Of a stretch of 64,000 nt of DNA, positions 1 through 64,000 are shown piece by piece. Below the pieces are notes generated by a model, which saw only the letters and a list, made by a program, of their open reading frames with translations, made no database searches and was not told where the DNA came from. Every line of letters starts with the position of its first letter. Within the stretch, counting starts at the first letter, position 1. This stretch comes from Nucisporomicrobium flavum. Lineage in GTDB: Bacteria; Actinomycetota; Actinomycetes; Mycobacteriales; Micromonosporaceae. A program made the translations under genes and the position numbers. The stretch spans positions 124,001 through 188,000 of the forward strand of contig NZ_JADMLH010000011.1 in assembly GCF_016464385.1 (NCBI RefSeq). The letters run 5' to 3'.

Positions 1-1
1 C

Positions 2-529
2 ATGGCGGTGGCGGGGGAGTACCGGCACCGCACCATCACCGACACGTACCTGGCGGTTCCCCGGCGCGGGCGCATCGTGGCCGCGAAACTTGCCGTCCAC
101 GCCGCTGCCGGCCTGGTCTTCGGTGTGGTCACGGCCTCGACAGCGCTCGCCGCCAGCGCGGTATGGCTTGCCGTACGCGGCTTCTCGCTCGATCTCGGCT
201 CCGCCGACCTGTGGCTGACGGTCGCCGGCGGAGTCGCGTGGATCGCCGCGTTCGCGGCGATCGGCGTGGGGGTCGGCGCGCTCGTCACCAACCAGATCGC
301 CGCCATCGCCGCCGCGCTCGCGTGGCTGGCCCTGGTCGAGGGCCTCGTCGCGCCGCTCGTCGGCGACGCCGGCCGGTGGCTGCCCTTCGCGCTCGGATCG
401 GCCCTGGACCGGCTGCCGACCGCGGTGGACGGACCCCCGCAGTGGCAGGCCGGCCTCGCCCTCATCGGCTATGCCGCCGCGTTCGTCCTGGCCGGCGTCG
501 CCACCACCCTGCGCCGCGACATCACCTGA
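2..529 (+). CDS. ABC-2 type transporter permease, 5' end outside window
   Basis: This is the C-terminal part of an integral membrane permease of an ABC-2 type exporter. The visible 175 residues hold about four hydrophobic segments and the typical permease phrase [20 protein letters not shown], which in this family sits after the first membrane segments, so the true start lies upstream. The ATPase partner is not in the window. The stop overlaps the end of the convergent GH3 gene by 8 bases. Substrate unknown. The family call is fairly secure from the motif and hydrophobicity pattern. Confidence 0.75.
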
Positions 530-3500
530 CGGAGGCCGTTGTCGGCCGGAAGGGAGCCGTTGCCACCCGGGGCGAGCCGTCCCCGGCAAGCGGCGGCCCC
601 ACCCTGCCGAAGCGACACTTCGGGGTGATCGTCACCAGCGCGGATTCCGACGTTTGCACGCCTTCACTTGTCGCTGTGACGGTGACCCGTACGTGCCCGG
701 TCCTGGCCGCGGTCAGGACTCCCGCCGAGGTGACGCTCGCTCCGGCGGTGTTGGTGTCCATCGGGGCGATCTGGTAGCTGTACGTCGTTGCCGGGTGGGC
801 CGGGTACACCCTCGCGGACAACTTTGTCCCCGAGGATGCCTGGTCGACCGTGACTTGCCGGTCACCGAAGTCGACCCGTGACGTGTAAGCGTTCGGGAAT
901 GCCGAGCCGGTGGCGTCCGGGGCGCCGGAGGTCACCACGACCGGGAAGGTCGTCGACTCGCTTTCCCCGCCGGCGGTGGCCTTGGCCGTGATCAGGACGG
1001 CGCCGGTGGACACGGGTTTGACCGAGCCGCCGGCGTCGACCGTCGCGACCGCCGGGTTGGAGGAGGTGTACTTCACCCTGAGCGCCCGAGCGGAAAGGTC
1101 CCAGAAGGTCATGTCGTGCTTGGTGACGGACAGTTGGGCGTTGATCCGGTTGTCGGGGGTGTCCAGGCTCAGCTCGGTGGCGTCCGGCTGGGCCGAGACC
1201 ACCTCGACGCCGGCCGTGCGGTGTCCGGTCACCCGCAGGCGCACCGACTTCAGGTCCGCGTCGGCCGAGCTGGGACCAGCCAGGATGGTCCAGTCGCCCG
1301 TGGGGAACACCTTCTTGTGTTTCACGTCGTCCCAGAACCACAGGTCACCGGCGCCGATGGTGACCTTCACCGTCCGGGAGGTCCCGGCGATCGGGCCGCT
1401 CTTGACGAAACCCTTCAGCTGCTTGAGCGGGCGCCGGCTCCCATCGGCTCCCTTCGGCGCTCTGGCGTAGACCTCCACGACAGCCTTGCCCGGCTTGTCG
1501 GCGGCCCGGTTGGACACGCGCACCGAGACCGTCACCGGCTCGTCCGGAGTGATCCTCGAGGAGGACAGTCTCGGGGTGCCGTAGACGAACGGCGAGTACG
1601 ACAGACCTTGACCGAACACATAGTGGGGAGCCGTGCAGGTCGGACCGACCTGGTAGTAGAGGTAGGTCCGGCCGCACTTGGCGCCTTCCGCCTTGGTCAT
1701 CCGGTAGTCCTCGATCGCGCGGTCCGGAGCGGCCGCCGCCCCGAGTTGTGCGTCGACGTCGGAGTACCAGGTCAGCGGCAGCTTGCCCGAGAAGTTGGCG
1801 ACCGCGGTACGCCCGTCCTCGAGCGTCACCGCGTCGTTGAACAGCAGCTCGGCCATCGCCTGGCCCTGGTACATGCCGTTGAAGGACGACCAGACGATTC
1901 CCCCTACGCTCGGCAGGTCCTTGAACGCGCTGACGTCGACCATGGTCTTGGCCTGGATCCACACCACGATCTTCTTGCCGTACTTCTGGGCGAGCGGGGC
2001 GATCGAGTCCCGGATCAGCTCGGCCTGCTTGCGTGGCATGACGACCGTGGAGCGGTCCGCGCCCTCGCCGCCGTCGTTGTTCCTGTGGCCGACGACCACC
2101 ACGACATTGTCGGCCTGGGAGATCTGGTATTCGGCGGTCGCCGCGTCCGCGACGGGATCGCAGGGGCTGCTGGCGCACACAGAGGTGGTGATCGCGGTGC
2201 CGTCGGCGTCAAGGGCGTCGGGGAACACCGCGAGGTGGCTGGACAGGAACGGCGTGCTGGAGCCCGCGGTCACCGCCGAGGCGGATGACCCCGTCCGCTC
2301 AGCCAACGCCTGGGCGAAGGTGGTGTTGACGGCGGTGGGCCCGGAGTAGGAGCCCGACTGGAACCCGTTGAGGGAGTCCACGTGCCCCAGGGCGACTGTC
2401 TTGCCGGTCGTTGCGCCCGCGAACGGGAGCGCTCTGCCGGCGTTCTTCAGCAGTACGGGCGCCTCGAGGGCGGATTCGTGCGCGACCGCACGGTGCGCGG
2501 GCGAAGCCAGCTTGACATCAGGATCGCCGGCCGCCGACAGCGAGTAGGACTCACTGTTCCACGGGACGGAGGCGACGGGATCGAACTCGCCCAGCTGGAA
2601 CCGCGCGGTGAAGGCGCGGACGAGCGCGATGTCGACGTCGGCCTCGCTGATGAAGCCTTGGCTCTGAGCCGCCGGGAGTCCGGTCGCGGTGGGGTAGTCA
2701 CCGCCCGAGCAGTCGAGATCGGTGCCGGCCTTGAGCGCCCAGGCGTTGCCGAGGGTCTTGCTGATCTGCGTCTGACCGCCGAGCTGCACGGGCTGCCAGG
2801 AGTGTCCTGACGTCCCCGTTCCGTACACGCGGGTGATCGCGTCGCAGTCGGAGACGACGTAACCGTCGAAGCCGTACGACCTGCGCAGCATGGTCTCGAT
2901 GGCGTACCGGCTCGCCGCAGCCGGCGTCCCGGGAGTTCCGCCGGGGGTGGCATTGTCGCGGGGGCTCCACAGGGTCGGGTAGCTCGAGGCCGACGGGTAG
3001 TCCGTCGTGTAGTTCTCCACCTCGGACAAGGCGTTGTAGGCGACCATCAGCGAGCGCGCGCCCGCACCGCCGGCCGAGGCCCCGAAGGCCGGCAGGAAAT
3101 ACTCGTGCATCGAACGCTCGGTGAAGTTCGACGTGCCGAAGTCGCGGTTCGCCTCCGAGTTGTTCGCCAGGTAGTGCTTCGGGGTGGCGACCGCCTGAAC
3201 GTAGTCGTGCGCCCCGGCGGGAATCGTGTCGGGACGCGACGAGGTGTTGCCCTGCAGACCTGTCACGAAGGCACCGGCGACCTGGCCTGCCAGGAAGGGA
3301 TCCTCGGTGTAGGACTCGTCCGCCCGCCCCCACCGTGGATCGCGGTTGAGGTTCTGGTTGGGAGACCAATAGGTCAAGCCATGACAGGCGCCACCGACGG
3401 GGTTGGGATCAGCTGTCCCGGGCGGACAGGACGTGTTGTAGGTGACGCGGGCCTCGTCAGCGATACCGCCGGCGATCTCCTGGGTGATTGCTGGGTTCCA

Positions 3501-3920
3501 CGTCGAGGCGATCGACGTGCTCTGCGGATACTGCGTGTAGTTCCCGTTGCCGGGGATGGTCGGGAAATAGATCCCGTGGTTCGCCTCGCCCCAGTATCCG
3601 TACGACTTCACCCCGAGCCGGTCGATCGCCTTCGGCTTCGGACGCCAGGTCGCATGCGGCTGCATCGCGATGAGCTGGTCGTACTTCTCCTCCAGCGTCA
3701 TCCGCGAGACCAGGTCCGCCGCACGGACGCTGAAGGGCAGCGAGGTGTTCCGGTACGCCGGCGTGCCCTCGGCGGCCGCCGAAGCCGGCCGCACGAACGA
3801 GCCGAGAGTGCCCACCGCCACGGCACACGCCAGCCCGAACGCCAGGAACCTGCGCCCTGAACCCCTGGCGTCTCTGCCGTGCCTCGTCCCCCGCGAGGGC
3901 GCAGAACTGGTCTTCACCAT
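522..3920 (-). CDS. Secreted GH3 beta-xylosidase/beta-glucosidase with Ig-like domains
   Basis: A 1132-residue secreted glycoside hydrolase family 3 enzyme that probably trims xylo- or gluco-oligosaccharides outside the cell. ATG 3920 is chosen because GGGAG lies about 10 bases upstream and it begins a signal peptide (MVKTSS..., hydrophobic core, ASA cut region). The catalytic N-domain carries the phrase [17 protein letters not shown] and the nucleophile Asp358 in VSDCDA. The GH3 C-domain ([12 protein letters not shown]), an Fn3-like domain and one or two bacterial Ig-like (Big_2) domains follow. Motifs resemble the xylosidase-like GH3 branch, but specificity is not provable. The last 31 residues look unrelated and run into the convergent permease gene, possibly through loss of the original stop codon. 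Confidence 0.9.
607..623 (-). terminator. Small hairpin inside the 3' tail of the GH3 gene
   Basis: CCGAAG and CTTCGG flank a five-base loop, immediately around the codon where the recognisable Ig-like domain of the GH3 protein ends. It would be a normal terminator position if translation once stopped at the TGT codon at 617-615. The stem is only 6 bp, so this is tentative. Confidence 0.3.
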
Positions 3921-3953
3921 GTGAAGGGTCTCCCTGTCCAAGGTCGGCCAGCG

Positions 3954-3969
3954 ATTGACAGACGTCAAT
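3954..3969. promoter_or_regulatory. Palindrome ATTGAC-N4-GTCAAT upstream of GH3 gene
   Basis: A perfect 6+6 bp inverted repeat, ATTGACAGACGTCAAT, lies 34-49 bases upstream of the GH3 start. On the minus strand it contains a TTGACG -35-like hexamer. It is a plausible operator for a dimeric repressor, or part of the promoter. No regulator gene next to it identifies the binding protein. Confidence 0.45.
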
Positions 3970-4026
3970 CTAACATCGCGCCGGCAGCAGCGGCGGTCAG
4001 GGTGTCCGCGCGAAACCGGGCCCCGG

Positions 4027-4677
4027 TCAGCCGAGGCCGTGCCGGTGCGCCCAGATCACGACGTGGATCCGGTCGCGGGCCTGCAGCTTGGCGAGGACCC
4101 GTCCCACGTGGGTCTTCACCGTCGACTCGGACAGGAAGAGCTCGGCGGCGATCTCGGCGTTGGACAGGCCGCGGGCGATGGCGACGAGAACCTCGCGTTC
4201 CCGGGCGGTCAGCTCCTCCAGCAGGCGGACGCTCTCCGGCGGGTTCACCGGGGCCTGCCGGTAGCGGTCCAGCAGCGTACGGGTGATCCGGGGGGAGACC
4301 ACCGCCTCGCCGGCCGCCACCGTGCGCACCGCCCGCACCAGCTCGGCGGAGCTCGCGTCCTTGAGCAGGAAGCCGCTCGCCCCGGCACGCAGGCCGTCGA
4401 AGGCGTACTCGTCGAGGTCGAAGGTCGTCAGGATGAGCACCCGGGTCTGCGGGCAGTGGGTCACGATCTCCCGGGTCGCGCCGATGCCGTCGAGCACCGG
4501 CATCCGCACGTCCATCAGGACGACGTCGGGCCGGTGCAGGCGGGCGAGCTGGACGCCCGCGCGGCCGTCGTCGGCTTCCCCCACGATCCGCAGCCCCGGC
4601 TCCTGGCCGAGCACCATGGCCATGCCCTCGCGCACCAGCGCCTGGTCGTCGACGAGGAGCACCGTCGTCGCATCCAT
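4027..4677 (-). CDS. NarL/LuxR-family response regulator
   Basis: A 216-residue response regulator of the NarL/DesR type. The receiver domain (1-120) has the acidic pair DD at 10-11, phospho-acceptor Asp56 in LMDVRMP and the conserved Lys in FLLKDAS. The C-terminal LuxR helix-turn-helix (about 150-210) has LTAREREVLVAIARGLSNAE and STVKTHV. Start ATG 4677 overlaps the kinase stop as TGATG, so translation is coupled. A 15-codon longer frame exists upstream but would read into the kinase. It is the last gene of the ABC/kinase operon and probably controls it. Confidence 0.93.
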   Translation of the reverse strand: MDATTVLLVDDQALVREGMAMVLGQEPGLRIVGEADDGRAGVQLARLHRPDVVLMDVRMPVLDGIGATREIVTHCPQTRVLILTTFDLDEYAFDGLRAGASGFLLKDASSAELVRAVRTVAAGEAVVSPRITRTLLDRYRQAPVNPPESVRLLEELTAREREVLVAIARGLSNAEIAAELFLSESTVKTHVGRVLAKLQARDRIHVVIWAHRHGLG

Positions 4678-5858
4678 CAGCGGGCTCCTTCCGGCTGTGG
4701 CAGGGTCACGCGGACGGCCCATCCGTACCCCGGCCGGGGGCCTGCTTCGACGGTGCCGCCGTACAGCGAGATCCTCTCCCGCAGCGCGAGCAGGCCCTGC
4801 CGCGTGCCCACCGACGGCGCCGTACCGGCGCCACGCCCGTCGTCCACGACCTCGACGACGATCGGGTCGCCCCGGTAATCGAGGGCGACCCGCACCTCCT
4901 GCGGGTTCTCGGCGTAGCGCAGCGCGTTGGTCAGGGCCTCCTGAACGGTACGGAAGACCGCGTTCCGCAGGCTCGCCGACTCCGGCTCCGCGCCCTGCCG
5001 GCCGACGGACACCGGCAACCCGGCGGTCCGGAAGGTGGCGACCACGGTCTCCAGGTCCTGGGCCGGCAACTCCTGGCCGCCGTCCGGGCCGTCGCGCAAC
5101 ACCCCGAGCAGCCGGCGCATGTCCACCATCGCGGTACGGCCGATGCCGGCGATCCGTTCCGAGGCCGATCCGGCGCGTTGCGGATCACTCTGCGCCACGG
5201 CCGCCGCGCCGTCCGCGAGCCGCACCATCACAGTCAGGCTGTGCGCCACGATGTCGTGCAGGTCGTGGGCGATCCTCGTCCGCTCCCGCGCCGCCGCCAG
5301 CCGAGCCTCCTGCTCCTTTTCCCGGGCCAGTTGCACCGTACGGTCGAGCAGCGCCTCCAGATACCGGCGCCGGATCCGGACGTTCACCCCCGGCAGGATG
5401 GAGACTACGGCGATCAGCGTGTACCCGATGGCCAGGTCCTGCCAGTTCCCGCCGGGGTCCTGGAGACGGGCCGAGGCGACCAGGACGGCCACCGCCAGCG
5501 CCGAGCCGAGCAGGGCCGCGCGGGTGGACCGGTAGGCGGCGAGGGCGTAGAGCGCGCAGGCGAGCCCGACGCCGACGAAGTGGTGGGTCATCAATGCGCC
5601 GCCGGCGGTCACCGCCAGCACCGCCCACCACGGCCGTGAGCGCCGGAACAGCATCGTGGCCGCCACGATCGTGGTGACCGTCCACCATGCCCCCTCGGCC
5701 GGTTGGGGTATCCGCAGCCCACCCGCGCCGTCGTCGAAGACCCAGACCCAGCACGAGCCGGCGACGACGAGGTCCACCAGCCGTGGATGGCGGGTCCAGA
5801 ACGCGCGCACCGCGCCCGCCGGTCTCGGCAGGCGCGGCGGCTCATGCGGGTGGTCCAT
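4677..5858 (-). CDS. DesK-like sensor histidine kinase
   Basis: A 393-residue membrane sensor kinase. Residues about 25-160 form four to six membrane segments with no extracytoplasmic domain. A HisKA_3 dimerisation domain follows with RIAHDLHDIVAHSL, the phospho-accepting histidine being about His201. The HATPase domain carries VVDDGRGAG and TRQGLLALRERI. It starts 2 bases after the permease stop and overlaps the response-regulator start. The linkage with an ABC exporter fits actinobacterial systems sensing membrane or antibiotic stress, but the signal is unknown. A longer upstream reading frame overlaps the permease gene and was not used. Confidence 0.93.
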   Translation of the reverse strand: MDHPHEPPRLPRPAGAVRAFWTRHPRLVDLVVAGSCWVWVFDDGAGGLRIPQPAEGAWWTVTTIVAATMLFRRSRPWWAVLAVTAGGALMTHHFVGVGLACALYALAAYRSTRAALLGSALAVAVLVASARLQDPGGNWQDLAIGYTLIAVVSILPGVNVRIRRRYLEALLDRTVQLAREKEQEARLAAARERTRIAHDLHDIVAHSLTVMVRLADGAAAVAQSDPQRAGSASERIAGIGRTAMVDMRRLLGVLRDGPDGGQELPAQDLETVVATFRTAGLPVSVGRQGAEPESASLRNAVFRTVQEALTNALRYAENPQEVRVALDYRGDPIVVEVVDDGRGAGTAPSVGTRQGLLALRERISLYGGTVEAGPRPGYGWAVRVTLPQPEGAR

Positions 5859-5860
5859 GG

Positions 5861-6631
5861 TCACGCATCGTTGCGTACGAGCGCCAGCCCGCCCACGAGG
5901 AGCGGAGCGGCCAACCAGGCGGTGACGGCGACAGCGCTCGTGAGCAGCGTGCGGGTGGACGAGGAGCCGGACAGGAGGCTGTGGGCGGCGGTGCTGAAGT
6001 CCACCTGCGCCAGCTTCAGGTGCAGGGCGTCGCCGAGCAGGCTCAGAACGGTCGGAAGGACGAAGACGACCGCCAGCCCGATCCCGACACCGGCGGCCGT
6101 GCGGCGTACGGCGAGGGCGACAGCGAAGGCGGACAGCGCCACCAGGACGAGGTACCCGACGTGCTGGAGGAGCGCTCCGAGGATGCTCGCCGGGGTGGGT
6201 CGCAGTCCGAGCGAGCGCAACGTCGGGATGCACTCGGCGTACGCAACCGCCAGCGACCCGAACGCCAGGGGTGCCGAGACGGCTGTGACGACCACGGCCT
6301 TGGCCACGATCACCTGGAGGCGCCGGGGCGCGGCGACGAAGGTCAGCCGGATCGAACCGCTGGCGTACTCCGACGTCAACGAGAGCACCGCCAGCACGAG
6401 CAGCGCGATCTGCGCGCCCATCGACCCGAACTGGAACACCACGAAGGGAGCTTCCCGCTGCGTGGGTGGGTTGTCGGCGGTGAAGAAGAGCGCCGGCAGG
6501 AGCGCGCCGGCGGCAGCCAGCAGGACCGTCCCGGCGGCGCCCAGCCAGAACGAACGCAGGGACCTCAGCTTCAGCCACTCCGAGGAGACAAGGTGCGGCA
6601 GGCTCAGCCGCTGCTTCTCGCCGGCCGTCAC
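5861..6631 (-). CDS. ABC-2 family transporter permease
   Basis: A 256-residue membrane subunit of an ABC exporter with six predicted membrane segments. The N-terminus is LVSSEWLKLRSLRSFWLG, the usual opening of actinobacterial ABC-2 permeases, with the phrase TSEYASGSIRLTFVAAPRR in the middle. Its start overlaps the ATPase stop by 4 bases (ATGA) and the kinase begins 2 bases after its stop, so ATPase, permease, kinase and regulator form one tightly coupled unit. Substrate unknown. Confidence 0.9.
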   Translation of the reverse strand: MTAGEKQRLSLPHLVSSEWLKLRSLRSFWLGAAGTVLLAAAGALLPALFFTADNPPTQREAPFVVFQFGSMGAQIALLVLAVLSLTSEYASGSIRLTFVAAPRRLQVIVAKAVVVTAVSAPLAFGSLAVAYAECIPTLRSLGLRPTPASILGALLQHVGYLVLVALSAFAVALAVRRTAAGVGIGLAVVFVLPTVLSLLGDALHLKLAQVDFSTAAHSLLSGSSSTRTLLTSAVAVTAWLAAPLLVGGLALVRNDA

Positions 6632-7539
6632 CGGATCGCCTGCGCAGCGTGCGGCGCCTCGTCGCGGGTGAGCGCCAGGTAGGCGTCCTCCAGCGAGGCG
6701 GCGACGGTGCTGTTCTCGAACAGCAGGAAGCCGTGCCGCTGGGCGAGCACGGCGATGTCGGCCGGCTCCAGGCCGGTGACTTCGAGCATCCCGTCGGGCA
6801 GCAGGGTCACCCCGGCGCCCCGGTCGCGCAGGAGGGGCTCCAGGCCGGCCGGATCCTCGGGCCGCACGCGGCTCACCCGGGTGCCGTACCGGGCGGTCAG
6901 CGCGCCGACCGGGCCGTCCGCCAGCACCCGGCCGCGGCCCAGCACGATCAGGCGGTCGGCGGTCTGCGCGAGCTCACCCATGAGGTGGCTGGAGACGAAG
7001 ACCGTACGGCCCTCGGCGGCCAGCGACCGGAGCAGCGTCCGGATCCAGATGATGCCATCGGGGTCGAGGCCGTTCGCCGGTTCGTCGAGCACCAGCACCG
7101 CGGGATCCCCGAGCAGGGCGGAGGCGAGCCCCAGCCGCTGCCGCATCCCCAGCGAGAAGCCGCCGATCCGCTGGTCCGCCGCGGTCGCCAGCCCCACCAT
7201 CTCCAGGAGCTGGTCGGCCCGGCGGTCGGGGATGCGATGCGTGCGCGCGAGGACCCGGAGGTGATTGCGGGCACTGCGGCCTGGATGCTGCGCCTGCGGG
7301 TCGATGTGGGTCCCGACCGTCCGCAGCGGCGCCGGCAGTTTCGCGTACGGCTGCCCGCCGACGAGGCACCGGCCCGACGTGGGCCGGTCAAGGCCGACCA
7401 TCATGCGCATCGTGGTGGACTTCCCGGCGCCGTTGGGGCCGATGAAACCGGCGACGGACCCGGGATCGAGGCGGAAGGAGACTCCCGCGACCGCGGTGGT
7501 GTCGCCGAACCGCTTCGTCAGTTCGTGGACTTCGATCAT
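6628..7539 (-). CDS. ABC transporter ATP-binding protein
   Basis: A 303-residue exporter-type ATPase of the CcmA/BcrA kind. Walker A is GPNGAGKST (34-42), the signature is SLGMRQRLGLA, and Walker B plus D-loop is VLVLDEPANGLDP; the H-loop follows in SSHL. A C-terminal extension of about 80 residues is common in this group. ATG 7539 (MIEVHELTKRFG) is chosen because the 12 extra upstream codons lie in the inverted repeat region and are not family-like. It is the first gene of the operon with permease, kinase and regulator. Confidence 0.92.
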   Translation of the reverse strand: MIEVHELTKRFGDTTAVAGVSFRLDPGSVAGFIGPNGAGKSTTMRMMVGLDRPTSGRCLVGGQPYAKLPAPLRTVGTHIDPQAQHPGRSARNHLRVLARTHRIPDRRADQLLEMVGLATAADQRIGGFSLGMRQRLGLASALLGDPAVLVLDEPANGLDPDGIIWIRTLLRSLAAEGRTVFVSSHLMGELAQTADRLIVLGRGRVLADGPVGALTARYGTRVSRVRPEDPAGLEPLLRDRGAGVTLLPDGMLEVTGLEPADIAVLAQRHGFLLFENSTVAASLEDAYLALTRDEAPHAAQAIR

Positions 7540-7565
7540 GGCATCGACGCTATGAGGACGGCAGC

Positions 7566-7647
7566 GCGCCGCCATCCACCCGCGGTCTCCTCCGGCTGTG
7601 GTACCGCGGTACCACGGCCGGAGGGCACCGGCGGTGGATGGCCGCGC
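7566..7647. promoter_or_regulatory. 82-bp near-perfect inverted repeat between divergent genes
   Basis: Two 41-base arms meet at 7606/7607 and pair at 35 of 41 positions. The centre is the 18-bp perfect palindrome GTGGTACCGCGGTACCAC (7598-7615), flanked by CCTCCGGC/GCCGGAGG, and further out by GCCATCCACC/GGTGGATGGC. It lies 27 bases upstream of the ABC operon and touches the promoter region of the divergent peptidase. It may be a multi-site operator for the neighbouring response regulator, a cruciform, or a REP-like element; the sequence does not decide between these. Confidence 0.7.
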
Positions 7648-7660
7648 CTGCTCGTCTCCG

Positions 7661-7666
7661 TACGGT
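7661..7666 (+). promoter_or_regulatory. -10-like hexamer TACGGT, 7 bases before peptidase ATG
   Basis: TACGGT fits the actinobacterial TANNNT -10 pattern and is followed by 7 bases and then ATG 7674, the geometry of a leaderless transcript. No TTGACA-like -35 is present; the -35 position falls in the inverted repeat, so activation by a bound regulator is conceivable. Confidence 0.35.
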
Positions 7667-7673
7667 CAAAATC

Positions 7674-9065
7674 ATGATCGAAATCAGGAGGAAGACCGCC
7701 GTGGCGGTGCTGGCGGCAGGACTGGTGGCGGTGGGTGCGCCTCCCGCGACCGCCGGACAGACCCTGACCTGGACTCCCTGCAACGACCGTGAGCTGGTGC
7801 TGGACTGTACCGACGTGACGGTCCCGGTGGACTGGTCCCGTCCGCGGGGCGCGACGATCTCGCTGCGGGTGCACCGGCACCGGGCCTCCGGCACCAGCCG
7901 GGGGTCGCTGCTGCTGAACCCGGGTGGGCCGGGCGCACCCGGGAAGCCGTTCCTGGAGTACGCGGCGCGCAGGTTCAGCAAGCCGGTGATCGACGGGTTC
8001 GACCTGGTCAGCTTCGATCCCCGAGGGGTCGGCGAGTCCGCGCCCCTGAGCTGCCCGCCGGAGGCTGACGCGGCATTCCGGAAGTCGGACCCCTCGCCGG
8101 ACAGCCTTCGCGAGCGGATCGCCCGCGAGAATGCGAGCAGGACATGGGTACGGGCCTGCCGGGCGAAGTCGGGCCCCATCTTCGACCACGTCGACACGGT
8201 CAGCGCCGCCCGGGACCTCGACGTGCTGCGAGCCGTGCTCGGCGACGACAAGCTCTCCTACTACGGCGGCTCGTACGGCACCCGCCTCGGCCTGCGGTAC
8301 GCGGACCTGTTCCCCACCCGCATCAAACGCATGGTGCTGGACGCGGTCGTCGATCCGGCGCAGGACAACAAGGCGTTCCTCACCGACGTCGCCAAGGGTG
8401 AGGAGCGAGGTCTCGACGCTTATCTGAGCGGCTGCGACGACCGCCCCGGCTGCCCGTTCCGCGGCTTGACTCCGGCTCAGAGCCGGACGGAGGTGGCGGG
8501 CCTGTTCCAGGCGGCGGACCGGCATCCGGGCGAGCAACTGCAGCTGGTCAACCTCACGGAGGAGCACCTGTCGGATCCGTCCGGTGCTCCCGACCTGGAC
8601 ATCCTGTTCACGGCCGTCCGCTCCGGCGACCACAGTGCCATTGAGCCGGATCCCGACACCGACGTGGCCTTCAACGCGATCCAATGCCTGGACCTCCCGG
8701 ACCACCGCACCGCAGCTCAGATCATGCGAGACACCGCGGCGCTGACCCGGGAACGGCCGGTGTTCGGGCCGGAGGTCCAGTCGGGTACGCCGTGCCCACA
8801 GTGGCCGAACGGGGGAGTGTCCGACCCGCACCCGGTCACCGCTCACGGCTCGGTACCGATCGTGCTGCTGGCGGGCACGGGCGACCCCGCGGCGCTCTAC
8901 GAGTGGGGACAGTCCGCGGCGGCCCACCTGGAGAACGGCCGGCTCCTGACCCGCGAAGGCAACGGCCACGGCTCGTACGTGTACGGCGCCTGCCGCCCCG
9001 AGGTGGACCGCTACCTCCTCGACGGAGTGCCGCCGCCCCGGGCGGGCGCGGTGTGCGACAAGTAG
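7674..9065 (+). CDS. Secreted S33-family tripeptidyl aminopeptidase-like hydrolase
   Basis: A 463-residue alpha/beta-hydrolase of the actinobacterial tripeptidyl-aminopeptidase (SlpD/E, TAP-like) group, expected to release short peptides outside the cell. The signal peptide starts MIEIRRK and ends PPATAG. The oxyanion-side motif is NPGGPG, the nucleophile Ser200 in GGSYG, Asp404 in GTGDP and His432 in GNGHG, giving a complete triad; a TAP C-terminal domain is present. ATG 7674 gives the charged signal-peptide start. A GTG at 7701 has a better AGGAGGA site 9 bases upstream but would remove the basic residues. Confidence 0.88.
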   Translation: MIEIRRKTAVAVLAAGLVAVGAPPATAGQTLTWTPCNDRELVLDCTDVTVPVDWSRPRGATISLRVHRHRASGTSRGSLLLNPGGPGAPGKPFLEYAARRFSKPVIDGFDLVSFDPRGVGESAPLSCPPEADAAFRKSDPSPDSLRERIARENASRTWVRACRAKSGPIFDHVDTVSAARDLDVLRAVLGDDKLSYYGGSYGTRLGLRYADLFPTRIKRMVLDAVVDPAQDNKAFLTDVAKGEERGLDAYLSGCDDRPGCPFRGLTPAQSRTEVAGLFQAADRHPGEQLQLVNLTEEHLSDPSGAPDLDILFTAVRSGDHSAIEPDPDTDVAFNAIQCLDLPDHRTAAQIMRDTAALTRERPVFGPEVQSGTPCPQWPNGGVSDPHPVTAHGSVPIVLLAGTGDPAALYEWGQSAAAHLENGRLLTREGNGHGSYVYGACRPEVDRYLLDGVPPPRAGAVCDK

Positions 9066-9100
9066 CCCGCGAGGCGGGATCGAGCCGCAGGGGTGGTCGC

Positions 9101-9143
9101 CTGCCCCGGCGGAGACGCAAGACTTGCGTGTCCGCCGGGGCAG
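9101..9143. terminator. Bidirectional terminator hairpin
   Basis: A 13-bp perfect stem (CTGCCCCGGCGGA with its complement) extends through an inner 7-bp stem (ACGCAAG/CTTGCGT), giving a very stable 43-base hairpin. It lies between the ends of the convergent peptidase and lectin genes. There is no U-tract, as is usual in high-GC actinobacteria. Confidence 0.8.
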
Positions 9144-9166
9144 GGAGATGAGCTGGGCCGGGCCGG

Positions 9167-9697
9167 CTACTCGATGATCCAGGACTGGGCACCTGCGGGA
9201 ACGGCCTGGCCGCAGGTGAACTGCATGAGGTTGCTCCCGCGACCGCCGACCGTGTCCAGGCACTGGTTGGTTCCCGCGTGCCTCAAGGTGAGCCCTTCCG
9301 CCACCCACTGCTCAGCAGCCGATCCGTTACAGGTGAACTCGTCGACCGTCTCACCGGGAGTGCTGGTGCCGTTGTTGACCTCCATACAGAACCCGCTCGC
9401 CCTGTTCACCACGAAGAACGTGTTCGCCGCCCCTGTCGGCACGAACGTCCACAGCCGGGTACCGGTCGAACGCGAACAAGGGGCGAGCCTGAGCTGGACG
9501 TTGAGCGCCCCGCCCGGAGCGTCGATGCACTGCGAGAAGGCGGCGTTCCGGATCTGGTTGAAACTCTGAGCAGCGGAGTGAGCCTCGGGGCCCCGAGACG
9601 AGGTAGCAGCGCTGGCGCCGGCGGCGTCGGCGAGCAAGCCGGTCCCGGCCAGCAGCAACGCCGCCGTCGTGACGAACAGCCTCATGAGAGTCTTCAT
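9167..9697 (-). CDS. Secreted ricin B-type lectin (CBM13-like) protein
   Basis: A 176-residue exported protein. The signal peptide MKTLMRLFVTTAALLLAGTG is followed by one ricin-type beta-trefoil of about 125 residues. The Q-x-W-like repeats appear as TRLWTF, AEQWV and AQSWII, and paired cysteines recur in each subdomain (SQCID, APCS, GFCME, FTCN, NQCLD, FTCG). It likely binds galactose- or xylose-containing glycans and has no catalytic domain. ATG 9697 has AGGAGA about 10 bases upstream; the 28 upstream in-frame codons are not signal-peptide-like. Confidence 0.85.
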   Translation of the reverse strand: MKTLMRLFVTTAALLLAGTGLLADAAGASAATSSRGPEAHSAAQSFNQIRNAAFSQCIDAPGGALNVQLRLAPCSRSTGTRLWTFVPTGAANTFFVVNRASGFCMEVNNGTSTPGETVDEFTCNGSAAEQWVAEGLTLRHAGTNQCLDTVGGRGSNLMQFTCGQAVPAGAQSWIIE

Positions 9698-9925
9698 GGG
9701 ATCGTTTCTCCTAGTCTGTGGGTGCTTCCGCCCGCCTGCCGTCTCTGTCGCGCACCCGGAACGGGCCCGCAGCAAGCGCACCCAGTAGGCGTGCCATTCC
9801 GTGCCACCTGGTTGCCGTCGCGTTCAAGGACGGTCTCGTAGCTGCCCTGCCTGCGCGGATTTGCGTACGGGTCAGGCCGCTTCCGGGCGTACGGTCCCGG
9901 CCGGCTCTGCCGTCAGGATTGGTCC

Positions 9926-10342
9926 ATGACGGATGAGCGGGGGAGCCGGACCGGTCAGAGGCGGATGTGGGTCGTCTCGTCGTGCATTGCCCTGGTCCTC
10001 GCGGCGGTCGGCGACGCGGGGCCGGAGATCGTCGAGTCGCGCAGCCTGGTGGCCGGTTATGACGGTCCAGGGCCGCTGATCTGCCTCGGTGTCGCGGTGT
10101 TGGTTGCGGCGGTGCGGTGGCGTTTCGTGCCGCTGGTGGCGGTGGCGATGTCCGCGCTCTTCCTCGTCGGAGGACTCGCCGATGCGGAGTTCAGGAATCG
10201 GCTCACCGGACCGGTCGGAGCCGGCTTTGCCGGCGGCTGGCTGCAAATGCTCGGCTTCGCGGCGGCATTCGTGTGCGGGCTGGCCGCTGTCCGGTGGCAC
10301 GCGAAGCGGCGACGGCCGCGACAACTGAGGGGACGACGGTGA
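9926..10342 (+). CDS. Small four-helix membrane protein, unknown function
   Basis: A 138-residue protein with about four hydrophobic segments (near 14-30, 50-67, 70-85 and 105-123) and a basic C-terminal tail rich in Arg and Lys. I recognise no family. AGGA lies 8 bases before the ATG. Its stop overlaps the next start (TGATG), so it is made together with another small membrane protein of similar topology. The two may be paralogues that work together. Confidence 0.7.
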   Translation: MTDERGSRTGQRRMWVVSSCIALVLAAVGDAGPEIVESRSLVAGYDGPGPLICLGVAVLVAAVRWRFVPLVAVAMSALFLVGGLADAEFRNRLTGPVGAGFAGGWLQMLGFAAAFVCGLAAVRWHAKRRRPRQLRGRR

Positions 10343-10722
10343 TGACCACTATCGCGGAGCGCTTCACGGCGACGCCGAGCGCCACGAAGATGTCCCTGTC
10401 CGGCCTGGCCGTCGGCGTAGCCGGTCTGGTCGTCCAATGGATTGCCGACCCCGCCAAGTTTCCCGGTTTCCCGCCGGGCATCGGCTTCATCGCGGTGTGC
10501 GCTGCGCTGGTGGTGGTGGCCGCCGGCCGTTGGTGGGCGCCGATCTTCTCGGTTCTGATTTCGCTCTGGATTGTGCTCGGCGGGTGGGCTGCCGGTGTGC
10601 TTGTCCCGAATCTCCGGTCGGACAATGCCGGGACGGTCGTCGGCAACGCGGTGATGACGGCCGGGCTGGTGTTCGCGGCGGTCACCGGAATCGTCGCGAT
10701 GATCGCAGGCCGCCGGAGCTGA
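10342..10722 (+). CDS. Small membrane protein, unknown function
   Basis: A 126-residue protein with four hydrophobic segments (about 18-35, 47-62, 67-86 and 100-120) and a short basic end. ATG 10342 overlaps the preceding stop by one base, which fixes this start over longer in-frame options inside the upstream gene. Topology resembles the gene before it (GG-rich central loop, WAAGVL segment), so an ancient duplication is possible. No enzymatic motif is visible. Confidence 0.7.
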   Translation: MTTIAERFTATPSATKMSLSGLAVGVAGLVVQWIADPAKFPGFPPGIGFIAVCAALVVVAAGRWWAPIFSVLISLWIVLGGWAAGVLVPNLRSDNAGTVVGNAVMTAGLVFAAVTGIVAMIAGRRS

Positions 10723-10742
10723 AGGGCGAGATGTCGCCGCTG

Positions 10743-12107
10743 TCACCCGTGTGTCCCTGTGAGGACCGGGAGCAGGCCGGGCCGGCAGGCGGTGGCCGCG
10801 TCGCGCAGCGCGGCCACCCGCCGGACCTGTTCGCCGGCCGGTACCGTGCGCAGCTTCTGCACCGTGTCGTGAACGCGGGTGTCGAGGGCCTGGACGAGCG
10901 GCCAGCTGTCGGCAGGGATGTGGTCGGTGCCCATCAGCCACGCCCCTGCCGCTGCCTTGGCGACCGCGTCGTCGTCGTTCTCCGGCGGGCAGTGGTGACG
11001 CGGCGCCCCGGCGCCCCAGATCAGGTTCTCGACCAGATGCGGTTCGGGCCGGCCGGTCACCTCGTCGATGTCGAAGGTCACGGTCCCGGCGGGGACGGGG
11101 ACGGAGTCGGGTTCGGGGAAGAAGACGGCCCCGTAGTAGTCGTTGGTGGTCGCCGCCCGCCATTCGACGGCCCGCTGCGGCGCCCCGGGCAGCCTCGCGA
11201 GCAGCTCGAGCGCCCGGCGGGCCTGCGTCGTGGCCTCGCCCAGCGCGCGCGAGTGTACGGCCGTCACGCACACCTGCGGCGTTCCGTCGCTGCACACCAG
11301 CCGCTGGGCGGCTCGATCCACGCTGTACCGGCCGTACGCGCCGTCCTGCCCGGCGCCGGGCAGGTACGCGGCGGCCGAGAGCGCCACGGCCAGCACCGCG
11401 ACGGCCGTCGCCCGCGTCGACCACCGCGTGGCGGCGGCCAGCAGGAAGCCGGCGGCCACCAGCCCCACACCCAGCGCCAAGCGCCCCAGCATGGCATTCC
11501 CGGTGACTGTTTCCCAGTCGTAGCTGGGTGGCGCGACGACCAGCAGCAGGCTGTCAAGCCAGGTCAGCCTTCCCTCCGCCGGCTTCAGGAGGGAGAGTCT
11601 GAGCTGTCCGGCCATGGAGGCCGCAGCCAGCACCGGGGGCACCAGGCGGGACGACCATGACCGTCCCGCGGCGTACCCGAGCCAGGCGCTGCCGAACAGG
11701 AGCGGCGCGTCGGTGAGCGGAACCAGCAACGTGCGTACGCTCGCATAGTCGGTGAACCGCGACACCACCACTCCGCCGAGGACGAACGGGAGCAGGTACG
11801 CGACGATCAGGGTGACCGCCAGGGCGGCCGCCGGCAGCGTGATGCGCTGCCAGCGGGGCCGGGCGGTGCTGGCCATCACCTCATCGGCGCCGGTACGCCG
11901 TTCCCGGCGCCCGAGCATGGCGCCGCCGCCCATGGCGAGCGGGACCACGATGGGCAGGGCGCCGGCCTGCTCGATCGCCAGCCGGATCCACTGCAGCTTC
12001 CAGGCTTGCTGGTCGGTGGCCAGCGCCGCCATGCTCACCGCGGCGATCAGCACGCCCATGGCCGGCGCGTTGGAGCGCCGCAGTTCGACCAGGAAGAGCC
12101 GGATCAC
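10743..12107 (-). CDS. ABC-2-like integral membrane protein with extracytoplasmic domain
   Basis: A 454-residue protein. Residues 1-260 contain about six membrane segments and the permease-like phrase GRRERRTGADEVMASTARPR, which resembles the cytoplasmic loop of ABC-2 permeases. The last 190 residues are hydrophilic with several cysteines (CSDGTPQVC, HHCPPENDDD, ACRPG) and could form an exported domain. No ATPase gene is adjacent, so partner and substrate are unknown. It is convergent with the small membrane-protein pair and divergent from the sigma factor gene. Confidence 0.65.
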   Translation of the reverse strand: MIRLFLVELRRSNAPAMGVLIAAVSMAALATDQQAWKLQWIRLAIEQAGALPIVVPLAMGGGAMLGRRERRTGADEVMASTARPRWQRITLPAAALAVTLIVAYLLPFVLGGVVVSRFTDYASVRTLLVPLTDAPLLFGSAWLGYAAGRSWSSRLVPPVLAAASMAGQLRLSLLKPAEGRLTWLDSLLLVVAPPSYDWETVTGNAMLGRLALGVGLVAAGFLLAAATRWSTRATAVAVLAVALSAAAYLPGAGQDGAYGRYSVDRAAQRLVCSDGTPQVCVTAVHSRALGEATTQARRALELLARLPGAPQRAVEWRAATTNDYYGAVFFPEPDSVPVPAGTVTFDIDEVTGRPEPHLVENLIWGAGAPRHHCPPENDDDAVAKAAAGAWLMGTDHIPADSWPLVQALDTRVHDTVQKLRTVPAGEQVRRVAALRDAATACRPGLLPVLTGTHG

Positions 12108-12324
12108 AACCGGCTCCGATGGTGGTCACGCATCGTGTCTCTCATTGTCCCGTCGGTCTCTCTGACACCCGGTCAGACGACGGCGGACCGGGTATCGGAT
12201 CACGACGGAGAGCTTTTTGGCTGAGTCATGACCGCGGGAGCGCCGGGGTTCGGCGGATGCGTCAGCTCAACCTTTCCGGAGGCCGGCACCGTCGGTTGAG
12301 TGAACGGCTACCGGAAGGACGAGG

Positions 12325-12843
12325 ATGCGGGAGAACCCCCGGCCCGGCGACGAAGCCTACGTCAGCTACGTGACGGCACGGCTACCGGCGTTGCAGCGCG
12401 CGGCGTTTCTGCTGTGCGGTGGGGACGTCCACCGGGCGGATGACGTGGTGCAGGCCACGATCACCCGGCTGTACCAGCACTGGAAGCGCGTGTCGCGCAG
12501 CGACAACGTCGACGCGTACGTGCATCGGATGCTGGTGCACGCGTTCGTCGACGAGCGGCGGCACTCGCGGTCGCGGGTGCAGCTGGGCGGGCGGCCGATG
12601 GAGGCCGCCGGGGGTGACCCGCACTCCGGGGTGGACGAGCGGGGCAGCCTGGTGGCGGCGCTGCGCCGGCTGCCGCCGCGGCAGCGGGCTGTGCTGGTCA
12701 TGCGGTTCCTGCTGGACCGGCCGATCGAGGAGGTGGCTGAGGCGTTGAAGTGCTCCGTGGGCACGGTGAAGAGCCAGAGCTCGCGTGGGCTGGAGGCGCT
12801 GCGGTCGATGCTGGCGACGATGGAGGAGCACCGGAATGGATGA
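12325..12843 (+). CDS. SigE-family ECF RNA polymerase sigma factor
   Basis: A 172-residue extracytoplasmic-function sigma factor. Region 2 (about 15-80) has the HRADDVVQATITRLYQHW stretch that replaces the usual DLVQE core, and region 4 (about 110-160) has LPPRQRAVLVMRFLLDRPIE and VGTVKSQSSRGLEALR. The length matches the SigE family that is greatly expanded in Micromonosporaceae and Streptomyces. GGAAGGACGAGG precedes the ATG. It overlaps the HAF-repeat membrane gene by 8 bases, a usual arrangement of sigma factor and its controlling membrane protein. Confidence 0.93.
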   Translation: MRENPRPGDEAYVSYVTARLPALQRAAFLLCGGDVHRADDVVQATITRLYQHWKRVSRSDNVDAYVHRMLVHAFVDERRHSRSRVQLGGRPMEAAGGDPHSGVDERGSLVAALRRLPPRQRAVLVMRFLLDRPIEEVAEALKCSVGTVKSQSSRGLEALRSMLATMEEHRNG

Positions 12844-13999
12844 GGCCGAGCTGAAAGGGCTGATGCTGGCCGTGGAGGTGCCGCCGGGCGGCGCGGACGT
12901 ACAGCAGGCGATGGACACGGGGCGGCGGCGTAACCGCGGGCGGGCTCTGCTCGCCGCGGGCGCCGGCGTGGCGGTGGTCGCCGCGGTCGGCGCGTTCGTG
13001 GCGACCGCGCCGATGCGGGCGGGTCCACAGCACACCGCCGGTCAGCCGGACACCGTCGTCACCCCGCAGGCGAAGGGCAGGTGCGTGCCGACGTTGCTGG
13101 AGACGCCCGGCGGCGCGACCGGGAGAGTCACGGCCCTCGACCCGGGCGGCACCATGGCCGGCGGCCAGCTGAACGGCAATCCGCCGACGGCGATCCTGTG
13201 GAAGGACGGCAAGGTCGTCGACCTGCCGGCGGCCGCGACCGGGACGATTGCGGACGTGGTCGGCGACACCGTCGTCGGATATTCGACGAATGAGGAGGGT
13301 GGGAGCAGCGGTTGGGTGTGGCGCGACGGCAAGGTGACCACCCTGGCGAAGGTCAAGGGCTACCCAGGGACCCACCCGCAGGCGGTCAACGCGAAGGGGG
13401 TCATCGCCGGGTGGGTGCAGGGCACCGCCCCGGACGACACGGTCGCCGTCACGTGGTCGCCCGACGGCACGGTGCACCAGTTGCCGCGGCCGTCGACTCG
13501 GCGGCCGGACGATCACTCGTCAGCTGCGCGCGACATCGCCGACGACGGCACGATCGTCGGCGAGGCGGCCGGGCTTCCCATGCTGTGGTGGCCCGACGGC
13601 AGTCCGGAAGGGCTCGGAGCGGCGTGGGAGAACGAGGGCACACGCGGGATCGCGTGGGCGATCGCGGGCCGGTACGTCTACGGCGTAGCCGATGGCTTCG
13701 AGACCCGCTGGGTATTGAACGAGCGTTCGTTGTTCAGCGTGGCCACGCTGCCCGATGCTGGTGAGCTCGGTGCGCGCGCCGGCACCGCCGACGGTACTGC
13801 CCTGCTGGCCGGGGACGGTCTCCAGAAGCCGGCCGGCCGGATCGGCCTCGACGACAAGGGTCCGGTTCCCGTCGACGAGTTGCCGGGCCCCCACGGCGAG
13901 ATGGCGATCGCCGTAGCGATCAGCGCCGACGGCAACACCATCGCCGGCACCGTTCTGGACGGCGACCGCAGCCGTCCGGCGATCTGGCGCTGCCACTGA
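12836..13999 (+). CDS. Membrane-anchored HAF-repeat protein, putative anti-sigma partner
   Basis: A 387-residue single-pass protein. About 38 cytoplasmic residues lead into one membrane helix (near 38-58). The outer 320 residues hold repeats of the HAF type: short beta-units ending in phrases such as ILWKDGKVVDL, WVWRDGKVTTL and VTWSPDGTVHQL. ATG 12836 overlaps the sigma gene by 8 bases. The cytoplasmic segment is short and lacks an evident zinc anti-sigma motif, so the anti-sigma role is inferred from gene order only. Expected to sit in the cell envelope. Confidence 0.75.
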   Translation: MDEAELKGLMLAVEVPPGGADVQQAMDTGRRRNRGRALLAAGAGVAVVAAVGAFVATAPMRAGPQHTAGQPDTVVTPQAKGRCVPTLLETPGGATGRVTALDPGGTMAGGQLNGNPPTAILWKDGKVVDLPAAATGTIADVVGDTVVGYSTNEEGGSSGWVWRDGKVTTLAKVKGYPGTHPQAVNAKGVIAGWVQGTAPDDTVAVTWSPDGTVHQLPRPSTRRPDDHSSAARDIADDGTIVGEAAGLPMLWWPDGSPEGLGAAWENEGTRGIAWAIAGRYVYGVADGFETRWVLNERSLFSVATLPDAGELGARAGTADGTALLAGDGLQKPAGRIGLDDKGPVPVDELPGPHGEMAIAVAISADGNTIAGTVLDGDRSRPAIWRCH

Positions 14000-14057
14000 G
14001 GCCGCAGCACCTGGTGCAAGGTCGAGGCCTCTTCTCACCGCCGCGGTGTTCCGGATG

Positions 14058-14087
14058 CGGCTTGCCCGAGCCGGCTCGGGCAAGCCG
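14058..14087. terminator. Perfect 30-bp palindrome, bidirectional terminator
   Basis: Fifteen bases (starting CGGCTTGCCCGAGCC) are followed without a loop by their exact complement. It lies between the convergent HAF-repeat gene and the GH81 gene, 4 bases before the latter's stop, so it can end transcripts from both sides. Confidence 0.8.
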
Positions 14088-14091
14088 TAGT

Positions 14092-16230
14092 TCACCCTCC
14101 GGGCGCCCGGAGGATCCGCGGAGCGTCTGCGGGCCCGAACGCCAGGGACCCTACCGGCGCGGCGGCTTTCGGTTGTGGGGGTCCCAGTACGGCCAGAGCC
14201 TCGACCCAGTAGCGGACCATCGCCCGGCTGGTGCTCTCCTCCCGGGAAACCGCCGCGTCGAGCCGGCGGCGGGCAGCCTCCGGGTCGGACAGGGCGAGGT
14301 CTGCGGCGAAGAGGTCGCCCCAGACCCGGGGCTTGTCTCCCAGTTCCTTCTGGCGGGCGGCCGACGGGCCGCGGTAGAACGCGCCAGCCGTCAAGGGCAG
14401 CAGTTGGATGCCGAGGACTGACTCGGGCTTCGGGTCGAACCAGGTCGCATAGTCGATCTTGGCGTCCCAGACAATGCCCGCGGTGGTGTGGGCGTATCCG
14501 GCCTCGCGCGTCGCCCCTTCGCCGAGCCAGTACATCCGTGCTGTCGCCGCCTCCAGAGCGTAGTGCGCGATGCCGTACCCGGTCATCTCCGCGTTGTCAC
14601 GGACGACTCCCCAGCGGACCACGGCCTCCCAGGCCGCCACCGCTTCGCTGGACGACTCCTGGTTGTTGCCGTCCGCGAAGGGCGCGAACCCGGAGGCGGC
14701 CGAACTGCCCAGATAGGCGTTGAAGGCCCGGAACGGCGGCAGCCCGCTCGCGGGGCCGATCGCCAGTGAACCGGCGTAGTCGCGGACGATCAGGTCGACC
14801 ACGTCGCCGTACTCGCGGGCGAATGCGGGATCGGCCGTTCCGAGCACGGCTGCGGCGCGGACCAGGTAGCCGTACTGGAAGTGATGGTCGTTGTAATCCT
14901 GTGCGCCGAACTCGGCCGGGACGGCTATCAGCCCACCCCAGGTCGGGTCGTAGCCGAAGTAGCGTCCGTCGGGCGGTCCCGTCCAGGTCAGCCAGTCGAT
15001 GAGTTGCGGCCGCAACCGATCAAGCGCCGCCGTGCGCTGCGTGTCCGCCCCGGAGGCGGCCGCGACCTCGGCGACGGTGGCCAGCCGGCCGAGTTCCTTG
15101 AGCCCGAAGTAGCTGCCGCCCGCGCCGGGTGGATCAGCCAGGTCACGATGCAGATCGGCCCGCACGGCTTTGTTCGCCGGCTCGCTCAGCGACACCTTCG
15201 GCATGGCGGTGAGCAGGCCGGGCATCGGGACCCTGACCTGCACCGCGCCGGCCGTCACCAGGGACATCGTCCCCCGTGCGTCCGGATAGGAGCCCGCCAG
15301 TGGTACCGGCCCGGCGGCCAGGCCGGCTTGGTGGTGCGGCAGCAGGGCCCACGCTCCGCCTCCGCCGGCGGCCCGGCGTGCAGTGAGCGTCTGCGTGACA
15401 GTCCCGGCCGCGGCGTCGTACGCCGCGGTGGCCGTGGTCTGCACGATCGGATCGCCGGTGCTGGCCTTCTCCCAGCTCGTCCGATCGGCGCCGGCCGGGA
15501 CCCGGGCGACGGCGAGTTGCCGGCCCGACCCGGTGATGGTGGTCCCGGTCTGCACCAGATCCGTGCCGAGAACATCCCAGCGCCCACCCGCGATGTCGAG
15601 CCGGGCCCGGGTGGGCGAGCTACCGACGTCGCGGAAGGCGCCGTTCACGCTTGGCGCCGCCCCGTCGAAGCGCAGCCACACCACCGGACTGCCCTGCGCG
15701 AGGGTGACATCGACCCGGCCGCCGCCGGCGAGCCCGACCCGCAGGACGACGTGGAAAGCGCCGTAGCTCACGACAGTCACTGCGCCGGTGGCCGTGCCGA
15801 CGGTGAGGGCGGGCAGAAATGGGGTGGTGACGGCGTTCGCCGAGGCGGTGAGGGACGCGCCGCTGATCTGCAGGCCGTCGGCGGCGGCCCGCACGGCCAG
15901 CGGGTGCGTCCAGATCGGCTGGGTGCGGGGCCCGGTCAGTGCGGAGCTCCACCACTGGTTCGTCGGCACCGCCTGGCCCTTGAGGTCACCGGCCTGCGTG
16001 GGGGACTTGGCCGGGGCGGAGCCGGCCGGCAGCTTCCCGGCGATGCTTGCGCTGCCGGCTACCACGGGCATCGTGAGTGGCGACGCGGCGGCGTCCTCCA
16101 TGACCGTTCCGGCATTGTGCGGCGGCGCTGCCGGAACCCGGTCCGGCGGCGTCGCGTCGGGCGTGGAGGTGCACGCCGTCAGCGCGGTGAGAGCCGCGAT
16201 CGCGGTCATGGTCCGGATACGGCGGTTCAT
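14092..16230 (-). CDS. GH81 endo-1,3-beta-glucanase lipoprotein
   Basis: A 712-residue glycoside hydrolase family 81 enzyme that cleaves beta-1,3-glucan internally. The N-terminus is a lipoprotein signal with lipobox Cys20 (LTALTAC), so it should be anchored on the outer face of the membrane. Family signatures are TNQWWSSAL near residue 90, DYNDHHFQYGYLV starting at Asp445 (region of the catalytic acid) and NNQESSSEA with Glu525 (region of the catalytic base). Its start overlaps the HlyD-like gene by 4 bases. Being tied to a synthase operon suggests trimming or editing of a nascent glucan rather than feeding on external glucan. Confidence 0.88.
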   Translation of the reverse strand: MNRRIRTMTAIAALTALTACTSTPDATPPDRVPAAPPHNAGTVMEDAAASPLTMPVVAGSASIAGKLPAGSAPAKSPTQAGDLKGQAVPTNQWWSSALTGPRTQPIWTHPLAVRAAADGLQISGASLTASANAVTTPFLPALTVGTATGAVTVVSYGAFHVVLRVGLAGGGRVDVTLAQGSPVVWLRFDGAAPSVNGAFRDVGSSPTRARLDIAGGRWDVLGTDLVQTGTTITGSGRQLAVARVPAGADRTSWEKASTGDPIVQTTATAAYDAAAGTVTQTLTARRAAGGGGAWALLPHHQAGLAAGPVPLAGSYPDARGTMSLVTAGAVQVRVPMPGLLTAMPKVSLSEPANKAVRADLHRDLADPPGAGGSYFGLKELGRLATVAEVAAASGADTQRTAALDRLRPQLIDWLTWTGPPDGRYFGYDPTWGGLIAVPAEFGAQDYNDHHFQYGYLVRAAAVLGTADPAFAREYGDVVDLIVRDYAGSLAIGPASGLPPFRAFNAYLGSSAASGFAPFADGNNQESSSEAVAAWEAVVRWGVVRDNAEMTGYGIAHYALEAATARMYWLGEGATREAGYAHTTAGIVWDAKIDYATWFDPKPESVLGIQLLPLTAGAFYRGPSAARQKELGDKPRVWGDLFAADLALSDPEAARRRLDAAVSREESTSRAMVRYWVEALAVLGPPQPKAAAPVGSLAFGPADAPRILRAPGG

Positions 16231-17009
16231 GCGCTGTTGACGGCGGGGGTGCTCCCGACGGCCGTGGTGGTGTCGACGACCACGGCGAACTGCAGCCCCG
16301 GCACCAGTGTCCGCACTGTCGCACGGGCCGCCGGGTCCGGCCGCAGCACGACGGTCAGCTTGTCCGCAGTGCTCGCCTGCTGGCCGGCATCCACCTTCGG
16401 CTCGACCTTCTCCAGCGTCGAAATCATCCGGCTGGAGAGGCCGGGGCCCGTCACGTAGGCGGTCATCCCGAGGCGGAATTTGCGCAGCTTCTCCAACGGC
16501 ACGTCGACCGCGAAGGCGACTTCGGCAGGGTCGTACAGGGTGACGATCGGCTCACCGGCGCGGGCGATCTGACCGGGCGGGACGTTGATCTTGGTGACGA
16601 TGCCCGCGGCCGGAGCCTGCAGCTTCTGCACTCGTCGCGTGTTCCCGTCCCCGTCCGCGGTCAGGGTGATGGTGGCCAGGACCGCGCCGGCGGAGACGCT
16701 GCTCCGCTCGGTGGCCAGCATGTCGGTGACGACCGCGGCGTCGGCCGACCCGACCGCGATCGGCTCCGCGATGAGTACGGCCGTGCCGGCATCCACCATG
16801 TTTCGTTCGGCAAGGCGCTGCCGCACGACGTGGTTGCCGCCCGCGCCGGCCGCTGCCAGCAAGATCAGCACTACCAAGCTGGTACGCGCGACGCGCAGTG
16901 CGCTACGTCTGCGGCGCTTCGGCGGCGGCGGGGCCGCCGGTGCGGGGGGTTGAATGACTCTGGTCGCGTCGTTGTCGTACGTTCTGACATTGTCGATCGT
17001 GGCGCTCAT
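16227..17009 (-). CDS. HlyD-like periplasmic adaptor protein
   Basis: A 260-residue membrane-anchored protein. A proline-rich and Arg-rich cytoplasmic start is followed by one membrane helix (about 41-58). A biotinyl-lipoyl-like beta-barrel domain comes next, with APAAGIVTKINVPPGQIARAGEP in two half-motifs typical of membrane fusion proteins. Similar adaptors accompany polysaccharide synthases such as alginate Alg44-type systems. It is 61 bases downstream of the GT2 synthase and overlaps the GH81 start, so it probably helps the polymer cross the wall. Confidence 0.8.
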   Translation of the reverse strand: MSATIDNVRTYDNDATRVIQPPAPAAPPPPKRRRRSALRVARTSLVVLILLAAAGAGGNHVVRQRLAERNMVDAGTAVLIAEPIAVGSADAAVVTDMLATERSSVSAGAVLATITLTADGDGNTRRVQKLQAPAAGIVTKINVPPGQIARAGEPIVTLYDPAEVAFAVDVPLEKLRKFRLGMTAYVTGPGLSSRMISTLEKVEPKVDAGQQASTADKLTVVLRPDPAARATVRTLVPGLQFAVVVDTTTAVGSTPAVNSA

Positions 17010-17070
17010 GGTCGTACCTCTCGGCGGTGTGGACCGGTTCGGGCGGCGGATGGGGCTGGCAGAGCCGAGG

Positions 17071-18681
17071 TCAGGCGGTTGTCTCGGCGTGCTGCGGACG
17101 GATGGTGGCCTGTTCGCCGGCGGGCGGGAGCGGGGCGTCCGACGCTTCGGCCGACGGCTTCGCGCCGTGCCGGAGCCGGCCGCCGGTGACCGATTCGAGG
17201 ATCATCCGGCCCAGGATCAGAACGATCATGGAGGCCCAGCCGACGGACAGCCAGGTCGGCGCGGGATCGGCCATCACGAACACACCGACCACAATGGCCG
17301 TGACGTTCAGCACCAACAGCGCGAACAGGGGCATGACCGCCCACAGTGACCGGGTGCCGTCGCCGCCGGCGTTGGTGGCCTTCCATTTCGCCGGTCGCCC
17401 GAGCAGCACACCACCGAGCGCTCGCAGATGTACCGGCGCCGCACCGATGCTGGCCACGATCGCCGAAAGCTTGAACCCGCCCGACTGCAGCCAGGTGACC
17501 AGCAGCACGGCCGCCTGGAACGGCAGGTAGTGGGTCGCCCATGCGAGGCCGTCGGCGCGAATGGGACTCAGCGCGAAGAGCAGGTAGAGCGCCGGGAAGA
17601 GCATGAAGGTCAGCATGGCCACGGACAGCAGGTAATGCGTACCGCAGAACAGGTACTGCAGTCGCTGGTCGATCGTCAGGCCGATGCCCCGCTTGAACAG
17701 CCGTCCGCGCAGCAGCACCTCGAAACCGCCGCTCGCCCAGCGCAGCTGCTGTTTCAGGTACGACGGGACGTCCTGGGGGGCGAGCCCGCGAGCCAGCACC
17801 TGCGGGACGTAGATGGACTTCCAGCCACGCTTGTGCAGCTCGATCGACGTCCAGATGTCCTCCGAGTTGCTGCCCGTCCAGATGCCGCCGATGGTGTCCA
17901 GCGCGGCCCGCCGGAACATGACGTTCGTACCGACGCAGAAGGCGGCGTTGAAGTGGTTCTTGCCCGGGCAGACGAGCTCGTAGAAGATGCGCTGAGCTTC
18001 GCTGGAGCCCGTGGCGACCAGATTCACGTTGTTCGTGTAGAACTGCGGGGACTGGACGAACGCCACGTCCGGGTCGTGGAAGTGCGGCAGGATGCTGAGC
18101 AGGAAGCCCGGCTCCGGCACATGGTCGGCGTCGAAGATGACCACGAACTCACCGTTGGTACGGGCCAGGCCGGCATTGACGTTGCCGGCTTTCGCATGCG
18201 CGCCGCCCGGCCGGCGCAGATAGCCGATGCCCACCTGGTCCGCGATCTCGCGCAGTTCATCGCTGTCGCCGTCGTCGAGCAGGAAAGTCCGGTGTGGCAG
18301 CTGCATGTCGCGGGCCGCGATCATGGTGCGCCGGACCAGCGCCGGCTCCTCGCCGTACGCGGTGATGAAGACGTCGATGGACGGCGCCTCCGAGCCGGCC
18401 CGTAGCCGGTTGCGCCACACCGTGGCGTCCACCGATTCGGGCCGGTCGTCGTGCGCCAGGATGGTCCACCACGTGCCGATCAGGTGCACCGCGGTCAGGC
18501 CTTCGGCAGCCAGCATGGCCAACCAGAGCCAGCCGGGGCCACGGTACGCCGGGTTGAGCAGGAAGAGCTGATAGAACAGAGTGGCGGCAAGCGCCGCGAT
18601 GATGGCCACGCGCGTCGAACGTTGCAGCGGCCGCCATGCCAGGCGAGCTGCTCGGGCCGGCGGAACTGACGGTGCCGTCAT
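17071..18681 (-). CDS. Processive GT2 glycosyltransferase (cellulose/curdlan synthase-like)
   Basis: A 536-residue membrane glycosyltransferase of the cellulose-synthase superfamily. Two membrane segments (about 25-75) precede the catalytic domain with LLDDGDSDE (136-139), FDADHVPEP (DADH 184-187), the acceptor-binding ED pair (274-275) and QQLRW (311-315), the hallmark of processive synthases. Four to five membrane segments follow. No PilZ domain is present, so direct c-di-GMP control is not expected. ATG 18681 has GGGAG 7 bases upstream and avoids 55 non-family codons. It heads the operon with the HlyD-like protein and GH81 glucanase, which makes a beta-1,3-linked product likely but unproven. 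Confidence 0.88.
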   Translation of the reverse strand: MTAPSVPPARAARLAWRPLQRSTRVAIIAALAATLFYQLFLLNPAYRGPGWLWLAMLAAEGLTAVHLIGTWWTILAHDDRPESVDATVWRNRLRAGSEAPSIDVFITAYGEEPALVRRTMIAARDMQLPHRTFLLDDGDSDELREIADQVGIGYLRRPGGAHAKAGNVNAGLARTNGEFVVIFDADHVPEPGFLLSILPHFHDPDVAFVQSPQFYTNNVNLVATGSSEAQRIFYELVCPGKNHFNAAFCVGTNVMFRRAALDTIGGIWTGSNSEDIWTSIELHKRGWKSIYVPQVLARGLAPQDVPSYLKQQLRWASGGFEVLLRGRLFKRGIGLTIDQRLQYLFCGTHYLLSVAMLTFMLFPALYLLFALSPIRADGLAWATHYLPFQAAVLLVTWLQSGGFKLSAIVASIGAAPVHLRALGGVLLGRPAKWKATNAGGDGTRSLWAVMPLFALLVLNVTAIVVGVFVMADPAPTWLSVGWASMIVLILGRMILESVTGGRLRHGAKPSAEASDAPLPPAGEQATIRPQHAETTA

Positions 18682-19028
18682 GGATGCTCCCGAAAGCCTT
18701 CGATATGTAGCGCCGTGAATCCGGTGCCACGGACCAGGGAACAGGAACATTCGCTGACGCGCGAGACATCGCGCCGAACATTTATATTCAGCACGGGTTA
18801 CGGGGTAGTGAAATGGGTGCCGCGTGCGCGGCTGAACGATCTTCACATATTGTGCCGCATAGTCCGTGAGCTGCGGCTAAGCGGGTTGGCGCGTTAAATC
18901 CTGATGACCTTTTCGACCTCTCGAATTCCACCCTGAGAAGGCGCCAGTGGGTGAGGTCACATGGGTCGCCGGCGGAGTGGCGAGTTCTGTCAATGCAATG
19001 GAAACCTTGGTGACACAAGGCAACTCAA
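18682..19028. promoter_or_regulatory. AT-richer intergenic leader of the glucan operon
   Basis: This stretch is clearly richer in A and T than its surroundings. On the minus strand TATAAA (18786-18781) is a good -10 element about 95 bases before the GT2 start. Further up, AGTGG-N6-TCACA (18946-18961) is a weak CRP-type half-conserved palindrome. I saw no riboswitch that I could identify and no gene. Confidence 0.4.
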
Positions 19029-19500
19029 ATGAGCCTGACGTCACCCACGGCCGACCTGGCGCGCAACCTGTTCCGCCGCGACCCGGACCGGGCCATCAGC
19101 CTTGTCGCCGAGCTACGCCGTGGGACCGTACGGGCCATCGAGGACGTGCGCCGGGTCGCGTACGTCGCGCGACTTCGTCCGTCAGCACGGCATCGCCCAC
19201 CCGCCGGTGCTCCTGGCCGGGTGGATCGGCGAGACGACGACGATCAAGGCCACCCAGGCACGGTTCGGCCTCACCGACGCGCCGCCCCAGCGCATGGCCG
19301 ATGATCAGACCGGCGCGATCGCGGAGGCGTTCGGCGGTCTGCTCGGCTTGCTCAGAAAGAAGCACGGCAAGGCGCCGACGGGTCCCGCGTGGATGGTGAA
19401 CCAACCGACGCGCCGATCCACCAGTTTGCGGGCTGACAGTCCGCGAGTTGACACCCTGACGTACGGATCTCGTACAGCGGCTTCACAAGACCGCGGCCTT
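19029..19500 (+). pseudogene. Decayed serine recombinase C-terminus fused to unknown fragment
   Basis: One frame from 19029 encodes about 45 sensible residues (MSLTSPTADLARNLF...). Near 19165 the sense passes to another frame with LLAGWIGETTTIKATQARFG and then QRMADDQTGAIAEAFGGLLG. That second part matches the C-terminal helix region seen at 21.2 kb and is characteristic of large serine recombinases of actinomycetes. At least one frameshift and no intact start or catalytic domain mark it as a relic. The first fragment is not recognised. Confidence 0.6.
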
Positions 19501-19586
19501 TATTTCCGTTGTTACAGTACGTCTGAACCCACGGTGAAATTCCGCAGGTGTTTGTGTGACACGTGCATGTTGGACGGGGGACAGAC

Positions 19587-21131
19587 ATGCGAGGTTTAGG
19601 ACGAACGGCGCTGGTCGCGGCTGTACTGGTCGCCACAGTGGTGCCATTGAGCGGACCAGCCCGGGCGCAGGCATGTGCGCCGGGATCGGACTTCAATGGG
19701 GACGGTTGCGGCGATCTGATCGTTGCGGATCCCGACGCGACCGTCGACGGCAAGGCTCGGGCCGGCCGGGTCAACGTGGTGTACGGCGGTGAGAACGCGG
19801 CCCGGGCGCTTCTCACCCAGGGCATGACTGGCGTCGGTGACACCGCCGAGACCGACGACCGGTTCGGCGCCGTCGTGCGCGCCGCCCAGATCAACGACGA
19901 CGCGTACGCCGACCTGGTGGTCGCTGTGCCGTCAGAGTCGGTCGGCAGCGCCGACGACGCCGGGGTGGTCCACGTGATCTTCGGTTCCGTCGCGGGGCTG
20001 GGCGGCGGCAAGAGCGGCATCGTTCTCCGGCAGGGCGCGTTCGGCGTACCAGGGGTGCCGGAGGCGGGTGACCGGTTCGGTGCGTCGATCGCGGTGAACA
20101 CCACCGACCTCGACGGCGCAGGGTTGCCGGCGCCGGCGATCGCGTACGGCGCGCCGGGCGAGGACCTCGGCAGTGTGCCGGACGCTGGGGCAGCGGGTCT
20201 GGTGGCGTTCGACGTCAGCACCGGTGACGTGACGCTGGCGCGCGACCTCACGCAGGATTCGCCCGGCATCAGCGGGAAGGCCGAGCGGGGTGACCGTTTC
20301 GGCGCGGCCGTGGAGGTGTTCCAGGGGCCCGGCGGGTTCGGCTGCAGCGCGAGCACCGCGCAGGGCTACACGATCGTGGTCGGCGTGCCCGGCGAGGACT
20401 TGGACGGCGTCCAGGATGGCGGCATGGTGCACATCGCTCGCGGGCTCGCCACCGATACACCTCTGTCACAGGACACGGCCGGGGTGGACGGCGTCGCCGA
20501 AACCGGTGACCAGTTCGGCGCGAGTCTCGCGTTGACGTCGTTCTGTGAGCATGACGGACCGTCGCATGTGAAGTTGGTGGTCGGTGTACCCCATGAGGAC
20601 ATCGGCGCAGCGGCCGATGCCGGGGCGGTGCATCTGTTCGCGACCGACGACGACGAGTTGCCGCTGCCGCAACGGTGGAGCGTCAACCAGGAAACGGCAT
20701 CCGTGGCCGGTGCGGCCGAGGCCGGCGACCGGTTCGGCACGACCCTCGCGCTCGGCGGCCCGTGGCGGGACGGCCTTGGTGAACCGGTCGTGGTGGGCGT
20801 ACCGGGTGAGGACGTCGACTCGTCCACCGACGCGGGCTTCATCCAGGTCTTCGGTGACGGGACCACCGCGCCGGGCAACGGAGACGTCGGTGTGGCGCAG
20901 TCCGATCTAGGCGACCCGGCGCAGGCCGGTGACCAATTCGGCGCTGCGCTTGCCGCGCGCTACCAGGCGCTGTTCGTCGCGGCACCCGACGACGTGACCT
21001 ACTCGACCGGCGTGGTGCATGTCATCGGTTGGGACGCGGTGTTCGGCGGTGGCGCGGACACCGTGATCGCCCCTGGTGTCGACGGCGTGCCGAGCGGCGC
21101 GGCCCGATTCGGAGCGGCGCTGGCCGCCTAG
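19587..21131 (+). CDS. Secreted FG-GAP/integrin-alpha-like repeat protein
   Basis: A 514-residue exported protein. The signal peptide (MRGLGRTALVAAVLVATVV, cut near ARAQA) is followed by seven or so FG-GAP/VCBS blades. Each blade has a phrase like GVPGEDLDGVQDGGMVHI and GDRFGAALA, and the first blade has the calcium-loop sequence DFNGDGCGD. It should fold as a beta-propeller and bind ligand or cell surface; no catalytic motif is seen. ATG 19587 follows a GGGGGA site, and the upstream TTGACA at 19448 may be a promoter element. It is flanked on both sides by recombinase relics. Confidence 0.85.
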   Translation: MRGLGRTALVAAVLVATVVPLSGPARAQACAPGSDFNGDGCGDLIVADPDATVDGKARAGRVNVVYGGENAARALLTQGMTGVGDTAETDDRFGAVVRAAQINDDAYADLVVAVPSESVGSADDAGVVHVIFGSVAGLGGGKSGIVLRQGAFGVPGVPEAGDRFGASIAVNTTDLDGAGLPAPAIAYGAPGEDLGSVPDAGAAGLVAFDVSTGDVTLARDLTQDSPGISGKAERGDRFGAAVEVFQGPGGFGCSASTAQGYTIVVGVPGEDLDGVQDGGMVHIARGLATDTPLSQDTAGVDGVAETGDQFGASLALTSFCEHDGPSHVKLVVGVPHEDIGAAADAGAVHLFATDDDELPLPQRWSVNQETASVAGAAEAGDRFGTTLALGGPWRDGLGEPVVVGVPGEDVDSSTDAGFIQVFGDGTTAPGNGDVGVAQSDLGDPAQAGDQFGAALAARYQALFVAAPDDVTYSTGVVHVIGWDAVFGGGADTVIAPGVDGVPSGAARFGAALAA

Positions 21132-21140
21132 GCTGGAACC

Positions 21141-21522
21141 AATGCCGGTTAGTTGCGGAACGGTGGCGGCGCTTCACGTCTGTCGCGAGACAGAGGTGGC
21201 GGGCCTCGACGCCGGGGGAGACCCCGCGCTCATCGCCGGTTGGATCATCTAAGCCACAGCGGTCAAGAAGGCGGCTCAAGCCCGGCTCGGCCAAACGGAG
21301 GCGCCGCGTCAAGGGATGACCAGCGAGGAGCTCGAAGCCATCGCGGACGCCTTCAACGACCTGTTCAAGCTGCTCCGCGACGCTGACCCGCGCGACAAGG
21401 TCGAGCTATACAGCCGCATGGGCCTGGGGCCGACGTGCCAACCGGCCAACGCCCGCCCGGCTCGCTTCCGGCTCGTTCGCCACCCCAGCAACGTTGCCCG
21501 CGGTTCATGCTGGACGCGATAG
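21141..21522 (+). pseudogene. Serine recombinase C-terminal relic with in-frame stop
   Basis: In one frame the phrase GDPALIAGWII is followed by a TAA stop (21250-21252). The same frame then continues with VKKAAQARLGQTEAPRQG and EELEAIADAFNDLFKLLRDA, ending in DKVELYSRMGL. This is the end of a large serine recombinase of the type common in actinomycetes. Without N-terminal catalytic and DNA-binding domains it cannot act. The following 120 bases hold nothing recognised. Confidence 0.75.
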
Positions 21523-21640
21523 GGGGACGCGTATGAGGCCGTTGCTAACGGTCAACACGCGGGTAACGAAGTGAATGATCGTGGTGGGGGCCACCGTGTC
21601 CGGGCGGCCGCGCAGTTGACTGGTCCGACAGCGGTCGTGC

Positions 21641-22153
21641 TCAGCCGCGTTCCCACACGGCGACGGCATCCCCGTCGGATTGCGCCACCCAGCCGAAGGC
21701 CTCGGGTCGTGCAGGGGTGCCGGTGAACGTCAGGGTGAGCGTGGCGGTGCCGGCCCCGAACCGTACCGGCTTGCTCTGCTCCGCCTCATTCTCCCAGCCC
21801 TCGGCGTCGTAGAGGATGAACATCGCCGGGTCGACGATGATCGGACGGTTGGCGGTGACCTCGAGGACGGCCGTGGCGGAGTGAGCCGACCAGGTGGCCG
21901 AGGTGAGCGTCACGGTGGCGACCGGAGTAGACCTGCGGGTGACGGTGACGATGCGGCCGTTCTGCGCGAACGTGAGCGACGGGTCGCTGTCCTTGATCGC
22001 CGGAGGTGCCGGCACGGTCACGCTCGCCATCGGGGTGGAGGCCACCACGGTCGGCACGGGCTGCTGGCCCGCCGAAGCGACCCCGATGGAGTTGAGCGAC
22101 GCGGCAGCCGCCAGGCCGATGACCACGAGCGCGACGCCAAGGGGCTTCTTCAT
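21641..22153 (-). CDS. Secreted hypothetical protein
   Basis: A 170-residue protein with a signal peptide (MKKPLGVALVVIGLAAAAS, cut near ASAGQQ). After a Pro/Thr/Val-rich linker comes a beta-rich domain of about 110 residues with alternating hydrophobic strands (RIVTVTRRSTPVATVTLTS, TATLTLTFTG), an immunoglobulin-like pattern. No family is recognised. It stands alone between recombinase relics. Confidence 0.65.
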   Translation of the reverse strand: MKKPLGVALVVIGLAAAASLNSIGVASAGQQPVPTVVASTPMASVTVPAPPAIKDSDPSLTFAQNGRIVTVTRRSTPVATVTLTSATWSAHSATAVLEVTANRPIIVDPAMFILYDAEGWENEAEQSKPVRFGAGTATLTLTFTGTPARPEAFGWVAQSDGDAVAVWERG

Positions 22154-22330
22154 GGCCCCACCCTATCGGCGCGTCTCCCGGCGTGGTCAAGCGAAGGTGC
22201 ACCGGCCGGCCTGGGCACCACGGAAGTCGGCCACGGGTGCCCTTCTCACTCGTACGGGTGGTAGTTGCGGACTGCAGGTGGTGGCGCAGGCGGGGCGGGT
22301 ACTGAAGGTGTCTGCTTCAAAGGCTTGGTG

Positions 22331-23131
22331 ATGCCAATGCTCACGCTGCTGACGACCGCGGGCGTGGCATCCGAAAATCTGTTCACACTCTGGATAGACC
22401 GGTCACCAGAAAGGTCCCGTGGCCGGCGCCGTGCGTGGCGGGACGGCGGCATTCGCTTCGCCTTCTACGGGCGGATCTCCACCGACGGCTACCAGGATCC
22501 GGTCTCGTCGCGGCGGCGGCAGCTCGACGCCGCCGCCCAGCTGACCGAGCAGCGCGGCTGCATCGCGGTCGAGTTCTTCGACATCGGCTTGCGGCTCGAA
22601 GAGATCACTCCGAAGAACTACGAGGCGGCTCTCGACCCGTTGCGTACGGTCGCGGAGATCCTCGCGAACCCGCGCTACACCGGCCGGCAGGTGTGGAACC
22701 GGCAGCGCACCGAGCACCACGAGACCGTTCCCGGGGACAAGCGCACCAGCCTCGGTCGCACCCGAACCCGCAACCCGCGCAGCGCATGGGTGATCTCACG
22801 TGAGTCGACGCATCCCGCTCTCGTCAGTGACAGTGAATTCCTGACTGCGCAACGGGTCAATTCGATTGCTGTGCCGGGCACCGGCATGGTGCACACGTAC
22901 CTGCTGACCGGGCTGCTGATCTGCCTGTTGTGCGGGCGCCGTCTGGAGGCCCACTGGATCCACGGCCGGGCCGGCTACCGCTGCCGTCGCGGCCGCAGCA
23001 GCGCTCACCCGGCCTGCCGGCTGCCGCGAAGCGTCTACTGGGCCGAACGCCGCATCATTGACCGACTGCTCGCGGTGCTGGTGAATGCGTGCGATCAACC
23101 GCCGTCGACCGTACGGGATTGGTCCAATTGA
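22331..23131 (+). pseudogene. Internally deleted large serine recombinase
   Basis: The frame contains the serine-resolvase start RFAFYGRISTDGYQDPVSS, with the expected Ser just after YGRIS. It jumps after VEFFD directly to the recombinase domain (VAEILANPRYTGRQVWNRQ) and the zinc ribbon (LLTGLLICLLCGRRLEAHW ... YRCRRG). Most of the catalytic domain is missing by comparison with the family, and the C-terminal helices are also absent. The frame is open, so a short protein might still be made, but it should be inactive as an integrase. It overlaps the convergent regulator by 37 bases. Confidence 0.75.
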
Positions 23132-24882
23132 GCGCCCAGGTCATGGAGCCGGATTGCCACCTGCAGTTGCAGGGCCCGGTCGGGAGCGCGCCAGCCCGCT
23201 CCGAGAACGCCGTCGACCCGATCGAGTCTTTTCAGCAGGGTGTTCACGTGCACGTGGAGCGCGGCGGCGGTTCGGGTGACGTTGCCGGCGTTGCCGAAGT
23301 AGGCCGACAAGGTGGCCACCAGTTGCGTCGACCGTCGTGCGTCGTGGGCCAGGAGCGGTGTCAGCACATTGTCGAGGAACCGGTGGAGGTCCGTCGCGCG
23401 ATCGGTGTCGAACAGCAGGGCGAACATCGCGTACGGCTCGGTGGTGGACCCCTGATCGGTCACGCCCAGGATTCGCATGAGATCGCAGCATTTGCCGGCG
23501 ATGTCGAACGCCGGTCCCCAGCGGTGGCCGGTGACCGCCTCGGCGACGACTCGTACCGGCGATCCGAGGTCCTGGCGAAGGCGACCGTGCACTGTCGCGG
23601 CGAGCCGGGCGGGATCCGATGTCGTGGCGAGCAGTGCGGCGCGGCCGAGATGTTCGCCGGCGAGCCCTTTCCATTCCGAGGAGAGTGCGTAGAGGTGGCG
23701 GCTGACCTCCGGCACACTCTTCGTCTCGGACTGCGCGACGACGATGACGTTCAGCGCGGTGAGGTCGATGCCGCGTGCGTGCGCCCGGGCACGCTGGGCG
23801 GGGGTCAGCGGTGGCGCCGAGACGAGCAGTTCGGTGAGCAGTTCGCCGCTGACCCGTTCCTCGGCTTCCGCGACGGCGGTCTCCTTGAGAATGAGCAGGC
23901 CCATGATCTGAGCTGCGCGCTCGAGGGTGCGTATGTCGACCGGGCTGGGCTCCTGGCGCCGGGTGAGCAGGAGCGCGCCGAGGTGGGTGTCACCGGCTTG
24001 GATCGCAGCCGCGCTGTGCCAGAGGCCGGTGCTGTCGGTGGTCGTCGCCCATCGGCCGGACTGCCGGGCCTGCTCGACCGCGTCCGGCGACCGCCGCTGC
24101 GCGGTTGGCTCATTGTCCGGGTCAGGCGAGCATTGGGCGGTGACGGCACCGGCCCGGTCGAAGACCGCGACCGCCCCTTGCAGGTGGTCGACCAGCAACC
24201 GGGCGATGTCGTCGGCGCCGCCCCCGGTGAGCACCACCCGGGCGAGCGATTCGTGTACGGCCTGGGCCCGTTCCATCATCGCCACCTGCCGCTCGATGGT
24301 GCGATACGCGGCCCGGCTTTCGTCGTACAGCCTGGCGTTGTTCAACGCGATGGCCGCGTGGTCGGCGAAAGCGCTGAGAAGCGCGACCTCGTCCGGTTCG
24401 AAAGGCCGTTCGGTGCGGTCGGCGGCGAACAGGACGCCGATGACCTTTTCGCCGACCAGCAGAGGCACACCGAGCAGCGCGACCATGCCTTCCGGAACGA
24501 CGAGGCCGTCGAACGTCCGATCGTGCGGGACGTCGCCGGCCTTGAGGTAGTTGCTGACCCAGGCCGGCGCGCCGGTCGCGATGACCAGGCCGCCGACGCC
24601 GGTTCCGGAGGGGACCCGGGCGTGGTTGAACGCCGGGGAGATGGTGCCCTCCGACGCCTTCAGCGTCAGCTCGCCGTCCGTGTCGAGCAGCGAGAGGTAC
24701 GTGAAGTCGGTGCCGATCAGTTCGTGGGCCTGGTGAACGATCGATTCCAGGACCGCGTCCAGTTCCCCGAGGGCGGTCAGCGACCGGGCGGTCGCGTACA
24801 GGGAGCTGAGCTCGCGGTCCCGGCGCATCCGGTAGGACGCGAGTTCGAGGCGTGACGGGCGGCCTTCGGGGGCGTCGTTCAT
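23095..24882 (-). CDS. GAF-domain PucR-type transcriptional regulator
   Basis: A 595-residue cytoplasmic regulator. A GAF sensor domain (about 35-185; GVGGLVIATGAPAWVSNY, GVPLLVGEKVIGVLFAADR) leads through a helical linker and a middle domain to a C-terminal PucR/CdaR helix-turn-helix (about 525-585) with NVTRTAAALHVHVNTLLKRL. Such proteins often activate adjacent catabolic operons when the GAF domain binds a substrate or intermediate. It is divergent from the ribose-type ABC operon, 154 bases away, and is the obvious candidate to control it. Confidence 0.88.
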   Translation of the reverse strand: MNDAPEGRPSRLELASYRMRRDRELSSLYATARSLTALGELDAVLESIVHQAHELIGTDFTYLSLLDTDGELTLKASEGTISPAFNHARVPSGTGVGGLVIATGAPAWVSNYLKAGDVPHDRTFDGLVVPEGMVALLGVPLLVGEKVIGVLFAADRTERPFEPDEVALLSAFADHAAIALNNARLYDESRAAYRTIERQVAMMERAQAVHESLARVVLTGGGADDIARLLVDHLQGAVAVFDRAGAVTAQCSPDPDNEPTAQRRSPDAVEQARQSGRWATTTDSTGLWHSAAAIQAGDTHLGALLLTRRQEPSPVDIRTLERAAQIMGLLILKETAVAEAEERVSGELLTELLVSAPPLTPAQRARAHARGIDLTALNVIVVAQSETKSVPEVSRHLYALSSEWKGLAGEHLGRAALLATTSDPARLAATVHGRLRQDLGSPVRVVAEAVTGHRWGPAFDIAGKCCDLMRILGVTDQGSTTEPYAMFALLFDTDRATDLHRFLDNVLTPLLAHDARRSTQLVATLSAYFGNAGNVTRTAAALHVHVNTLLKRLDRVDGVLGAGWRAPDRALQLQVAIRLHDLGAQLDQSRTVDGG

Positions 24883-24994
24883 CGTCGACCGCTCCTCTCG
24901 CGGTGTGCATCGTGCCCACCGTAAAGCACCGAACAGTGTGGTGATCTTCTCTCACCGGCGGGTCCCGACCCACCTAGAGTTCGTCGCAGCGGGG

Positions 24995-25010
24995 TGTGAC
25001 AGGCCTCACA
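24995..25010. promoter_or_regulatory. CRP-type palindrome TGTGA-N6-TCACA
   Basis: TGTGACAGGCCTCACA is a perfect match to the CRP/FNR-superfamily consensus, 27-42 bases upstream of the ABC substrate-binding protein start. A TAGAGT -10-like element lies at 24975-24980, placing the site just after the probable transcription start, which would favour repression. Regulator identity is inferred from the motif only. Confidence 0.6.
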
Positions 25011-25036
25011 AACGAGGCGGGAACCGGGAGCTGCTC

Positions 25037-26071
25037 ATGATCCACTCACTTTCGTCACCTCCGCTCGGAAAGGCGGCCGTGAAGGTCGCCGCGGCACTTG
25101 CCGGTGTCCTGCTCGCCACAGCCGCCTGTGGCGGCGGCTCCTCCGGCGGCGGCGACGCCTCCGGCACGGCGGGACTCAAGGGCAAGACCGTCACCTTCGT
25201 CGGGTACGGCAAGGACAACCCCTGGGGTGCCTCCTTCAACGGCGTCTTCGTCCCCAAGCTCGAGTCCCAGGGCGTGAAGGTCGTCGATCTCACGACGATG
25301 GATCCCGGCACCGCGGTGACCAACTTCAACCAGGCCATCTCCAACAAGCCCGACCTGATCGTCGCCGCCCTCCTCGACACGTCGTCGACGGTGGTACCGA
25401 TCAAGAAGGCCAAGCAGGCCGGCATTCCGGTGCTCGTCTTCGACGGGCGTCCTGACCCCTCGGTCGACGGTGACGTGATGCAGGTGCTCTCCGACAGTGA
25501 GGCGCTCGGCACCGCGGCCGCGCAGAACCTGGTCGAGGGCCTGAAGGCGCAGGGCCGCACCTCCGGCAGCATCATCGCGATCACCGGCACCAAGTCCGGC
25601 TTCGCCGCCCAGGACAGGATGAAGGGCTTCGACGCCGAGCTGGCGAAGACGCCGGAATACAAGGTGGTGGACATCCAGGACGGCAACTGGGATCCCACGC
25701 TCTCCGGCAAGATCGCCACGCAGCTCTTCGCCAAGTACGGCTGCTCGGGCATCCAGGGTGCCTACGGCATGGCGGACTACCAGGCGCTTCCGATCGTCGC
25801 GGCGGCCAAGCAGGCCGGCTGCCCGGTGGGCGGCAAGAACGGCCTCATCGTCACCGGCAGCAACTGCTTCAAGGCCGGTATCGACGCCATCAAGGGCGGC
25901 ACGCTCTACGGCACCGCGACCGAGGATCCCGGCACGATCGCCGAGCAGACCGCCGACTACGTGATCCGGTACTTCAACCAGCAGAACCCGCCCGCGAAGG
26001 AACTCGTCAAGGAAGAGCGGGTGACCGCCAAGAACGTCGCGCAGTTCGCGGAACAGTGCAGCAAGGCATGA
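25037..26071 (+). CDS. Ribose-type ABC importer substrate-binding lipoprotein
   Basis: A 344-residue lipoprotein with lipobox Cys31 (LLATAAC) followed by a Gly/Ser linker and a type-I periplasmic-binding fold (Peripla_BP_4). The segments NPWGASFNGVFVPKLE, AALLDTSSTVVPIKKAKQAG and VFDGRPDP are typical. ATG 25037 has GGGAG 6 bases upstream. It is the first gene of the operon with one double ATPase and two permeases; the stop overlaps the ATPase start (ATGA). Although the family is called sugar-binding, the downstream acyl-CoA synthetase and lactonase make another ligand possible. Confidence 0.9.
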   Translation: MIHSLSSPPLGKAAVKVAAALAGVLLATAACGGGSSGGGDASGTAGLKGKTVTFVGYGKDNPWGASFNGVFVPKLESQGVKVVDLTTMDPGTAVTNFNQAISNKPDLIVAALLDTSSTVVPIKKAKQAGIPVLVFDGRPDPSVDGDVMQVLSDSEALGTAAAQNLVEGLKAQGRTSGSIIAITGTKSGFAAQDRMKGFDAELAKTPEYKVVDIQDGNWDPTLSGKIATQLFAKYGCSGIQGAYGMADYQALPIVAAAKQAGCPVGGKNGLIVTGSNCFKAGIDAIKGGTLYGTATEDPGTIAEQTADYVIRYFNQQNPPAKELVKEERVTAKNVAQFAEQCSKA

Positions 26072-27594
26072 GTCCGGCCGCCGAGGAGCTGGTCCGCGTC
26101 GACCAGCTCACCAAGAGCTTCGGCAGCACCCGCGCCGTGCGCGGGGCGTCCTTCGGCATCGCCGCCGGCGAGATCCACGCGTTGTGCGGGCACAACGGCG
26201 CCGGTAAGAGCACTGTCGTCAAGATGCTGTCCGGGCAGGAGACGCCGGACTCGGGCGCGATCCGTATCGGCGGCGGCGTGCTCGACCTGCGCAGCCGGCA
26301 GGTGGCGCAGCGCAGCGGCATCGCGCTCGTCGACCAGGAACTGAGCGTCGTGCCCTCGCTCACGGTCGCCGAGAACCTCATGCTGGGCGACCAGCGGGCG
26401 CGCTGGCTCAACCGGCGGCGTGCCTCCGGGCCCCGGTTGCGCAGCCTGCTCGACAACGTCGGGCTTGGTCACGTCGATCTCGATCAGCCGCTGTCCGAGC
26501 TCGGCATCGGCGAGCGTCAGCTCATCGAGATCGCGCGGGCCCTCGGCCAGGACGCCCGGTTGCTCATCCTCGACGAACCGACGGCCACGCTCAGCGACGT
26601 CGAGAGCGAGTACGTCTATGCGGCGGTCCGCGCCGTAGCGGCCGCCGGCTGCGCCATCCTCTTCGTCTCGCACCGGCTCGGCGAGGTGCTCGGGCTCTGC
26701 GACCGGGTCACCGTCATGCGCGACGGCGCGGTGGTGGCGACCACCGAGGTGGCCGACCTGACCATCGACTCTCTCATCGTCCAGATGCTCGGCGAAGCGC
26801 CGCACCGGTCGCGCAAGCGAACCGGAGGTGAGGCGGGGAAGTCCGGCGAGGTGCTGTCCGTCGGCGGATTGTCGGTTCCCGGCCGGGTCGAGGACTTCAG
26901 CCTCGGGCTCCGGCCGGGCCGGGTGTACGCCCTGGCCGGCCAACTCGGGTCCGGAGCCTCCGACGTGCTGCGCGCGACCGCCGGCCTCGTCCCGGCGGCG
27001 GCCGGCGACATCAGGGTCGACGGGGTCGTGGTTCGTCCCGGCCATCCGATCGCCGCGGCCCGGGCCGGCATCGCGTTCGTCTCCAACGACCGCAAGTCCG
27101 AAGGGCTGTTCCTCGACAAACCGATCAGCTGGAACCTGCTCGCCACCCGCCTGCCCAGCGTGACCCGGTGGGCCGTGCTCGACCGGCAACGATGGTCGGC
27201 CGTGCTGACCGATCTCGTGGGCCTGTGCGGTCTCGACGGCGGGCGGACCGGCGACAGCGTGCGCTCGCTGAGCGGCGGCAACCAGCAGAAGGTCTTCGTC
27301 GGTCGTGGTCTCGGCCGCTCGGACGCCCGCGTGCTGCTTCTCGACGATCCCACCCGCGGCGTCGATGTGGGAGGTCGCGCCGCGATCCACCGGCTGCTCC
27401 GCGACGCCGCCGACCGGGGCATGGCCGTGCTGTTCAGCTCGACCGATCTCGAGGAGCTGCTGGACCTCGCCGACGTCGTGGTCACCATGCACAAGGGCGT
27501 GGTCGTCCAGCGTCACGACGGCGACGTGGCCGGCTCCGTGCTGCTCCGGGAGATGACGCACGGCGCCGCGGCCCCGGCGGAGGAACGCCGGTGA
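26068..27594 (+). CDS. Ribose-type ABC importer ATP-binding protein, two domains
   Basis: A 508-residue tandem ATPase of the RbsA/MglA type. The first half has Walker A GHNGAGKST and LLILDEPTATLS. The second half has a degenerate Walker A region (AGQLGSGASD, no Lys), the signature SLSGGNQQKV and LLDDPTRGVDVG, exactly the asymmetry usual in this family. The start overlaps the substrate-binding gene (ATGA), and the stop overlaps the GTG of the first permease. It powers import together with both permeases. Confidence 0.93.
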   Translation: MSPAAEELVRVDQLTKSFGSTRAVRGASFGIAAGEIHALCGHNGAGKSTVVKMLSGQETPDSGAIRIGGGVLDLRSRQVAQRSGIALVDQELSVVPSLTVAENLMLGDQRARWLNRRRASGPRLRSLLDNVGLGHVDLDQPLSELGIGERQLIEIARALGQDARLLILDEPTATLSDVESEYVYAAVRAVAAAGCAILFVSHRLGEVLGLCDRVTVMRDGAVVATTEVADLTIDSLIVQMLGEAPHRSRKRTGGEAGKSGEVLSVGGLSVPGRVEDFSLGLRPGRVYALAGQLGSGASDVLRATAGLVPAAAGDIRVDGVVVRPGHPIAAARAGIAFVSNDRKSEGLFLDKPISWNLLATRLPSVTRWAVLDRQRWSAVLTDLVGLCGLDGGRTGDSVRSLSGGNQQKVFVGRGLGRSDARVLLLDDPTRGVDVGGRAAIHRLLRDAADRGMAVLFSSTDLEELLDLADVVVTMHKGVVVQRHDGDVAGSVLLREMTHGAAAPAEERR

Positions 27595-28559
27595 ACGTCA
27601 TGTCCGCCCGGCCCCGTTCCGCCGCGCCGATCCGCCGGCCCGGCCTCGTCGTCGACGGGGTCCTGCTGCTTGCCGTGCTGGCGGCGATCGTGCTGGCCCT
27701 GACGACCGACCGGTTCCTGACCGTGGCCAACGCCAAGGCCATCCTGACCTCGGCCAGCCTCGTCGGCATCGCGGCGCTCGGGCTGACCCTGATCACCATC
27801 GGCGGATCCGCGGTCTCGCTCGCCATCTCGCCCAGCGTGGCCGCCGTCGGGATGATCTTCTTGTCGGCGCAGTCGCTCGGCCTGATTGCGGCTCTGGTGC
27901 TCGCCGTGCTGTGCGGAACCCTGATCACCGGCCTGCAGGGCGCGGTGGTCGGCTACGCCGCGGCGAACCCGGTGGTCCTGACCATCGCGGCCAGTTTCGC
28001 CATCACCGGCATCGCGACCGGCGTCAGCGGCGGGTCGACGGTCTCGCCCACCGCCGGCGGGTACGACCGTCTGAACGCGACGCCGGGCGGCGTGGCTCTC
28101 AGCGTGTACGTCCTGATCGGGCTGGCCCTGATCGTGGAATGGACGCTGCGGCGGACCGGGTTCGGGCGCTCGCTCTACCTCATCGGCGAGAACCGCCGCG
28201 CGGCCCGGGCCGCCGGCCTGCCGGTCGGCCGGATGACCGCCGTGGCCTGGCTGGGTGCGGGTGCGTTGTTCGCGGTCACCGCCGCGTTCACCGCCGCCTT
28301 CAACACCTCGGCCAACGTGAACCTCGGCGGAACGCTCACCTTCGACGCCATCGCGGCGGTGCTGGCCGGCGGTACCCCGATCTCCGGCGGGCGTGGCTCG
28401 GCGTTACGCACGCTCGCGGGCGCGGTGCTCATCGCCGCCGCGTCCGACATCCTGCTGCTGCGCGGCTATTCGACCGGGGTCCAGATCATGGTCAAGGGAG
28501 TCATCGTGCTGGTCGTCGTCGTCACCGTGCACCTGCGTACCCGAGGGAGCCGCGCATGA
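27591..28559 (+). CDS. Ribose-type ABC importer permease 1
   Basis: A 322-residue BPD_transp_2 permease with about eight to ten membrane segments. The coupling region is around NRRAARAAGLPVGRMTAVAW and the conserved AVLAGGTPISGGRGS follows. GTG 27591 is preferred because GGAGG lies 9 bases upstream and it overlaps the ATPase stop (GTGA); an ATG at 27600 is possible. Operons with two distinct permeases, as here, resemble AI-2 (Lsr) and rhamnose importers. Confidence 0.9.
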   Translation: MNVMSARPRSAAPIRRPGLVVDGVLLLAVLAAIVLALTTDRFLTVANAKAILTSASLVGIAALGLTLITIGGSAVSLAISPSVAAVGMIFLSAQSLGLIAALVLAVLCGTLITGLQGAVVGYAAANPVVLTIAASFAITGIATGVSGGSTVSPTAGGYDRLNATPGGVALSVYVLIGLALIVEWTLRRTGFGRSLYLIGENRRAARAAGLPVGRMTAVAWLGAGALFAVTAAFTAAFNTSANVNLGGTLTFDAIAAVLAGGTPISGGRGSALRTLAGAVLIAAASDILLLRGYSTGVQIMVKGVIVLVVVVTVHLRTRGSRA

Positions 28560-29563
28560 GAGCCAGGCGGCCCGAGGCCTCGCTGCCGGTGGCGGCTCTC
28601 GCCGTCACGGTCATCGCGTTCGTGCTTGTTCCGACGTACACCGGCTCCGCCCTCACCTCGTTCGACGTCTACAACATGTTCCAGATCCTGGCCCGGCTGG
28701 GCCTGCTCACCCTTGCGCTGGGACTGACGATGATCGCCGGCGAGTTCGATCTGTCGGTGGTGGGAACGTACGCGGTCGGCGGGATGCTGACCGTTCAGGC
28801 CGGCCAGCAGCACTGGGCGTGGGGCCTCCTGGCCGCGCTGGGCGCCGGCGCGGCGATCGGGCTGCTCCAAGGCGGGCTGATCGCACGCCTGAAGATCCCG
28901 TCGATGCCGGTGACCCTGGCGACCTACATCGCGCTGCTGGGGCTCACCAGCGCCCTGTCCGGCGGACTCACCAAGACCTACTCCAACGCGACCGTGACAC
29001 TCTGGGTCGACCAGAGCCTCCTCACGTACTTCTCGCCGCGCAGCCTGATCACGCTGGGCCTGTTCGTCGTGGCGGCGGTCGTCCTGTCGCTGAGCCGCTG
29101 GGGCCGCGAACTTCGCGCGATCGGGGGCGACCGGCGCGCCGCCCGCGTCGCCGGGGTCGGGGTCGACCGGCTGATCGTGGGCACCTTCGTGGCCTCCGGC
29201 GTGTTGTCCGCGCTCGGTGGGTCGCTGCTGAGCTTCAGCCTCGGTTCGGCCAATCCCGATCCCGGCGTCCAGCCGCTGATCGTGGCGGCCGCCGCGGCTC
29301 TGCTGGGCGGCGTCTCCCTCGCCGGTGGCCGCGGCCATCCGCTGGGGTTGCTCGCCGGCAGCCTGGCCGTCGCGCTGCTCGCCGAGATCGTGGCGGTCGC
29401 CGCCGTGCCGCAGTACGTGTCGCAGCTCTTCTTCGCGGGCCTCCTCGGAATCATCGTCGTCATCGACGCTCCCGATCTGCACAGCGCGCTCGTCCGGCTA
29501 CGGACCCGCCTCCGGTCGTCCCACCATCCCCGCACCTCGATCCAGGAGAGCGCCGATGTCTGA
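28556..29563 (+). CDS. Ribose-type ABC importer permease 2
   Basis: A 335-residue paralogous BPD_transp_2 permease. Early segments contain LTLALGLTMIAGEFDLSVV, a well-known signature of this class, and later GRELRAIGGDRRAARVAGV (coupling loop) and ALLGGVSLAGGRGHP. ATG 28556 overlaps the previous stop by 4 bases, and the stop overlaps the lactonase gene by 8. It forms the membrane channel with permease 1. Confidence 0.9.
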   Translation: MRARRPEASLPVAALAVTVIAFVLVPTYTGSALTSFDVYNMFQILARLGLLTLALGLTMIAGEFDLSVVGTYAVGGMLTVQAGQQHWAWGLLAALGAGAAIGLLQGGLIARLKIPSMPVTLATYIALLGLTSALSGGLTKTYSNATVTLWVDQSLLTYFSPRSLITLGLFVVAAVVLSLSRWGRELRAIGGDRRAARVAGVGVDRLIVGTFVASGVLSALGGSLLSFSLGSANPDPGVQPLIVAAAAALLGGVSLAGGRGHPLGLLAGSLAVALLAEIVAVAAVPQYVSQLFFAGLLGIIVVIDAPDLHSALVRLRTRLRSSHHPRTSIQESADV

Positions 29564-30389
29564 ACTCACCCTGCTCTACTCCGACCTCCGGTTCCCCGAG
29601 GGCGCCCGCTGGCACGACGGCCGCCTCTGGTTCTCCGACATGCACACCGGACAGGTGTTCCGGGCCGACCCGGCGGCGCGGACGCTCGAGGAGGTCGCGG
29701 TCGTCGAGGACCAGCCGTCCGGGCTCGGCTGGCTACCGGACGGCTCCCTGCTGGTGAGCTGCATGATCGACCGTAAGGTCCGGCGGCTGGACCCGGACGG
29801 GAAGCTGAGCGTCTTCGCGGACCTCTCGGATCTCACCGATGCGCCCGTCAACGATCTGGTCACCGACGACCGGGGCCGGACCTTCCTGGGCGGCTTCGGG
29901 TACGACCTCTACGCCGATGCTCCGCAGCGACCCGGTCCGATCTTCCGGATCGACGCCCGCGGCCGGGTGACCCTGGTCGAGAACGACATGGTGTTCCCGA
30001 ACGGCATGGTCGTCCTGCCGGGCACCTCGACCCTGGTGGTGGCGGAGACCTGGGCGGCCCGGCTGACCGCGTTCGACATCGGTGAGCACGGCGACCTGAC
30101 CGGCAAACGCACGTGGGCCGAGCTGCCGCCCGGGTCGACACCCGACGGCATCTGTGTGGACGCGACCGGATCGGTCTGGGTCTCCTCCATCGCGACCTCC
30201 CAGTTCCTGCGCGTCGAGGCGGGCGGCCGCATCACCCGGACGATCGACGTCGAGGGACGCTGCGCCACCGACTGCGTGCTCGGCGGCCCGACCGGAACGA
30301 CGCTGTTCCTCCTCACCTCGAACAGCTGGCAACCATCCGAGACCACTGGACGGGCGGGACGGATCGAGATGGTCGAGGCGGGCGACTGA
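29556..30389 (+). CDS. SMP-30/gluconolactonase-like hydrolase
   Basis: A 277-residue six-bladed propeller hydrolase (SMP-30/LRE family) that opens lactones or related esters. Metal-ligand regions are visible as FPEGARW (Glu), NDMVFPNGM (Asn) and TPDGICVDATGSVWVS (Asp). ATG 29556 has AGGAGAG upstream and overlaps the permease gene. No signal peptide is present, so it acts in the cytoplasm on an imported compound. Its stop overlaps the acyl-CoA synthetase start by one base, linking the two steps. Confidence 0.87.
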   Translation: MSELTLLYSDLRFPEGARWHDGRLWFSDMHTGQVFRADPAARTLEEVAVVEDQPSGLGWLPDGSLLVSCMIDRKVRRLDPDGKLSVFADLSDLTDAPVNDLVTDDRGRTFLGGFGYDLYADAPQRPGPIFRIDARGRVTLVENDMVFPNGMVVLPGTSTLVVAETWAARLTAFDIGEHGDLTGKRTWAELPPGSTPDGICVDATGSVWVSSIATSQFLRVEAGGRITRTIDVEGRCATDCVLGGPTGTTLFLLTSNSWQPSETTGRAGRIEMVEAGD

Positions 30390-32011
30390 TGCACGGACTG
30401 ATGCAGGACCGGCCGCTGACCATTCCGACTCTGCTGGCGCGGGTCGAGACGAACTTCGGGCACAAGCGGATCATCACCGGCGGGACGACCGAGACCGTGG
30501 CGACGTGGCGGGAGGTGGCACCTCGCGTACGGAAACTGGCGCGAGCCCTGGAAAGCCTGCACGTGCCCGCCGGGGCGTGCGTCGGCACGTTCGCCTGGAA
30601 CAGCCAGCGGCACGTCGAGCTCTATCTGGCGATCCCGAGCTCGGGACGGATCCTGCACACGGTCAACCATCGGCTCTACCGCGAGCAGGTCACGTTCATC
30701 GTCAACGACGCCGACGACGACGTCCTGTTCGTCGACCGGACGATCCTGCCGGTGATCTGGCCGTTGGTCGCGTCGTTCGCGTCGGTGCGGCACGTCATCG
30801 TGATGGACGACGGCGGCGACATGCCGCTGCCGGACGACCCGCGCGTGCTCGACTACGAGGAACTTCTCGCCGGGCAGACCGACGGCCCGCTCGAGACCGT
30901 GATCGAGGATGAGAATCTCGCCGCCTCGCTCTGCTACACCTCCGGAACGACGGGCAATCCCAAGGGCGTCCTCTACAGCCATCGTTCGATCGTGTTGCAC
31001 AGCCTGCTTCTGCTCGGCGCGGACGTCTTCGCGCTGAGCGAACGAGACGTCGTGGCGCCGGTCGTGCCCATGTTCCACGTGAACGCGTGGGGACTTCCGT
31101 ACGCCGCCATGCAGAGCGGTTCCGATCTGGTGCTGCCCGGACCGCTCCGGGCTCCGGAGGAGTTGGTCTCGCTCCTCGCCCGGCACCGGGTCACCTTCAG
31201 CGCGGGCGTCGCGACCGTGTGGCGCGATCTCGTCCCGGTGCTCGGCCGCCACGACCTCAGCAGCCTCCGGCACGTCGCTTGCGGGGGCGGCGCGGTCGAC
31301 GACGCGCTGTCCAGCGCCTACGAGCGAGCGGTCGGGAGACCGCTGATCAACGCGTGGGGGATGACCGAGACGAGTCCGGTCGTCACCACCTCCCGCCTGG
31401 CGACCCACCACGACGAGCTCGACGGCGACGCGCGCCGTCTGCTGCTCGGCAGCCCCGGCCCGGCCGTGCCGTTGACCGAGATCCGCGTCGTCGGCGACGA
31501 CGGCGTGCACCAGCCATGGGACGGGCAGAGCCAGGGCGAGCTCCAGGTCGCCGGCGCGACGATCGCCAGTGCCTACTTCGGCTCGGACACCGGGGCGGAC
31601 GCGTTCACCGCGGACGGCTGGCTGCGTACCGGAGACGTGGCGACGATCGACCCCTGGGGGTATCTGCGGATCGTGGACCGCTCCAAGGACCTGGTGAAGT
31701 CCGGCGGTGAGTGGATCTCCTCGGTCGCGCTCGAGAACGCGGTCATGTCCGACCCGCGGGTCAGGGAGGCGGCCGTGATCGGCGTGACCCACCCACGCTG
31801 GGGCGAGCGGCCGGTGGCTTGCGTCGTGCCGTCCGAAGGAGTGGATCTCACCCCCGACGACGTACGGGCCCATCTGCGCGGTCGTGTCGCGTCGTGGTGG
31901 ATCCCCGAACGCGTCGAGATCCTGACCGAGATACCCAAGACCGCCACCGGCAAGTGGTCGAAACAGACGCTCCGTCAACGGTTCGCCGACTCGGCGACCG
32001 AAACCCACTGA
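30389..32011 (+). CDS. Acyl-CoA synthetase (AMP-forming)
   Basis: A 540-residue ANL-superfamily ligase that converts a carboxylic acid to its CoA thioester with ATP. Motifs: P-loop YTSGTTGNPKG, NAWGMTETSP (adenine site), GWLRTGDVA, the hinge region around IVDRSKDLVKSGGEW and the C-terminal catalytic Lys in KTATGKWSK. The N-terminal phrase SGRILHTVNHRLY resembles medium-chain AlkK or DmdB-type enzymes. The start overlaps the lactonase stop. The substrate may be a fatty, methylthio or phenylpropenoic acid; the tannase/feruloyl esterase gene nearby favours an aromatic acid. Confidence 0.9.
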   Translation: MHGLMQDRPLTIPTLLARVETNFGHKRIITGGTTETVATWREVAPRVRKLARALESLHVPAGACVGTFAWNSQRHVELYLAIPSSGRILHTVNHRLYREQVTFIVNDADDDVLFVDRTILPVIWPLVASFASVRHVIVMDDGGDMPLPDDPRVLDYEELLAGQTDGPLETVIEDENLAASLCYTSGTTGNPKGVLYSHRSIVLHSLLLLGADVFALSERDVVAPVVPMFHVNAWGLPYAAMQSGSDLVLPGPLRAPEELVSLLARHRVTFSAGVATVWRDLVPVLGRHDLSSLRHVACGGGAVDDALSSAYERAVGRPLINAWGMTETSPVVTTSRLATHHDELDGDARRLLLGSPGPAVPLTEIRVVGDDGVHQPWDGQSQGELQVAGATIASAYFGSDTGADAFTADGWLRTGDVATIDPWGYLRIVDRSKDLVKSGGEWISSVALENAVMSDPRVREAAVIGVTHPRWGERPVACVVPSEGVDLTPDDVRAHLRGRVASWWIPERVEILTEIPKTATGKWSKQTLRQRFADSATETH

Positions 32012-32029
32012 ACCAGCGAAGGATCCACG

Positions 32030-32575
32030 ATGCCCATCGAACCGCGTCTGATCGTGACGGGCCACGACCGCGACGGCGATGCCGTCTTCGTCGAGGACCG
32101 CCACCCGGAACCGGTCAGCGTCCAGGCTCTTCCCGGAGCCGACTTCTATCTCCTGTGGGGCACCCCGGACGGGGAGGCGAAGGTCGGCGAGCGGGACGCG
32201 AAGCCGGTCCTGCGGCCCTACTTTCCCGGACTCGGCGGCAGCCGGGCGCTCTTCCTGCGGTGGGCAGCGCACTCGTCGGAGCCTCAGCCGGTGCCGGACC
32301 CGGTCGGCGACGCCGAGGAGGTCGCGCTGAAGCTGCCCGGCCTGACCGACCCGTTCGAGGAGAACGGCGACGGCATGCACACGACGGACACGGTCGACTA
32401 CGCCATCTGCCTGGAGGGTGAGCTGTGCCTCGAGCTCGACAACGGAGCCGAGGTGACCCTGACGCCGGGCACGTGCGTGGTCCAGCTCGGCACCCGGCAC
32501 AAGTGGAAGAACCGGTCTGATCGAGCGGCGCTGATGTGCTACGTGCAGATCGGAGCCGTACGAGTCCCCGGCTAG
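32030..32575 (+). CDS. Cupin-domain protein
   Basis: A 181-residue protein with one cupin_2 barrel near the C-terminus. The metal motifs are HTTDTVDYAICLEGE and, 25 residues later, PGTCVVQLGTRHKWKNRS. Two His and one Glu of the standard set are present in the first motif region and one His in the second, so metal binding is plausible. It lies 18 bases after the CoA-ligase gene and ends the operon. Such cupins often act as dioxygenase- or isomerase-like enzymes in catabolic clusters, but the reaction is not known. Confidence 0.82.
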   Translation: MPIEPRLIVTGHDRDGDAVFVEDRHPEPVSVQALPGADFYLLWGTPDGEAKVGERDAKPVLRPYFPGLGGSRALFLRWAAHSSEPQPVPDPVGDAEEVALKLPGLTDPFEENGDGMHTTDTVDYAICLEGELCLELDNGAEVTLTPGTCVVQLGTRHKWKNRSDRAALMCYVQIGAVRVPG

Positions 32576-32628
32576 GCCGGTGTTCGTCCATTGTGGATAT
32601 TTCCCGCATGTTTCTCTTGTGAGTTCGA

Positions 32629-32644
32629 TGTGACCCATGCCACA
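32629..32644. promoter_or_regulatory. CRP-type near-palindrome TGTGA-N6-CCACA
   Basis: TGTGACCCATGCCACA matches 9 of the 10 conserved positions of the CRP-type consensus and lies 68-83 bases upstream of the tannase start. The perfect version precedes the divergent ABC operon at 24995, suggesting common control of both operons. Confidence 0.45.
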
Positions 32645-32711
32645 GTAAGTGACACTCAGTGCCGCTCATCAATGCTCTTGCGGCACAGCGTGCTCGTCTG
32701 GAGGTTCGCAC

Positions 32712-34339
32712 ATGAGTCGAATGATGGCGTTCGCGACCGCATTGGCGACGGGGGCGGTGGTCTTCGGGGCAAGCCCGGCCACAGCCACGGTGGGAACCGC
32801 CCCGAGATGCGCGGAGCTGGCGGCAACCCCGATTCCGGCCTCGGTGATCAGCCTGCCGACCCGCGGTGGCCGCGTCGACTCCGCGTCCTTGGTGACTCAG
32901 GTCGTGAGCGGCCGGACCGTGGAGTACTGCAACGTCCTCGCGTCCATCTTCCCGAAGGACCCGTCCGCTCCGGACATCAGGCTGCGGGCCGGGATGCCGG
33001 TCGGCTGGAACCGCGACACGATGATGTTCGGCGGCGGTGGCTACAACGGAACGATCCCCGACATCACCGGCAACGTGCCGTTCGGCCGCCCCGATTCACC
33101 CACTCCGCTGGCCCGGGGATATGCGACGTACGCCAGCGACTCCGGCCACCAGGCCGGGCCCGCTGCCTCTCTGGACGGGTCCTTCGGCCTCAACGACGAG
33201 GCCCTCCGGAACTTCGCCGCCGGCGACGCGCTCAGGAAGACCCACGACGCCGTCCAGTACCTCGTCCGTCGTGGCTATGGCGCCGGACCCGGCCGGACGT
33301 ACTTCACCGGCGGCTCGACCGGCGGCCGCGAGGCTCTGGTCGTCGCGCAGCGCTGGCCGGACGCGTTCGACGGCATCATCTCCGCCTACCCCGCCTGGAA
33401 CAACATGGCCGAGATCCTCGATCTCGGATACCTGGCGCAGGTGATGTCCCGGCCCGGCGCGTTCCCCGACCCGGCCAAGCAGGGCCTGCTCTACAACAGC
33501 GTCATGGCGGCCTGCGACGGGCTCGACGGTGTCGCGGACCGGATCATCTCGAACGTCGGCGGCTGCCATTTCGATCCCCGGGCGCTGCGCTGCCCGCACG
33601 GCGCCGACACCGGGCCGGCCTGCCTCTCCGACCCGCAGATCGCCTCCGTGACGGCTGCCTCCACACCGTTCCGCTGGCCGTACCGCATTGCCAGCGGCGA
33701 GCGCTACTACCCCGGGTTCCCGTTCCTGTCGGGCGCCGACATGAGGACGCCGTATCTCGGCTTCGGCACCACCGCGCCCGCCAACCCCATGCCGGCCACC
33801 AGCGCGTACGGGTTCCAATACTGGGATCAGTGGGTGAAGTACTTCCTGACCCGGGACCCCGGCCACAACTCCCTGGCTGTGGACCCGCGGCGGCCCGGGA
33901 AATGGCTCCCACGGATCAGCTACCTCTCCACCATCCAGGACCGCAACGACGTGGACCTTCGCCCCTTCGCGCGGTCCGGCGGACGACTGATCCTGATGCA
34001 CGGCTCCGCCGACGAACTCGTCTCGCACCGGTCCACCAACGACTACTACCGGCGCGTACGGGCAACGGTCGGCGCCCGGCAGACCGACGCGTTCATGCGG
34101 TACTACGTGGCACCGGGAGCGAACCACGCCAACTTCGGTGCGCCCGCGTTCGCCGCCACCTGGGACTCGCTCTCCGCCCTGGAACGCTGGGTGCGGGACG
34201 GACAGCCGCCGGCCCGGCCGGTGGTGCAGAACCCCCGGGACGGCCGGACACGCCCGCTCTGCGAGTACCCGGGCTGGCCGAGATACCGCTCGGGTGATCC
34301 CGCCCGCGCAGAGAGCTTCACGTGTGCCCGGGGGACCGC

Positions 34340-34343
<4 letters not shown>
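32712..34343 (+). CDS. Secreted tannase/feruloyl esterase family protein
   Basis: A 543-residue secreted esterase. The signal peptide MSRMMAFATALATGAVVFGA is cut near ATA. Family features are the nucleophile Ser202 in GGSTGGREAL, Asp in HGSADELVSHRS and His in PGANHANFG, with cysteines near Ser and His as in fungal and bacterial tannases. It hydrolyses esters of phenolic acids such as gallate or ferulate outside the cell. Its stop overlaps the GTG of a branched-chain-type ATPase gene, so the released acid may be the substrate of that importer. Confidence 0.87.
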
Positions 34344-35096
<753 letters not shown>

Positions 35097-35104
<8 letters not shown>

Positions 35105-35789
35105 GGTCACCGGCCTGTCCGCGTGGTACGGCCAGGCGCGGGCGCTGCACGAGGTGGACGTCCGCGTGGACGAGGGCGAGGTCGTCTCGCTCGCCGGCCG
35201 CAACGGCGCCGGCAAGACCACCCTGGTCCGGTGCTTGATCGGCCTGCACCAACAGGCTTCCGGCACCGTACGCCTGCACGGCCGCGACATCACCGGCCTA
35301 CCGGCGCACAGCCGAGCCCGCGCCGGCATGGGCTGGGTCCAGGACGACCGCGGCATCTACGCCAGCCTCACCGTGGAGGAGAACCTCCTGCTGCCGCCCA
35401 CGGTTTCCGACCGGGCCTGGACGCTGGCACGGGTCTACGAGACCTTCCCCGTGCTCGCCGAGCGCCGCAAGGCGCCCGGCAGCACACTCTCCGGCGGAGA
35501 ACAGCAGATGCTGGCCATCGCCCGGGTGCTGCGGACCGGCGCCCGTCTGCTGCTCATGGACGAGCCCTCCGAGGGCCTGGCCCCGGTGATCGTGTCCCGG
35601 ATCGCAGCGATCATCCGCGACATCAAGGCCACCGGTGCGGGCGTGCTGCTGATCGAGCAGAACGTCAAGTTCGCGGCCACCGTGGCCGACCGGCACTACC
35701 TGCTCAGCCAGGGCCGCATCGTCGAGACCCTCGACAACGACGAGTTCCGGCGCCGCGAGGGTGACCTGCTCAAATACCTCGGCATCTGA
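35097..35789 (+). CDS. Branched-chain-type ABC importer ATPase (LivF-like)
   Basis: A 230-residue second ATPase. The opening MLEVTGLSAWYGQARALHEV, Walker A GRNGAGKTT, the phrase GWVQDDRGIYASLTVEENL, signature LSGGEQQML and LLMDEPSEGLAP are diagnostic of LivF. ATG 35097 overlaps the LivG-like gene by 8 bases. The shared substrate range of the Liv family includes amino acids, amides, urea and aromatic acids such as coumarate. Confidence 0.92.
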
Positions 35790-35807
35790 CCGACTGGGGG
35801 AGACACC

Positions 35808-37058
35808 ATGGAGAGCAAGCGGAAGTGGGCCGGCGCCTCGGCCTTGACGGTGACGCTGCTGCTGAGCGCCTGCGGCGGCGGAGGCCCCGGGAGTTCCGGC
35901 GGTGACTTCACCGGCGGCAAGCTGGTGCTGGCGGTCCTCAACGATCAGTCCGGGGTCTACAAGGACGCGTCGGGGCCGAACTCCGTCAAGGCGGTCAAGA
36001 TGGCCGTAGCCGACTACCAGAAGAAGTACGGCGACAAGGCCGTCGTCAAGAAGATCGAGGTGACCTCGACCGACCACCAGAACAAGCCGGACATCGCCAA
36101 CACCAAGGCCGGCGAGCTGTACGAACGCGGTGGCGCGGACGTCATCCTGGACGTGCCGACCTCGTCCGCCGCCCTGGCCGTCGCCAACCAGGCGAAGAAC
36201 CACAAGAAGCTGTTCCTCGACGTCAGCGCGGCGACCACGGCACTGACCGGGGCGCAGTGCAACAAATACACCTTTCAATGGGCGTACAACACCCACCTGC
36301 TCGCCACCGGCACCGGCGCGACCGTCACCCGCAACGGTGGCAAGAAATGGACGATCATCTACCCCGACTACGAGTTCGGTCAGAACATGACCAAGTCCTT
36401 CACCGCGGCGGTCGAGAAGGCGGGCGGCACGGTTCAGGAGACCATTCCCACGCCGTTCCCCAACGAGAACTTCGCGACCTTCCTGACCAAGGCCGGCAGC
36501 GGCAATCCCGACGTGATCGGCACGATGCAGGCGGGCGGTGACCTGATCAACCTGGTCAAGCAGTTCAACGAGTCGGGGCTGAAGGACAAGGGCGTCGAGC
36601 TGGCCGTCGGGCTCATGCTCATCAACGACATCCACTCGCTGGGCGTGGAGCAGTTCGCCGGCACACTGTTCACCGACCCCTGGTACTGGAACATGGACGC
36701 CGAGGCACGCGCCTGGGCCGACCGGTTCCTGGCCGAGACCGGGGCCCGCCCGAGCTTCGAGCACGCCGGCAACTACTCCGCCGCACTGCAATACCTGGAG
36801 GCGGTCCAGGCCGCCGGCACCGACGACGCCGACGCGGTGGTCGCGAAACTCGAGGGCAAGAAGGTCAACGACGTGTTCCTGCGCAACGGCGAGATCCGCG
36901 CCCAGGATCACTCGGTCGTCCACGACGCCAACCTCGCCCGCGTCAAGAAACCGGCCGACGTGAAGGAGGACTGGGACTACGAGGAGATCGTGACCAAGAT
37001 TCCGGCCGCCGAAGGGTTCCCGCCGGCCGAAGCGTCCGGCTGCTCGATGACATCATGA
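35808..37058 (+). CDS. Branched-chain-type ABC importer substrate-binding lipoprotein
   Basis: A 416-residue lipoprotein with lipobox Cys22 (LLLSAC) and a type-I periplasmic-binding fold of the Leu/Ile/Val class (VLNDQSGVYKDASGPNSVKA, WTIIYPDYEFGQNMTKSF). Length and motifs match a subgroup annotated for amide, aromatic or amino-acid ligands. GGGGGAGA precedes the ATG. It is located between the ATPase and permease genes, and its stop overlaps the next start (ATGA). Confidence 0.9.
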   Translation: MESKRKWAGASALTVTLLLSACGGGGPGSSGGDFTGGKLVLAVLNDQSGVYKDASGPNSVKAVKMAVADYQKKYGDKAVVKKIEVTSTDHQNKPDIANTKAGELYERGGADVILDVPTSSAALAVANQAKNHKKLFLDVSAATTALTGAQCNKYTFQWAYNTHLLATGTGATVTRNGGKKWTIIYPDYEFGQNMTKSFTAAVEKAGGTVQETIPTPFPNENFATFLTKAGSGNPDVIGTMQAGGDLINLVKQFNESGLKDKGVELAVGLMLINDIHSLGVEQFAGTLFTDPWYWNMDAEARAWADRFLAETGARPSFEHAGNYSAALQYLEAVQAAGTDDADAVVAKLEGKKVNDVFLRNGEIRAQDHSVVHDANLARVKKPADVKEDWDYEEIVTKIPAAEGFPPAEASGCSMTS

Positions 37059-37927
37059 GCGCGGTCCTTCAGTACGCCGTACAAGGGTTGGCGGCCGGCA
37101 GCTTCTACGCGCTGGCGGCGCTGGGGCTGGCGGTCATCTTCGGGGTCCTGGGCGTGGTGAACTTCGCGCACGGCGCGTTCTACATGCTCGGCGCGGTCGC
37201 CGCGGCGGTGCTGCTCGACACCCTCGATCTCACGCTGTGGTGGTCGCTGCTTGTCGTACCGGTGCTGATGTTCGGGTTCGGCCTCGTGGTCGAGCGGCTG
37301 CTCGTGCAGTGGCTGCTCCGGCTCGACCCGCTCTACAACCTTCTGCTCACCTTCGGCCTCACCCTGATCCTGGTGGAGCTGGTCAAGCAGCGGTACGGCG
37401 TCTCCGGCCTGCCGTACCAGCTGCCGGGCGGGCTGCAGGGACGGTTCGACGTGGCCGGCGTGGTGCTGCCGCGCTACCAACTGTTCGTCCTGCTGTTCTC
37501 GGTCGCGGTGTGTGCGCTCGTCTGGCTGACGATGACGCGCACGCGGATCGGCATGATCCTCCGGGCGGCGACCGAGAACCCGGAGCTCGCCCGGGCGCTG
37601 GGCATCAACGTGGGACGCTGGGTGGCGCCGGTCTTCGGCTTCGGCGTCGCGCTCGCCGGCCTGGCCGGGGTGCTCGCCGCGCCGTTCCGGGCGATCACCG
37701 CCGACATGGGCAACAACTTCGCCATCATCCTGTTCGCGGTCGTGGTCATCGGGGGCCTCGGGTCGATCGTCGGCGCGGTGGTCGCGGGCTTCCTGGTCGG
37801 CCTGGTCGAGGCCTTCGGCCAGGCGTACGCCCCGACGTTCGCGCAGATCCTCATCTTCGTCCTGATGGCCCTGGTCATTCTGATCAGGCCGGCCGGGCTG
37901 TTCGGACGTCAGGAGGCGACCACATGA
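37055..37927 (+). CDS. Branched-chain-type ABC importer permease (LivH-like)
   Basis: A 290-residue permease with about eight membrane segments. It begins with the typical GLAAGSFYALAALGLAVIFGV and LGVVNFAHGAFYMLGA, and contains GMILRAATENPELARALGIN, the coupling helix, and GLGSIVGAVVAG. It overlaps both neighbours by 4 bases, forming an uninterrupted translational chain. Confidence 0.93.
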   Translation: MSAVLQYAVQGLAAGSFYALAALGLAVIFGVLGVVNFAHGAFYMLGAVAAAVLLDTLDLTLWWSLLVVPVLMFGFGLVVERLLVQWLLRLDPLYNLLLTFGLTLILVELVKQRYGVSGLPYQLPGGLQGRFDVAGVVLPRYQLFVLLFSVAVCALVWLTMTRTRIGMILRAATENPELARALGINVGRWVAPVFGFGVALAGLAGVLAAPFRAITADMGNNFAIILFAVVVIGGLGSIVGAVVAGFLVGLVEAFGQAYAPTFAQILIFVLMALVILIRPAGLFGRQEATT

Positions 37928-39009
37928 CCCAGTCCGTGATCATCGAGGCCCCGGCCGACGGGGCCGACGTCCCGGTGACCGCGAGCCACCCGAGGGTGCG
38001 GTGGATCCTGCTGGCCGCCGGCCTGGTGGCAGCGCTGGCGCTGCCCTGGTTCCTCTACCCGCCGGTGGCGATGGACATCGTGGCGCTCGCGCTGTTCGCG
38101 ATCGCCCTGGACATCCTGCTCGGCTACACCGGCCTGCTCTCGTTCGGACACGCGGCGTTCTGGGGCAGTTCGGCGTACGTGAGCGGCCTGATCGCCACGC
38201 ACTACGGCGTACCGTTCCCGGTGGCGGTCGTCGGTGGCGCGGTCTTCGCGATGATTCTCGCGCTTCCCATCGGGTACGTGTCGGTGCGCCGCTCCGGCAT
38301 CTATTTCGCGATGGTCACCCTCGCCTTCGCGCAAATGGTCTACTTCGTCGGCTACCAGTGGAGCGACCTGACCGGCGGCGAGAACGGGTTGCAGGGCGTA
38401 CCCCGGTCGTTCTTCGGCCTCGAACTGGTGGAGACCGATTCGTTCTACTTCTATTACGCGGCCCTGCCGATCCTGCTGTTCGGCATGTGGGCGGCGTGGC
38501 GGATCGTGCACTCGCCGTTCGGGCGAGTCCTGGTGTCGATCCGCGACAACACGCCGCGCGCCCGAGCGCTCGGCTACGACGTCGACAAGTACAAGGCCCT
38601 CGCCTTCGTCCTCTCCGCGGGGTTGACCGGCCTGGCGGGTGGGGTGTTCGCGATCAGCCACCGATTCGTCGCGCTGACCGAACTGCACTGGACCACCTCG
38701 GGCGACGTCGTGCTGATGACGGTTCTCGGCGGTATCGGCACGCTGTGGGGCGGCATCGTGGGCGCCTTCCTGAACGTGACGCTCGCCGATTACCTCGCGT
38801 CCTCCGGCTTCGGCGGCATCGACCTGATCACCGGTTCGGTCTTCGTCCTCGTGGTGCTGCTGTTCCGCCGCGGGGTCTGGGGAACCGTCCGCCACCAGTG
38901 GAATGTCCGGCGGCTGCGACGTGCGGCGGCGCGCCGCGCCGCGCCGAGTTACAGTTCGCCGGATCGCAGTTCGCGCCACCCAGCGTCAGGAGAGGGCACC
39001 GGTCGGTGA
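37924..39009 (+). CDS. Branched-chain-type ABC importer permease (LivM-like)
   Basis: A 361-residue permease. Membrane segments include the LivM phrase YTGLLSFGHAAFWGSSAYVS, followed by RRSGIYFAMVTLAFAQM, TGGENGLQGVPR and RVLVSIRDNTPRARALGYD (coupling loop). ATG 37924 overlaps the LivH-like stop, and its own stop overlaps the TetR GTG. The hydrophilic C-terminal tail is basic. Confidence 0.93.
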   Translation: MTQSVIIEAPADGADVPVTASHPRVRWILLAAGLVAALALPWFLYPPVAMDIVALALFAIALDILLGYTGLLSFGHAAFWGSSAYVSGLIATHYGVPFPVAVVGGAVFAMILALPIGYVSVRRSGIYFAMVTLAFAQMVYFVGYQWSDLTGGENGLQGVPRSFFGLELVETDSFYFYYAALPILLFGMWAAWRIVHSPFGRVLVSIRDNTPRARALGYDVDKYKALAFVLSAGLTGLAGGVFAISHRFVALTELHWTTSGDVVLMTVLGGIGTLWGGIVGAFLNVTLADYLASSGFGGIDLITGSVFVLVVLLFRRGVWGTVRHQWNVRRLRRAAARRAAPSYSSPDRSSRHPASGEGTGR

Positions 39010-39686
39010 CTTCGCGGAAAATACTGGACACCAAGTATCGGATCTCGGAAACGGCGATGGCCTTGTTCCTGAAGGAGGGGTACGCGAACGTCACGGTCGA
39101 AGCCGTCGCCGATGCCTCCAGCGTGTCCCGCCGTACCGTTTTCCGGTATTTCGCGAGCAAGGACGAACTGGTGTTCCCCGACCACACCGAACGCCTCGGG
39201 CTGGTCGAACGGTGTCTCGCGGCCGCCCCGGAAGGTACCGATCCGGTAGATGCCGTCATCATGGCCACCGAGGAGTCGCTCCGTGAATTCCTCAGCCGCC
39301 CCGAACTCGTCCTGCGGCGATACAAACTGACGCGCATCGTGCCCGAGTTGCGCAGGCGGGAGGTCGTCGAACACGAACGGTACGTGGCGCTGACCCGGTC
39401 ATACTTGCGCGATCATCTCCCGCCCGACGCGCCCCCGTTCCAGCCGATGGCCCTAGCCGCCCTCATCGACGCGATCCACCGGTCGGCGCTCGGCAACTGG
39501 GTACGTGAGGGCGGCGCCACCGATCCCGAAGCGGAACTGGCAGCGGGCATGGAATGGGTGCGCCGCATGATGATGCACCAGTCGGCGTTCTCGTCCGCTC
39601 CGCTGCTTCTCGCGGTCCTTCCCGACACGCCGCAGACCCGCCAGGTGTTGACGTCGCTGAAGGCCGCCGGGCAGGAACTACCCTGA
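39006..39686 (+). CDS. TetR-family transcriptional regulator
   Basis: A 226-residue repressor. The N-terminal helix-turn-helix (about 8-55) carries AMALFLKEGYANVTVEAVAD and SRRTVFRYFASKDEL. The all-helical C-terminal ligand domain is about 150 residues. GTG 39006 overlaps the permease stop (GTGA), with AGGAGAG upstream. As the last gene of the tannase/importer operon it probably regulates that operon in response to the imported compound or its CoA ester. Confidence 0.9.
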   Translation: MTSRKILDTKYRISETAMALFLKEGYANVTVEAVADASSVSRRTVFRYFASKDELVFPDHTERLGLVERCLAAAPEGTDPVDAVIMATEESLREFLSRPELVLRRYKLTRIVPELRRREVVEHERYVALTRSYLRDHLPPDAPPFQPMALAALIDAIHRSALGNWVREGGATDPEAELAAGMEWVRRMMMHQSAFSSAPLLLAVLPDTPQTRQVLTSLKAAGQELP

Positions 39687-40053
39687 CCGCGTGGGTCGCC
39701 TGCCCAGAGAAGGGGCCCCATGTCATCGGCTACGGTCGTCAGCGGCGAGTCAGGCCGTCGACCTGTTTCACGAAGGTGCTGCGCTCGCCTTCCCGGTTGC
39801 CGCACAAGAGCCGTTGCGCCCTCAGCAAGACTCGTACTAGCTGAGCCCGGGCCAACGGACATGACTCCAAGCCGTCTCCGCCCGACCCCGCACTGACGTA
39901 GCGGGCGGCAGGCTCATTCGAGCTGGTCAGCGCCAGGGCCAGTGCGGGGAGCGCCGTCGACAGCGTGCCAGGGGGAGTGGGCGGGCTGGCCGGCGAACCA
40001 CGCTGGGCGGCACGGACGCCGTCAACGTGACTCGCCGGTGCACTTCCGGTCGA
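39687..40053. other. Gene-free intergenic stretch
   Basis: This 367-base convergent gap holds no reading frame with recognisable content, no tRNA and no clear terminator. A GGGGCCCC block sits at about 39713, and the frames that are open look like random GC-rich translations. Confidence 0.5.
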
Positions 40054-40845
40054 TCAGAGTTGTACCGTCCGGCTCGCTCGGGCCCGGATTGTTTCCGCCC
40101 GCTGCACGTCGACGTACTCCGCGACCGCCACCGCGTCCGCCTGCCCGTGCTGGAAAGCGGCTGTCTCACCGCGTACCGTTGCCTGCCAGGGTGTTGTTCC
40201 TGAGCAGGACACCTCGCTGCGGTACGAGCCGACGGCCGCCCGCCGTCCTTGTTGCTGGTGCAGGGTTCCGTTGACCGTCAGGTTCACCGGGCGTGAGCAA
40301 GTGACCGTGCCGTGCAGGACGGCCGCGCCGCTGGTGACGGAGCCGGTCGCGTCGATCGTGATGGCCAGGGTCACCCGCGGCGGCAGGGCGTAGCCGTGCA
40401 GGACCAGCGTGCCGGCCGGGGATTCCGGGAACGCGCCGACCATGATGTGGTACGTGACGCCGGCCTGCGCGGTGAAGGCGATGCGTGACTGCAGGCTGCC
40501 CGAGTCGTCGTTGCAGGCGACCTGTTCGAGCGAGCCTCGCGGGCCGGTCCAGGCGGACAGCACCGTGTCGTAGTCGCTGCCGGAGGTGTCCACGCCGATC
40601 TCCGTCGTGGCGGAAAGCGTCACCGAGTACCAGACCGTGTGGGCCGGCGGGGCGATGCATTCCGGGTCGTCGGCAGCCTCGGTGGCTTCCGACGTGTCCT
40701 GTGTCGTCTCGAACGGCACAGCGGTGAATGCGACGGCGTTGTCGAAGTCGTCGTTGGCCGGGGGCGCCGCGACGGCCGGCGACGGCGCGAGGAGCACCAG
40801 GCCGAGCGCCAGTGCCGCGGCCAGGGTTGTCTTCACCTGTCTCAT
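40054..40845 (-). CDS. Secreted hypothetical protein with PPC-like domain
   Basis: A 263-residue exported protein. The signal peptide MRQVKTTLAAALALGLVLLA ends near AVAA. The mature N-terminal part, with ANDDFDNAVAF, HTVWYSVTLSATTEIGVDTS, SDYDTVLSAWTG and SRIAFTAQAGVTYHIMVG, resembles bacterial pre-peptidase C-terminal (PPC) or proprotein-type beta domains. The last 100 residues are unrecognised. ATG 40845 has GAGAGGTGA upstream; a GTG at 40854 is less likely. It follows the BNR-repeat gene by 5 bases, so both are probably secreted together. Confidence 0.72.
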   Translation of the reverse strand: MRQVKTTLAAALALGLVLLAPSPAVAAPPANDDFDNAVAFTAVPFETTQDTSEATEAADDPECIAPPAHTVWYSVTLSATTEIGVDTSGSDYDTVLSAWTGPRGSLEQVACNDDSGSLQSRIAFTAQAGVTYHIMVGAFPESPAGTLVLHGYALPPRVTLAITIDATGSVTSGAAVLHGTVTCSRPVNLTVNGTLHQQQGRRAAVGSYRSEVSCSGTTPWQATVRGETAAFQHGQADAVAVAEYVDVQRAETIRARASRTVQL

Positions 40846-40850
40846 GGCTG

Positions 40851-42596
40851 TCACCTCTCGAACTTGCGCTGGCCGACGTTCGCGTCACCGAGCGCGTTGT
40901 CGCCCCAGGCCGCGATGGCGCCGGGGTTGCGGCCTGTGGCGTCCGTGGCGATGGCGATGTAGTCGCCCATGTAGGCGGGGTTCACGACCACGTCCTGCCA
41001 ACCGGTGACCGGTGGGAACTGGGTCGCCGTGGCGCGCCTGTTCGACCAGGTCGCGCCGCCGTCGCCCGAGCGGGCGACGAACGTGTCGATCAGGAAGTTG
41101 CGGTCGTCGCGCCGGCGGTCGTAGTAGGTGGTCCAGACGGCGCCGGTGCTGTCGACGTCCACCGCGGGGAACCATTGGTCGATGCCGAGGGCGGGGTCGT
41201 CGTTGTTGACGCGTACGGGTGCCGACCAGGTCGTTCCGCCGTCGGTGGACCGGACGACCTGGATGTCGCCGAAGCAGTAGGTGGCCGATGCGTTGCAGAA
41301 GCCGGCCGGGTCGGGTTTCTGCCGGGCGCTCCCGTCGTGGTAGGTCACGTAGACCGTGCCGCGTCGCGGCCCGCGGCTCTGGTCGACCGCGAGGCCCTGC
41401 AGGTCCAGCCCGGTGCGGAACTGTCCTTGCAGGACGTTGCCGTCGCCGATGCCGGTGACGGGGGCGACCGTCGCGGCGGGGGCGAAGGTGGCGCCGAGGT
41501 CGGCCGACCGGCGGATCCGGATCTCGCGGGCGGCGCCGTCGGCGGCGAAGCGTTCCCAGCCCACGTACACGGTGTCGCCGGGGCCGGTCTCGACCTGGGC
41601 GGCCTGCAGCGAGGCGTCGAGTTCGCAGGCCTCGTCGAGGATCGCCGGAGTGGTCCAGGTCCGGCCGCCGTCGGTGGACCGGACATACTCCAGGGCGAAG
41701 TGCGCCTGGTCCGGGCAGGGACCGCCGGCGCCGGCGAGGCCGGTGAGATCGATGTCGAGGTACGCGACGTGGAGTACGTCGTCGGACGCCGCCGAGGTGG
41801 GTCCCGGTTCGACCGCCATCCACGGTTTGTCGAGGAAGTGCAGCTCGGCGTCCTTGGCGGAGGCGGCCACGGCCGGCGCGAAGGTGGTGCCGCCGTCCGT
41901 GGAGGCCGAGACGGTTATGTCGCTGGTGCCGGATGTGCCGCCGGGCGCGGTGTCCACGGCGAGCGAGGCGAAGTAGAAGTTCTGCGGGCTGGTGCACCCG
42001 ATGACCGGGTCACCGAGCAGGTCGCGGAACATCAGGGTGCCGGGGATCGGGTCGGCGACCAGCGCCCCCCGGTCGGTGTAGTGGCGGCCGGCGTCGGTGG
42101 AGCGGGCCCAGCCGTTGAAGCTGAGGCTGCCGCTGGGGCTCTCCGCGAGGAAGGCGGTCGACACGAAGCTGCCCGAGTCGTTCCAGCCGATCAGCGCGTT
42201 CGACCCGCACCAGCCCGCCGTGGTCTCGCTCTGCGTCATACCGGTGAGCCGGCTGTAGAAGTCTTCCGCCGCGTACGTGTCGTTGGCGAATCCGGGGCGA
42301 GCGGCGCGCGGACCCTGCACCCGGACGCCCTGCCGCTGCCGGGCGGCGGCCAAGTCCCGCAGGTCGTCGCTGTCCTCGGCGAGTTTGAGCAGCGTCTGCC
42401 CGCCGGCGGAGAGGCGTTGCACCACCTCCGGTCGCAGCCGTTCGAGGTAGTTCTCGCCGTACTTCGTCAGGATCGCCAGGTGCTCACCCAGCGACATCGT
42501 GGGTGGTGCGGCCTGCCCGGAGCCGGCGGGGGTCATCGCCGCTATCAGTACGGTGGCCGCCAGGGCACCGCCCACCCGATTCCATGATCGTCTCAC
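40851..42596 (-). CDS. Secreted BNR-repeat (sialidase-like) protein
   Basis: A 581-residue exported protein. GTG 42596 has an ideal GGAGG 6 bases upstream and starts a signal peptide with Arg-rich start (RRSWNRVGGALAATVL, cut near GQA). The body contains repeated Asp-box-like units: STDAGRHY, STDGGTTFAP, STDGGRTWTT, SADLGATFAP, STDGGTTWSAP and SGDGGATWSN. This fits a six-bladed propeller of the sialidase superfamily, but the catalytic Arg triad and Asp/Tyr were not established, so hydrolase activity is uncertain. It forms an operon with the PPC-like protein. Confidence 0.75.
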   Translation of the reverse strand: MRRSWNRVGGALAATVLIAAMTPAGSGQAAPPTMSLGEHLAILTKYGENYLERLRPEVVQRLSAGGQTLLKLAEDSDDLRDLAAARQRQGVRVQGPRAARPGFANDTYAAEDFYSRLTGMTQSETTAGWCGSNALIGWNDSGSFVSTAFLAESPSGSLSFNGWARSTDAGRHYTDRGALVADPIPGTLMFRDLLGDPVIGCTSPQNFYFASLAVDTAPGGTSGTSDITVSASTDGGTTFAPAVAASAKDAELHFLDKPWMAVEPGPTSAASDDVLHVAYLDIDLTGLAGAGGPCPDQAHFALEYVRSTDGGRTWTTPAILDEACELDASLQAAQVETGPGDTVYVGWERFAADGAAREIRIRRSADLGATFAPAATVAPVTGIGDGNVLQGQFRTGLDLQGLAVDQSRGPRRGTVYVTYHDGSARQKPDPAGFCNASATYCFGDIQVVRSTDGGTTWSAPVRVNNDDPALGIDQWFPAVDVDSTGAVWTTYYDRRRDDRNFLIDTFVARSGDGGATWSNRRATATQFPPVTGWQDVVVNPAYMGDYIAIATDATGRNPGAIAAWGDNALGDANVGQRKFER

Positions 42597-42807
42597 GTGC
42601 GTCCTCCAGCCTGCGTCGTGCGACCCGCGACGACGGGGCAGAGGCATCGGAAGGGATCCGGCTTCCCAGGCGGTGCGCGCTGCCCCGGGAACCGGTCGGC
42701 ACTGCGCTGCAACGTTTCGGTGGCGATCGATGCTTGCACGCGGGCGCCCGGCTCGGCTGTCCAGCAGCCGACACCGGGCGCCCGCGGACGCCAGTCCTGG
42801 TCGGACG

Positions 42808-42980
42808 GTCGAGGATCACGATGTCGCGGAACGAGACCACGTCCTGTGGGGCGCCGTGAGCCTGGACGTCGATGTAGCCCACGGGAGCTCGAGTCGGGGT
42901 TGTCGGGGCGGCCCCGGAACGGCAGGCCGGGCACGTTGTCGTACACGTTGATCACCACGCCGTTGCGGGTCACATGGTTT
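42808..42980 (-). pseudogene. Relic of a DUF1080-type (3-keto-disaccharide hydrolase) gene end
   Basis: One minus-strand frame gives NHVTRNGVVINVYDNVPG and then GRPDNPDSSSRG. After a one-base shift near 42880 another frame gives GYIDVQAHGAPQDVVSFRDI. Together these read as the C-terminal end of a DUF1080 domain, which normally finishes with a GYIGLQNHG...VSFRNI-like phrase. The upstream part is missing. The remaining gap to 43217 contains no recognisable gene. Confidence 0.6.
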
Positions 42981-43217
42981 CCGGGGCGCTCTCTTCGGCG
43001 CTCGCCCGCGTGCCGACCGCCTCGACCGGTGCGCCGGCGGTCCTCCGGCGGCTGGGCCACCCCGTTGCAGAGGTGAAGAACGCCGTGCGCGGCCGCAGTT
43101 TCAGTAGAGGCTGTCGACGTGCTTCGCGGGCGTGCGGCAAGTGAGGAAGCAAGGCGTCCACATAGCGGCAATTCGGCTCGCTGAAAATGTGTTACGTACG
43201 TCAGCCTCGATCGATGG

Positions 43218-43246
43218 TTGATACGCCGGAAATCTTCTGACAATAT
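43218..43246 (+). promoter_or_regulatory. Sigma-70-like promoter TTGATA-N17-CAATAT
   Basis: TTGATA (43218-43223) and CAATAT (43241-43246) are separated by 17 bases, a good vegetative promoter for an actinomycete. The start point would be near 43253, directly before a CebR-type operator. It points towards the CBM2 relic and the GH27 gene. Confidence 0.6.
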
Positions 43247-43259
43247 TTGCCCATCTCGA

Positions 43260-43273
43260 TGGGAGCGCTCCCA
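43260..43273. promoter_or_regulatory. CebR-type operator TGGGAGCGCTCCCA
   Basis: This perfect 14-bp palindrome is identical to the binding site established for CebR, the LacI-family cellobiose-responsive repressor of Streptomyces. It lies just downstream of the predicted transcription start, a position where a bound repressor blocks transcription. No cebR gene is in this window. Confidence 0.75.
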
Positions 43274-43295
43274 GCTAGTCCGTGTGCGAGGTGTC

Positions 43296-43463
43296 ATGCG
43301 CCAATCCGTGTCCGGGCGCCGGCTGCCGGTGGCCGCCGCCACGGCTGATGTGGTCACAGCCGTCGCCGGCGTCGCGGCCACCCACCTCCCATGCCGTACC
43401 TATGCCGTCAACAATCAGCGGCCCGGCGGCTTCATCGCGAACGTGAGCCACCGGCCTCGGTGA
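43296..43463 (+). pseudogene. Relic of a secreted CBM2-containing protein start
   Basis: A 55-codon frame starts with a signal-peptide-like MRQSVSGRRLPVAAATADVV. It continues into YAVNNQRPGGFIANVS, which resembles the opening of family 2 cellulose-binding modules (TNQWPGGFTANVTV type), and then ends at a stop. It appears to be the remaining 5' end of a cellulase-like gene whose promoter and operator survive upstream. A functional short peptide cannot be excluded. Confidence 0.55.
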
Positions 43464-43539
43464 ATTCAACGCTGAGCGTACGCATGCGGTCTCTCCACTG
43501 TATGCGCGCAGACTCCCGCTTTCACACGGAGGAACCCAC

Positions 43540-45153
43540 ATGACTTCTTGGACGCGTCGCCGGCTTCTGGCCGCCGGGTTGACGATCGGCTCGCTGGTGG
43601 CCGCCGGGGCTGTCTTCGCCCTGTCCGTACCCTCCGCGCAGGCGCTGGAGAACGGCGTCGCCCGGACGCCGCCGATGGGCTGGAACAGCTGGAACACGTT
43701 CGGATGCAACATCAATGAGACGCTGATCCGGCAGATGGCGGACGCCATTGTTTCGTCCGGCATGAGTGATCTTGGATATAAGTACGTGGTGGTGGACGAC
43801 TGCTGGTTCAATCCCAATCGGGATTCGTCCGGTAATCTGCAGGGTGATCCGTCGCGGTTCCCGAGTGGAATGAAGTCGCTGGGGGACTATTTGCATGCCA
43901 AGGGGTTGAAGTTCGGCCTGTACGAGGTGCCGGGCACCAAAACCTGTGCGCAGGGGACGGGTGGTTATCCGGGGGCGACCGGCAGCCAGGGTCACGAGGC
44001 GCAGGACGCCCGGCAGTTCGCCTCGTGGGGGGTGGACTATCTCAAGTACGACTACTGCTCGGGCAGCGGCACGATCAACGATCAGGTAGCCACGTTCGCG
44101 AAGATGCGGGATGCGTTGGCGGCGACCGGCCGGCCGATCGTGTACAGCATCAATCCGAACAGTTTCCACTGCTGTACCGGTCCGCAGCGGAACTGGGGCG
44201 ATGTGGCCAACCTGTGGCGCACCACGGAGGACATCACCAACAAGTGGGACACCGGGAATACCAACGGGTATCCGATGGGCATCCAGAACATCGTCAACGT
44301 CACGGTGCCGCTGGCCGGTAACGCCCGGCCGGGAGCGTTCAACGACCCGGACATGATGGAGGTCGGCCGAGGCGGGCTGACCGACACCGAGCAGCGTAGT
44401 CATTTCGCGTTGTGGGCGATGATGGCCTCGCCGTTGATCGCGGGCAACGACATACGGTCGATGTCCTCGGCGACGCAGACGATTCTCAAGAATGCGAACC
44501 TGGTTGCGATCAATCAGGACAGTCTGGCGGTGCAGGCGACACAGGTGTCCAACGACGGTTCCCGGCGGGTGCTGGCCAAGAAGCTGGCCAACGGAGACGT
44601 CGCGGTGGCGTTGTTCAACCAGAGCGGCAGTGCCACCACGATCAGCACCACGGCCGCGGCGATCGGCATGTCGGGCAGCTCGTTCACCCTGCGCGACGCG
44701 TGGAGCAACGCCACCAGCACCACGACCGGCGCGATCTCGGCCAGCGTCCCGTCCCACGGCACCATCGTCTACCGCGTCAGCAGGACCGACACGCCCAGTT
44801 CACCTCCGCCGGCCTCGGAGCCGCCGCCGGCCGCCGGCAGCTGCCGGGTCAGTGACACGATCAGCGCCTGGAACACCGGCCTGACCTCCAACCTCACCAT
44901 CACCAACACCGGCACGACCGCCATCAGCGGCTGGTCCCTGGCGTTCACGCTGCCGAGTGGCCAAACCATCACCTCCGGCTGGAACGCCACCTATTCACCC
45001 AGCGCGGGCCAAGTGACGGCCAGGAACGTCTCCTACAACGGCGACCTCGCACCGAACGCGTCCCTGACGATCGGTTTCCAAGCCGACCACACCGGCAACG
45101 CCGCCGCCCCGACCTCGTTCACCTTGAACGGCGCCAGCTGCACAGTCGCCTGA
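43540..45153 (+). CDS. Secreted GH27 alpha-galactosidase with CBM2
   Basis: A 537-residue exported enzyme. The N-terminus TRRRLLAAG followed by a hydrophobic core is compatible with a Tat signal. The GH27 (beta/alpha)8 domain starts ARTPPMGWNSWNTFGC, with nucleophile Asp171 in YLKYDYC and acid/base Asp231 in WRTTEDI; GAFNDPDMMEVG is also conserved. A beta-sandwich, a Pro/Ser linker and a C-terminal CBM2 (about 435-537, bounded by Cys) follow. GGAGGAAC precedes the ATG. It removes galactose (or beta-L-arabinopyranose) side chains from polysaccharide bound through the CBM. Transcription may come from the CebR-type promoter upstream. Confidence 0.93.
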   Translation: MTSWTRRRLLAAGLTIGSLVAAGAVFALSVPSAQALENGVARTPPMGWNSWNTFGCNINETLIRQMADAIVSSGMSDLGYKYVVVDDCWFNPNRDSSGNLQGDPSRFPSGMKSLGDYLHAKGLKFGLYEVPGTKTCAQGTGGYPGATGSQGHEAQDARQFASWGVDYLKYDYCSGSGTINDQVATFAKMRDALAATGRPIVYSINPNSFHCCTGPQRNWGDVANLWRTTEDITNKWDTGNTNGYPMGIQNIVNVTVPLAGNARPGAFNDPDMMEVGRGGLTDTEQRSHFALWAMMASPLIAGNDIRSMSSATQTILKNANLVAINQDSLAVQATQVSNDGSRRVLAKKLANGDVAVALFNQSGSATTISTTAAAIGMSGSSFTLRDAWSNATSTTTGAISASVPSHGTIVYRVSRTDTPSSPPPASEPPPAAGSCRVSDTISAWNTGLTSNLTITNTGTTAISGWSLAFTLPSGQTITSGWNATYSPSAGQVTARNVSYNGDLAPNASLTIGFQADHTGNAAAPTSFTLNGASCTVA

Positions 45154-45165
45154 TCGCCGGACCGA

Positions 45166-45198
45166 GCGCGGCCTGGAACCAGCGGTTTCAGGCCGCGC
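45166..45198 (+). terminator. Terminator hairpin after GH27 gene
   Basis: GCGCGGCCTG and CAGGCCGCGC form a perfect 10-bp stem, extended inside by AACC/GGTT. It begins 13 bases after the GH27 stop. Confidence 0.8.
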
Positions 45199-45339
45199 CG
45201 CCCAGAGTCGAGCAAGCGGTGGCGCCGCTCGTGGCGCCGTCGGTGTGGCCTGCTGACGCGCGGGCTACGGCGTACCCATGCAACTTCTCGCCGATACGGA
45301 CCCACAGGTGGTCGGAGGGAACATCAGCCTGACACCGAA

Positions 45340-45564
45340 GTGGCCATCGGCGGCGCGGGCGCGGTTCGGGTTCACCTGCCCGGATCGACACAAACGAAAG
45401 CCCCATGCGCTGACTTGCTGCGCACGGGGCAATGGTCGTGTCCGGAGCCCAACACGCGACCCCGGCCTAAGGATGATCTCCGTGGAGATAAGTGGTGTCC
45501 GAGGCCTAACACTCGAGATACGCCCACGGTGCTCGCCGCGAAGGCTCTGGCGAGTGCATGGTGA
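45340..45564 (+). CDS. Small ORF with a duplicated WxCPxPNTR motif
   Basis: A possible 74-residue protein (GTG start) containing WSCPEPNTRPRP and, 22 residues later, WCPRPNTRDTP. The paired Trp-Cys-Pro-x-Pro-Asn units look like half zinc knuckles that have lost their second cysteines. Codons here (cct, aag, gat, aga-like) are poorer in GC than the neighbours, suggesting foreign origin. It has no clear ribosome site and lies next to a recombinase relic, so it may be a fragment. No family recognised. Confidence 0.3.
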   Translation: MAIGGAGAVRVHLPGSTQTKAPCADLLRTGQWSCPEPNTRPRPKDDLRGDKWCPRPNTRDTPTVLAAKALASAW

Positions 45565-45567
45565 TGG

Positions 45568-46070
45568 GTGATCGTCCGACCGCCGGCAACGGCGCTGCTG
45601 GCGGCCATCATGCGGCCGGATCGGGCGTCCGATGCGATCGCGAACGGTGAGGACGAGCGAGCCTTCTGCGGCAACCAACTCGAGCGCCTCCTGCCGTTGC
45701 TGCTTGCGCATCATGTGCAGGTGTGGTTGCCGGAGGCCGGCGTTCTGATCGACCCAGGCGATCCGGCACATCAGGCGTTGCCATGCTGCTGGACCACCAC
45801 AGGCCGAGTGCGAGTTCATGTGCTGCCGGTCCACCACGGCCGCGATGCGTGTTCAGGCCAGGGCACAGTGCCGGCACCTTGGTGACCGTCCACCCTGCGG
45901 TTACCAGCTTGTCGACGCCGGGCGCACCCGAACGCCGCGCACCCCCCATAGGGGCACCGACTGCACCGCCTGATCCCGCCACGGCCGACCAGGTGCGGTG
46001 GATCTTCGCCCGCCGCCTCGACGGGTGGAGCGCCGCGGCCATCGCCCGCACCCTGAACGCCGGACATTGA
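45568..46070 (+). pseudogene. Frameshifted large serine recombinase relic
   Basis: Three frames carry successive parts of one protein. The first ends with ERAFCGNQLERLLPLLLAHH and VWLPEAG. The second reads TTAAMRVQARAQCRHLGDRP and YQLVDAGRTRTP. The third reads ADQVRWIFARRLDGWSAAAI and ARTLNAG. These are the end of the resolvase domain, the RHLGGRPPYGYRLVDAG region and the start of the recombinase domain of actinobacterial large serine recombinases. At least two frameshifts and missing ends show it is dead. Confidence 0.75.
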
Positions 46071-46543
46071 GCGGCTCGCCGGTGATGCCGAGTTCGCTGC
46101 CCGCCGACTGCTCGGCCTGGAACAGGCGGGCCCGGGTACTTCGACGCGCGCCCGGTCGACGTCGAGCACGCGACCGGCCGCCGGCTGGATCACCGCGGCC
46201 ACCTTCAGCGCGATGCCGGTTGGCCGGGCCAGGCTACGTGACGAAGCGGCTTTACAGCGCGACGTCGACGCGATGCGTGAGATCCAGGGCGGCGTACCAC
46301 GCGGAGGAGGCCGCCCACGACGCTGCGGGCGCGCTCGGCTGGCTCGTCACACGGCCTTCAGCGCTCTGCTCAGGGCTGATCGTCGGCGGGCTGGTGGTGG
46401 TCGTCACCCTCATCAGTCGCCGCCGGAGGCCGCGGCCACGACTGCCTGAGGCACCCGGGAGCTGAGTACCTCGACTCAGGCGCCCGGGCCCGCGGGTGCC
46501 GCAGGCTGATGCTCCCCGCCGAACCTTGAGCCAGGAGCACGCC
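46071..46543. other. Gene fragments, no intact gene
   Basis: Short sensible fragments in shifting frames are seen, for example LAGDAEFAARRLLGLEQAG near 46080. Near 46300-46465 a frame has a hydrophobic stretch followed by SRRRRPRPR, like a small membrane-protein end. No complete reading frame with a start site is supported. This probably continues the degraded region started by the recombinase relic. Confidence 0.4.
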
Positions 46544-47023
46544 GTGACCAGTCAGTCCTCCGTCCCGATCAAACCCACTGCTGCCTTCGTCGGCGCCTCC
46601 TGGGCCGCGCTTCTGCTTGGGGTGGTGACGTTTGCCGTCGGGCTGTGGAACGCGTCCATGATCAAGAGCGAAAAGGGCTTTTACGCCGCCGTTCTAGTGC
46701 TCGGCCTGTTCGCCGCTGTCTCGTTGCAGAAGGCGGTGCGGGACCGGGCCGAGGGTCTGCCGGTCTCGGCGCTCTACCTCGGGTTGTCGTGGTCGGTGTT
46801 GGCCCTGGCGGTCCTGATGCTGGTCGTCGGCCTGTGGAACAGCGGGATGACCCTCAGTGAGAAAGGCTTCTACGGTCTCGCCTTCGGCCTAGCGCTGTTT
46901 GCCGCGGTCGCCGTGCAGAAGAATGTCCGGGACGCCCTGCGGGACCGGGCGCCGTCGCACGCCGTTGCCGTGCTACCGGACGTCCAGCAGTGGGCCGGCC
47001 GGCGCGATGGGTCCGCGGCCTGA
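46544..47023 (+). CDS. YiaA/YiaB-family two-helix inner membrane protein
   Basis: A 159-residue protein made of two related halves, each with two membrane helices joined by a conserved turn: VGLWNASMIKSEKGFYAAVL and VGLWNSGMTLSEKGFYGLAF. This is the YiaA/B domain found twice. GTG 46544 has AGGAG 7 bases upstream; an upstream ATG frame lacks a good site. Function in the family is unknown, possibly envelope stress. Confidence 0.85.
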   Translation: MTSQSSVPIKPTAAFVGASWAALLLGVVTFAVGLWNASMIKSEKGFYAAVLVLGLFAAVSLQKAVRDRAEGLPVSALYLGLSWSVLALAVLMLVVGLWNSGMTLSEKGFYGLAFGLALFAAVAVQKNVRDALRDRAPSHAVAVLPDVQQWAGRRDGSAA

Positions 47024-47053
47024 CCCCGGACCGGCTCGGTTAGCCGTGGAATA

Positions 47054-47079
47054 GCACGGCGCCGCCACTCGCGCCGTGC
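47054..47079. terminator. Terminator hairpin between convergent genes
   Basis: GCACGGCGC and GCGCCGTGC form a perfect 9-bp stem around an 8-base loop, 30 bases after the YiaA/B gene and 41 bases beyond the end of the convergent lipoprotein gene. Confidence 0.7.
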
Positions 47080-47120
47080 CTCCGCGTCACCGCGGTCGCC
47101 GCGCGAGCGACGGTGACGGA

Positions 47121-47879
47121 TTACCTCGTCAGCTGCCCGTAGTCGACGACCTCGGCGTCCGCCGGAGCTTTGAACGCGGGGATGCTCGCCCCAAAGTCGG
47201 TGAAACTGATGTGGCCGTCGGTAAGAACCTGCGCCTCGATCCGCAGCGGGTACGGCTCGCCGACCGTCGCGACGTAGAGCGTGCCGCCCTCCGGCCCGTT
47301 GTCGACCAGACCGATGGCGGGAACACCGTCGATCTCCTTGGCCGGTCCCTTCGTGACCTTGCCCTCGTTGTCCAGCAGCTCCGCAATGCTGGCGGCACCG
47401 AACAGCCCGGAGAGGTTCTTGTCGCCGGGGGGCACCTTGGCCCATTTCCCACCCACCGACCGGGTGAGCTCCTTCGCCTTCCGCGGATCGCCGATCATCG
47501 ACCAGAACTGCTCGTTCGGCCGGACGTATTGCTGGCCACCGACCTCGAGCAGTTCCGCCTTCGCGGCACCCATCGCCAGTGACCCGCTCAGGTCCGAACC
47601 GCGGATCTGGAATTCGATCGTCGCCCGCTGGCCTGCGCTTTTCATGTCGCCGTTGATGCGGTAAGAGGTTGCACCTTTGACGGCGGTGTGGGCGCGCCGC
47701 AGAATCTGGTCTGCGGGCAGCGCCGCGACGCCGTTGTCCGTCGCCGTCGAGGGCGTCACCGACGGCGACGGCGCCGTCGAGACGCCGCCGTTGTTGTTGC
47801 TGCTCTGGCAGCCGGTCAGCAGCAATGCGGCCGTGGCCGCGAGCGTGACTCCGGCGTGCTTGATCGTCTCGATCTTCAT
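47121..47879 (-). CDS. LppX/LprAFG-like lipoprotein
   Basis: A 252-residue lipoprotein with lipobox Cys24 (LLLTGC) and a Ser/Thr/Pro/Asn-rich linker. The domain resembles the LppX_LprAFG fold: ADQILRRAHTAVKGATSYRI, RATIEFQIRGSDLSGSL, AELLEVGGQQYVRPNEQFW and a C-terminal GLVDNGPEGGTLYVATVGEP. Such proteins sit on the outer face of the membrane and bind lipids. ATG 47879 has GGGGGAC upstream; an ATG two codons earlier is also possible. Confidence 0.8.
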   Translation of the reverse strand: MKIETIKHAGVTLAATAALLLTGCQSSNNNGGVSTAPSPSVTPSTATDNGVAALPADQILRRAHTAVKGATSYRINGDMKSAGQRATIEFQIRGSDLSGSLAMGAAKAELLEVGGQQYVRPNEQFWSMIGDPRKAKELTRSVGGKWAKVPPGDKNLSGLFGAASIAELLDNEGKVTKGPAKEIDGVPAIGLVDNGPEGGTLYVATVGEPYPLRIEAQVLTDGHISFTDFGASIPAFKAPADAEVVDYGQLTR

Positions 47880-48209
47880 TCCCATGTCCCCCGTTTCCGG
47901 TCGGCAGGCCCGGGACGTTATCGCAGTCGGACCAGCATCGATTCGCCGGGACGGACCCACCGTGCCGGTGCAGGAGGTGCTGTCACGGGTCACCTGGACC
48001 GCTGGCAGGCCGGGTGGTGACTGAGAGAGTTGCATAGGGCCGGCTTCGCCCGTTACAGCCACACCACGGCGCGAGACGTGCCGAGGTGGCCCGCCTACAA
48101 ACCGGAGGCCCGCCAACATGTGGATCGACGCCACCAGCAAGATCGTCACCGACCGGGACAGACAAGAACGAATCTTCTGCAAAGTCCGCATCTGAGACCC
48201 GGTAGTCGT

Positions 48210-48420
48210 CGGCCACCAGTGCGTCCCGTGCGGAGCAGCACTTCATTGATCTGCTGCTCCGCACGAGCAGGCCGGCCTACGGCTTGCGCTGGCTCAGCGG
48301 TCCCGCTGCGGGTCCCGATGCTCACCGGGCTCCACCGCTACCGGCTCACCGGACTGTTCATTTGCGGGTTGCGCGGGCGCCAAGCGGAGGGGCACTGGGC
48401 ACAGCCGCGCCGAGAGTCAT
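48210..48420 (+). pseudogene. Serine recombinase zinc-ribbon fragment
   Basis: A frame reads PMLTGLHRYRLTGLFICGLR followed by GRQAEGHWAQ. It matches the zinc-ribbon core of the recombinase relic at 22.9 kb (TGLLICLLCGRRLEAHW), but the second Cys has become Arg. Nothing else of the gene remains intact; upstream at 48118-48186 there is only a 22-codon frame. The 250 bases after it hold no recognised gene. Confidence 0.6.
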
Positions 48421-48670
48421 CTCCGCGATCGCCAGACTCAGCAAGCCGAGGTTCCAGCGCCTACCGTCTTCATCCCGGGCGACGGATCACCGCTTGACGT
48501 CCATCGGAGCATCCGACCCGGCGCCAACGTTCGAGAGCGCCCGGGGGGGGGTGACCTCACCGATTCCTGGCGCCATCGTCAATCGCTCCTGCGGGGTGAC
48601 GCCATGCCGCTCGCAGACTGCCATGGTGGCCGGAGCGCACACCGTGCCGGATCAGAGTGGAGGCTCGAAG

Positions 48671-48970
48671 ATGGTACGAACACAGTCATATCCTGGACGG
48701 TCGACTCGCCGGATGCTTGTGGCGGCCGCGGTGCTGGAGGGGGCGGCGGGCGTTCTCGGGATCGCCGGCCTCGCTCTGTGCACGATGGCGGTCGCCTCCG
48801 TGACTCGGCAGCGGGTGGCGAAGATGGAGATCCCGCCGTCCGAGCTGGCTCGGCAGCAGTTCGGCAGGTTCAGGGCTGCGACCTCCGCCGGCGTGAGCGC
48901 CTGGCGCACCATGCCGTCCGGGCCGCCGGTCGATGGCCTGCGGCCGGAGCGGGAGGCGTCACGGCGTTGA
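48671..48970 (+). CDS. Small single-pass membrane protein
   Basis: A 99-residue protein with a basic start (MVRTQSYPGRSTRRM), one long hydrophobic segment (about 16-41) and a hydrophilic Pro/Arg-rich tail. TGGAGG lies about 8 bases upstream of the ATG. No family recognised; it could be an envelope protein or the remnant of a larger gene. Confidence 0.5.
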   Translation: MVRTQSYPGRSTRRMLVAAAVLEGAAGVLGIAGLALCTMAVASVTRQRVAKMEIPPSELARQQFGRFRAATSAGVSAWRTMPSGPPVDGLRPEREASRR

Positions 48971-49071
48971 GCGCGGCCGCCGCCGGCCGTCGGTGCATCC
49001 GGCGGCCGGCCGCTAGGCCGGCATCCTGGGATCCGGCTGCCGGGTACAGGGCACGCCGGATCCGTGCTCGG

Positions 49072-49545
49072 CTATCCGACCCGGATGAGGAGGCAGCAGC
49101 CGGCTCCGAGGCCGGATGCGGTGGCGCCGGGCTCGGCCCTCGTCGCGCCGTCCACTCGTCCGGCTCCCAGGGTCAGTACCGGTAGTCGTGTCGCACGCGG
49201 ATCGGACGGCGCGAGCAGGACGACGACCGGGAATTGGCCCTCGGGCTTCATGCGGTCCTCTCGGAACGTCGGCTGTGTGCTCCACCATGCCGTCCAGGGC
49301 ACAACCAGCACGGCGGCCGTCACTGCCAGGGCCGCCGACCACGCGCCCGCACTGCGGCGCCGGCGTCGGGGGTTGCCGGAGCACAGGCTCCTCCGCTGAG
49401 GCCGTACGTCGCCGTCCCCGGACGTTCTGGGGGCCCCCGATCGCGGCCTCCCGCCGTCGACCGCCTGCGCGTCGTGGTCGATGCCAGAACAGCGTGGTTG
49501 TCCCATCGCCTCAGGATGGACGTCGCCGTGGCCGGCGAACGTCAT
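49072..49545 (-). CDS. Possible small membrane protein, uncertain
   Basis: A 157-codon minus-strand frame. Its middle part has a basic cluster (PRRRRRSAGAW) followed by one membrane-like segment (SAALAVTAAVLVVPWTAWW) and a tail with FPVVVLLAPSDP. The first 60 residues look random and no ribosome site precedes the ATG at 49545, so the real start may be later. No homologue recognised. The rest of 48971-49731 shows no gene. Confidence 0.35.
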   Translation of the reverse strand: MTFAGHGDVHPEAMGQPRCSGIDHDAQAVDGGRPRSGAPRTSGDGDVRPQRRSLCSGNPRRRRRSAGAWSAALAVTAAVLVVPWTAWWSTQPTFREDRMKPEGQFPVVVLLAPSDPRATRLPVLTLGAGRVDGATRAEPGATASGLGAGCCLLIRVG

Positions 49546-49731
49546 CTGCCAGGGACGAAAAGCCCTCTACCATGCCGCCCGGTCGTGGCCGTGTGCGCCG
49601 GTGTCGGAGACACCGGATACGGACGGCGCGCCGAAACCATCCATTGAGGGTGAGGAGTGCCCACCGCCGACGCGTGACCGTGAACCCGTACGCCGGGCGG
49701 GATCGGCCTGTCCGCACCCTGGGGGCACACG

Positions 49732-52548
49732 ATGACGGAAACGACCAGCGCGATCGATGAACAGCGGTCCGGCGCTGCGGCCGGTCGACCTCCGTGGTAC
49801 GCCTGCACGGCCGCCGAGGCGGTGACGGCACTGGGTACGGATGCCGAGCGCGGGCTGGCACCGGCGGCGGCCGTCGAACGGCTCCGCCGGCTCGGGCCGA
49901 ACCGCATCGCCGAGGAGAAGCCGCCGCCGGCGTGGGCGGTGGCGATGCAGCAGCTGCGCGATCCCATGAACATCATGCTGGTGGTCGTGGTGGCGGCCGG
50001 GATCGTCATCGGTGAGTTCTCGACCGCCCTGATCGTGACGCTGCTCGTGCTGCTCAACGTCGTCCTCGGGGCGAGGCAGGAGCTGGCCGCGCGGGCCAGC
50101 GTGGACGCCCTGGCCAAGATGCAGGTCCCGGCCGCGCGGGTGCTGCGCGACGGCCACGCCGAGGTGCTGGCTGCCGTCGAGCTGGTGCCCGGCGACGTCG
50201 TGCACCTGGAGGCCGGGGATGTCGTCCCGGCGGACGGGCGCGTGCTGCGTTCGGCCACGCTCGAGACCCAGGAGGCGGCCCTCACGGGCGAGAGCGCACC
50301 GGTGACGAAGGACGCCGCCGCTCTTCCACCGGGCGAGGTGGCCCTCGGGGACCGGTCCAACATGCTGTTCCAGAACACCTCGGTGACCCGGGGCACGGCG
50401 ACGATGGTGGTCACGGCGACCGGCATGCAGACCGAGATGGGCCGCATCGCCACCATGCTGACCCAGGTCCAGCGGACCCGGTCGCCGTTGCAGCGTGAGC
50501 TGGACAGCCTGACCAAGGCGCTCGGGATCATCGCCTGGACCGCGGTCGTGTTCATCGTCGTGGTGGGCTGGGCGCGCGGCCTGGAGCTGGATCAGCTCCT
50601 GCTGCTGGGCACCGCGATGGCGATCTCCGCGATCCCGACCGGGCTGCCGGCGTTCGTCGCGGCGTTGCTGTCCTTCGGTGCGAAGAACCTCGCCGCGGCG
50701 CGCGCCATCGTCAAGAACCTCACCGATGTGGAGACGCTCGGCGCCACGAGCGCCATCAACACCGACAAGACCGGCACGCTGACCATGAACCAGATGATGG
50801 TGTCGGTGCTGTACGCCCGCCGGGCCTGGTTCTCCGTGGCGGGCGAGGGCTACCGGAAGTCCGGGGCGATCACCTCGGCGGCCGGGACCGCCGTTCCGGA
50901 CTTCACCGGGCTGGCGCTGGGACTCGTGCTCGACAGCGATGCGACCGTCGCGGACGACGGAGCGGTGGTCGGCGATCCCACCGAGGCGGCGCTGGTGGTC
51001 CTGGCGGCCAAGCTGGGCGTTGACGCCGAGGAGACGCGGCGGGCGTATCCGCGCCTGGCCGAGGTGCCGTTCGACTCCGAGTACAAGTTCATGGCGACCT
51101 TCCATCGGTATCCGGTGGACGGCGTGGAGCGGGTCATCGAGCTGGTCAAGGGCGCGCCGGACGTGATCCTGACCCGCTGCGACCGCGCCGGGGGGCTGCT
51201 GCTCGACGACGCCGTACCGATCGGCGAGGTCCGCGACGAGATCGAGGCGGCCAACCGGCGGATGGGCGCGCAGGGGCTGCGGGTGCTGGCGTTCGCGGCC
51301 CGGATCCTCGACGGCGACGAGGAGGGGACGCCGGCCCGCGATCCGATGTCGCTCACCGGCCGGCTGATCTTCGTCGGCATGGTGGGCATCATCGACCCCC
51401 TGCGCGCGGAGGCGCGTGACGCGGTCCGTACCGCCCTGCGGGCCGGGATCGACGTCCGCATGATCACCGGCGACCATGCGGTGACGGCCCAGGCGATCGC
51501 CGGCATGCTGGGGCTCGGCCCCGGCGCGATCAGCGGTGCCGAGCTGCGGCAACTGTCCGACGAGGAGCTCGTCCGGCGGCTGCCCGAGCTGCACGTCTTC
51601 GGCCGGGTGTCGCCGGAGGACAAGCTGCGGCTGGCGCGCGCGATGCAGCGGCAGGGTCAGATCGTCGCCATGACCGGTGACGCCGTCAACGACGCGGCGG
51701 CGCTGAAGCAGGCCGACATCGGCGTCGCCATGGGCAGCGGCAGCGAGGTCACGAAGCAGGCGGCCCGCATGATCCTCACGGACGACAACTTCGGCACGCT
51801 GGTGCGCGCGGTCGAGATCGGCCGCAAGGTGTACGAGAAGATCGTCGCGTACGTGCGGTATCAGATGACGCAGCTGCTGGCGCTGGTGCTGCTCTTCGTG
51901 GCGGCCACCGCGTTCAACATCAACCGGGGTATGGCGCTGACCCCCTCGATGGTGCTGTACCTGTTCTTCTTCGCCACCGCTGTGGGCGTGGTCATCATCG
52001 CCGTGGACCCGGGCGACCCGCAGGTCATGCATCGGCCGCCACGCGATCCGTCGGTGCCGATCACCAATCCACGGGCGGTCCTGTTCTGGGTGCTGTACGC
52101 CGTGGTCCTGTTCGCCGCCGCCCTGGTGCCGCTCGTCGCCGGGCCGGACGAGCCGAGCACCACCGCGCCCAGCGCCGCCGTGACGATGGCGTTCGTCGTG
52201 CTCGGGCTCGGCACGGTCGGCAATGCCATCACCAACCGCCGTGACCCGGCCGGTGGGCTGCTGCCGCCGATCGTCAAAGCCGCCGCCATCGGCCTGGTCA
52301 CGGTCGCCCTGCTCGTGCTCGCCACCCGGGTGGACTTCCTGCAGGCCAGCCTCCTGACCCAGCCACTGACCGGCCCGCAATGGCTGGCCTGCCTGGCTCT
52401 CGCGCTGGCGCTGCCCGTGGTCGTCGAGACGGCGAAGCTCATCCGCCGGGTTCGCGTGCCGACGGTGCCCGGCGACCCGGTGGAGACGGTCACGCCGCGC
52501 CGAGCCCGTCCGCCGGCGCCGATCCGTACCGCGCCGCCCGTCACCTGA
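49732..52548 (+). CDS. P-type cation-transporting ATPase with variant motifs
   Basis: A 938-residue P2-like ATPase with the usual order: cation-ATPase N-domain, actuator domain with LTGESAP, phosphorylation site Asp345 in NTDKTGTLT, nucleotide domain with LVKGAPDVIL, hinge with TGDAVNDAAAL, and four to six C-terminal membrane helices. Three hallmark positions differ from Ca/Na pumps: the M4 motif is PTGLP rather than PEGLP, the phosphorylation motif has Asn-Thr in place of Cys-Ser, and the hinge has Ala twice. Loss of the M4 glutamate should change ion binding. It starts a five-gene operon including a polyphosphate kinase. Confidence 0.9.
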   Translation: MTETTSAIDEQRSGAAAGRPPWYACTAAEAVTALGTDAERGLAPAAAVERLRRLGPNRIAEEKPPPAWAVAMQQLRDPMNIMLVVVVAAGIVIGEFSTALIVTLLVLLNVVLGARQELAARASVDALAKMQVPAARVLRDGHAEVLAAVELVPGDVVHLEAGDVVPADGRVLRSATLETQEAALTGESAPVTKDAAALPPGEVALGDRSNMLFQNTSVTRGTATMVVTATGMQTEMGRIATMLTQVQRTRSPLQRELDSLTKALGIIAWTAVVFIVVVGWARGLELDQLLLLGTAMAISAIPTGLPAFVAALLSFGAKNLAAARAIVKNLTDVETLGATSAINTDKTGTLTMNQMMVSVLYARRAWFSVAGEGYRKSGAITSAAGTAVPDFTGLALGLVLDSDATVADDGAVVGDPTEAALVVLAAKLGVDAEETRRAYPRLAEVPFDSEYKFMATFHRYPVDGVERVIELVKGAPDVILTRCDRAGGLLLDDAVPIGEVRDEIEAANRRMGAQGLRVLAFAARILDGDEEGTPARDPMSLTGRLIFVGMVGIIDPLRAEARDAVRTALRAGIDVRMITGDHAVTAQAIAGMLGLGPGAISGAELRQLSDEELVRRLPELHVFGRVSPEDKLRLARAMQRQGQIVAMTGDAVNDAAALKQADIGVAMGSGSEVTKQAARMILTDDNFGTLVRAVEIGRKVYEKIVAYVRYQMTQLLALVLLFVAATAFNINRGMALTPSMVLYLFFFATAVGVVIIAVDPGDPQVMHRPPRDPSVPITNPRAVLFWVLYAVVLFAAALVPLVAGPDEPSTTAPSAAVTMAFVVLGLGTVGNAITNRRDPAGGLLPPIVKAAAIGLVTVALLVLATRVDFLQASLLTQPLTGPQWLACLALALALPVVVETAKLIRRVRVPTVPGDPVETVTPRRARPPAPIRTAPPVT

Positions 52549-52565
52549 GGCGCCGAGGAGGACAC

Positions 52566-53414
52566 ATGGTCAAGCACAAGCACGCCGCACAGGCCGCACA
52601 CGCCGGTCACCCGCCGGGGGACAACGGTGGTCCGCCCCGGCCGCGCCTGAAGAACAAGGCGTACCGGCAGGAGCTCCGCCTGCTGCACGGCGAACTGGTC
52701 GCGTTGCAGGAGTGGGTGAGGGGCACCGGCGCCAAGGTGTGCGTGCTGTTCGAGGGCCGCGACACCGCCGGCAAGGGCGGCACGATCAAGGCGATCACCG
52801 AGCGGGTCAGCCCGCGGGTGTTCCGGGTCGTCGCGCTGCCCGCGCCCACCGCGCGCGAGCGGTCCCAGATGTACCTGCAGCGCTACCTGCCGCATCTGCC
52901 CGGGGCCGGCGACGTGGTCATCTTCGACCGCAGCTGGTACAACCGCGCCGGCGTCGAGCGGGTGATGGGATTCTGCACCGAGGCGCAGGCGGACGAGTTT
53001 CTGCACGCGACGCCGGACGTGGAGCGCGCCATCGTCGACTCCGGCGTGATCCTGCTCAAGTACTGGCTGGAGGTCGGCGCCGAGGAGCAGACGCGCCGCC
53101 TGCAGAGCCGGATCGACGACCCGCGCAAGGTGTGGAAGCTGTCCGACCTGGACCTGAAGTCGTACAGCCACTGGCACGACTACTCCCGGTGCCGGGACGA
53201 GATGTTCCGGGCGACCGACACCGCCTGGGCGCCCTGGTACGTGGCCCGTACCGACGACAAGAAGCGCGGCCGGCTCAACATCATCAGCCACCTGCTCAGC
53301 AGCATCCCGTACGAGCCGCTCGCGCGCCGCTCGGTGAGCCTGCCGAAGCGGCACAAGCCGACCGGCCACCGGGAGCCGGCCGTACCGCTGCGCCACATCC
53401 CGACACCGTACTGA
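52566..53414 (+). CDS. ppk2: Polyphosphate kinase 2
   Basis: A 282-residue PPK2-family enzyme that transfers phosphate between polyphosphate and nucleotides, usually regenerating nucleoside triphosphate. Walker A is EGRDTAGKGG, Walker B is VIFDRSWYNRAGVE, and the lid region contains KYWLEVGAEEQTRRLQSRI and WKLSDLDLKS. Size and motifs match class I (diphosphate to triphosphate). GAGGAGG precedes the ATG, 17 bases after the ion-pump gene, so it may supply ATP to that pump. Confidence 0.93.
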   Translation: MVKHKHAAQAAHAGHPPGDNGGPPRPRLKNKAYRQELRLLHGELVALQEWVRGTGAKVCVLFEGRDTAGKGGTIKAITERVSPRVFRVVALPAPTARERSQMYLQRYLPHLPGAGDVVIFDRSWYNRAGVERVMGFCTEAQADEFLHATPDVERAIVDSGVILLKYWLEVGAEEQTRRLQSRIDDPRKVWKLSDLDLKSYSHWHDYSRCRDEMFRATDTAWAPWYVARTDDKKRGRLNIISHLLSSIPYEPLARRSVSLPKRHKPTGHREPAVPLRHIPTPY

Positions 53415-53441
53415 CCGTCCCGCAGAATCGGAGGAACCATC

Positions 53442-54914
53442 GTGAGTACGAAGGATGTCCCCGCGAGCCGATCGGCACCGCCGACGGACGCACGGGCCGC
53501 CGGGGGTACCCGGGCGCCCGCGGTCGCCTACATCTCCTGGGTCGCGCTCGCCCTCATGACGACCAGTTCGGTGGCGAGCCTGCGCCCGTCACCGACGATG
53601 GCCGTGTACGGGCTTGCGGCCGTCTTCCTCTACCTCATCCCGGCTCTGGTCTTCCTGATCCCGACCTCGCTCGTCTCGGCCGAGCTGGCCTCCGGCTGGA
53701 GCGGCGGCGTGTACCGCTGGGTGAGCGAGGGCATCTCGAAGCCGATGGGCTTCCTCGCCGTCTGGTGCCAGTTCGCCATGACGGTCTTCTACTACCCCAG
53801 CCTGCTGGGCTTCGTGGCGGCCACCCTGGCGTACGTCATCAACCCGGACCTGGCCTCCAGCGGGGTCTGGACCGCGATCGTCATCGTGGTGTGCTACTGG
53901 ACCGGGGTGTGGGTGTCCTCGCGGGGCACCAAGGGCGTGGCCGGGCTGGCCAGCAGCGGTCTGATCATCGGCACCCTGATCCCCGGCGTGCTGCTGGTCA
54001 CGCTCGGTCTCGTCTTCCTCGGGCAGGGCAACGAGTCGGCCGCGCCGATGACCGCCGACAACCTCCTGCCGGCGTGGGCGGGCCTGGCGAGCCTGGTGCT
54101 CATCGTCAACAACTTCCTGTCGTACTCGGGCATGGAGATGAACGCGGTGCACGTGTCCTCACTGCGTGACCCCGCCAAGCAGTTCCCCAAGGCGATGTTC
54201 CTGGCGATGGGCCTGGTGCTGCTGATCTTCATCCCGCCCGCGCTGGCGATCAGCTGGATCGTGCCGGCCGAGCAACTGTCGCTGACCGCGGGCATCATGC
54301 AGGCGTTCGACGCGGTGTTCGCCGAGTTCGGCACGCAGTGGCTCACCCCGATCATCGGGGTCATGCTGGTGATGGCGTCGCTGGGCGGCATGCTCACCTG
54401 GCTGGCCGGCCCGTCGCGTGGTCTCTTGCTCATCTCCCGGCAGGAGGGCTACCTCCCGCCGTTCCTGCAGCGCCTGAACAAGCACGGCGTCCAGCAGAAC
54501 ATCCTGGTGACCCAGGGCCTGATCACCACGCTGATCGCGCTGGGATACGCCCTGATCCCGGACGTCTCGAGCGCGTACTGGATCTTCTCGGTGATCACCA
54601 CGCAGGTCTACCTGATCATGTACCTGCTGATGTTCGTCGCCGCGGCCCGGCTGCGCCGGCGGCAGCCCGACCACCCCCGCGGGTACCGCGCCCCGATGCT
54701 CGTCGGGCTGTGCGGCGTCGGTTTCGCCGCCTCGCTCGCCGCCCTGCTGATCGGATTCATCCCGCCGTCGCAGTTCGGCTCCGGCAACGTCGGGGTCTAC
54801 CTGCTGATCGTGGCCGGTGGCGCGCTCGGCCTCGGCCTGCTCGTGCCCTATCTGTTCTACCGGCTGCGCAAGCCGTCCTGGCGGACGGCGACCCCCGAGG
54901 AGGTGCCGGCGTGA
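53442..54914 (+). CDS. APC-family amino acid antiporter (glutamate/GABA type)
   Basis: A 490-residue transporter with twelve to thirteen membrane helices. The first helices contain SSVASLRPSPTMAVYGL and ELASGWSGGVYRWVSEGI; later NNFLSYSGMEMNAVHVSSLR and GMLTWLAGPSRGLLLISRQ are typical of the glutamate:GABA antiporter group. GGAGGAACC precedes GTG 53442. In enteric bacteria such carriers work in acid resistance; here no decarboxylase is adjacent, so the exchanged amino acids are unknown. Confidence 0.88.
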   Translation: MSTKDVPASRSAPPTDARAAGGTRAPAVAYISWVALALMTTSSVASLRPSPTMAVYGLAAVFLYLIPALVFLIPTSLVSAELASGWSGGVYRWVSEGISKPMGFLAVWCQFAMTVFYYPSLLGFVAATLAYVINPDLASSGVWTAIVIVVCYWTGVWVSSRGTKGVAGLASSGLIIGTLIPGVLLVTLGLVFLGQGNESAAPMTADNLLPAWAGLASLVLIVNNFLSYSGMEMNAVHVSSLRDPAKQFPKAMFLAMGLVLLIFIPPALAISWIVPAEQLSLTAGIMQAFDAVFAEFGTQWLTPIIGVMLVMASLGGMLTWLAGPSRGLLLISRQEGYLPPFLQRLNKHGVQQNILVTQGLITTLIALGYALIPDVSSAYWIFSVITTQVYLIMYLLMFVAAARLRRRQPDHPRGYRAPMLVGLCGVGFAASLAALLIGFIPPSQFGSGNVGVYLLIVAGGALGLGLLVPYLFYRLRKPSWRTATPEEVPA

Positions 54915-55357
54915 TGCGAGCGACCGTCAATGACGCGGACCGGACCCGCCGGACGACGTACATCGTGCTCGGCGTGATCTTCCTGCTGCTCGCCGGCGTC
55001 GCGCTGTTCGCCTTCAGTTCGGCGCGGTCGACGGCCGAGGCGGAGGCCAAGGCGGACCAGTACATCGCCGAACTGAACGCGAACGGCCTGCGGGTCCCCT
55101 CCAAGGACCAGATCGTCAAGGTGCTCGGCGACGACGGGGGCGCGCTCTGCGACGACCCGGCCTCCGGGCTCAACCGCGCCGTCCTGTACGGCGCGCTGAC
55201 CAACGGCGCGGGCGGTCCGGGCAGCCGGCCGGTGATCGCCGACAACAACGTGCTCAAGGGCCAGCTGCTGGCCATCCGGGTGTACTGCCCGGACGAGCTG
55301 GAGAAGTTCACCGAGGTCGCTGACGGCCTCCGCTACGCCGACGTGGCGCAGGGGTGA
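54914..55357 (+). CDS. Small membrane-anchored protein
   Basis: A 147-residue protein with one N-terminal membrane helix (about 18-38) and an exported alpha-rich domain of 105 residues containing two cysteines (ALCDDPASG, VYCPDELEKF) that could pair. ATG 54914 directly follows an in-frame GTG at 54911; both overlap the carrier stop. The end overlaps the M20 peptidase GTG by 4 bases. No family recognised; gene order suggests an accessory to the transporter. Confidence 0.7.
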   Translation: MRATVNDADRTRRTTYIVLGVIFLLLAGVALFAFSSARSTAEAEAKADQYIAELNANGLRVPSKDQIVKVLGDDGGALCDDPASGLNRAVLYGALTNGAGGPGSRPVIADNNVLKGQLLAIRVYCPDELEKFTEVADGLRYADVAQG

Positions 55358-56703
55358 GCGGAATGGACCTGCGTTCCCGCATCGAGGGCCTGATGGGACA
55401 GGCCCGCACCGACCTGACCGAGCTGGTCGCCATACCGTCGGTCGCCGACCCGCGCCAGTACCCGCCGGAGATGTGCGGCCGGGCGGCCCAGTGGGTGCTG
55501 GACCGCTTCGCCGGGGTCGGGTTCTCCGACCTGCGCCTGGCGGAGACCGCCGACGGGAGCCGTGCCGTCTACGGCGCCCGGCCCGGCCCGGATCCCGGCG
55601 CACCGACGGTCCTGCTGTACGCGCACTACGACGTCCAGCCCCCGTTGGACGAGGACGCCTGGAACACCCCGCCGTTCACGCTGACCGAGGTGGCCGGCCG
55701 GTGGTACGGCCGCGGCGCCGCCGACTGCAAGGGCAACATCGTCATGCATCTCACGGCGCTGCGGGCCCTCGCCGACCGGGTGCCCGTGAACCTGAAGCTG
55801 ATCGTGGAGGGTTCCGAGGAGCAGGGCACCGGCGGGCTGGAGGACTTCGTCCCCCGCAACGCCGACCTGCTGCGCGCCGACGCCATCCTGGTGTGCGACA
55901 CCGGCAACGCGGCGGTCGGTGCGCCGGCCGCCACGGTGAGCCTGCGCGGCATGGTCAACGTGGTCGTCGGGGTGGAGGCGCTCGGCTCGGAGGTGCACTC
56001 CGGCATGTTCGGCGGAGCTGCGCCGGATGCGCTCGCCGCTCTCGTGCAGATGCTGGCGTCGCTGCGCGACAGCGCCGGGAACACGACGATCGACGGCCTG
56101 GACAACACCCAGACCTGGCACGGGGAGGTGTACCCCGCAGACCGGTTCCGCGCCGACGCCGGGCTGCTGGAGGGGGTCTCGCTGCTCGGCGACGGGTCGG
56201 TGTCGGACATGATCTGGGCACGCCCGGCGGTCACGGTGCTGGGCATCGACTGTCCGCCGGTGGTCGGCTCGGCCGCGGCGATCCAGCCGCACGCGCGGGC
56301 CCGGCTCAACCTGCGCGTCCCGCCCGGGCTGAACACCGACAAGGCGTACGACGCGCTGGCCGGGCAGCTGCACGCGGTCGCGCCCTGGGGCGTGCACGTG
56401 ACCGTTGCGCAGGAGGCGGTGGGCCAGCCGTTCCGGGCGAGGACCGGGGGGCCGGCGTACGAAGCGCTCGCCGGGGCCATGCGGGACGCCTTCGGGCGTC
56501 CGATGACGGCGCTGGGACAGGGCGGGTCGATCCCGCTGTGCACCGTCTTCGCCGACACGTACCCGGACGCCGAGATCATGCTGATCGGTGTCGAGGATCC
56601 GGCGTGCGGGATGCACGCGCCCAACGAGAGCGTCCATCCCGCCGAGCTGGCCGGCATGGCGCTGGCCGAGGCGTTGTTCCTGCAACGGTACGGCGCCCGC
56701 TGA
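55354..56703 (+). CDS. M20-family metallopeptidase/dipeptidase
   Basis: A 449-residue cytoplasmic M20 peptidase. Zinc ligands are recognisable: His in LLYAHYDVQPP, bridging Asp in YGRGAADCKGN, the catalytic Glu pair in EGSEEQGTGG, Asp in VCDTGNAA and the final His in HAPNESVHPAE. A dimerisation domain lies between. It should split dipeptides or N-acyl amino acids. GTG 55354 overlaps the previous stop; ATG 55363 with an AGGGG site is an alternative. It ends the pump/PPK2/antiporter operon. Confidence 0.9.
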   Translation: MSGMDLRSRIEGLMGQARTDLTELVAIPSVADPRQYPPEMCGRAAQWVLDRFAGVGFSDLRLAETADGSRAVYGARPGPDPGAPTVLLYAHYDVQPPLDEDAWNTPPFTLTEVAGRWYGRGAADCKGNIVMHLTALRALADRVPVNLKLIVEGSEEQGTGGLEDFVPRNADLLRADAILVCDTGNAAVGAPAATVSLRGMVNVVVGVEALGSEVHSGMFGGAAPDALAALVQMLASLRDSAGNTTIDGLDNTQTWHGEVYPADRFRADAGLLEGVSLLGDGSVSDMIWARPAVTVLGIDCPPVVGSAAAIQPHARARLNLRVPPGLNTDKAYDALAGQLHAVAPWGVHVTVAQEAVGQPFRARTGGPAYEALAGAMRDAFGRPMTALGQGGSIPLCTVFADTYPDAEIMLIGVEDPACGMHAPNESVHPAELAGMALAEALFLQRYGAR

Positions 56704-56705
56704 CA

Positions 56706-56743
56706 GGCGGGCGGCGGCATCGGACGTGATGCCGCCGCCCGCC
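56706..56743. terminator. Bidirectional terminator, 16-bp perfect stem
   Basis: GGCGGGCGGCGGCATC and its exact complement enclose the loop GGACGT. It lies 3 bases after the M20 stop and 6 bases before the end of the convergent M24 gene. Confidence 0.88.
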
Positions 56744-56748
56744 GCACG

Positions 56749-57867
56749 TCACGAGACCACGTGCATGTCGCGCGCGGTGTTGTTGAGCCGCCGCCCGCCG
56801 TCCTCGGTCACCGTCACGATGTCCTCGATCCGGACACCGAACCGGCCCGGCAGATAGATGCCCGGCTCGATGGAGAAACACATGCCCGGCACGAGCGGCT
56901 GCAGCTCACCCTCCACCAGGTACGGCGGTTCGTGCGTGGTCAGGCCGATGCCGTGCCCGGTGCGGTGGATGAAGTACCGGCCGTACCCGGCGTCGCCGAT
57001 CACCCGCCGCGCCACCCGGTCGATCTCCTGGCACGTGACGCCCGGGCGTACCGCCTCGAAGGCCGCCTGCTGGGCCCGGCGTACCACGTCGAAGACCTGG
57101 CGTTCCTCGTCGGTCGCCGGGCCGACGTGCACCGTGCGGGTGGTGTCGGACCCGTAACCGGCGCACAGACCGCCGAAGTCCAGGATCACCGTGTCTCCAT
57201 TGCGGACGATGCGGTCGCTCATCTCGTGGTGCGGGTTGGCGCCGTTGGGCCCGGAGCCCACGATGGTGAAGTCGACCTGCGAGTGCCCGTGTTCGCGGAG
57301 GAAGCCCGCCAGCTGGGCGCCGATGTCACGCTCACTGCGGCCGGCGAAGCTGACCCCGAGGATGTCCCGGTACGCGGCGTCCGCCGCCGCCCCGGCGGCG
57401 GCGAGCCGGTCCACCTCGTCGGACTCCTTGACCGCACGCAGCATCGGCAGCACATCGGTCATGGCGCTGTAGCGGGAGCCCGGCACGGACCGTTGCAGCC
57501 CGAGGAGGTGCATCGCCCACGCGGAGTCGGACACCGCATAGTGGCCGACGGGGTCGAGCAGCGACGCGAGTGCCGCGTACGGATCGTCGCCGTCGGCCCA
57601 GTCGACGAGCGACACGGCAGCCGCGCCGGGAGCCGGCTCCGCGTCGGGCCTCTCGAGCACCGGGACCATCATGACCGGCTCGCGATCGGTGTCCAGGATG
57701 AGCAGGGTGATGCGCTCCGTGACGGCGGTCGGTCGATAGCCGGTGAAGTAGGTGAGATCGGGTCCCGGGCTCACCAGGATCCCGGCGAGCCCGGCCTCGG
57801 CGGCCTGCCCGGCCGCACGTTCCATGCGGCGTACGTAGTCCTTCGTGGAGAACGCGCTGGTGGACAT
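56749..57867 (-). CDS. M24-family Xaa-Pro aminopeptidase-like peptidase
   Basis: A 372-residue creatinase/aminopeptidase-fold enzyme. An N-terminal creatinase domain (1-130) is followed by the pita-bread domain with all five metal ligands in context: Asp in VILDFGG, Asp in GSDTTRT, His in HRTGHGIG, Glu in FSIEPGIY and Glu in VRIEDIV. It removes N-terminal residues before proline, in the cytoplasm. It is 36 bases after the MFS exporter gene on the same strand, so peptide turnover and efflux may be linked. Confidence 0.92.
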   Translation of the reverse strand: MSTSAFSTKDYVRRMERAAGQAAEAGLAGILVSPGPDLTYFTGYRPTAVTERITLLILDTDREPVMMVPVLERPDAEPAPGAAAVSLVDWADGDDPYAALASLLDPVGHYAVSDSAWAMHLLGLQRSVPGSRYSAMTDVLPMLRAVKESDEVDRLAAAGAAADAAYRDILGVSFAGRSERDIGAQLAGFLREHGHSQVDFTIVGSGPNGANPHHEMSDRIVRNGDTVILDFGGLCAGYGSDTTRTVHVGPATDEERQVFDVVRRAQQAAFEAVRPGVTCQEIDRVARRVIGDAGYGRYFIHRTGHGIGLTTHEPPYLVEGELQPLVPGMCFSIEPGIYLPGRFGVRIEDIVTVTEDGGRRLNNTARDMHVVS

Positions 57868-57903
57868 CGGACGTTACCTCCTCCCGGCGGCGCGGTGCCT
57901 GCC

Positions 57904-59391
57904 TCAGCGCAGCGCCGGCGGCTGTGTCGGGATGGTGTGGCTGGCCGCCGCGGCGGCGGCGGAGCGGTGGAGGGCGGACGACGCGCCGCCGCGATGCCGG
58001 CCCATCAGCAGGGCGAGCGCGATGCCTGCCCCGGCCATGACGGCGAGCAGCAGCGCGGAGCGGGACAGGCCCGCCGCGAGCGCGTCGACCGGCGTCGCAC
58101 CGTCGGCCGTGCGCCCTGCCGTGACGGCGGTGGACAGGGTGGCGACGGCGGCGACGGCCAGCGAACCGCCCACGTACCGTGCCATGTTCGAGATCCCGGA
58201 GGCCTGACCGACCTCGGCGGGGGAGACAGCGGCGGTCGAGGCGGAGGCGGCGGGTCCGTTGGACAGGCCGAGGCCGACCGCGATGACGGCGAGCGGGACG
58301 ATGAAGGCGGCGTAGCTCCAGGACGCGGTGACGAACGCGAGGCCCACACAGCCGAGCGCGGCGAGCCCGAAGCCGGCCGCGATCGCGTACCGCGGCCCGA
58401 TCCGTACCGCCAGCGGCGTGATGAACGGGGTGACGGCGATCATCGCCCCGGCCGCCGGCAGCGTGGCGAAGCCCGCCTCCAGCGCACTCATGCCGAAGGC
58501 CGCCGGATCCTGGAAATACAGGCTGAGGATGTACATCAGCGCGTTGATCGCGCCGGCGACGAGCAGGATCGCCAGGGTCGCGCCGATCACCACCCGGTTC
58601 CGCAGCAGCCGCAGGTCGACCAGCGGCGCCGCGGCCCGGCGCTCGGCGGCCACGAATCCGGCCGCACCCAGGACCGAGGCCACCAGGCAGGAGATGGTCG
58701 GCGCCGAGACCCAGCCCCAGTCCGCGCCCTCGCTGAGCGCGAGGACGAGCGGGACCAGGGCGACGGCGACGAGGACGGTACCCAGCACGTCGATGGAGCG
58801 CGGGCGCCCGGGATCGCGTGACTCGCCGACGGTGCGCAGGGTGAGGGGGAGACAGGCCGCGGCGACGGCGGCGTCGATCCAGAACAGTCCCTGCCAGCCC
58901 GTCGTGTCCGCGAGCAGGCCGCCGATCAGCGGTCCGGCCGCCGCGCCGACCGCGGATGCCGCGCCCCACAACGTGATCGCGCGCATCTGCGCGGCTCCGG
59001 ACGAGGCGACCGAGAGGAGGCTCATCCCGCACGCCAGGATCGTGGAACCGGCCGCCCCCTGCACCATCCGCCCGGCGATCACCCCCGCGCCGCTGCCGGA
59101 CAGCGCGATGAGGACGCACGAGACGATGAACAGGGCCAGGCCGCCGAGGAAGATCCGGCGCCGGCCGAACACGTCGCCCATGGCGCCGGCCGTCACGATG
59201 ACCGCGGCGCCGACGAGCATGTACCCGGTCACGGCCCACTGGAGCTGCTCCATCGTGGCGCCCAGATCCGCGCTGATCGCGGGCAGCAGGATCGTCACCG
59301 CGGAGGTGTTCGCGTTGACCACCAGCGCCGACACGCAGGCCGCCAGAAGGACTCCGTGGCCCGCCGAGCGTCCCGCCGCTGTGCTGGACAT
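57904..59391 (-). CDS. MFS drug/solute exporter, DHA2 (14-helix) type
   Basis: A 495-residue transporter with fourteen predicted helices. Typical DHA2 phrases are NANTSAVTILLPAISADLGA, QWAVTGYMLVGAAVIVTAGA, GDVFGRRRIFLGGL (loop 2-3) and WGAASAVGAAAGPLIGGLLA (motif C). ATG 59391 (MSSTAAG) has GGAGAGG upstream and is preferred over a start 17 codons earlier. It exports toxic compounds or peptides in exchange for protons. First gene of an operon with the M24 peptidase. Confidence 0.9.
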   Translation of the reverse strand: MSSTAAGRSAGHGVLLAACVSALVVNANTSAVTILLPAISADLGATMEQLQWAVTGYMLVGAAVIVTAGAMGDVFGRRRIFLGGLALFIVSCVLIALSGSGAGVIAGRMVQGAAGSTILACGMSLLSVASSGAAQMRAITLWGAASAVGAAAGPLIGGLLADTTGWQGLFWIDAAVAAACLPLTLRTVGESRDPGRPRSIDVLGTVLVAVALVPLVLALSEGADWGWVSAPTISCLVASVLGAAGFVAAERRAAAPLVDLRLLRNRVVIGATLAILLVAGAINALMYILSLYFQDPAAFGMSALEAGFATLPAAGAMIAVTPFITPLAVRIGPRYAIAAGFGLAALGCVGLAFVTASWSYAAFIVPLAVIAVGLGLSNGPAASASTAAVSPAEVGQASGISNMARYVGGSLAVAAVATLSTAVTAGRTADGATPVDALAAGLSRSALLLAVMAGAGIALALLMGRHRGGASSALHRSAAAAAASHTIPTQPPALR

Positions 59392-59549
59392 GACCTCTCC
59401 CTCCGCGGGCCGCTGTCGACCGCCGCGGTCCCAGCCTGGCAACCGGGCGGTGCTCCGGCCTCACTCGGCGGGGATGACCGCACCGGACGGCAGCCGCGCG
59501 GCGGCGGCGATCACCCCGGCGTGGTGAGGCGGGCACGGCCACAGCTGCC

Positions 59550-59555
59550 TAGCGT
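59550..59555 (+). promoter_or_regulatory. -10-like hexamer TAGCGT, 7 bases before exporter GTG
   Basis: TAGCGT fits TANNNT and is followed by 7 bases and GTG 59563, the same leaderless geometry seen before the S33 peptidase at 7674. No ribosome binding site is present in front of the GTG. Confidence 0.3.
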
Positions 59556-59562
59556 CCGTACC

Positions 59563-60831
59563 GTGGCGACGGAGCGGGTGGCCGGCGGGGCCGAGGATCT
59601 GCAGCGGTTCCTGCTGTTCCTCGGTAGTGCCCTGACCGCCGCCGGCGAGGCCGTCAACCAGATCGAGGAGAGCCTGCGCCGGGTGGCTGCGGCCTACGGT
59701 GCGCCCTACGCGCGGGTCAGCGTGCTGCCGACGTACCTGGTGGTGGCGCTGGAACCCGGGCGTCCGGCGACGCTGGAGCCGACCGGTCAGCTCCGCGGCG
59801 GGCTGCGGCTCGACCAGACCGCGGCGCTGTTCGACGTGTTGCGGTCGGCCGAGGGCGGTGGCCTGCGCCCCGCCGAGGGAAGCCGGCGGATCCGGGCGCT
59901 CATCGACATGCCGCCCCGGTTCGGGCCGGTCGTCCGGGTCGCCGGGCATGCGGTCCTCACCGTGGGCATCTGCCTGGTCCTCCAGCCGACCGGGGGCGAC
60001 CTGGTGCTCGCCGCGGCCTTCGGGGTGCTGGTCGGCGTCCTGAAGCTGACCGCCGCGCGCTTCGCGGGCGTACAGATGATCATGCCGGTGATCGCGGCGT
60101 TCACGGTCGCGGCGCTCACGTTCCTGATCGCCGGAACGGGGTGGGCCGACGCGGACCTGCGCGCCATGGTGGCGCCGCTGGTCACGTTCCTGCCCGGCGC
60201 GATGCTCACCATGGCGGTAGTGGAGATCTCCGCCGCCGAGATGATCACCGGCTCGAGCCGGCTGGTGACCGGCTTCCTGCAGCTGCTCCTGCTCGCCTTC
60301 GGCATCATCGGCGCGGCGCAGGCGGTGGGCACGCCGCCGGCGCACCTCGGTGCGGACACCGCGCCCGGCGCGATCAGCGGCTGGGCGCCGTGGATCGGCG
60401 CCCTCATCGTCGGCATCGGCAGCTATCTGCTGCACTCCGGACCGCGGCGTTCGCTGGGCTGGCTGTGCGTCGTGCTGTACGCCGGCTGGATCGGCCAGTA
60501 CCTCGGCGGCCTGGTCCTGGGCGGCTACCTCAGCGGTTTCGTCGGAGCGGTGGTCCTGACGATCGTGGCGTACGCGGTGGAGCGGGTCCCGTCGGGGCCG
60601 CCCGCGCTGGTGTCCTTCCTGCCGGGGTTCTGGCTCCTCGTGCCCGGGGCGTTGAGCCTCATCGGGATGACCGAGTACCTGAGCCGCGACGTCGTACGGG
60701 GAGCCGACGACCTGGTGGGTGCGATCGGCTCGATGGTGGCGGTGGCCCTCGGCGTGCTCTGCGGCCATCCGCTGTTCCGGTCACTGGCCCGCGCCGTGGG
60801 CGCCCGTCAGGGCTCGAGGTCGAAGGAGTGA
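59563..60831 (+). CDS. ThrE-like threonine/serine exporter family protein
   Basis: A 422-residue membrane protein of the ThrE family. The N-terminal half is cytoplasmic (QRFLLFLGSALTAAGEAVNQ, PYARVSVLPTYLVVAL) and leads into about ten membrane helices, with MLTMAVVEISAAEMITGSSR and SFLPGFWLLVPGALSLIGM being characteristic. It is a fusion of the PF06738- and PF12821-type halves. GTG 59563 is chosen from its leaderless promoter geometry; GTG 59578 is also possible. It probably exports small hydrophilic amino acids. The 3' end overlaps the convergent gene by 25 bases. Confidence 0.85.
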   Translation: MATERVAGGAEDLQRFLLFLGSALTAAGEAVNQIEESLRRVAAAYGAPYARVSVLPTYLVVALEPGRPATLEPTGQLRGGLRLDQTAALFDVLRSAEGGGLRPAEGSRRIRALIDMPPRFGPVVRVAGHAVLTVGICLVLQPTGGDLVLAAAFGVLVGVLKLTAARFAGVQMIMPVIAAFTVAALTFLIAGTGWADADLRAMVAPLVTFLPGAMLTMAVVEISAAEMITGSSRLVTGFLQLLLLAFGIIGAAQAVGTPPAHLGADTAPGAISGWAPWIGALIVGIGSYLLHSGPRRSLGWLCVVLYAGWIGQYLGGLVLGGYLSGFVGAVVLTIVAYAVERVPSGPPALVSFLPGFWLLVPGALSLIGMTEYLSRDVVRGADDLVGAIGSMVAVALGVLCGHPLFRSLARAVGARQGSRSKE

Positions 60832-61145
60832 CGCCCGGGATGGCCCTCGAACAGCAGGCACGCCACCTCCTCCGGCGGGTCGCCCGATTCCTCGTGGACG
60901 GTGGGGCAGGCACCCACCTGCTCGATCGCCGAGGAGGTCAGCGTCCAGCGGATCCACCATTCGACCTCGTGGCTCTGCTGCCCGACGTCACCGTGGGGAC
61001 CGTCGTGGCGGAACTCGAGACGGCACTCATGGTGACGTCTGACGTGGTGGGTGGCGTAGGGCCGGCGCATGAGCCAGAAGACCTGGTAGTCGCTGAGTTC
61101 GATCCGCGCAGGACACCGTTCACCGGGCGAGAGCACGACAGACAC
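60807..61145 (-). CDS. Small Cys/His-containing hypothetical protein
   Basis: A 112-residue soluble protein. Two similar units are visible: CRLEFRHDGPHGD with WWIRWTLTSS, and CLLFEGHPGRHSFDLEP, each with Cys followed by Gly-x-x-Gly-x-His. They suggest a duplicated zinc or haem-like binding motif. The frame starts with GTG 61145 without a clear ribosome site. It is convergent with and overlaps the exporter gene. No family identified. Confidence 0.6.
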   Translation of the reverse strand: MSVVLSPGERCPARIELSDYQVFWLMRRPYATHHVRRHHECRLEFRHDGPHGDVGQQSHEVEWWIRWTLTSSAIEQVGACPTVHEESGDPPEEVACLLFEGHPGRHSFDLEP

Positions 61146-61677
61146 CGTACTGGGAGCACGCCCGGATAGCGACCGCGGAAAGGTCGGATCCTCAGGAATC
61201 TTCGCCGATCACGGGCGGGGAGAGGCCGGTCTCCGCTCGACCCGCGCGTACGGGGCGACGCCGACGGTGTGCAGCCACCGGTCGCGAGCGGTCCGAGGCA
61301 ACGTGCCGCCGTCCTTTCCGTTGCGATGCCGGCCCGCCCGACGGCGGGCCGGCATCCTGCCGGGCAACGGTGTGTCTCTCCCTCACACCCGGACCCGGGG
61401 GCGCATCCGGGCTGCTGGGCGGACGCGCCTTCGACAGTGCCGCGCAGGGCCCCACGTCTGCCCGGCATGTGCGCCGCGGGTCGTGCTCGCCGGCGTTCCA
61501 CCCATTCAGCCCGCTGCCGGCCGCGGGGACCTCACCCCGGAGGGATGAGACGGGCTCCGCCCGGTCTCGCGGGGCGCGGCCCGGGTGACGCCATTCATTC
61601 CAGCCGGATGAGGCAGCGGGTGGGAGGTATCGAGCAGGCTCGGCCCGACCCGGAGGTCCCGCTTGGAGGAGGACGAC
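61146..61677. other. Gene-free region between small hypothetical gene and DUF7144 gene
   Basis: About 530 bases without a supported gene. Its one clear structure is the hairpin at 61325-61356. Open frames here have random GC-rich composition. The promoter of the downstream membrane-protein gene probably lies in the last 100 bases. Confidence 0.5.
61325..61356. terminator. Orphan 14-bp perfect hairpin
   Basis: GATGCCGGCCCGCC and its exact complement enclose the loop CGAC. This has the form of a strong terminator, but no gene ends near it on either strand. It could end an unannotated small transcript or be a remnant of a lost gene. Confidence 0.55.
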
Positions 61678-62199
61678 ATGACCGACATGCAGCAGTCCGA
61701 GAGTGATCAGCCGGCACCGGCCACGGGCGCCGGCCCGCCGCCGCCCGCCGAGGCGAGGCGTCCGGCGCATTCCGCGCCGCAGGCCCCGTTGACCGCCAGG
61801 GCGACCGCATGGCTGGGATGGGTCCTGTTCATCAGCATCATCATGCTCGCCGCCGGCCTGATCAACATCGCGCAGGGCATGGTCGCGCTGTTCGACGACG
61901 ACTTCTACGGCGCCTCCGCGGCCGGCCTGGCGGTCGGGGCGAGCTACACCGCGTGGGGGATCGCCCTGCTGGTCCTGGGCGTGGCGCTGGTCGCGGGTGC
62001 CTACGGCGTCCTGACCGGCTACGGCTGGGGCCGGACCATCGGCGTCGTGGCCGCGGCGGTCAACGCCCTGGTGAACCTGGGATTCGCGGCGGCGTACCCG
62101 GGCTGGACGGTTCTGGCCGTGTCCTTCGACGTCATCGCCATCTACGCCCTCGTCGTGCACGGGGGAGCGGCCAGGGCGCTACGCACCAGCCGGCGATGA
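61678..62199 (+). CDS. DUF7144-like four-helix membrane protein
   Basis: A 173-residue membrane protein. A Pro/Ala-rich cytoplasmic start (about 40 residues) precedes four helices, with LINIAQGMVALFDDDFYG between the first two and GVLTGYGWGRTIGVVAA in the third. This pattern (QG.VAL..DDFY and G..WGR..GV) is typical of a membrane family common in actinomycetes, recently called DUF7144. GGAGGAGG precedes ATG 61678. Function unknown. It is convergent with the LuxR regulator. Confidence 0.8.
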   Translation: MTDMQQSESDQPAPATGAGPPPPAEARRPAHSAPQAPLTARATAWLGWVLFISIIMLAAGLINIAQGMVALFDDDFYGASAAGLAVGASYTAWGIALLVLGVALVAGAYGVLTGYGWGRTIGVVAAAVNALVNLGFAAAYPGWTVLAVSFDVIAIYALVVHGGAARALRTSRR

Positions 62200-62220
62200 C
62201 CGGCGTCGCGCACCTCGCCG

Positions 62221-64000
62221 TCAGATGAGGCCGAGCTCGCGGGCCCGGACGACCGCCTGACGTCGCCGCGGGGTACCGAGCTTGCGGTAGATCGCGCGCA
62301 TGTGCGCCTTGATGGTGTTGACCGACACGCCGAGCTCCTCGCCGATCTCCGCGGCCGTCAGCATGGTCGGGAGATAGCGGAGCACCTCGGCCTCCCGATC
62401 GCTGAGCGTGCCGGCGATGACGCGGGGGGTGCCCGTCGGGCCGCCCGTCCCGATCAGGTGCAGAAGGTCGGTGATGAAGGGCGCATGGTCGGCGGCCGTC
62501 AGGCTCTGCCGGGTCAGGAGGGGACCGAGCCGGCCACCGGCGAGGCTGAGGAACGGGCGCCGGATCCCCTCGGGTGCGGCCAGGGCGATCGCCCGGCCGA
62601 GCATCTCTGCGGCCTCGAGGCCCCGGCCGTCCGCTTCGGACACCAGAGCGTCCAGGATGTGTGCCTCGACGTTCGCCACCGTCTCCGACATCAGCGAGCC
62701 CGGCTCGGGGGGCACCGCCTCGGCCGCCGCCAGGTCGCGGGTGGCCAGTGCGGCGCGGATCAGCAGGTTCCGCTCCGGCCGCGTCAGCGTGCCGTGACCG
62801 GCCTGCGCGGCGTACCGCTGGTGCACCCGGTCTGCCCGGTCGGACAGCACATCCATCTCGGACTCGGTGGTGAGCAGCCACCGATCGATCGTGGGCATCC
62901 AGCCGATCGGATACCGTTGCTTCTTCGCCTCGTCCAGGAACACCCGCGCGCTGGGCAACCGGTTCTGGGCCATCGCCAGCCGCGCACTGACGCCCAGCGA
63001 CAGCTTCCGCTGCACCGCTTCCGGGTCGCTGCGATGGGCCCGCACAGCCTGCTGCAACGCTCGTTCGGCGGCCGCCGGGCGGACCCGCTCCAGCTCCACC
63101 AGCGCGGCCGCGAGGTGTGCGGCGACCACCTGCAGCGAATCCATCCAGCCACCCCGCCGCGCCCGGTCGTGCGCGTCCCTGACCAGGTTCTCCGCCTCAC
63201 GGACCGACCCGAACATCACTTCGAGCAACGCGAGATGCCCGATCGCGTTGATCTCCACGAGGTCGAGGCCGGCGGCGTGTGCCGCTGCCGCGCCCACGGA
63301 GAGGTACCGCTCGGCGGCCGCGGGGCGGCCGGTCCACAGCAGCGCCACGCCGCTGTTGTTCAACGCGATGGCCCGGTACTGCAACGTCGAAGGCAGCTGC
63401 GCGAGCGGCACCTGGGCGAGCTCGGTCAGCTGGCTGGTCGTGTCGGCGAGCATCGCCGGCATGTCGCCCTGCACCCGGTTCACCGCTCCCCGCAGGGCCC
63501 GGATGGCGATCTCGACCGTCCGGCGATCTGTTTCCGGCCGTCCCGCCAGAAGCTTCTGCGCCTCACCGAGCTGCTCCCTGATCCCCGGGTAGTCGCCGGC
63601 GTTGAACAGCAGGATCGCGCCGCACACCGCCAGCTCGGCGGTGCTTGCCAACTCGCCGGGCGGGATCTGTTCGATGACCTTGACGAGGCGCCGGCGGTCG
63701 CGCGAGAGGACCATCGGCGCCGCGTCCACCACGAGCCGGCCGACGTACTCCCAGTCCTGCGCGGAGACCGCGTGTCCGAAGGCGTCGAGGACGGAGCCCT
63801 GCTCGGCGTACCATCCGGCGGCTCGCCGGTGCAGCGTGGAAAGCAGGCCGGGTCGTTCCACCGCCAGACGATGCCGCAGCATGTCGCGGATCAGGTGGTG
63901 ATAGCGGAACCAGGAGGGCCGGGAGTTCAGCCGGACGACGAACTGATTGACCTGCTCGAGCCGTTCGAGGGTGCGCTGCCCGGTGTTTCCCAGGGTGATC
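62221..64000 (-). CDS. MalT-type LuxR-family regulator, N-terminus outside window
   Basis: The C-terminal 593 residues or so of a large ATP-dependent LuxR regulator (MalT/LAL type). The segment read at the window edge contains WFRYHHLIRDMLRHRL, the conserved link between the NTPase part and the helical TPR-like sensor region. About 450 residues of helical repeats follow (EQIPPGELASTAELAVCGAI, LLWTGRPAAAERYL). The C-terminal helix-turn-helix has LSDREAEVLRYLPTMLTAAE and VNTIKAHMRAIYRKLG. The P-loop part is missing only because the window ends. Target genes are unknown. Confidence 0.9.
   Translation of the reverse strand, partial: ITLGNTGQRTLERLEQVNQFVVRLNSRPSWFRYHHLIRDMLRHRLAVERPGLLSTLHRRAAGWYAEQGSVLDAFGHAVSAQDWEYVGRLVVDAAPMVLSRDRRRLVKVIEQIPPGELASTAELAVCGAILLFNAGDYPGIREQLGEAQKLLAGRPETDRRTVEIAIRALRGAVNRVQGDMPAMLADTTSQLTELAQVPLAQLPSTLQYRAIALNNSGVALLWTGRPAAAERYLSVGAAAAHAAGLDLVEINAIGHLALLEVMFGSVREAENLVRDAHDRARRGGWMDSLQVVAAHLAAALVELERVRPAAAERALQQAVRAHRSDPEAVQRKLSLGVSARLAMAQNRLPSARVFLDEAKKQRYPIGWMPTIDRWLLTTESEMDVLSDRADRVHQRYAAQAGHGTLTRPERNLLIRAALATRDLAAAEAVPPEPGSLMSETVANVEAHILDALVSEADGRGLEAAEMLGRAIALAAPEGIRRPFLSLAGGRLGPLLTRQSLTAADHAPFITDLLHLIGTGGPTGTPRVIAGTLSDREAEVLRYLPTMLTAAEIGEELGVSVNTIKAHMRAIYRKLGTPRRRQAVVRARELGLI

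Follow-up and report, generated by a model that had tools for sequence, protein, structure and literature searches.

The synthase locus and its three proteins

Three genes lie on the reverse strand of the window (the whole stretch of 64,000 nucleotides that was analysed). The first encodes a processive GT2 synthase of 536 aa (17071..18681), the second an HlyD-type adaptor of 260 aa (16227..17009) and the third a GH81 endo-beta-1,3-glucanase-like putative lipoprotein of 712 aa (14092..16230). As the preliminary description had it, the adaptor and hydrolase genes overlap by four bases: the HlyD stop and the GH81 start (ATG at 16230) form an ATGA at 16227..16230, also on the reverse strand, which likely reflects translational coupling. 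An in-frame overlap (ATGA or GTGA) occurs in 36 of the 42 HlyD-GH81 pairs that passed a distance filter, pairs outside the filter (e.g., L050, L168, L176 and L058-L060) being excluded from this count. Two conserved elements upstream of the synthase were identified on the same strand by alignment of seven Actinoplanes loci: dyad-like GGCRCCGAATCCACGGYGCT, upstream of the GT2 start codon (18709..18728), and a box, TGTRACSTCRCYCACTG (18945..18961), that is a candidate regulatory site. Matches to the TcrA box (consensus from PMC12691653) give no signal, with 77 in the window at up to three mismatches and 89 expected. PADLOC returned no match to defence genes.

The window genome encodes two further synthase sets, one with a GH81 gene and one with a GH16 endo-1,3-beta-glucanase, for which the closest solved structure is the endo-1,3-beta-glucanase 3dgt (E 9e-96). 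A gene for an inorganic pyrophosphatase adjoins the GH16-type set. It was rejected as a conserved partner, as it was found beside that set only.

The synthase has Pfam GT2 domains and the processive motifs claimed for it earlier (DDG at 136, DADH at 184, S-E-D at 273 and QQLRW at 311). Its structure model (pLDDT 82.4) has about 2+4 membrane helices and the predicted fold of BcsA (Foldseek E 9.5e-27; VIA Z 34.6, rmsd 2.7 over 468 residues). The protein thus combines the D, DxD, (T/S)ED and Q(Q/R)xRW motifs with a predicted membrane channel fold, as expected for a processive GT2 synthase. Pfam identified no PilZ domain, also as described before, and the C-terminal c-di-GMP domain of the BgsA type is lacking; in the model, the protein ends in a disordered tail 30 residues past the last long helix (473-506). 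The nearest solved folds are those of cellulose synthases, with no solved curdlan synthase among the PDB matches listed. The best NCBIfam model is CelA (TIGR03030), at 248.3 bits far below its cut-off of 699.1.

The adaptor (P0002) carries an HlyD_3 domain (49.5 bits, cut-off 22.2) and a single hydrophobic N-terminal helix (about 37-69), the domain and membrane anchor characteristic of HlyD / membrane fusion proteins. The model has a split lipoyl and a beta domain, lacks the coiled-coil hairpin, and matches the folds of BesA, EmrA and MexA. HlyD-type partners accompany CrdS and BgsA too, and HlyD_3 also scores above the cut-off in the CrdA-like protein of the CrdS-type locus L130.

For the hydrolase, the preliminary description had proposed a membrane-anchored GH81 enzyme. 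Assignment to GH81 is supported by the Pfam C-terminal domain (161.8 bits) and N-terminal domain (26.0 bits, barely above the cut-off of 25.6 that applies to both), by the DHH and NNQESSSEA stretches (the latter reads NNQESSGEA in L032) and by the best PDB match, the GH81 enzyme 6fop (E 5e-66). D448, E525 and E529 are conserved, and we take these to be the catalytic residues. The anchoring would be provided by a lipobox-like Cys20 (...LTALTAC), recognized by eye; a simple hydropathy scan revealed no strongly hydrophobic helix.

The synthase clade and its glucanase partners

In a tree of 68 of the 119 rows (all 13 new ones, and 55 older ones picked so that every group was represented), window-type synthases fall into a single clade of 27 rows with support of 100/99; the clade has support of 99 in another tree. 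Neither tree includes the clostridial RiGT2 or the GT2 of L041, a 179 aa fragment. The clade stands apart from the cellulose (BcsA), curdlan (CrdS) and rhizobial mixed-linkage (BgsA) synthases: the CrdS-type row L130 is across a 100/100 split, and BgsA falls in a distant CrdS/BgsA group. Phylogenetic placement had been suggested as a check on the proposed beta-1,3-glucan operon, with firm clustering among cellulose, chitin or hyaluronan synthases counting against it. On the tree the synthase does not group with cellulose synthases, but it does not group with CrdS either; chitin and hyaluronan synthases, compared by profile, sequence and fold, score below BcsA on all three.

Residues of the membrane channel were compared in 28 clade rows and 24 BcsA-type rows (L048, L049, L064 and L099_521 were dropped from the table). 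The gating loop, WKATN at 433-437 in the window synthase, is of the form WxxT without the lysine in 28/28 clade members and in all seven new ones, replacing FxVTxK; its first residue is W in 28/28 and K occurs in 0/28, whereas F and K are present in 24/24 BcsA-type rows. The channel entrance of the clade carries the CrdS-type residues Q237 (28/28), Q259 (28/28) and K270 (24/28, with R in the other four, as in the seven new members). The BcsA-type rows have H at the first site (24/24) and K at the third in none. The Q/Q/K residues are shared with the BgsA-type group and with near relatives that have no beta-1,3-glucanase; they therefore count against cellulose, not for curdlan. Residues W422, E439 and H442 of CrdS are present in 0/28 clade members, and H374 in at most 1/28. 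Judged from the aligned sequences, the synthase belongs to a separate clade from CrdS and lacks these membrane-channel residues of CrdS.

A search for the same gene order elsewhere, also proposed earlier, was successful within the genus and, with GH81 or GH16, in several phyla. The GT2-HlyD-GH81 order is present in eight other Actinoplanes genomes (GT2 identity 76-93%), and in a ninth (G076) GH16 replaces GH81, as it does in one subclade. Because the order recurs across the genus and the start/stop overlap is mostly kept, we conclude that it is not due to chance. Scans with the synthase sequence identified the set in other actinobacteria, one Acidobacteria MAG and Patescibacteria MAGs. Two of the loci, L038 and L052, represent a single genome that was retrieved two times. 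Among the best 80 named loci, selected by GT2 sequence alone from at least 80, 15 carry HlyD together with GH81 (13) or GH16 (2); the named clade members are exactly these 15. The remaining 65 loci, all outside the clade, have no GH81 or GH16 gene within the available flanking DNA, which for several of them is short (about 4-9 kb). The GH81, GH16 and HlyD searches used models grown from the window genome's own proteins, and covered GH81 and GH16 as hydrolases, not GH17, GH55, GH64 or GH128. In a later scan of 13 new genomes of the class, HlyD and GH81 lie downstream in 7/7 upper-tier matches, the new clade members, and in 0/6 lower-tier ones, which are near relatives. All 20 further Actinoplanes loci examined have HlyD plus GH81 (17) or GH16 (3), the examination covering the 39 GT2 places of the survey except seven.

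GH81 genes are common: of 150 genomes of the family, 79 have at least one, and 68 of the 79 have no GH81 gene adjacent to a clade GT2. This might be expected if the hydrolase served in nutrition or against fungi and neighboured a cellulose-like synthase by coincidence, a reading that we consider very improbable. Synthase and hydrolase are paired in several phyla, in most cases with the overlapping start codon, and GH16 substitutes for GH81 in one subclade. Free (13 rows, one a fragment) and synthase-linked (24 rows) GH81s separate in a tree with SH-aLRT of 100, the free rows all coming from one family. They also differ at the N-terminus, where linked enzymes have a lipobox-like Cys or a hydrophobic stretch and the free ones, in the 12 of 13 that were readable, an ordinary signal peptide, in a reading by eye that does not separate lipoprotein, helix anchor and cleaved signal peptide.

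The set is present in 31 of the 67 Actinoplanes genomes and is thus dispensable in the genus, which also argues against a core role in the sporangium. A role in the sporangium matrix was rejected: in Actinoplanes missouriensis the matrix is assigned to Wzx/Wzy or GtrA-type clusters imp, wps-1 and gsf, and the terms HlyD and GH81 appear in neither of the two reports (PMC12691653, PMC13390465).

Predicted product and mechanism

The predicted function of the operon, with a probability of roughly 70%, is synthesis and export of a linear beta-1,3-glucan that resembles callose or curdlan. That the hydrolase position is filled by either of two unrelated beta-1,3-glucanase families suggests that the partner hydrolyses the product and that the product contains beta-1,3-glucosyl linkages. 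The beta-1,3-glucan operon of the preliminary description gains support from the pairing of the clade with HlyD and GH81 or GH16 across several phyla, and the linkage itself is deduced from these partners. The synthase would polymerise UDP-glucose at the cytoplasmic side and itself provide the membrane channel by which the chain leaves. The single-helix HlyD protein may sit beside the channel exit and guide or stabilise the chain outside; without a long hairpin reaching an outer membrane, it fits a monoderm cell. The GH81 lipoprotein, probably anchored at the same face, would hydrolyse beta-1,3 bonds and so trim or release chains or clear those that have stalled, the role of BcsZ for cellulose. 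The altered gating loop and the missing PilZ domain suggest that the synthase, unlike BcsA, is not controlled by c-di-GMP.

The main rival is a mixed-linkage beta-1,3;1,4-glucan like that of rhizobial BgsA/BgsB, with a hydrolase that cuts 1,3 links or 1,3-rich stretches. The present data fit both products, and GH16 enzymes can accept mixed-linkage glucans. We nevertheless regard mixed linkage as unlikely, given that GH81, the usual partner, is a family for pure beta-1,3-glucan, as the names of its PDB entries also indicate. BgsA likewise pairs with an HlyD protein and its group has the same Q/Q/K-or-R entrance residues, but it is distant and, at 664 aa, about 130 residues longer, including a C-terminal c-di-GMP domain absent from the window synthase (PMC9495663). 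A Gram-positive mixed-linkage synthase is known in RiGT2, but this enzyme needs a PilZ domain, which the window synthase lacks (PMC10374906).

A pure, linear beta-1,3-glucan, our preferred product, also has to be weighed against short or cyclic beta-1,3-glucans, for which the hydrolase would be a processing enzyme releasing oligosaccharides or rings. GH81 enzymes are inverting and GH16 enzymes retaining; what they have in common is therefore hydrolysis, whereas ring formation requires transglycosylation. A glucanase placed at the exit of the channel could act on each chain, and the GH17-GT2 fusion of pseudomonads provides a proposed precedent (PMC10237404), yet we judge such products improbable.

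All clade members examined have HlyD and a beta-1,3-glucanase beside the synthase. If a linear beta-1,3-glucan is made, the clade would be a genomic marker for beta-1,3-glucan production, and would predict such a polymer in Actinoplanes and Patescibacteria, for neither of which was one reported among the literature matches listed. Tentatively, and at somewhat below even odds, we propose that the clade is a further, as yet undescribed lineage of bacterial beta-1,3-glucan synthases, characterised by a rebuilt gating loop of the W type and by a tethered beta-1,3-glucanase. Its product would be a callose-like polymer at the cell surface of actinobacteria and of Patescibacteria, Saccharibacteria among them, whose genes cluster with those of actinobacteria as though epibiont and host had exchanged them. 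The W-type loop and the lack of PilZ make the clade a natural comparison for the evolution of linkage and control in the synthase family.

Comparison with known systems

Many bcs operons include a dedicated hydrolase of matching specificity. The bcs cellulose operon (BcsA, BcsB and the GH8 enzyme BcsZ) shares with the window set a processive GT2 of the same predicted fold. Unlike bcs, the window set lacks PilZ and BcsB (the neighbour is HlyD) as well as the cellulose-type entrance residues, and its hydrolase is from a beta-1,3-glucanase family, not from GH8.

In the literature consulted, formation of beta-1,3 links by a bacterial GT2 is shown for CrdS, BgsA and RiGT2 (PMC6821405, PMC9495663, PMC10374906). 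The bgsBA genes of Sinorhizobium/Rhizobium likewise encode an HlyD protein and a GT2 without PilZ, but no glucanase is annotated in the 9.5-kb bgsBA stretch. RiGT2, from Romboutsia ilealis of the clostridial group, is also a Gram-positive GT2, with neither HlyD nor GH81 mentioned in the available portion of its description (PMC10374906). In the 'Orphan'/NdvB proteins of pseudomonads, a proposed beta-1,3-glucan GT2 is joined to a beta-1,3-glucan-active domain, but this is a GH17 fusion with a proposed cyclic product, and HlyD is not mentioned in the part of the source consulted (PMC10237404). The preliminary description knew of no such polymer in filamentous actinomycetes; curdlan is already reported from the actinobacterium Cellulomonas, which is not filamentous (PMC3544764). 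Cellulomonas genomes are reported to encode GH81 and two GT2s with 35-39% identity to curdlan synthase, although its curdlan genes are only candidates (PMC3544764).

A close parallel is crdASC of Agrobacterium, in which a GT2 (CrdS) is also accompanied by an HlyD-type partner (CrdA) and a third protein (CrdC), and with which the window clade has entrance residues Q237, Q259 and mostly K270 in common. The differences are that the window set has a GH81 gene in place of CrdC, a small HlyD protein without the hairpin and the synthase first in the operon, and that its GT2 clade is separate, with a WxxT rather than FxVTxK gating loop and without the CrdS residues at 422, 439 and 442. We conclude that the system probably works like curdlan synthesis, but with a synthase that is not CrdS.

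The operon and its companion sets

Encoded on the window's minus strand are a GT2 synthase (536 aa, 17071-18681), an HlyD-family adaptor (260 aa, 16227-17009) and a GH81 protein (712 aa, 14092-16230), with a four-base overlap between the GH81 start and the HlyD stop. Pfam searches confirmed the three gene families named in the preliminary description, and detected no PilZ domain in the synthase, as had been claimed. The top NCBIfam model for the synthase is cellulose synthase, whose cut-off of 699 bits is far above the 248 bits scored. Among solved sequences, the nearest are the cellulose synthase BcsA for the GT2 (E 1.4e-52) and the GH81 enzyme 6fop for the GH81 protein (E 5e-66). The synthase model (pLDDT 82.4, below 50 for residues 1-17 and 505-536) is predicted to fold like BcsA, according to both Foldseek (E 9.5e-27) and VIA (Z 34.6, with an rmsd of 2.7 across 468 residues). 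It would cross the membrane with about two plus four helices.

Upstream of the GT2 gene, a dyad with some paired changes (18709-18728) and a 17-base box (18945-18961) are conserved in seven Actinoplanes loci. Nearby on the opposite strand are genes for an FG-GAP repeat protein (19563-21131, plus) and, by the operon 3' end, a sigma-70 family (ECF-like) sigma factor (12325-12843, plus). A protein with a ricin-type beta-trefoil lectin domain and a likely signal peptide is encoded at 9167-9781 (minus).

The genome (9.02 Mb, 50 contigs) encodes three GT2s of this type, 57-100% identical to that of the window; the closest named match listed is Actinoplanes cyaneus (GT2 86% identical). The other two sets face each other on contig C9 (locus L012). 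One lies on the plus strand (GT2, 8990-10576; HlyD, 10607-11407; GH81, 11404-13710, again overlapping HlyD by four bases). The other, on the minus strand, comprises HlyD (14367-15203), GT2 (about 15217-16884) and, directly upstream of the GT2, a lipoprotein-like gene (about 16950-17906), whose product has a weak Pfam GH16 match (13.7 bits versus a cut-off of 22) and matches the solved endo-1,3-beta-glucanase 3dgt (E 9e-96). An inorganic pyrophosphatase-like gene (L012:13873-14367) follows the HlyD of this GH16-type set and did not turn up at the other loci searched. The genome's third GH81, on contig C23, is free-standing and, by eye, has an ordinary signal peptide.

Distribution and phylogeny

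GT2s of this type occur in 13 of 150 genomes of the family (cut-off E 1e-60) and GH81 in 79. The two adjoin in 11 of the 13; GH16 takes the place of GH81 in the others (G075, G076). Among the best 80 loci of a named-genome scan using the GT2 alignment alone, 15 carry HlyD and a beta-1,3-glucanase (GH81 in 13, GH16 in two), and neither glucanase was found in the DNA examined at the other 65. The 15 are from Actinoplanes, Paractinoplanes, Micromonospora, Klenkia, Kineosporia, a Nanopelagicales MAG, an Acidobacteria MAG, and MAGs labelled Saccharibacteria (three), Moraniibacteriota (two), Paceibacterota, Gottesmanbacteria and "bacterium". The Acidobacteria contig may be misbinned, given its 70% GC and the grouping of its GT2 with those of actinobacteria.

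A profile of the clade matched 14 of 394 genomes at class level: the window's own, seven at 640-685 bits and six at 349-423 bits. HlyD and GH81 directly follow the GT2 in all seven of the upper tier and in none of the six of the lower. Within the genus, the GT2 occurs at 39 places in 31 of 67 genomes; twelve places had been examined earlier and seven were left out, and all 20 newly examined carry HlyD with GH81 (17) or GH16 (three). A phylum-level scan of 396 genomes added no member, its six other matches falling outside the clade or having no tree placement.

A quick GT2 tree of 105 rows unites the 28 rows with a beta-1,3-glucanase (SH-aLRT 99). A careful tree, built from 68 selected rows, likewise unites 27 such rows (bootstrap/SH-aLRT 100/99), and a 100/100 split separates them from CrdS, BgsA and BcsA. 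Both trees are unrooted and do not include the clostridial mixed-linkage synthase RiGT2. As CrdS reference they use a protein from an Agrobacterium plasmid (locus L130), by inference a CrdS ortholog: it carries, at identical numbers, the ten residues that PMC6821405 (sections 5, 8 and 10) names for curdlan synthase, and the start of the preceding gene resembles that of crdA as given by a primer in PMC4327974. Because the GH16-associated GT2s form one subclade within the clade (100/99), one hydrolase family was, most simply, replaced by the other once. Synthases of Saccharibacteria and one unlabelled MAG (L054, L055, L057, L062) group with actinobacterial ones (100/100, careful tree), a pattern consistent with the exchange of genes between host and epibiont.

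The hydrolases also divide. The GH81 tree splits free (13 rows) from linked (24 rows) proteins (SH-aLRT 100). By eye, every readable N-terminus of a synthase-linked hydrolase has a lipobox-like cysteine or a hydrophobic stretch; 12 of 13 free GH81s of the family have ordinary signal peptides, the remaining one being a fragment. In 36 of 42 pairs, the stop of HlyD and the start of GH81 share an in-frame ATGA or GTGA overlap.

Synthase residues and predicted product

At the channel entrance (CrdS positions 237, 259 and 270), the clade has Q (28/28), Q (28/28) and K (24) or R (four); BcsA-type rows have H at 237 (24/24) and never K at 270. These residues speak against cellulose but not for curdlan, since BgsA-type and sister groups share them. 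CrdS W422, E439 and H442 are absent from all 28 rows, and H374 occurs in at most one. PMC6821405 describes the gating-loop motif FxVTxK as fully conserved. At this position the clade has W for F and lacks K in 28 of 28; W occurs in none of 73 other GT2 rows, and K in 71 of them. Seven new members agree (W 7/7, K 0/7), and six near-relatives have F (6/6) and mostly K (five). In these alignments, the W-type loop lacking K is the clade's own mark.

Two non-homologous beta-1,3-glucanase families fill one slot, from which we argue that the product would contain beta-1,3-glucosyl bonds. We favor a pure beta-1,3-glucan, with a probability of about 0.7; a mixed-linkage glucan, as with BgsA, is the main but considerably less likely alternative. 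GH81 enzymes are inverting and GH16 enzymes retaining. Since hydrolysis is what they have in common, chain trimming, release or clearance is likelier than ring closure.

Comparison with other synthase systems

Among the open-access papers listed by the literature searches, we found no description of a GT2, HlyD and GH81/GH16 set. Studies of the Actinoplanes missouriensis sporangium matrix deal with other clusters; curdlan is known from Cellulomonas, with two candidate GT2s per genome. Four Patescibacteria loci have an extra open frame of about 670-900 codons upstream of the GT2 (L058:5882-7930, L063:4052-6067, L059:895-2979, L060:5297-7993), in L058-L060 between GH81 and GT2; Pfam returned no match for the two searched (L058, L063). 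In actinobacterial near-relatives, a GT2 is followed by a PMT_2-type mannosyltransferase domain in one open frame (L042:6656-9802, L189:5308-8451).

The HlyD model (pLDDT 86.0) is predicted to combine a beta domain with one helix and to lack a coiled-coil hairpin; three alpha-proteobacterial HlyD partners are longer (410-484 aa versus 260 aa). In the curdlan-type operon, the third gene (L130:5818-7098, CrdC position) may encode a diverged hydrolase: no Pfam family scores above cut-off for its product, which resembles an endo-beta-1,2-glucanase structure only weakly (E 0.0027). Elsewhere in this GT2 superfamily (L067:7968-11756, L064:9464-10531, L069:6685-7938), GH26 is fused to a Bacteroidota synthase and lies beside a Bipolaricaulota one, and GH8 adjoins a WWE3 synthase, suggesting that every synthase branch has its own hydrolase. 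The hydrolase partner thus seems to correspond to the polymer made, as it does in cellulose operons.
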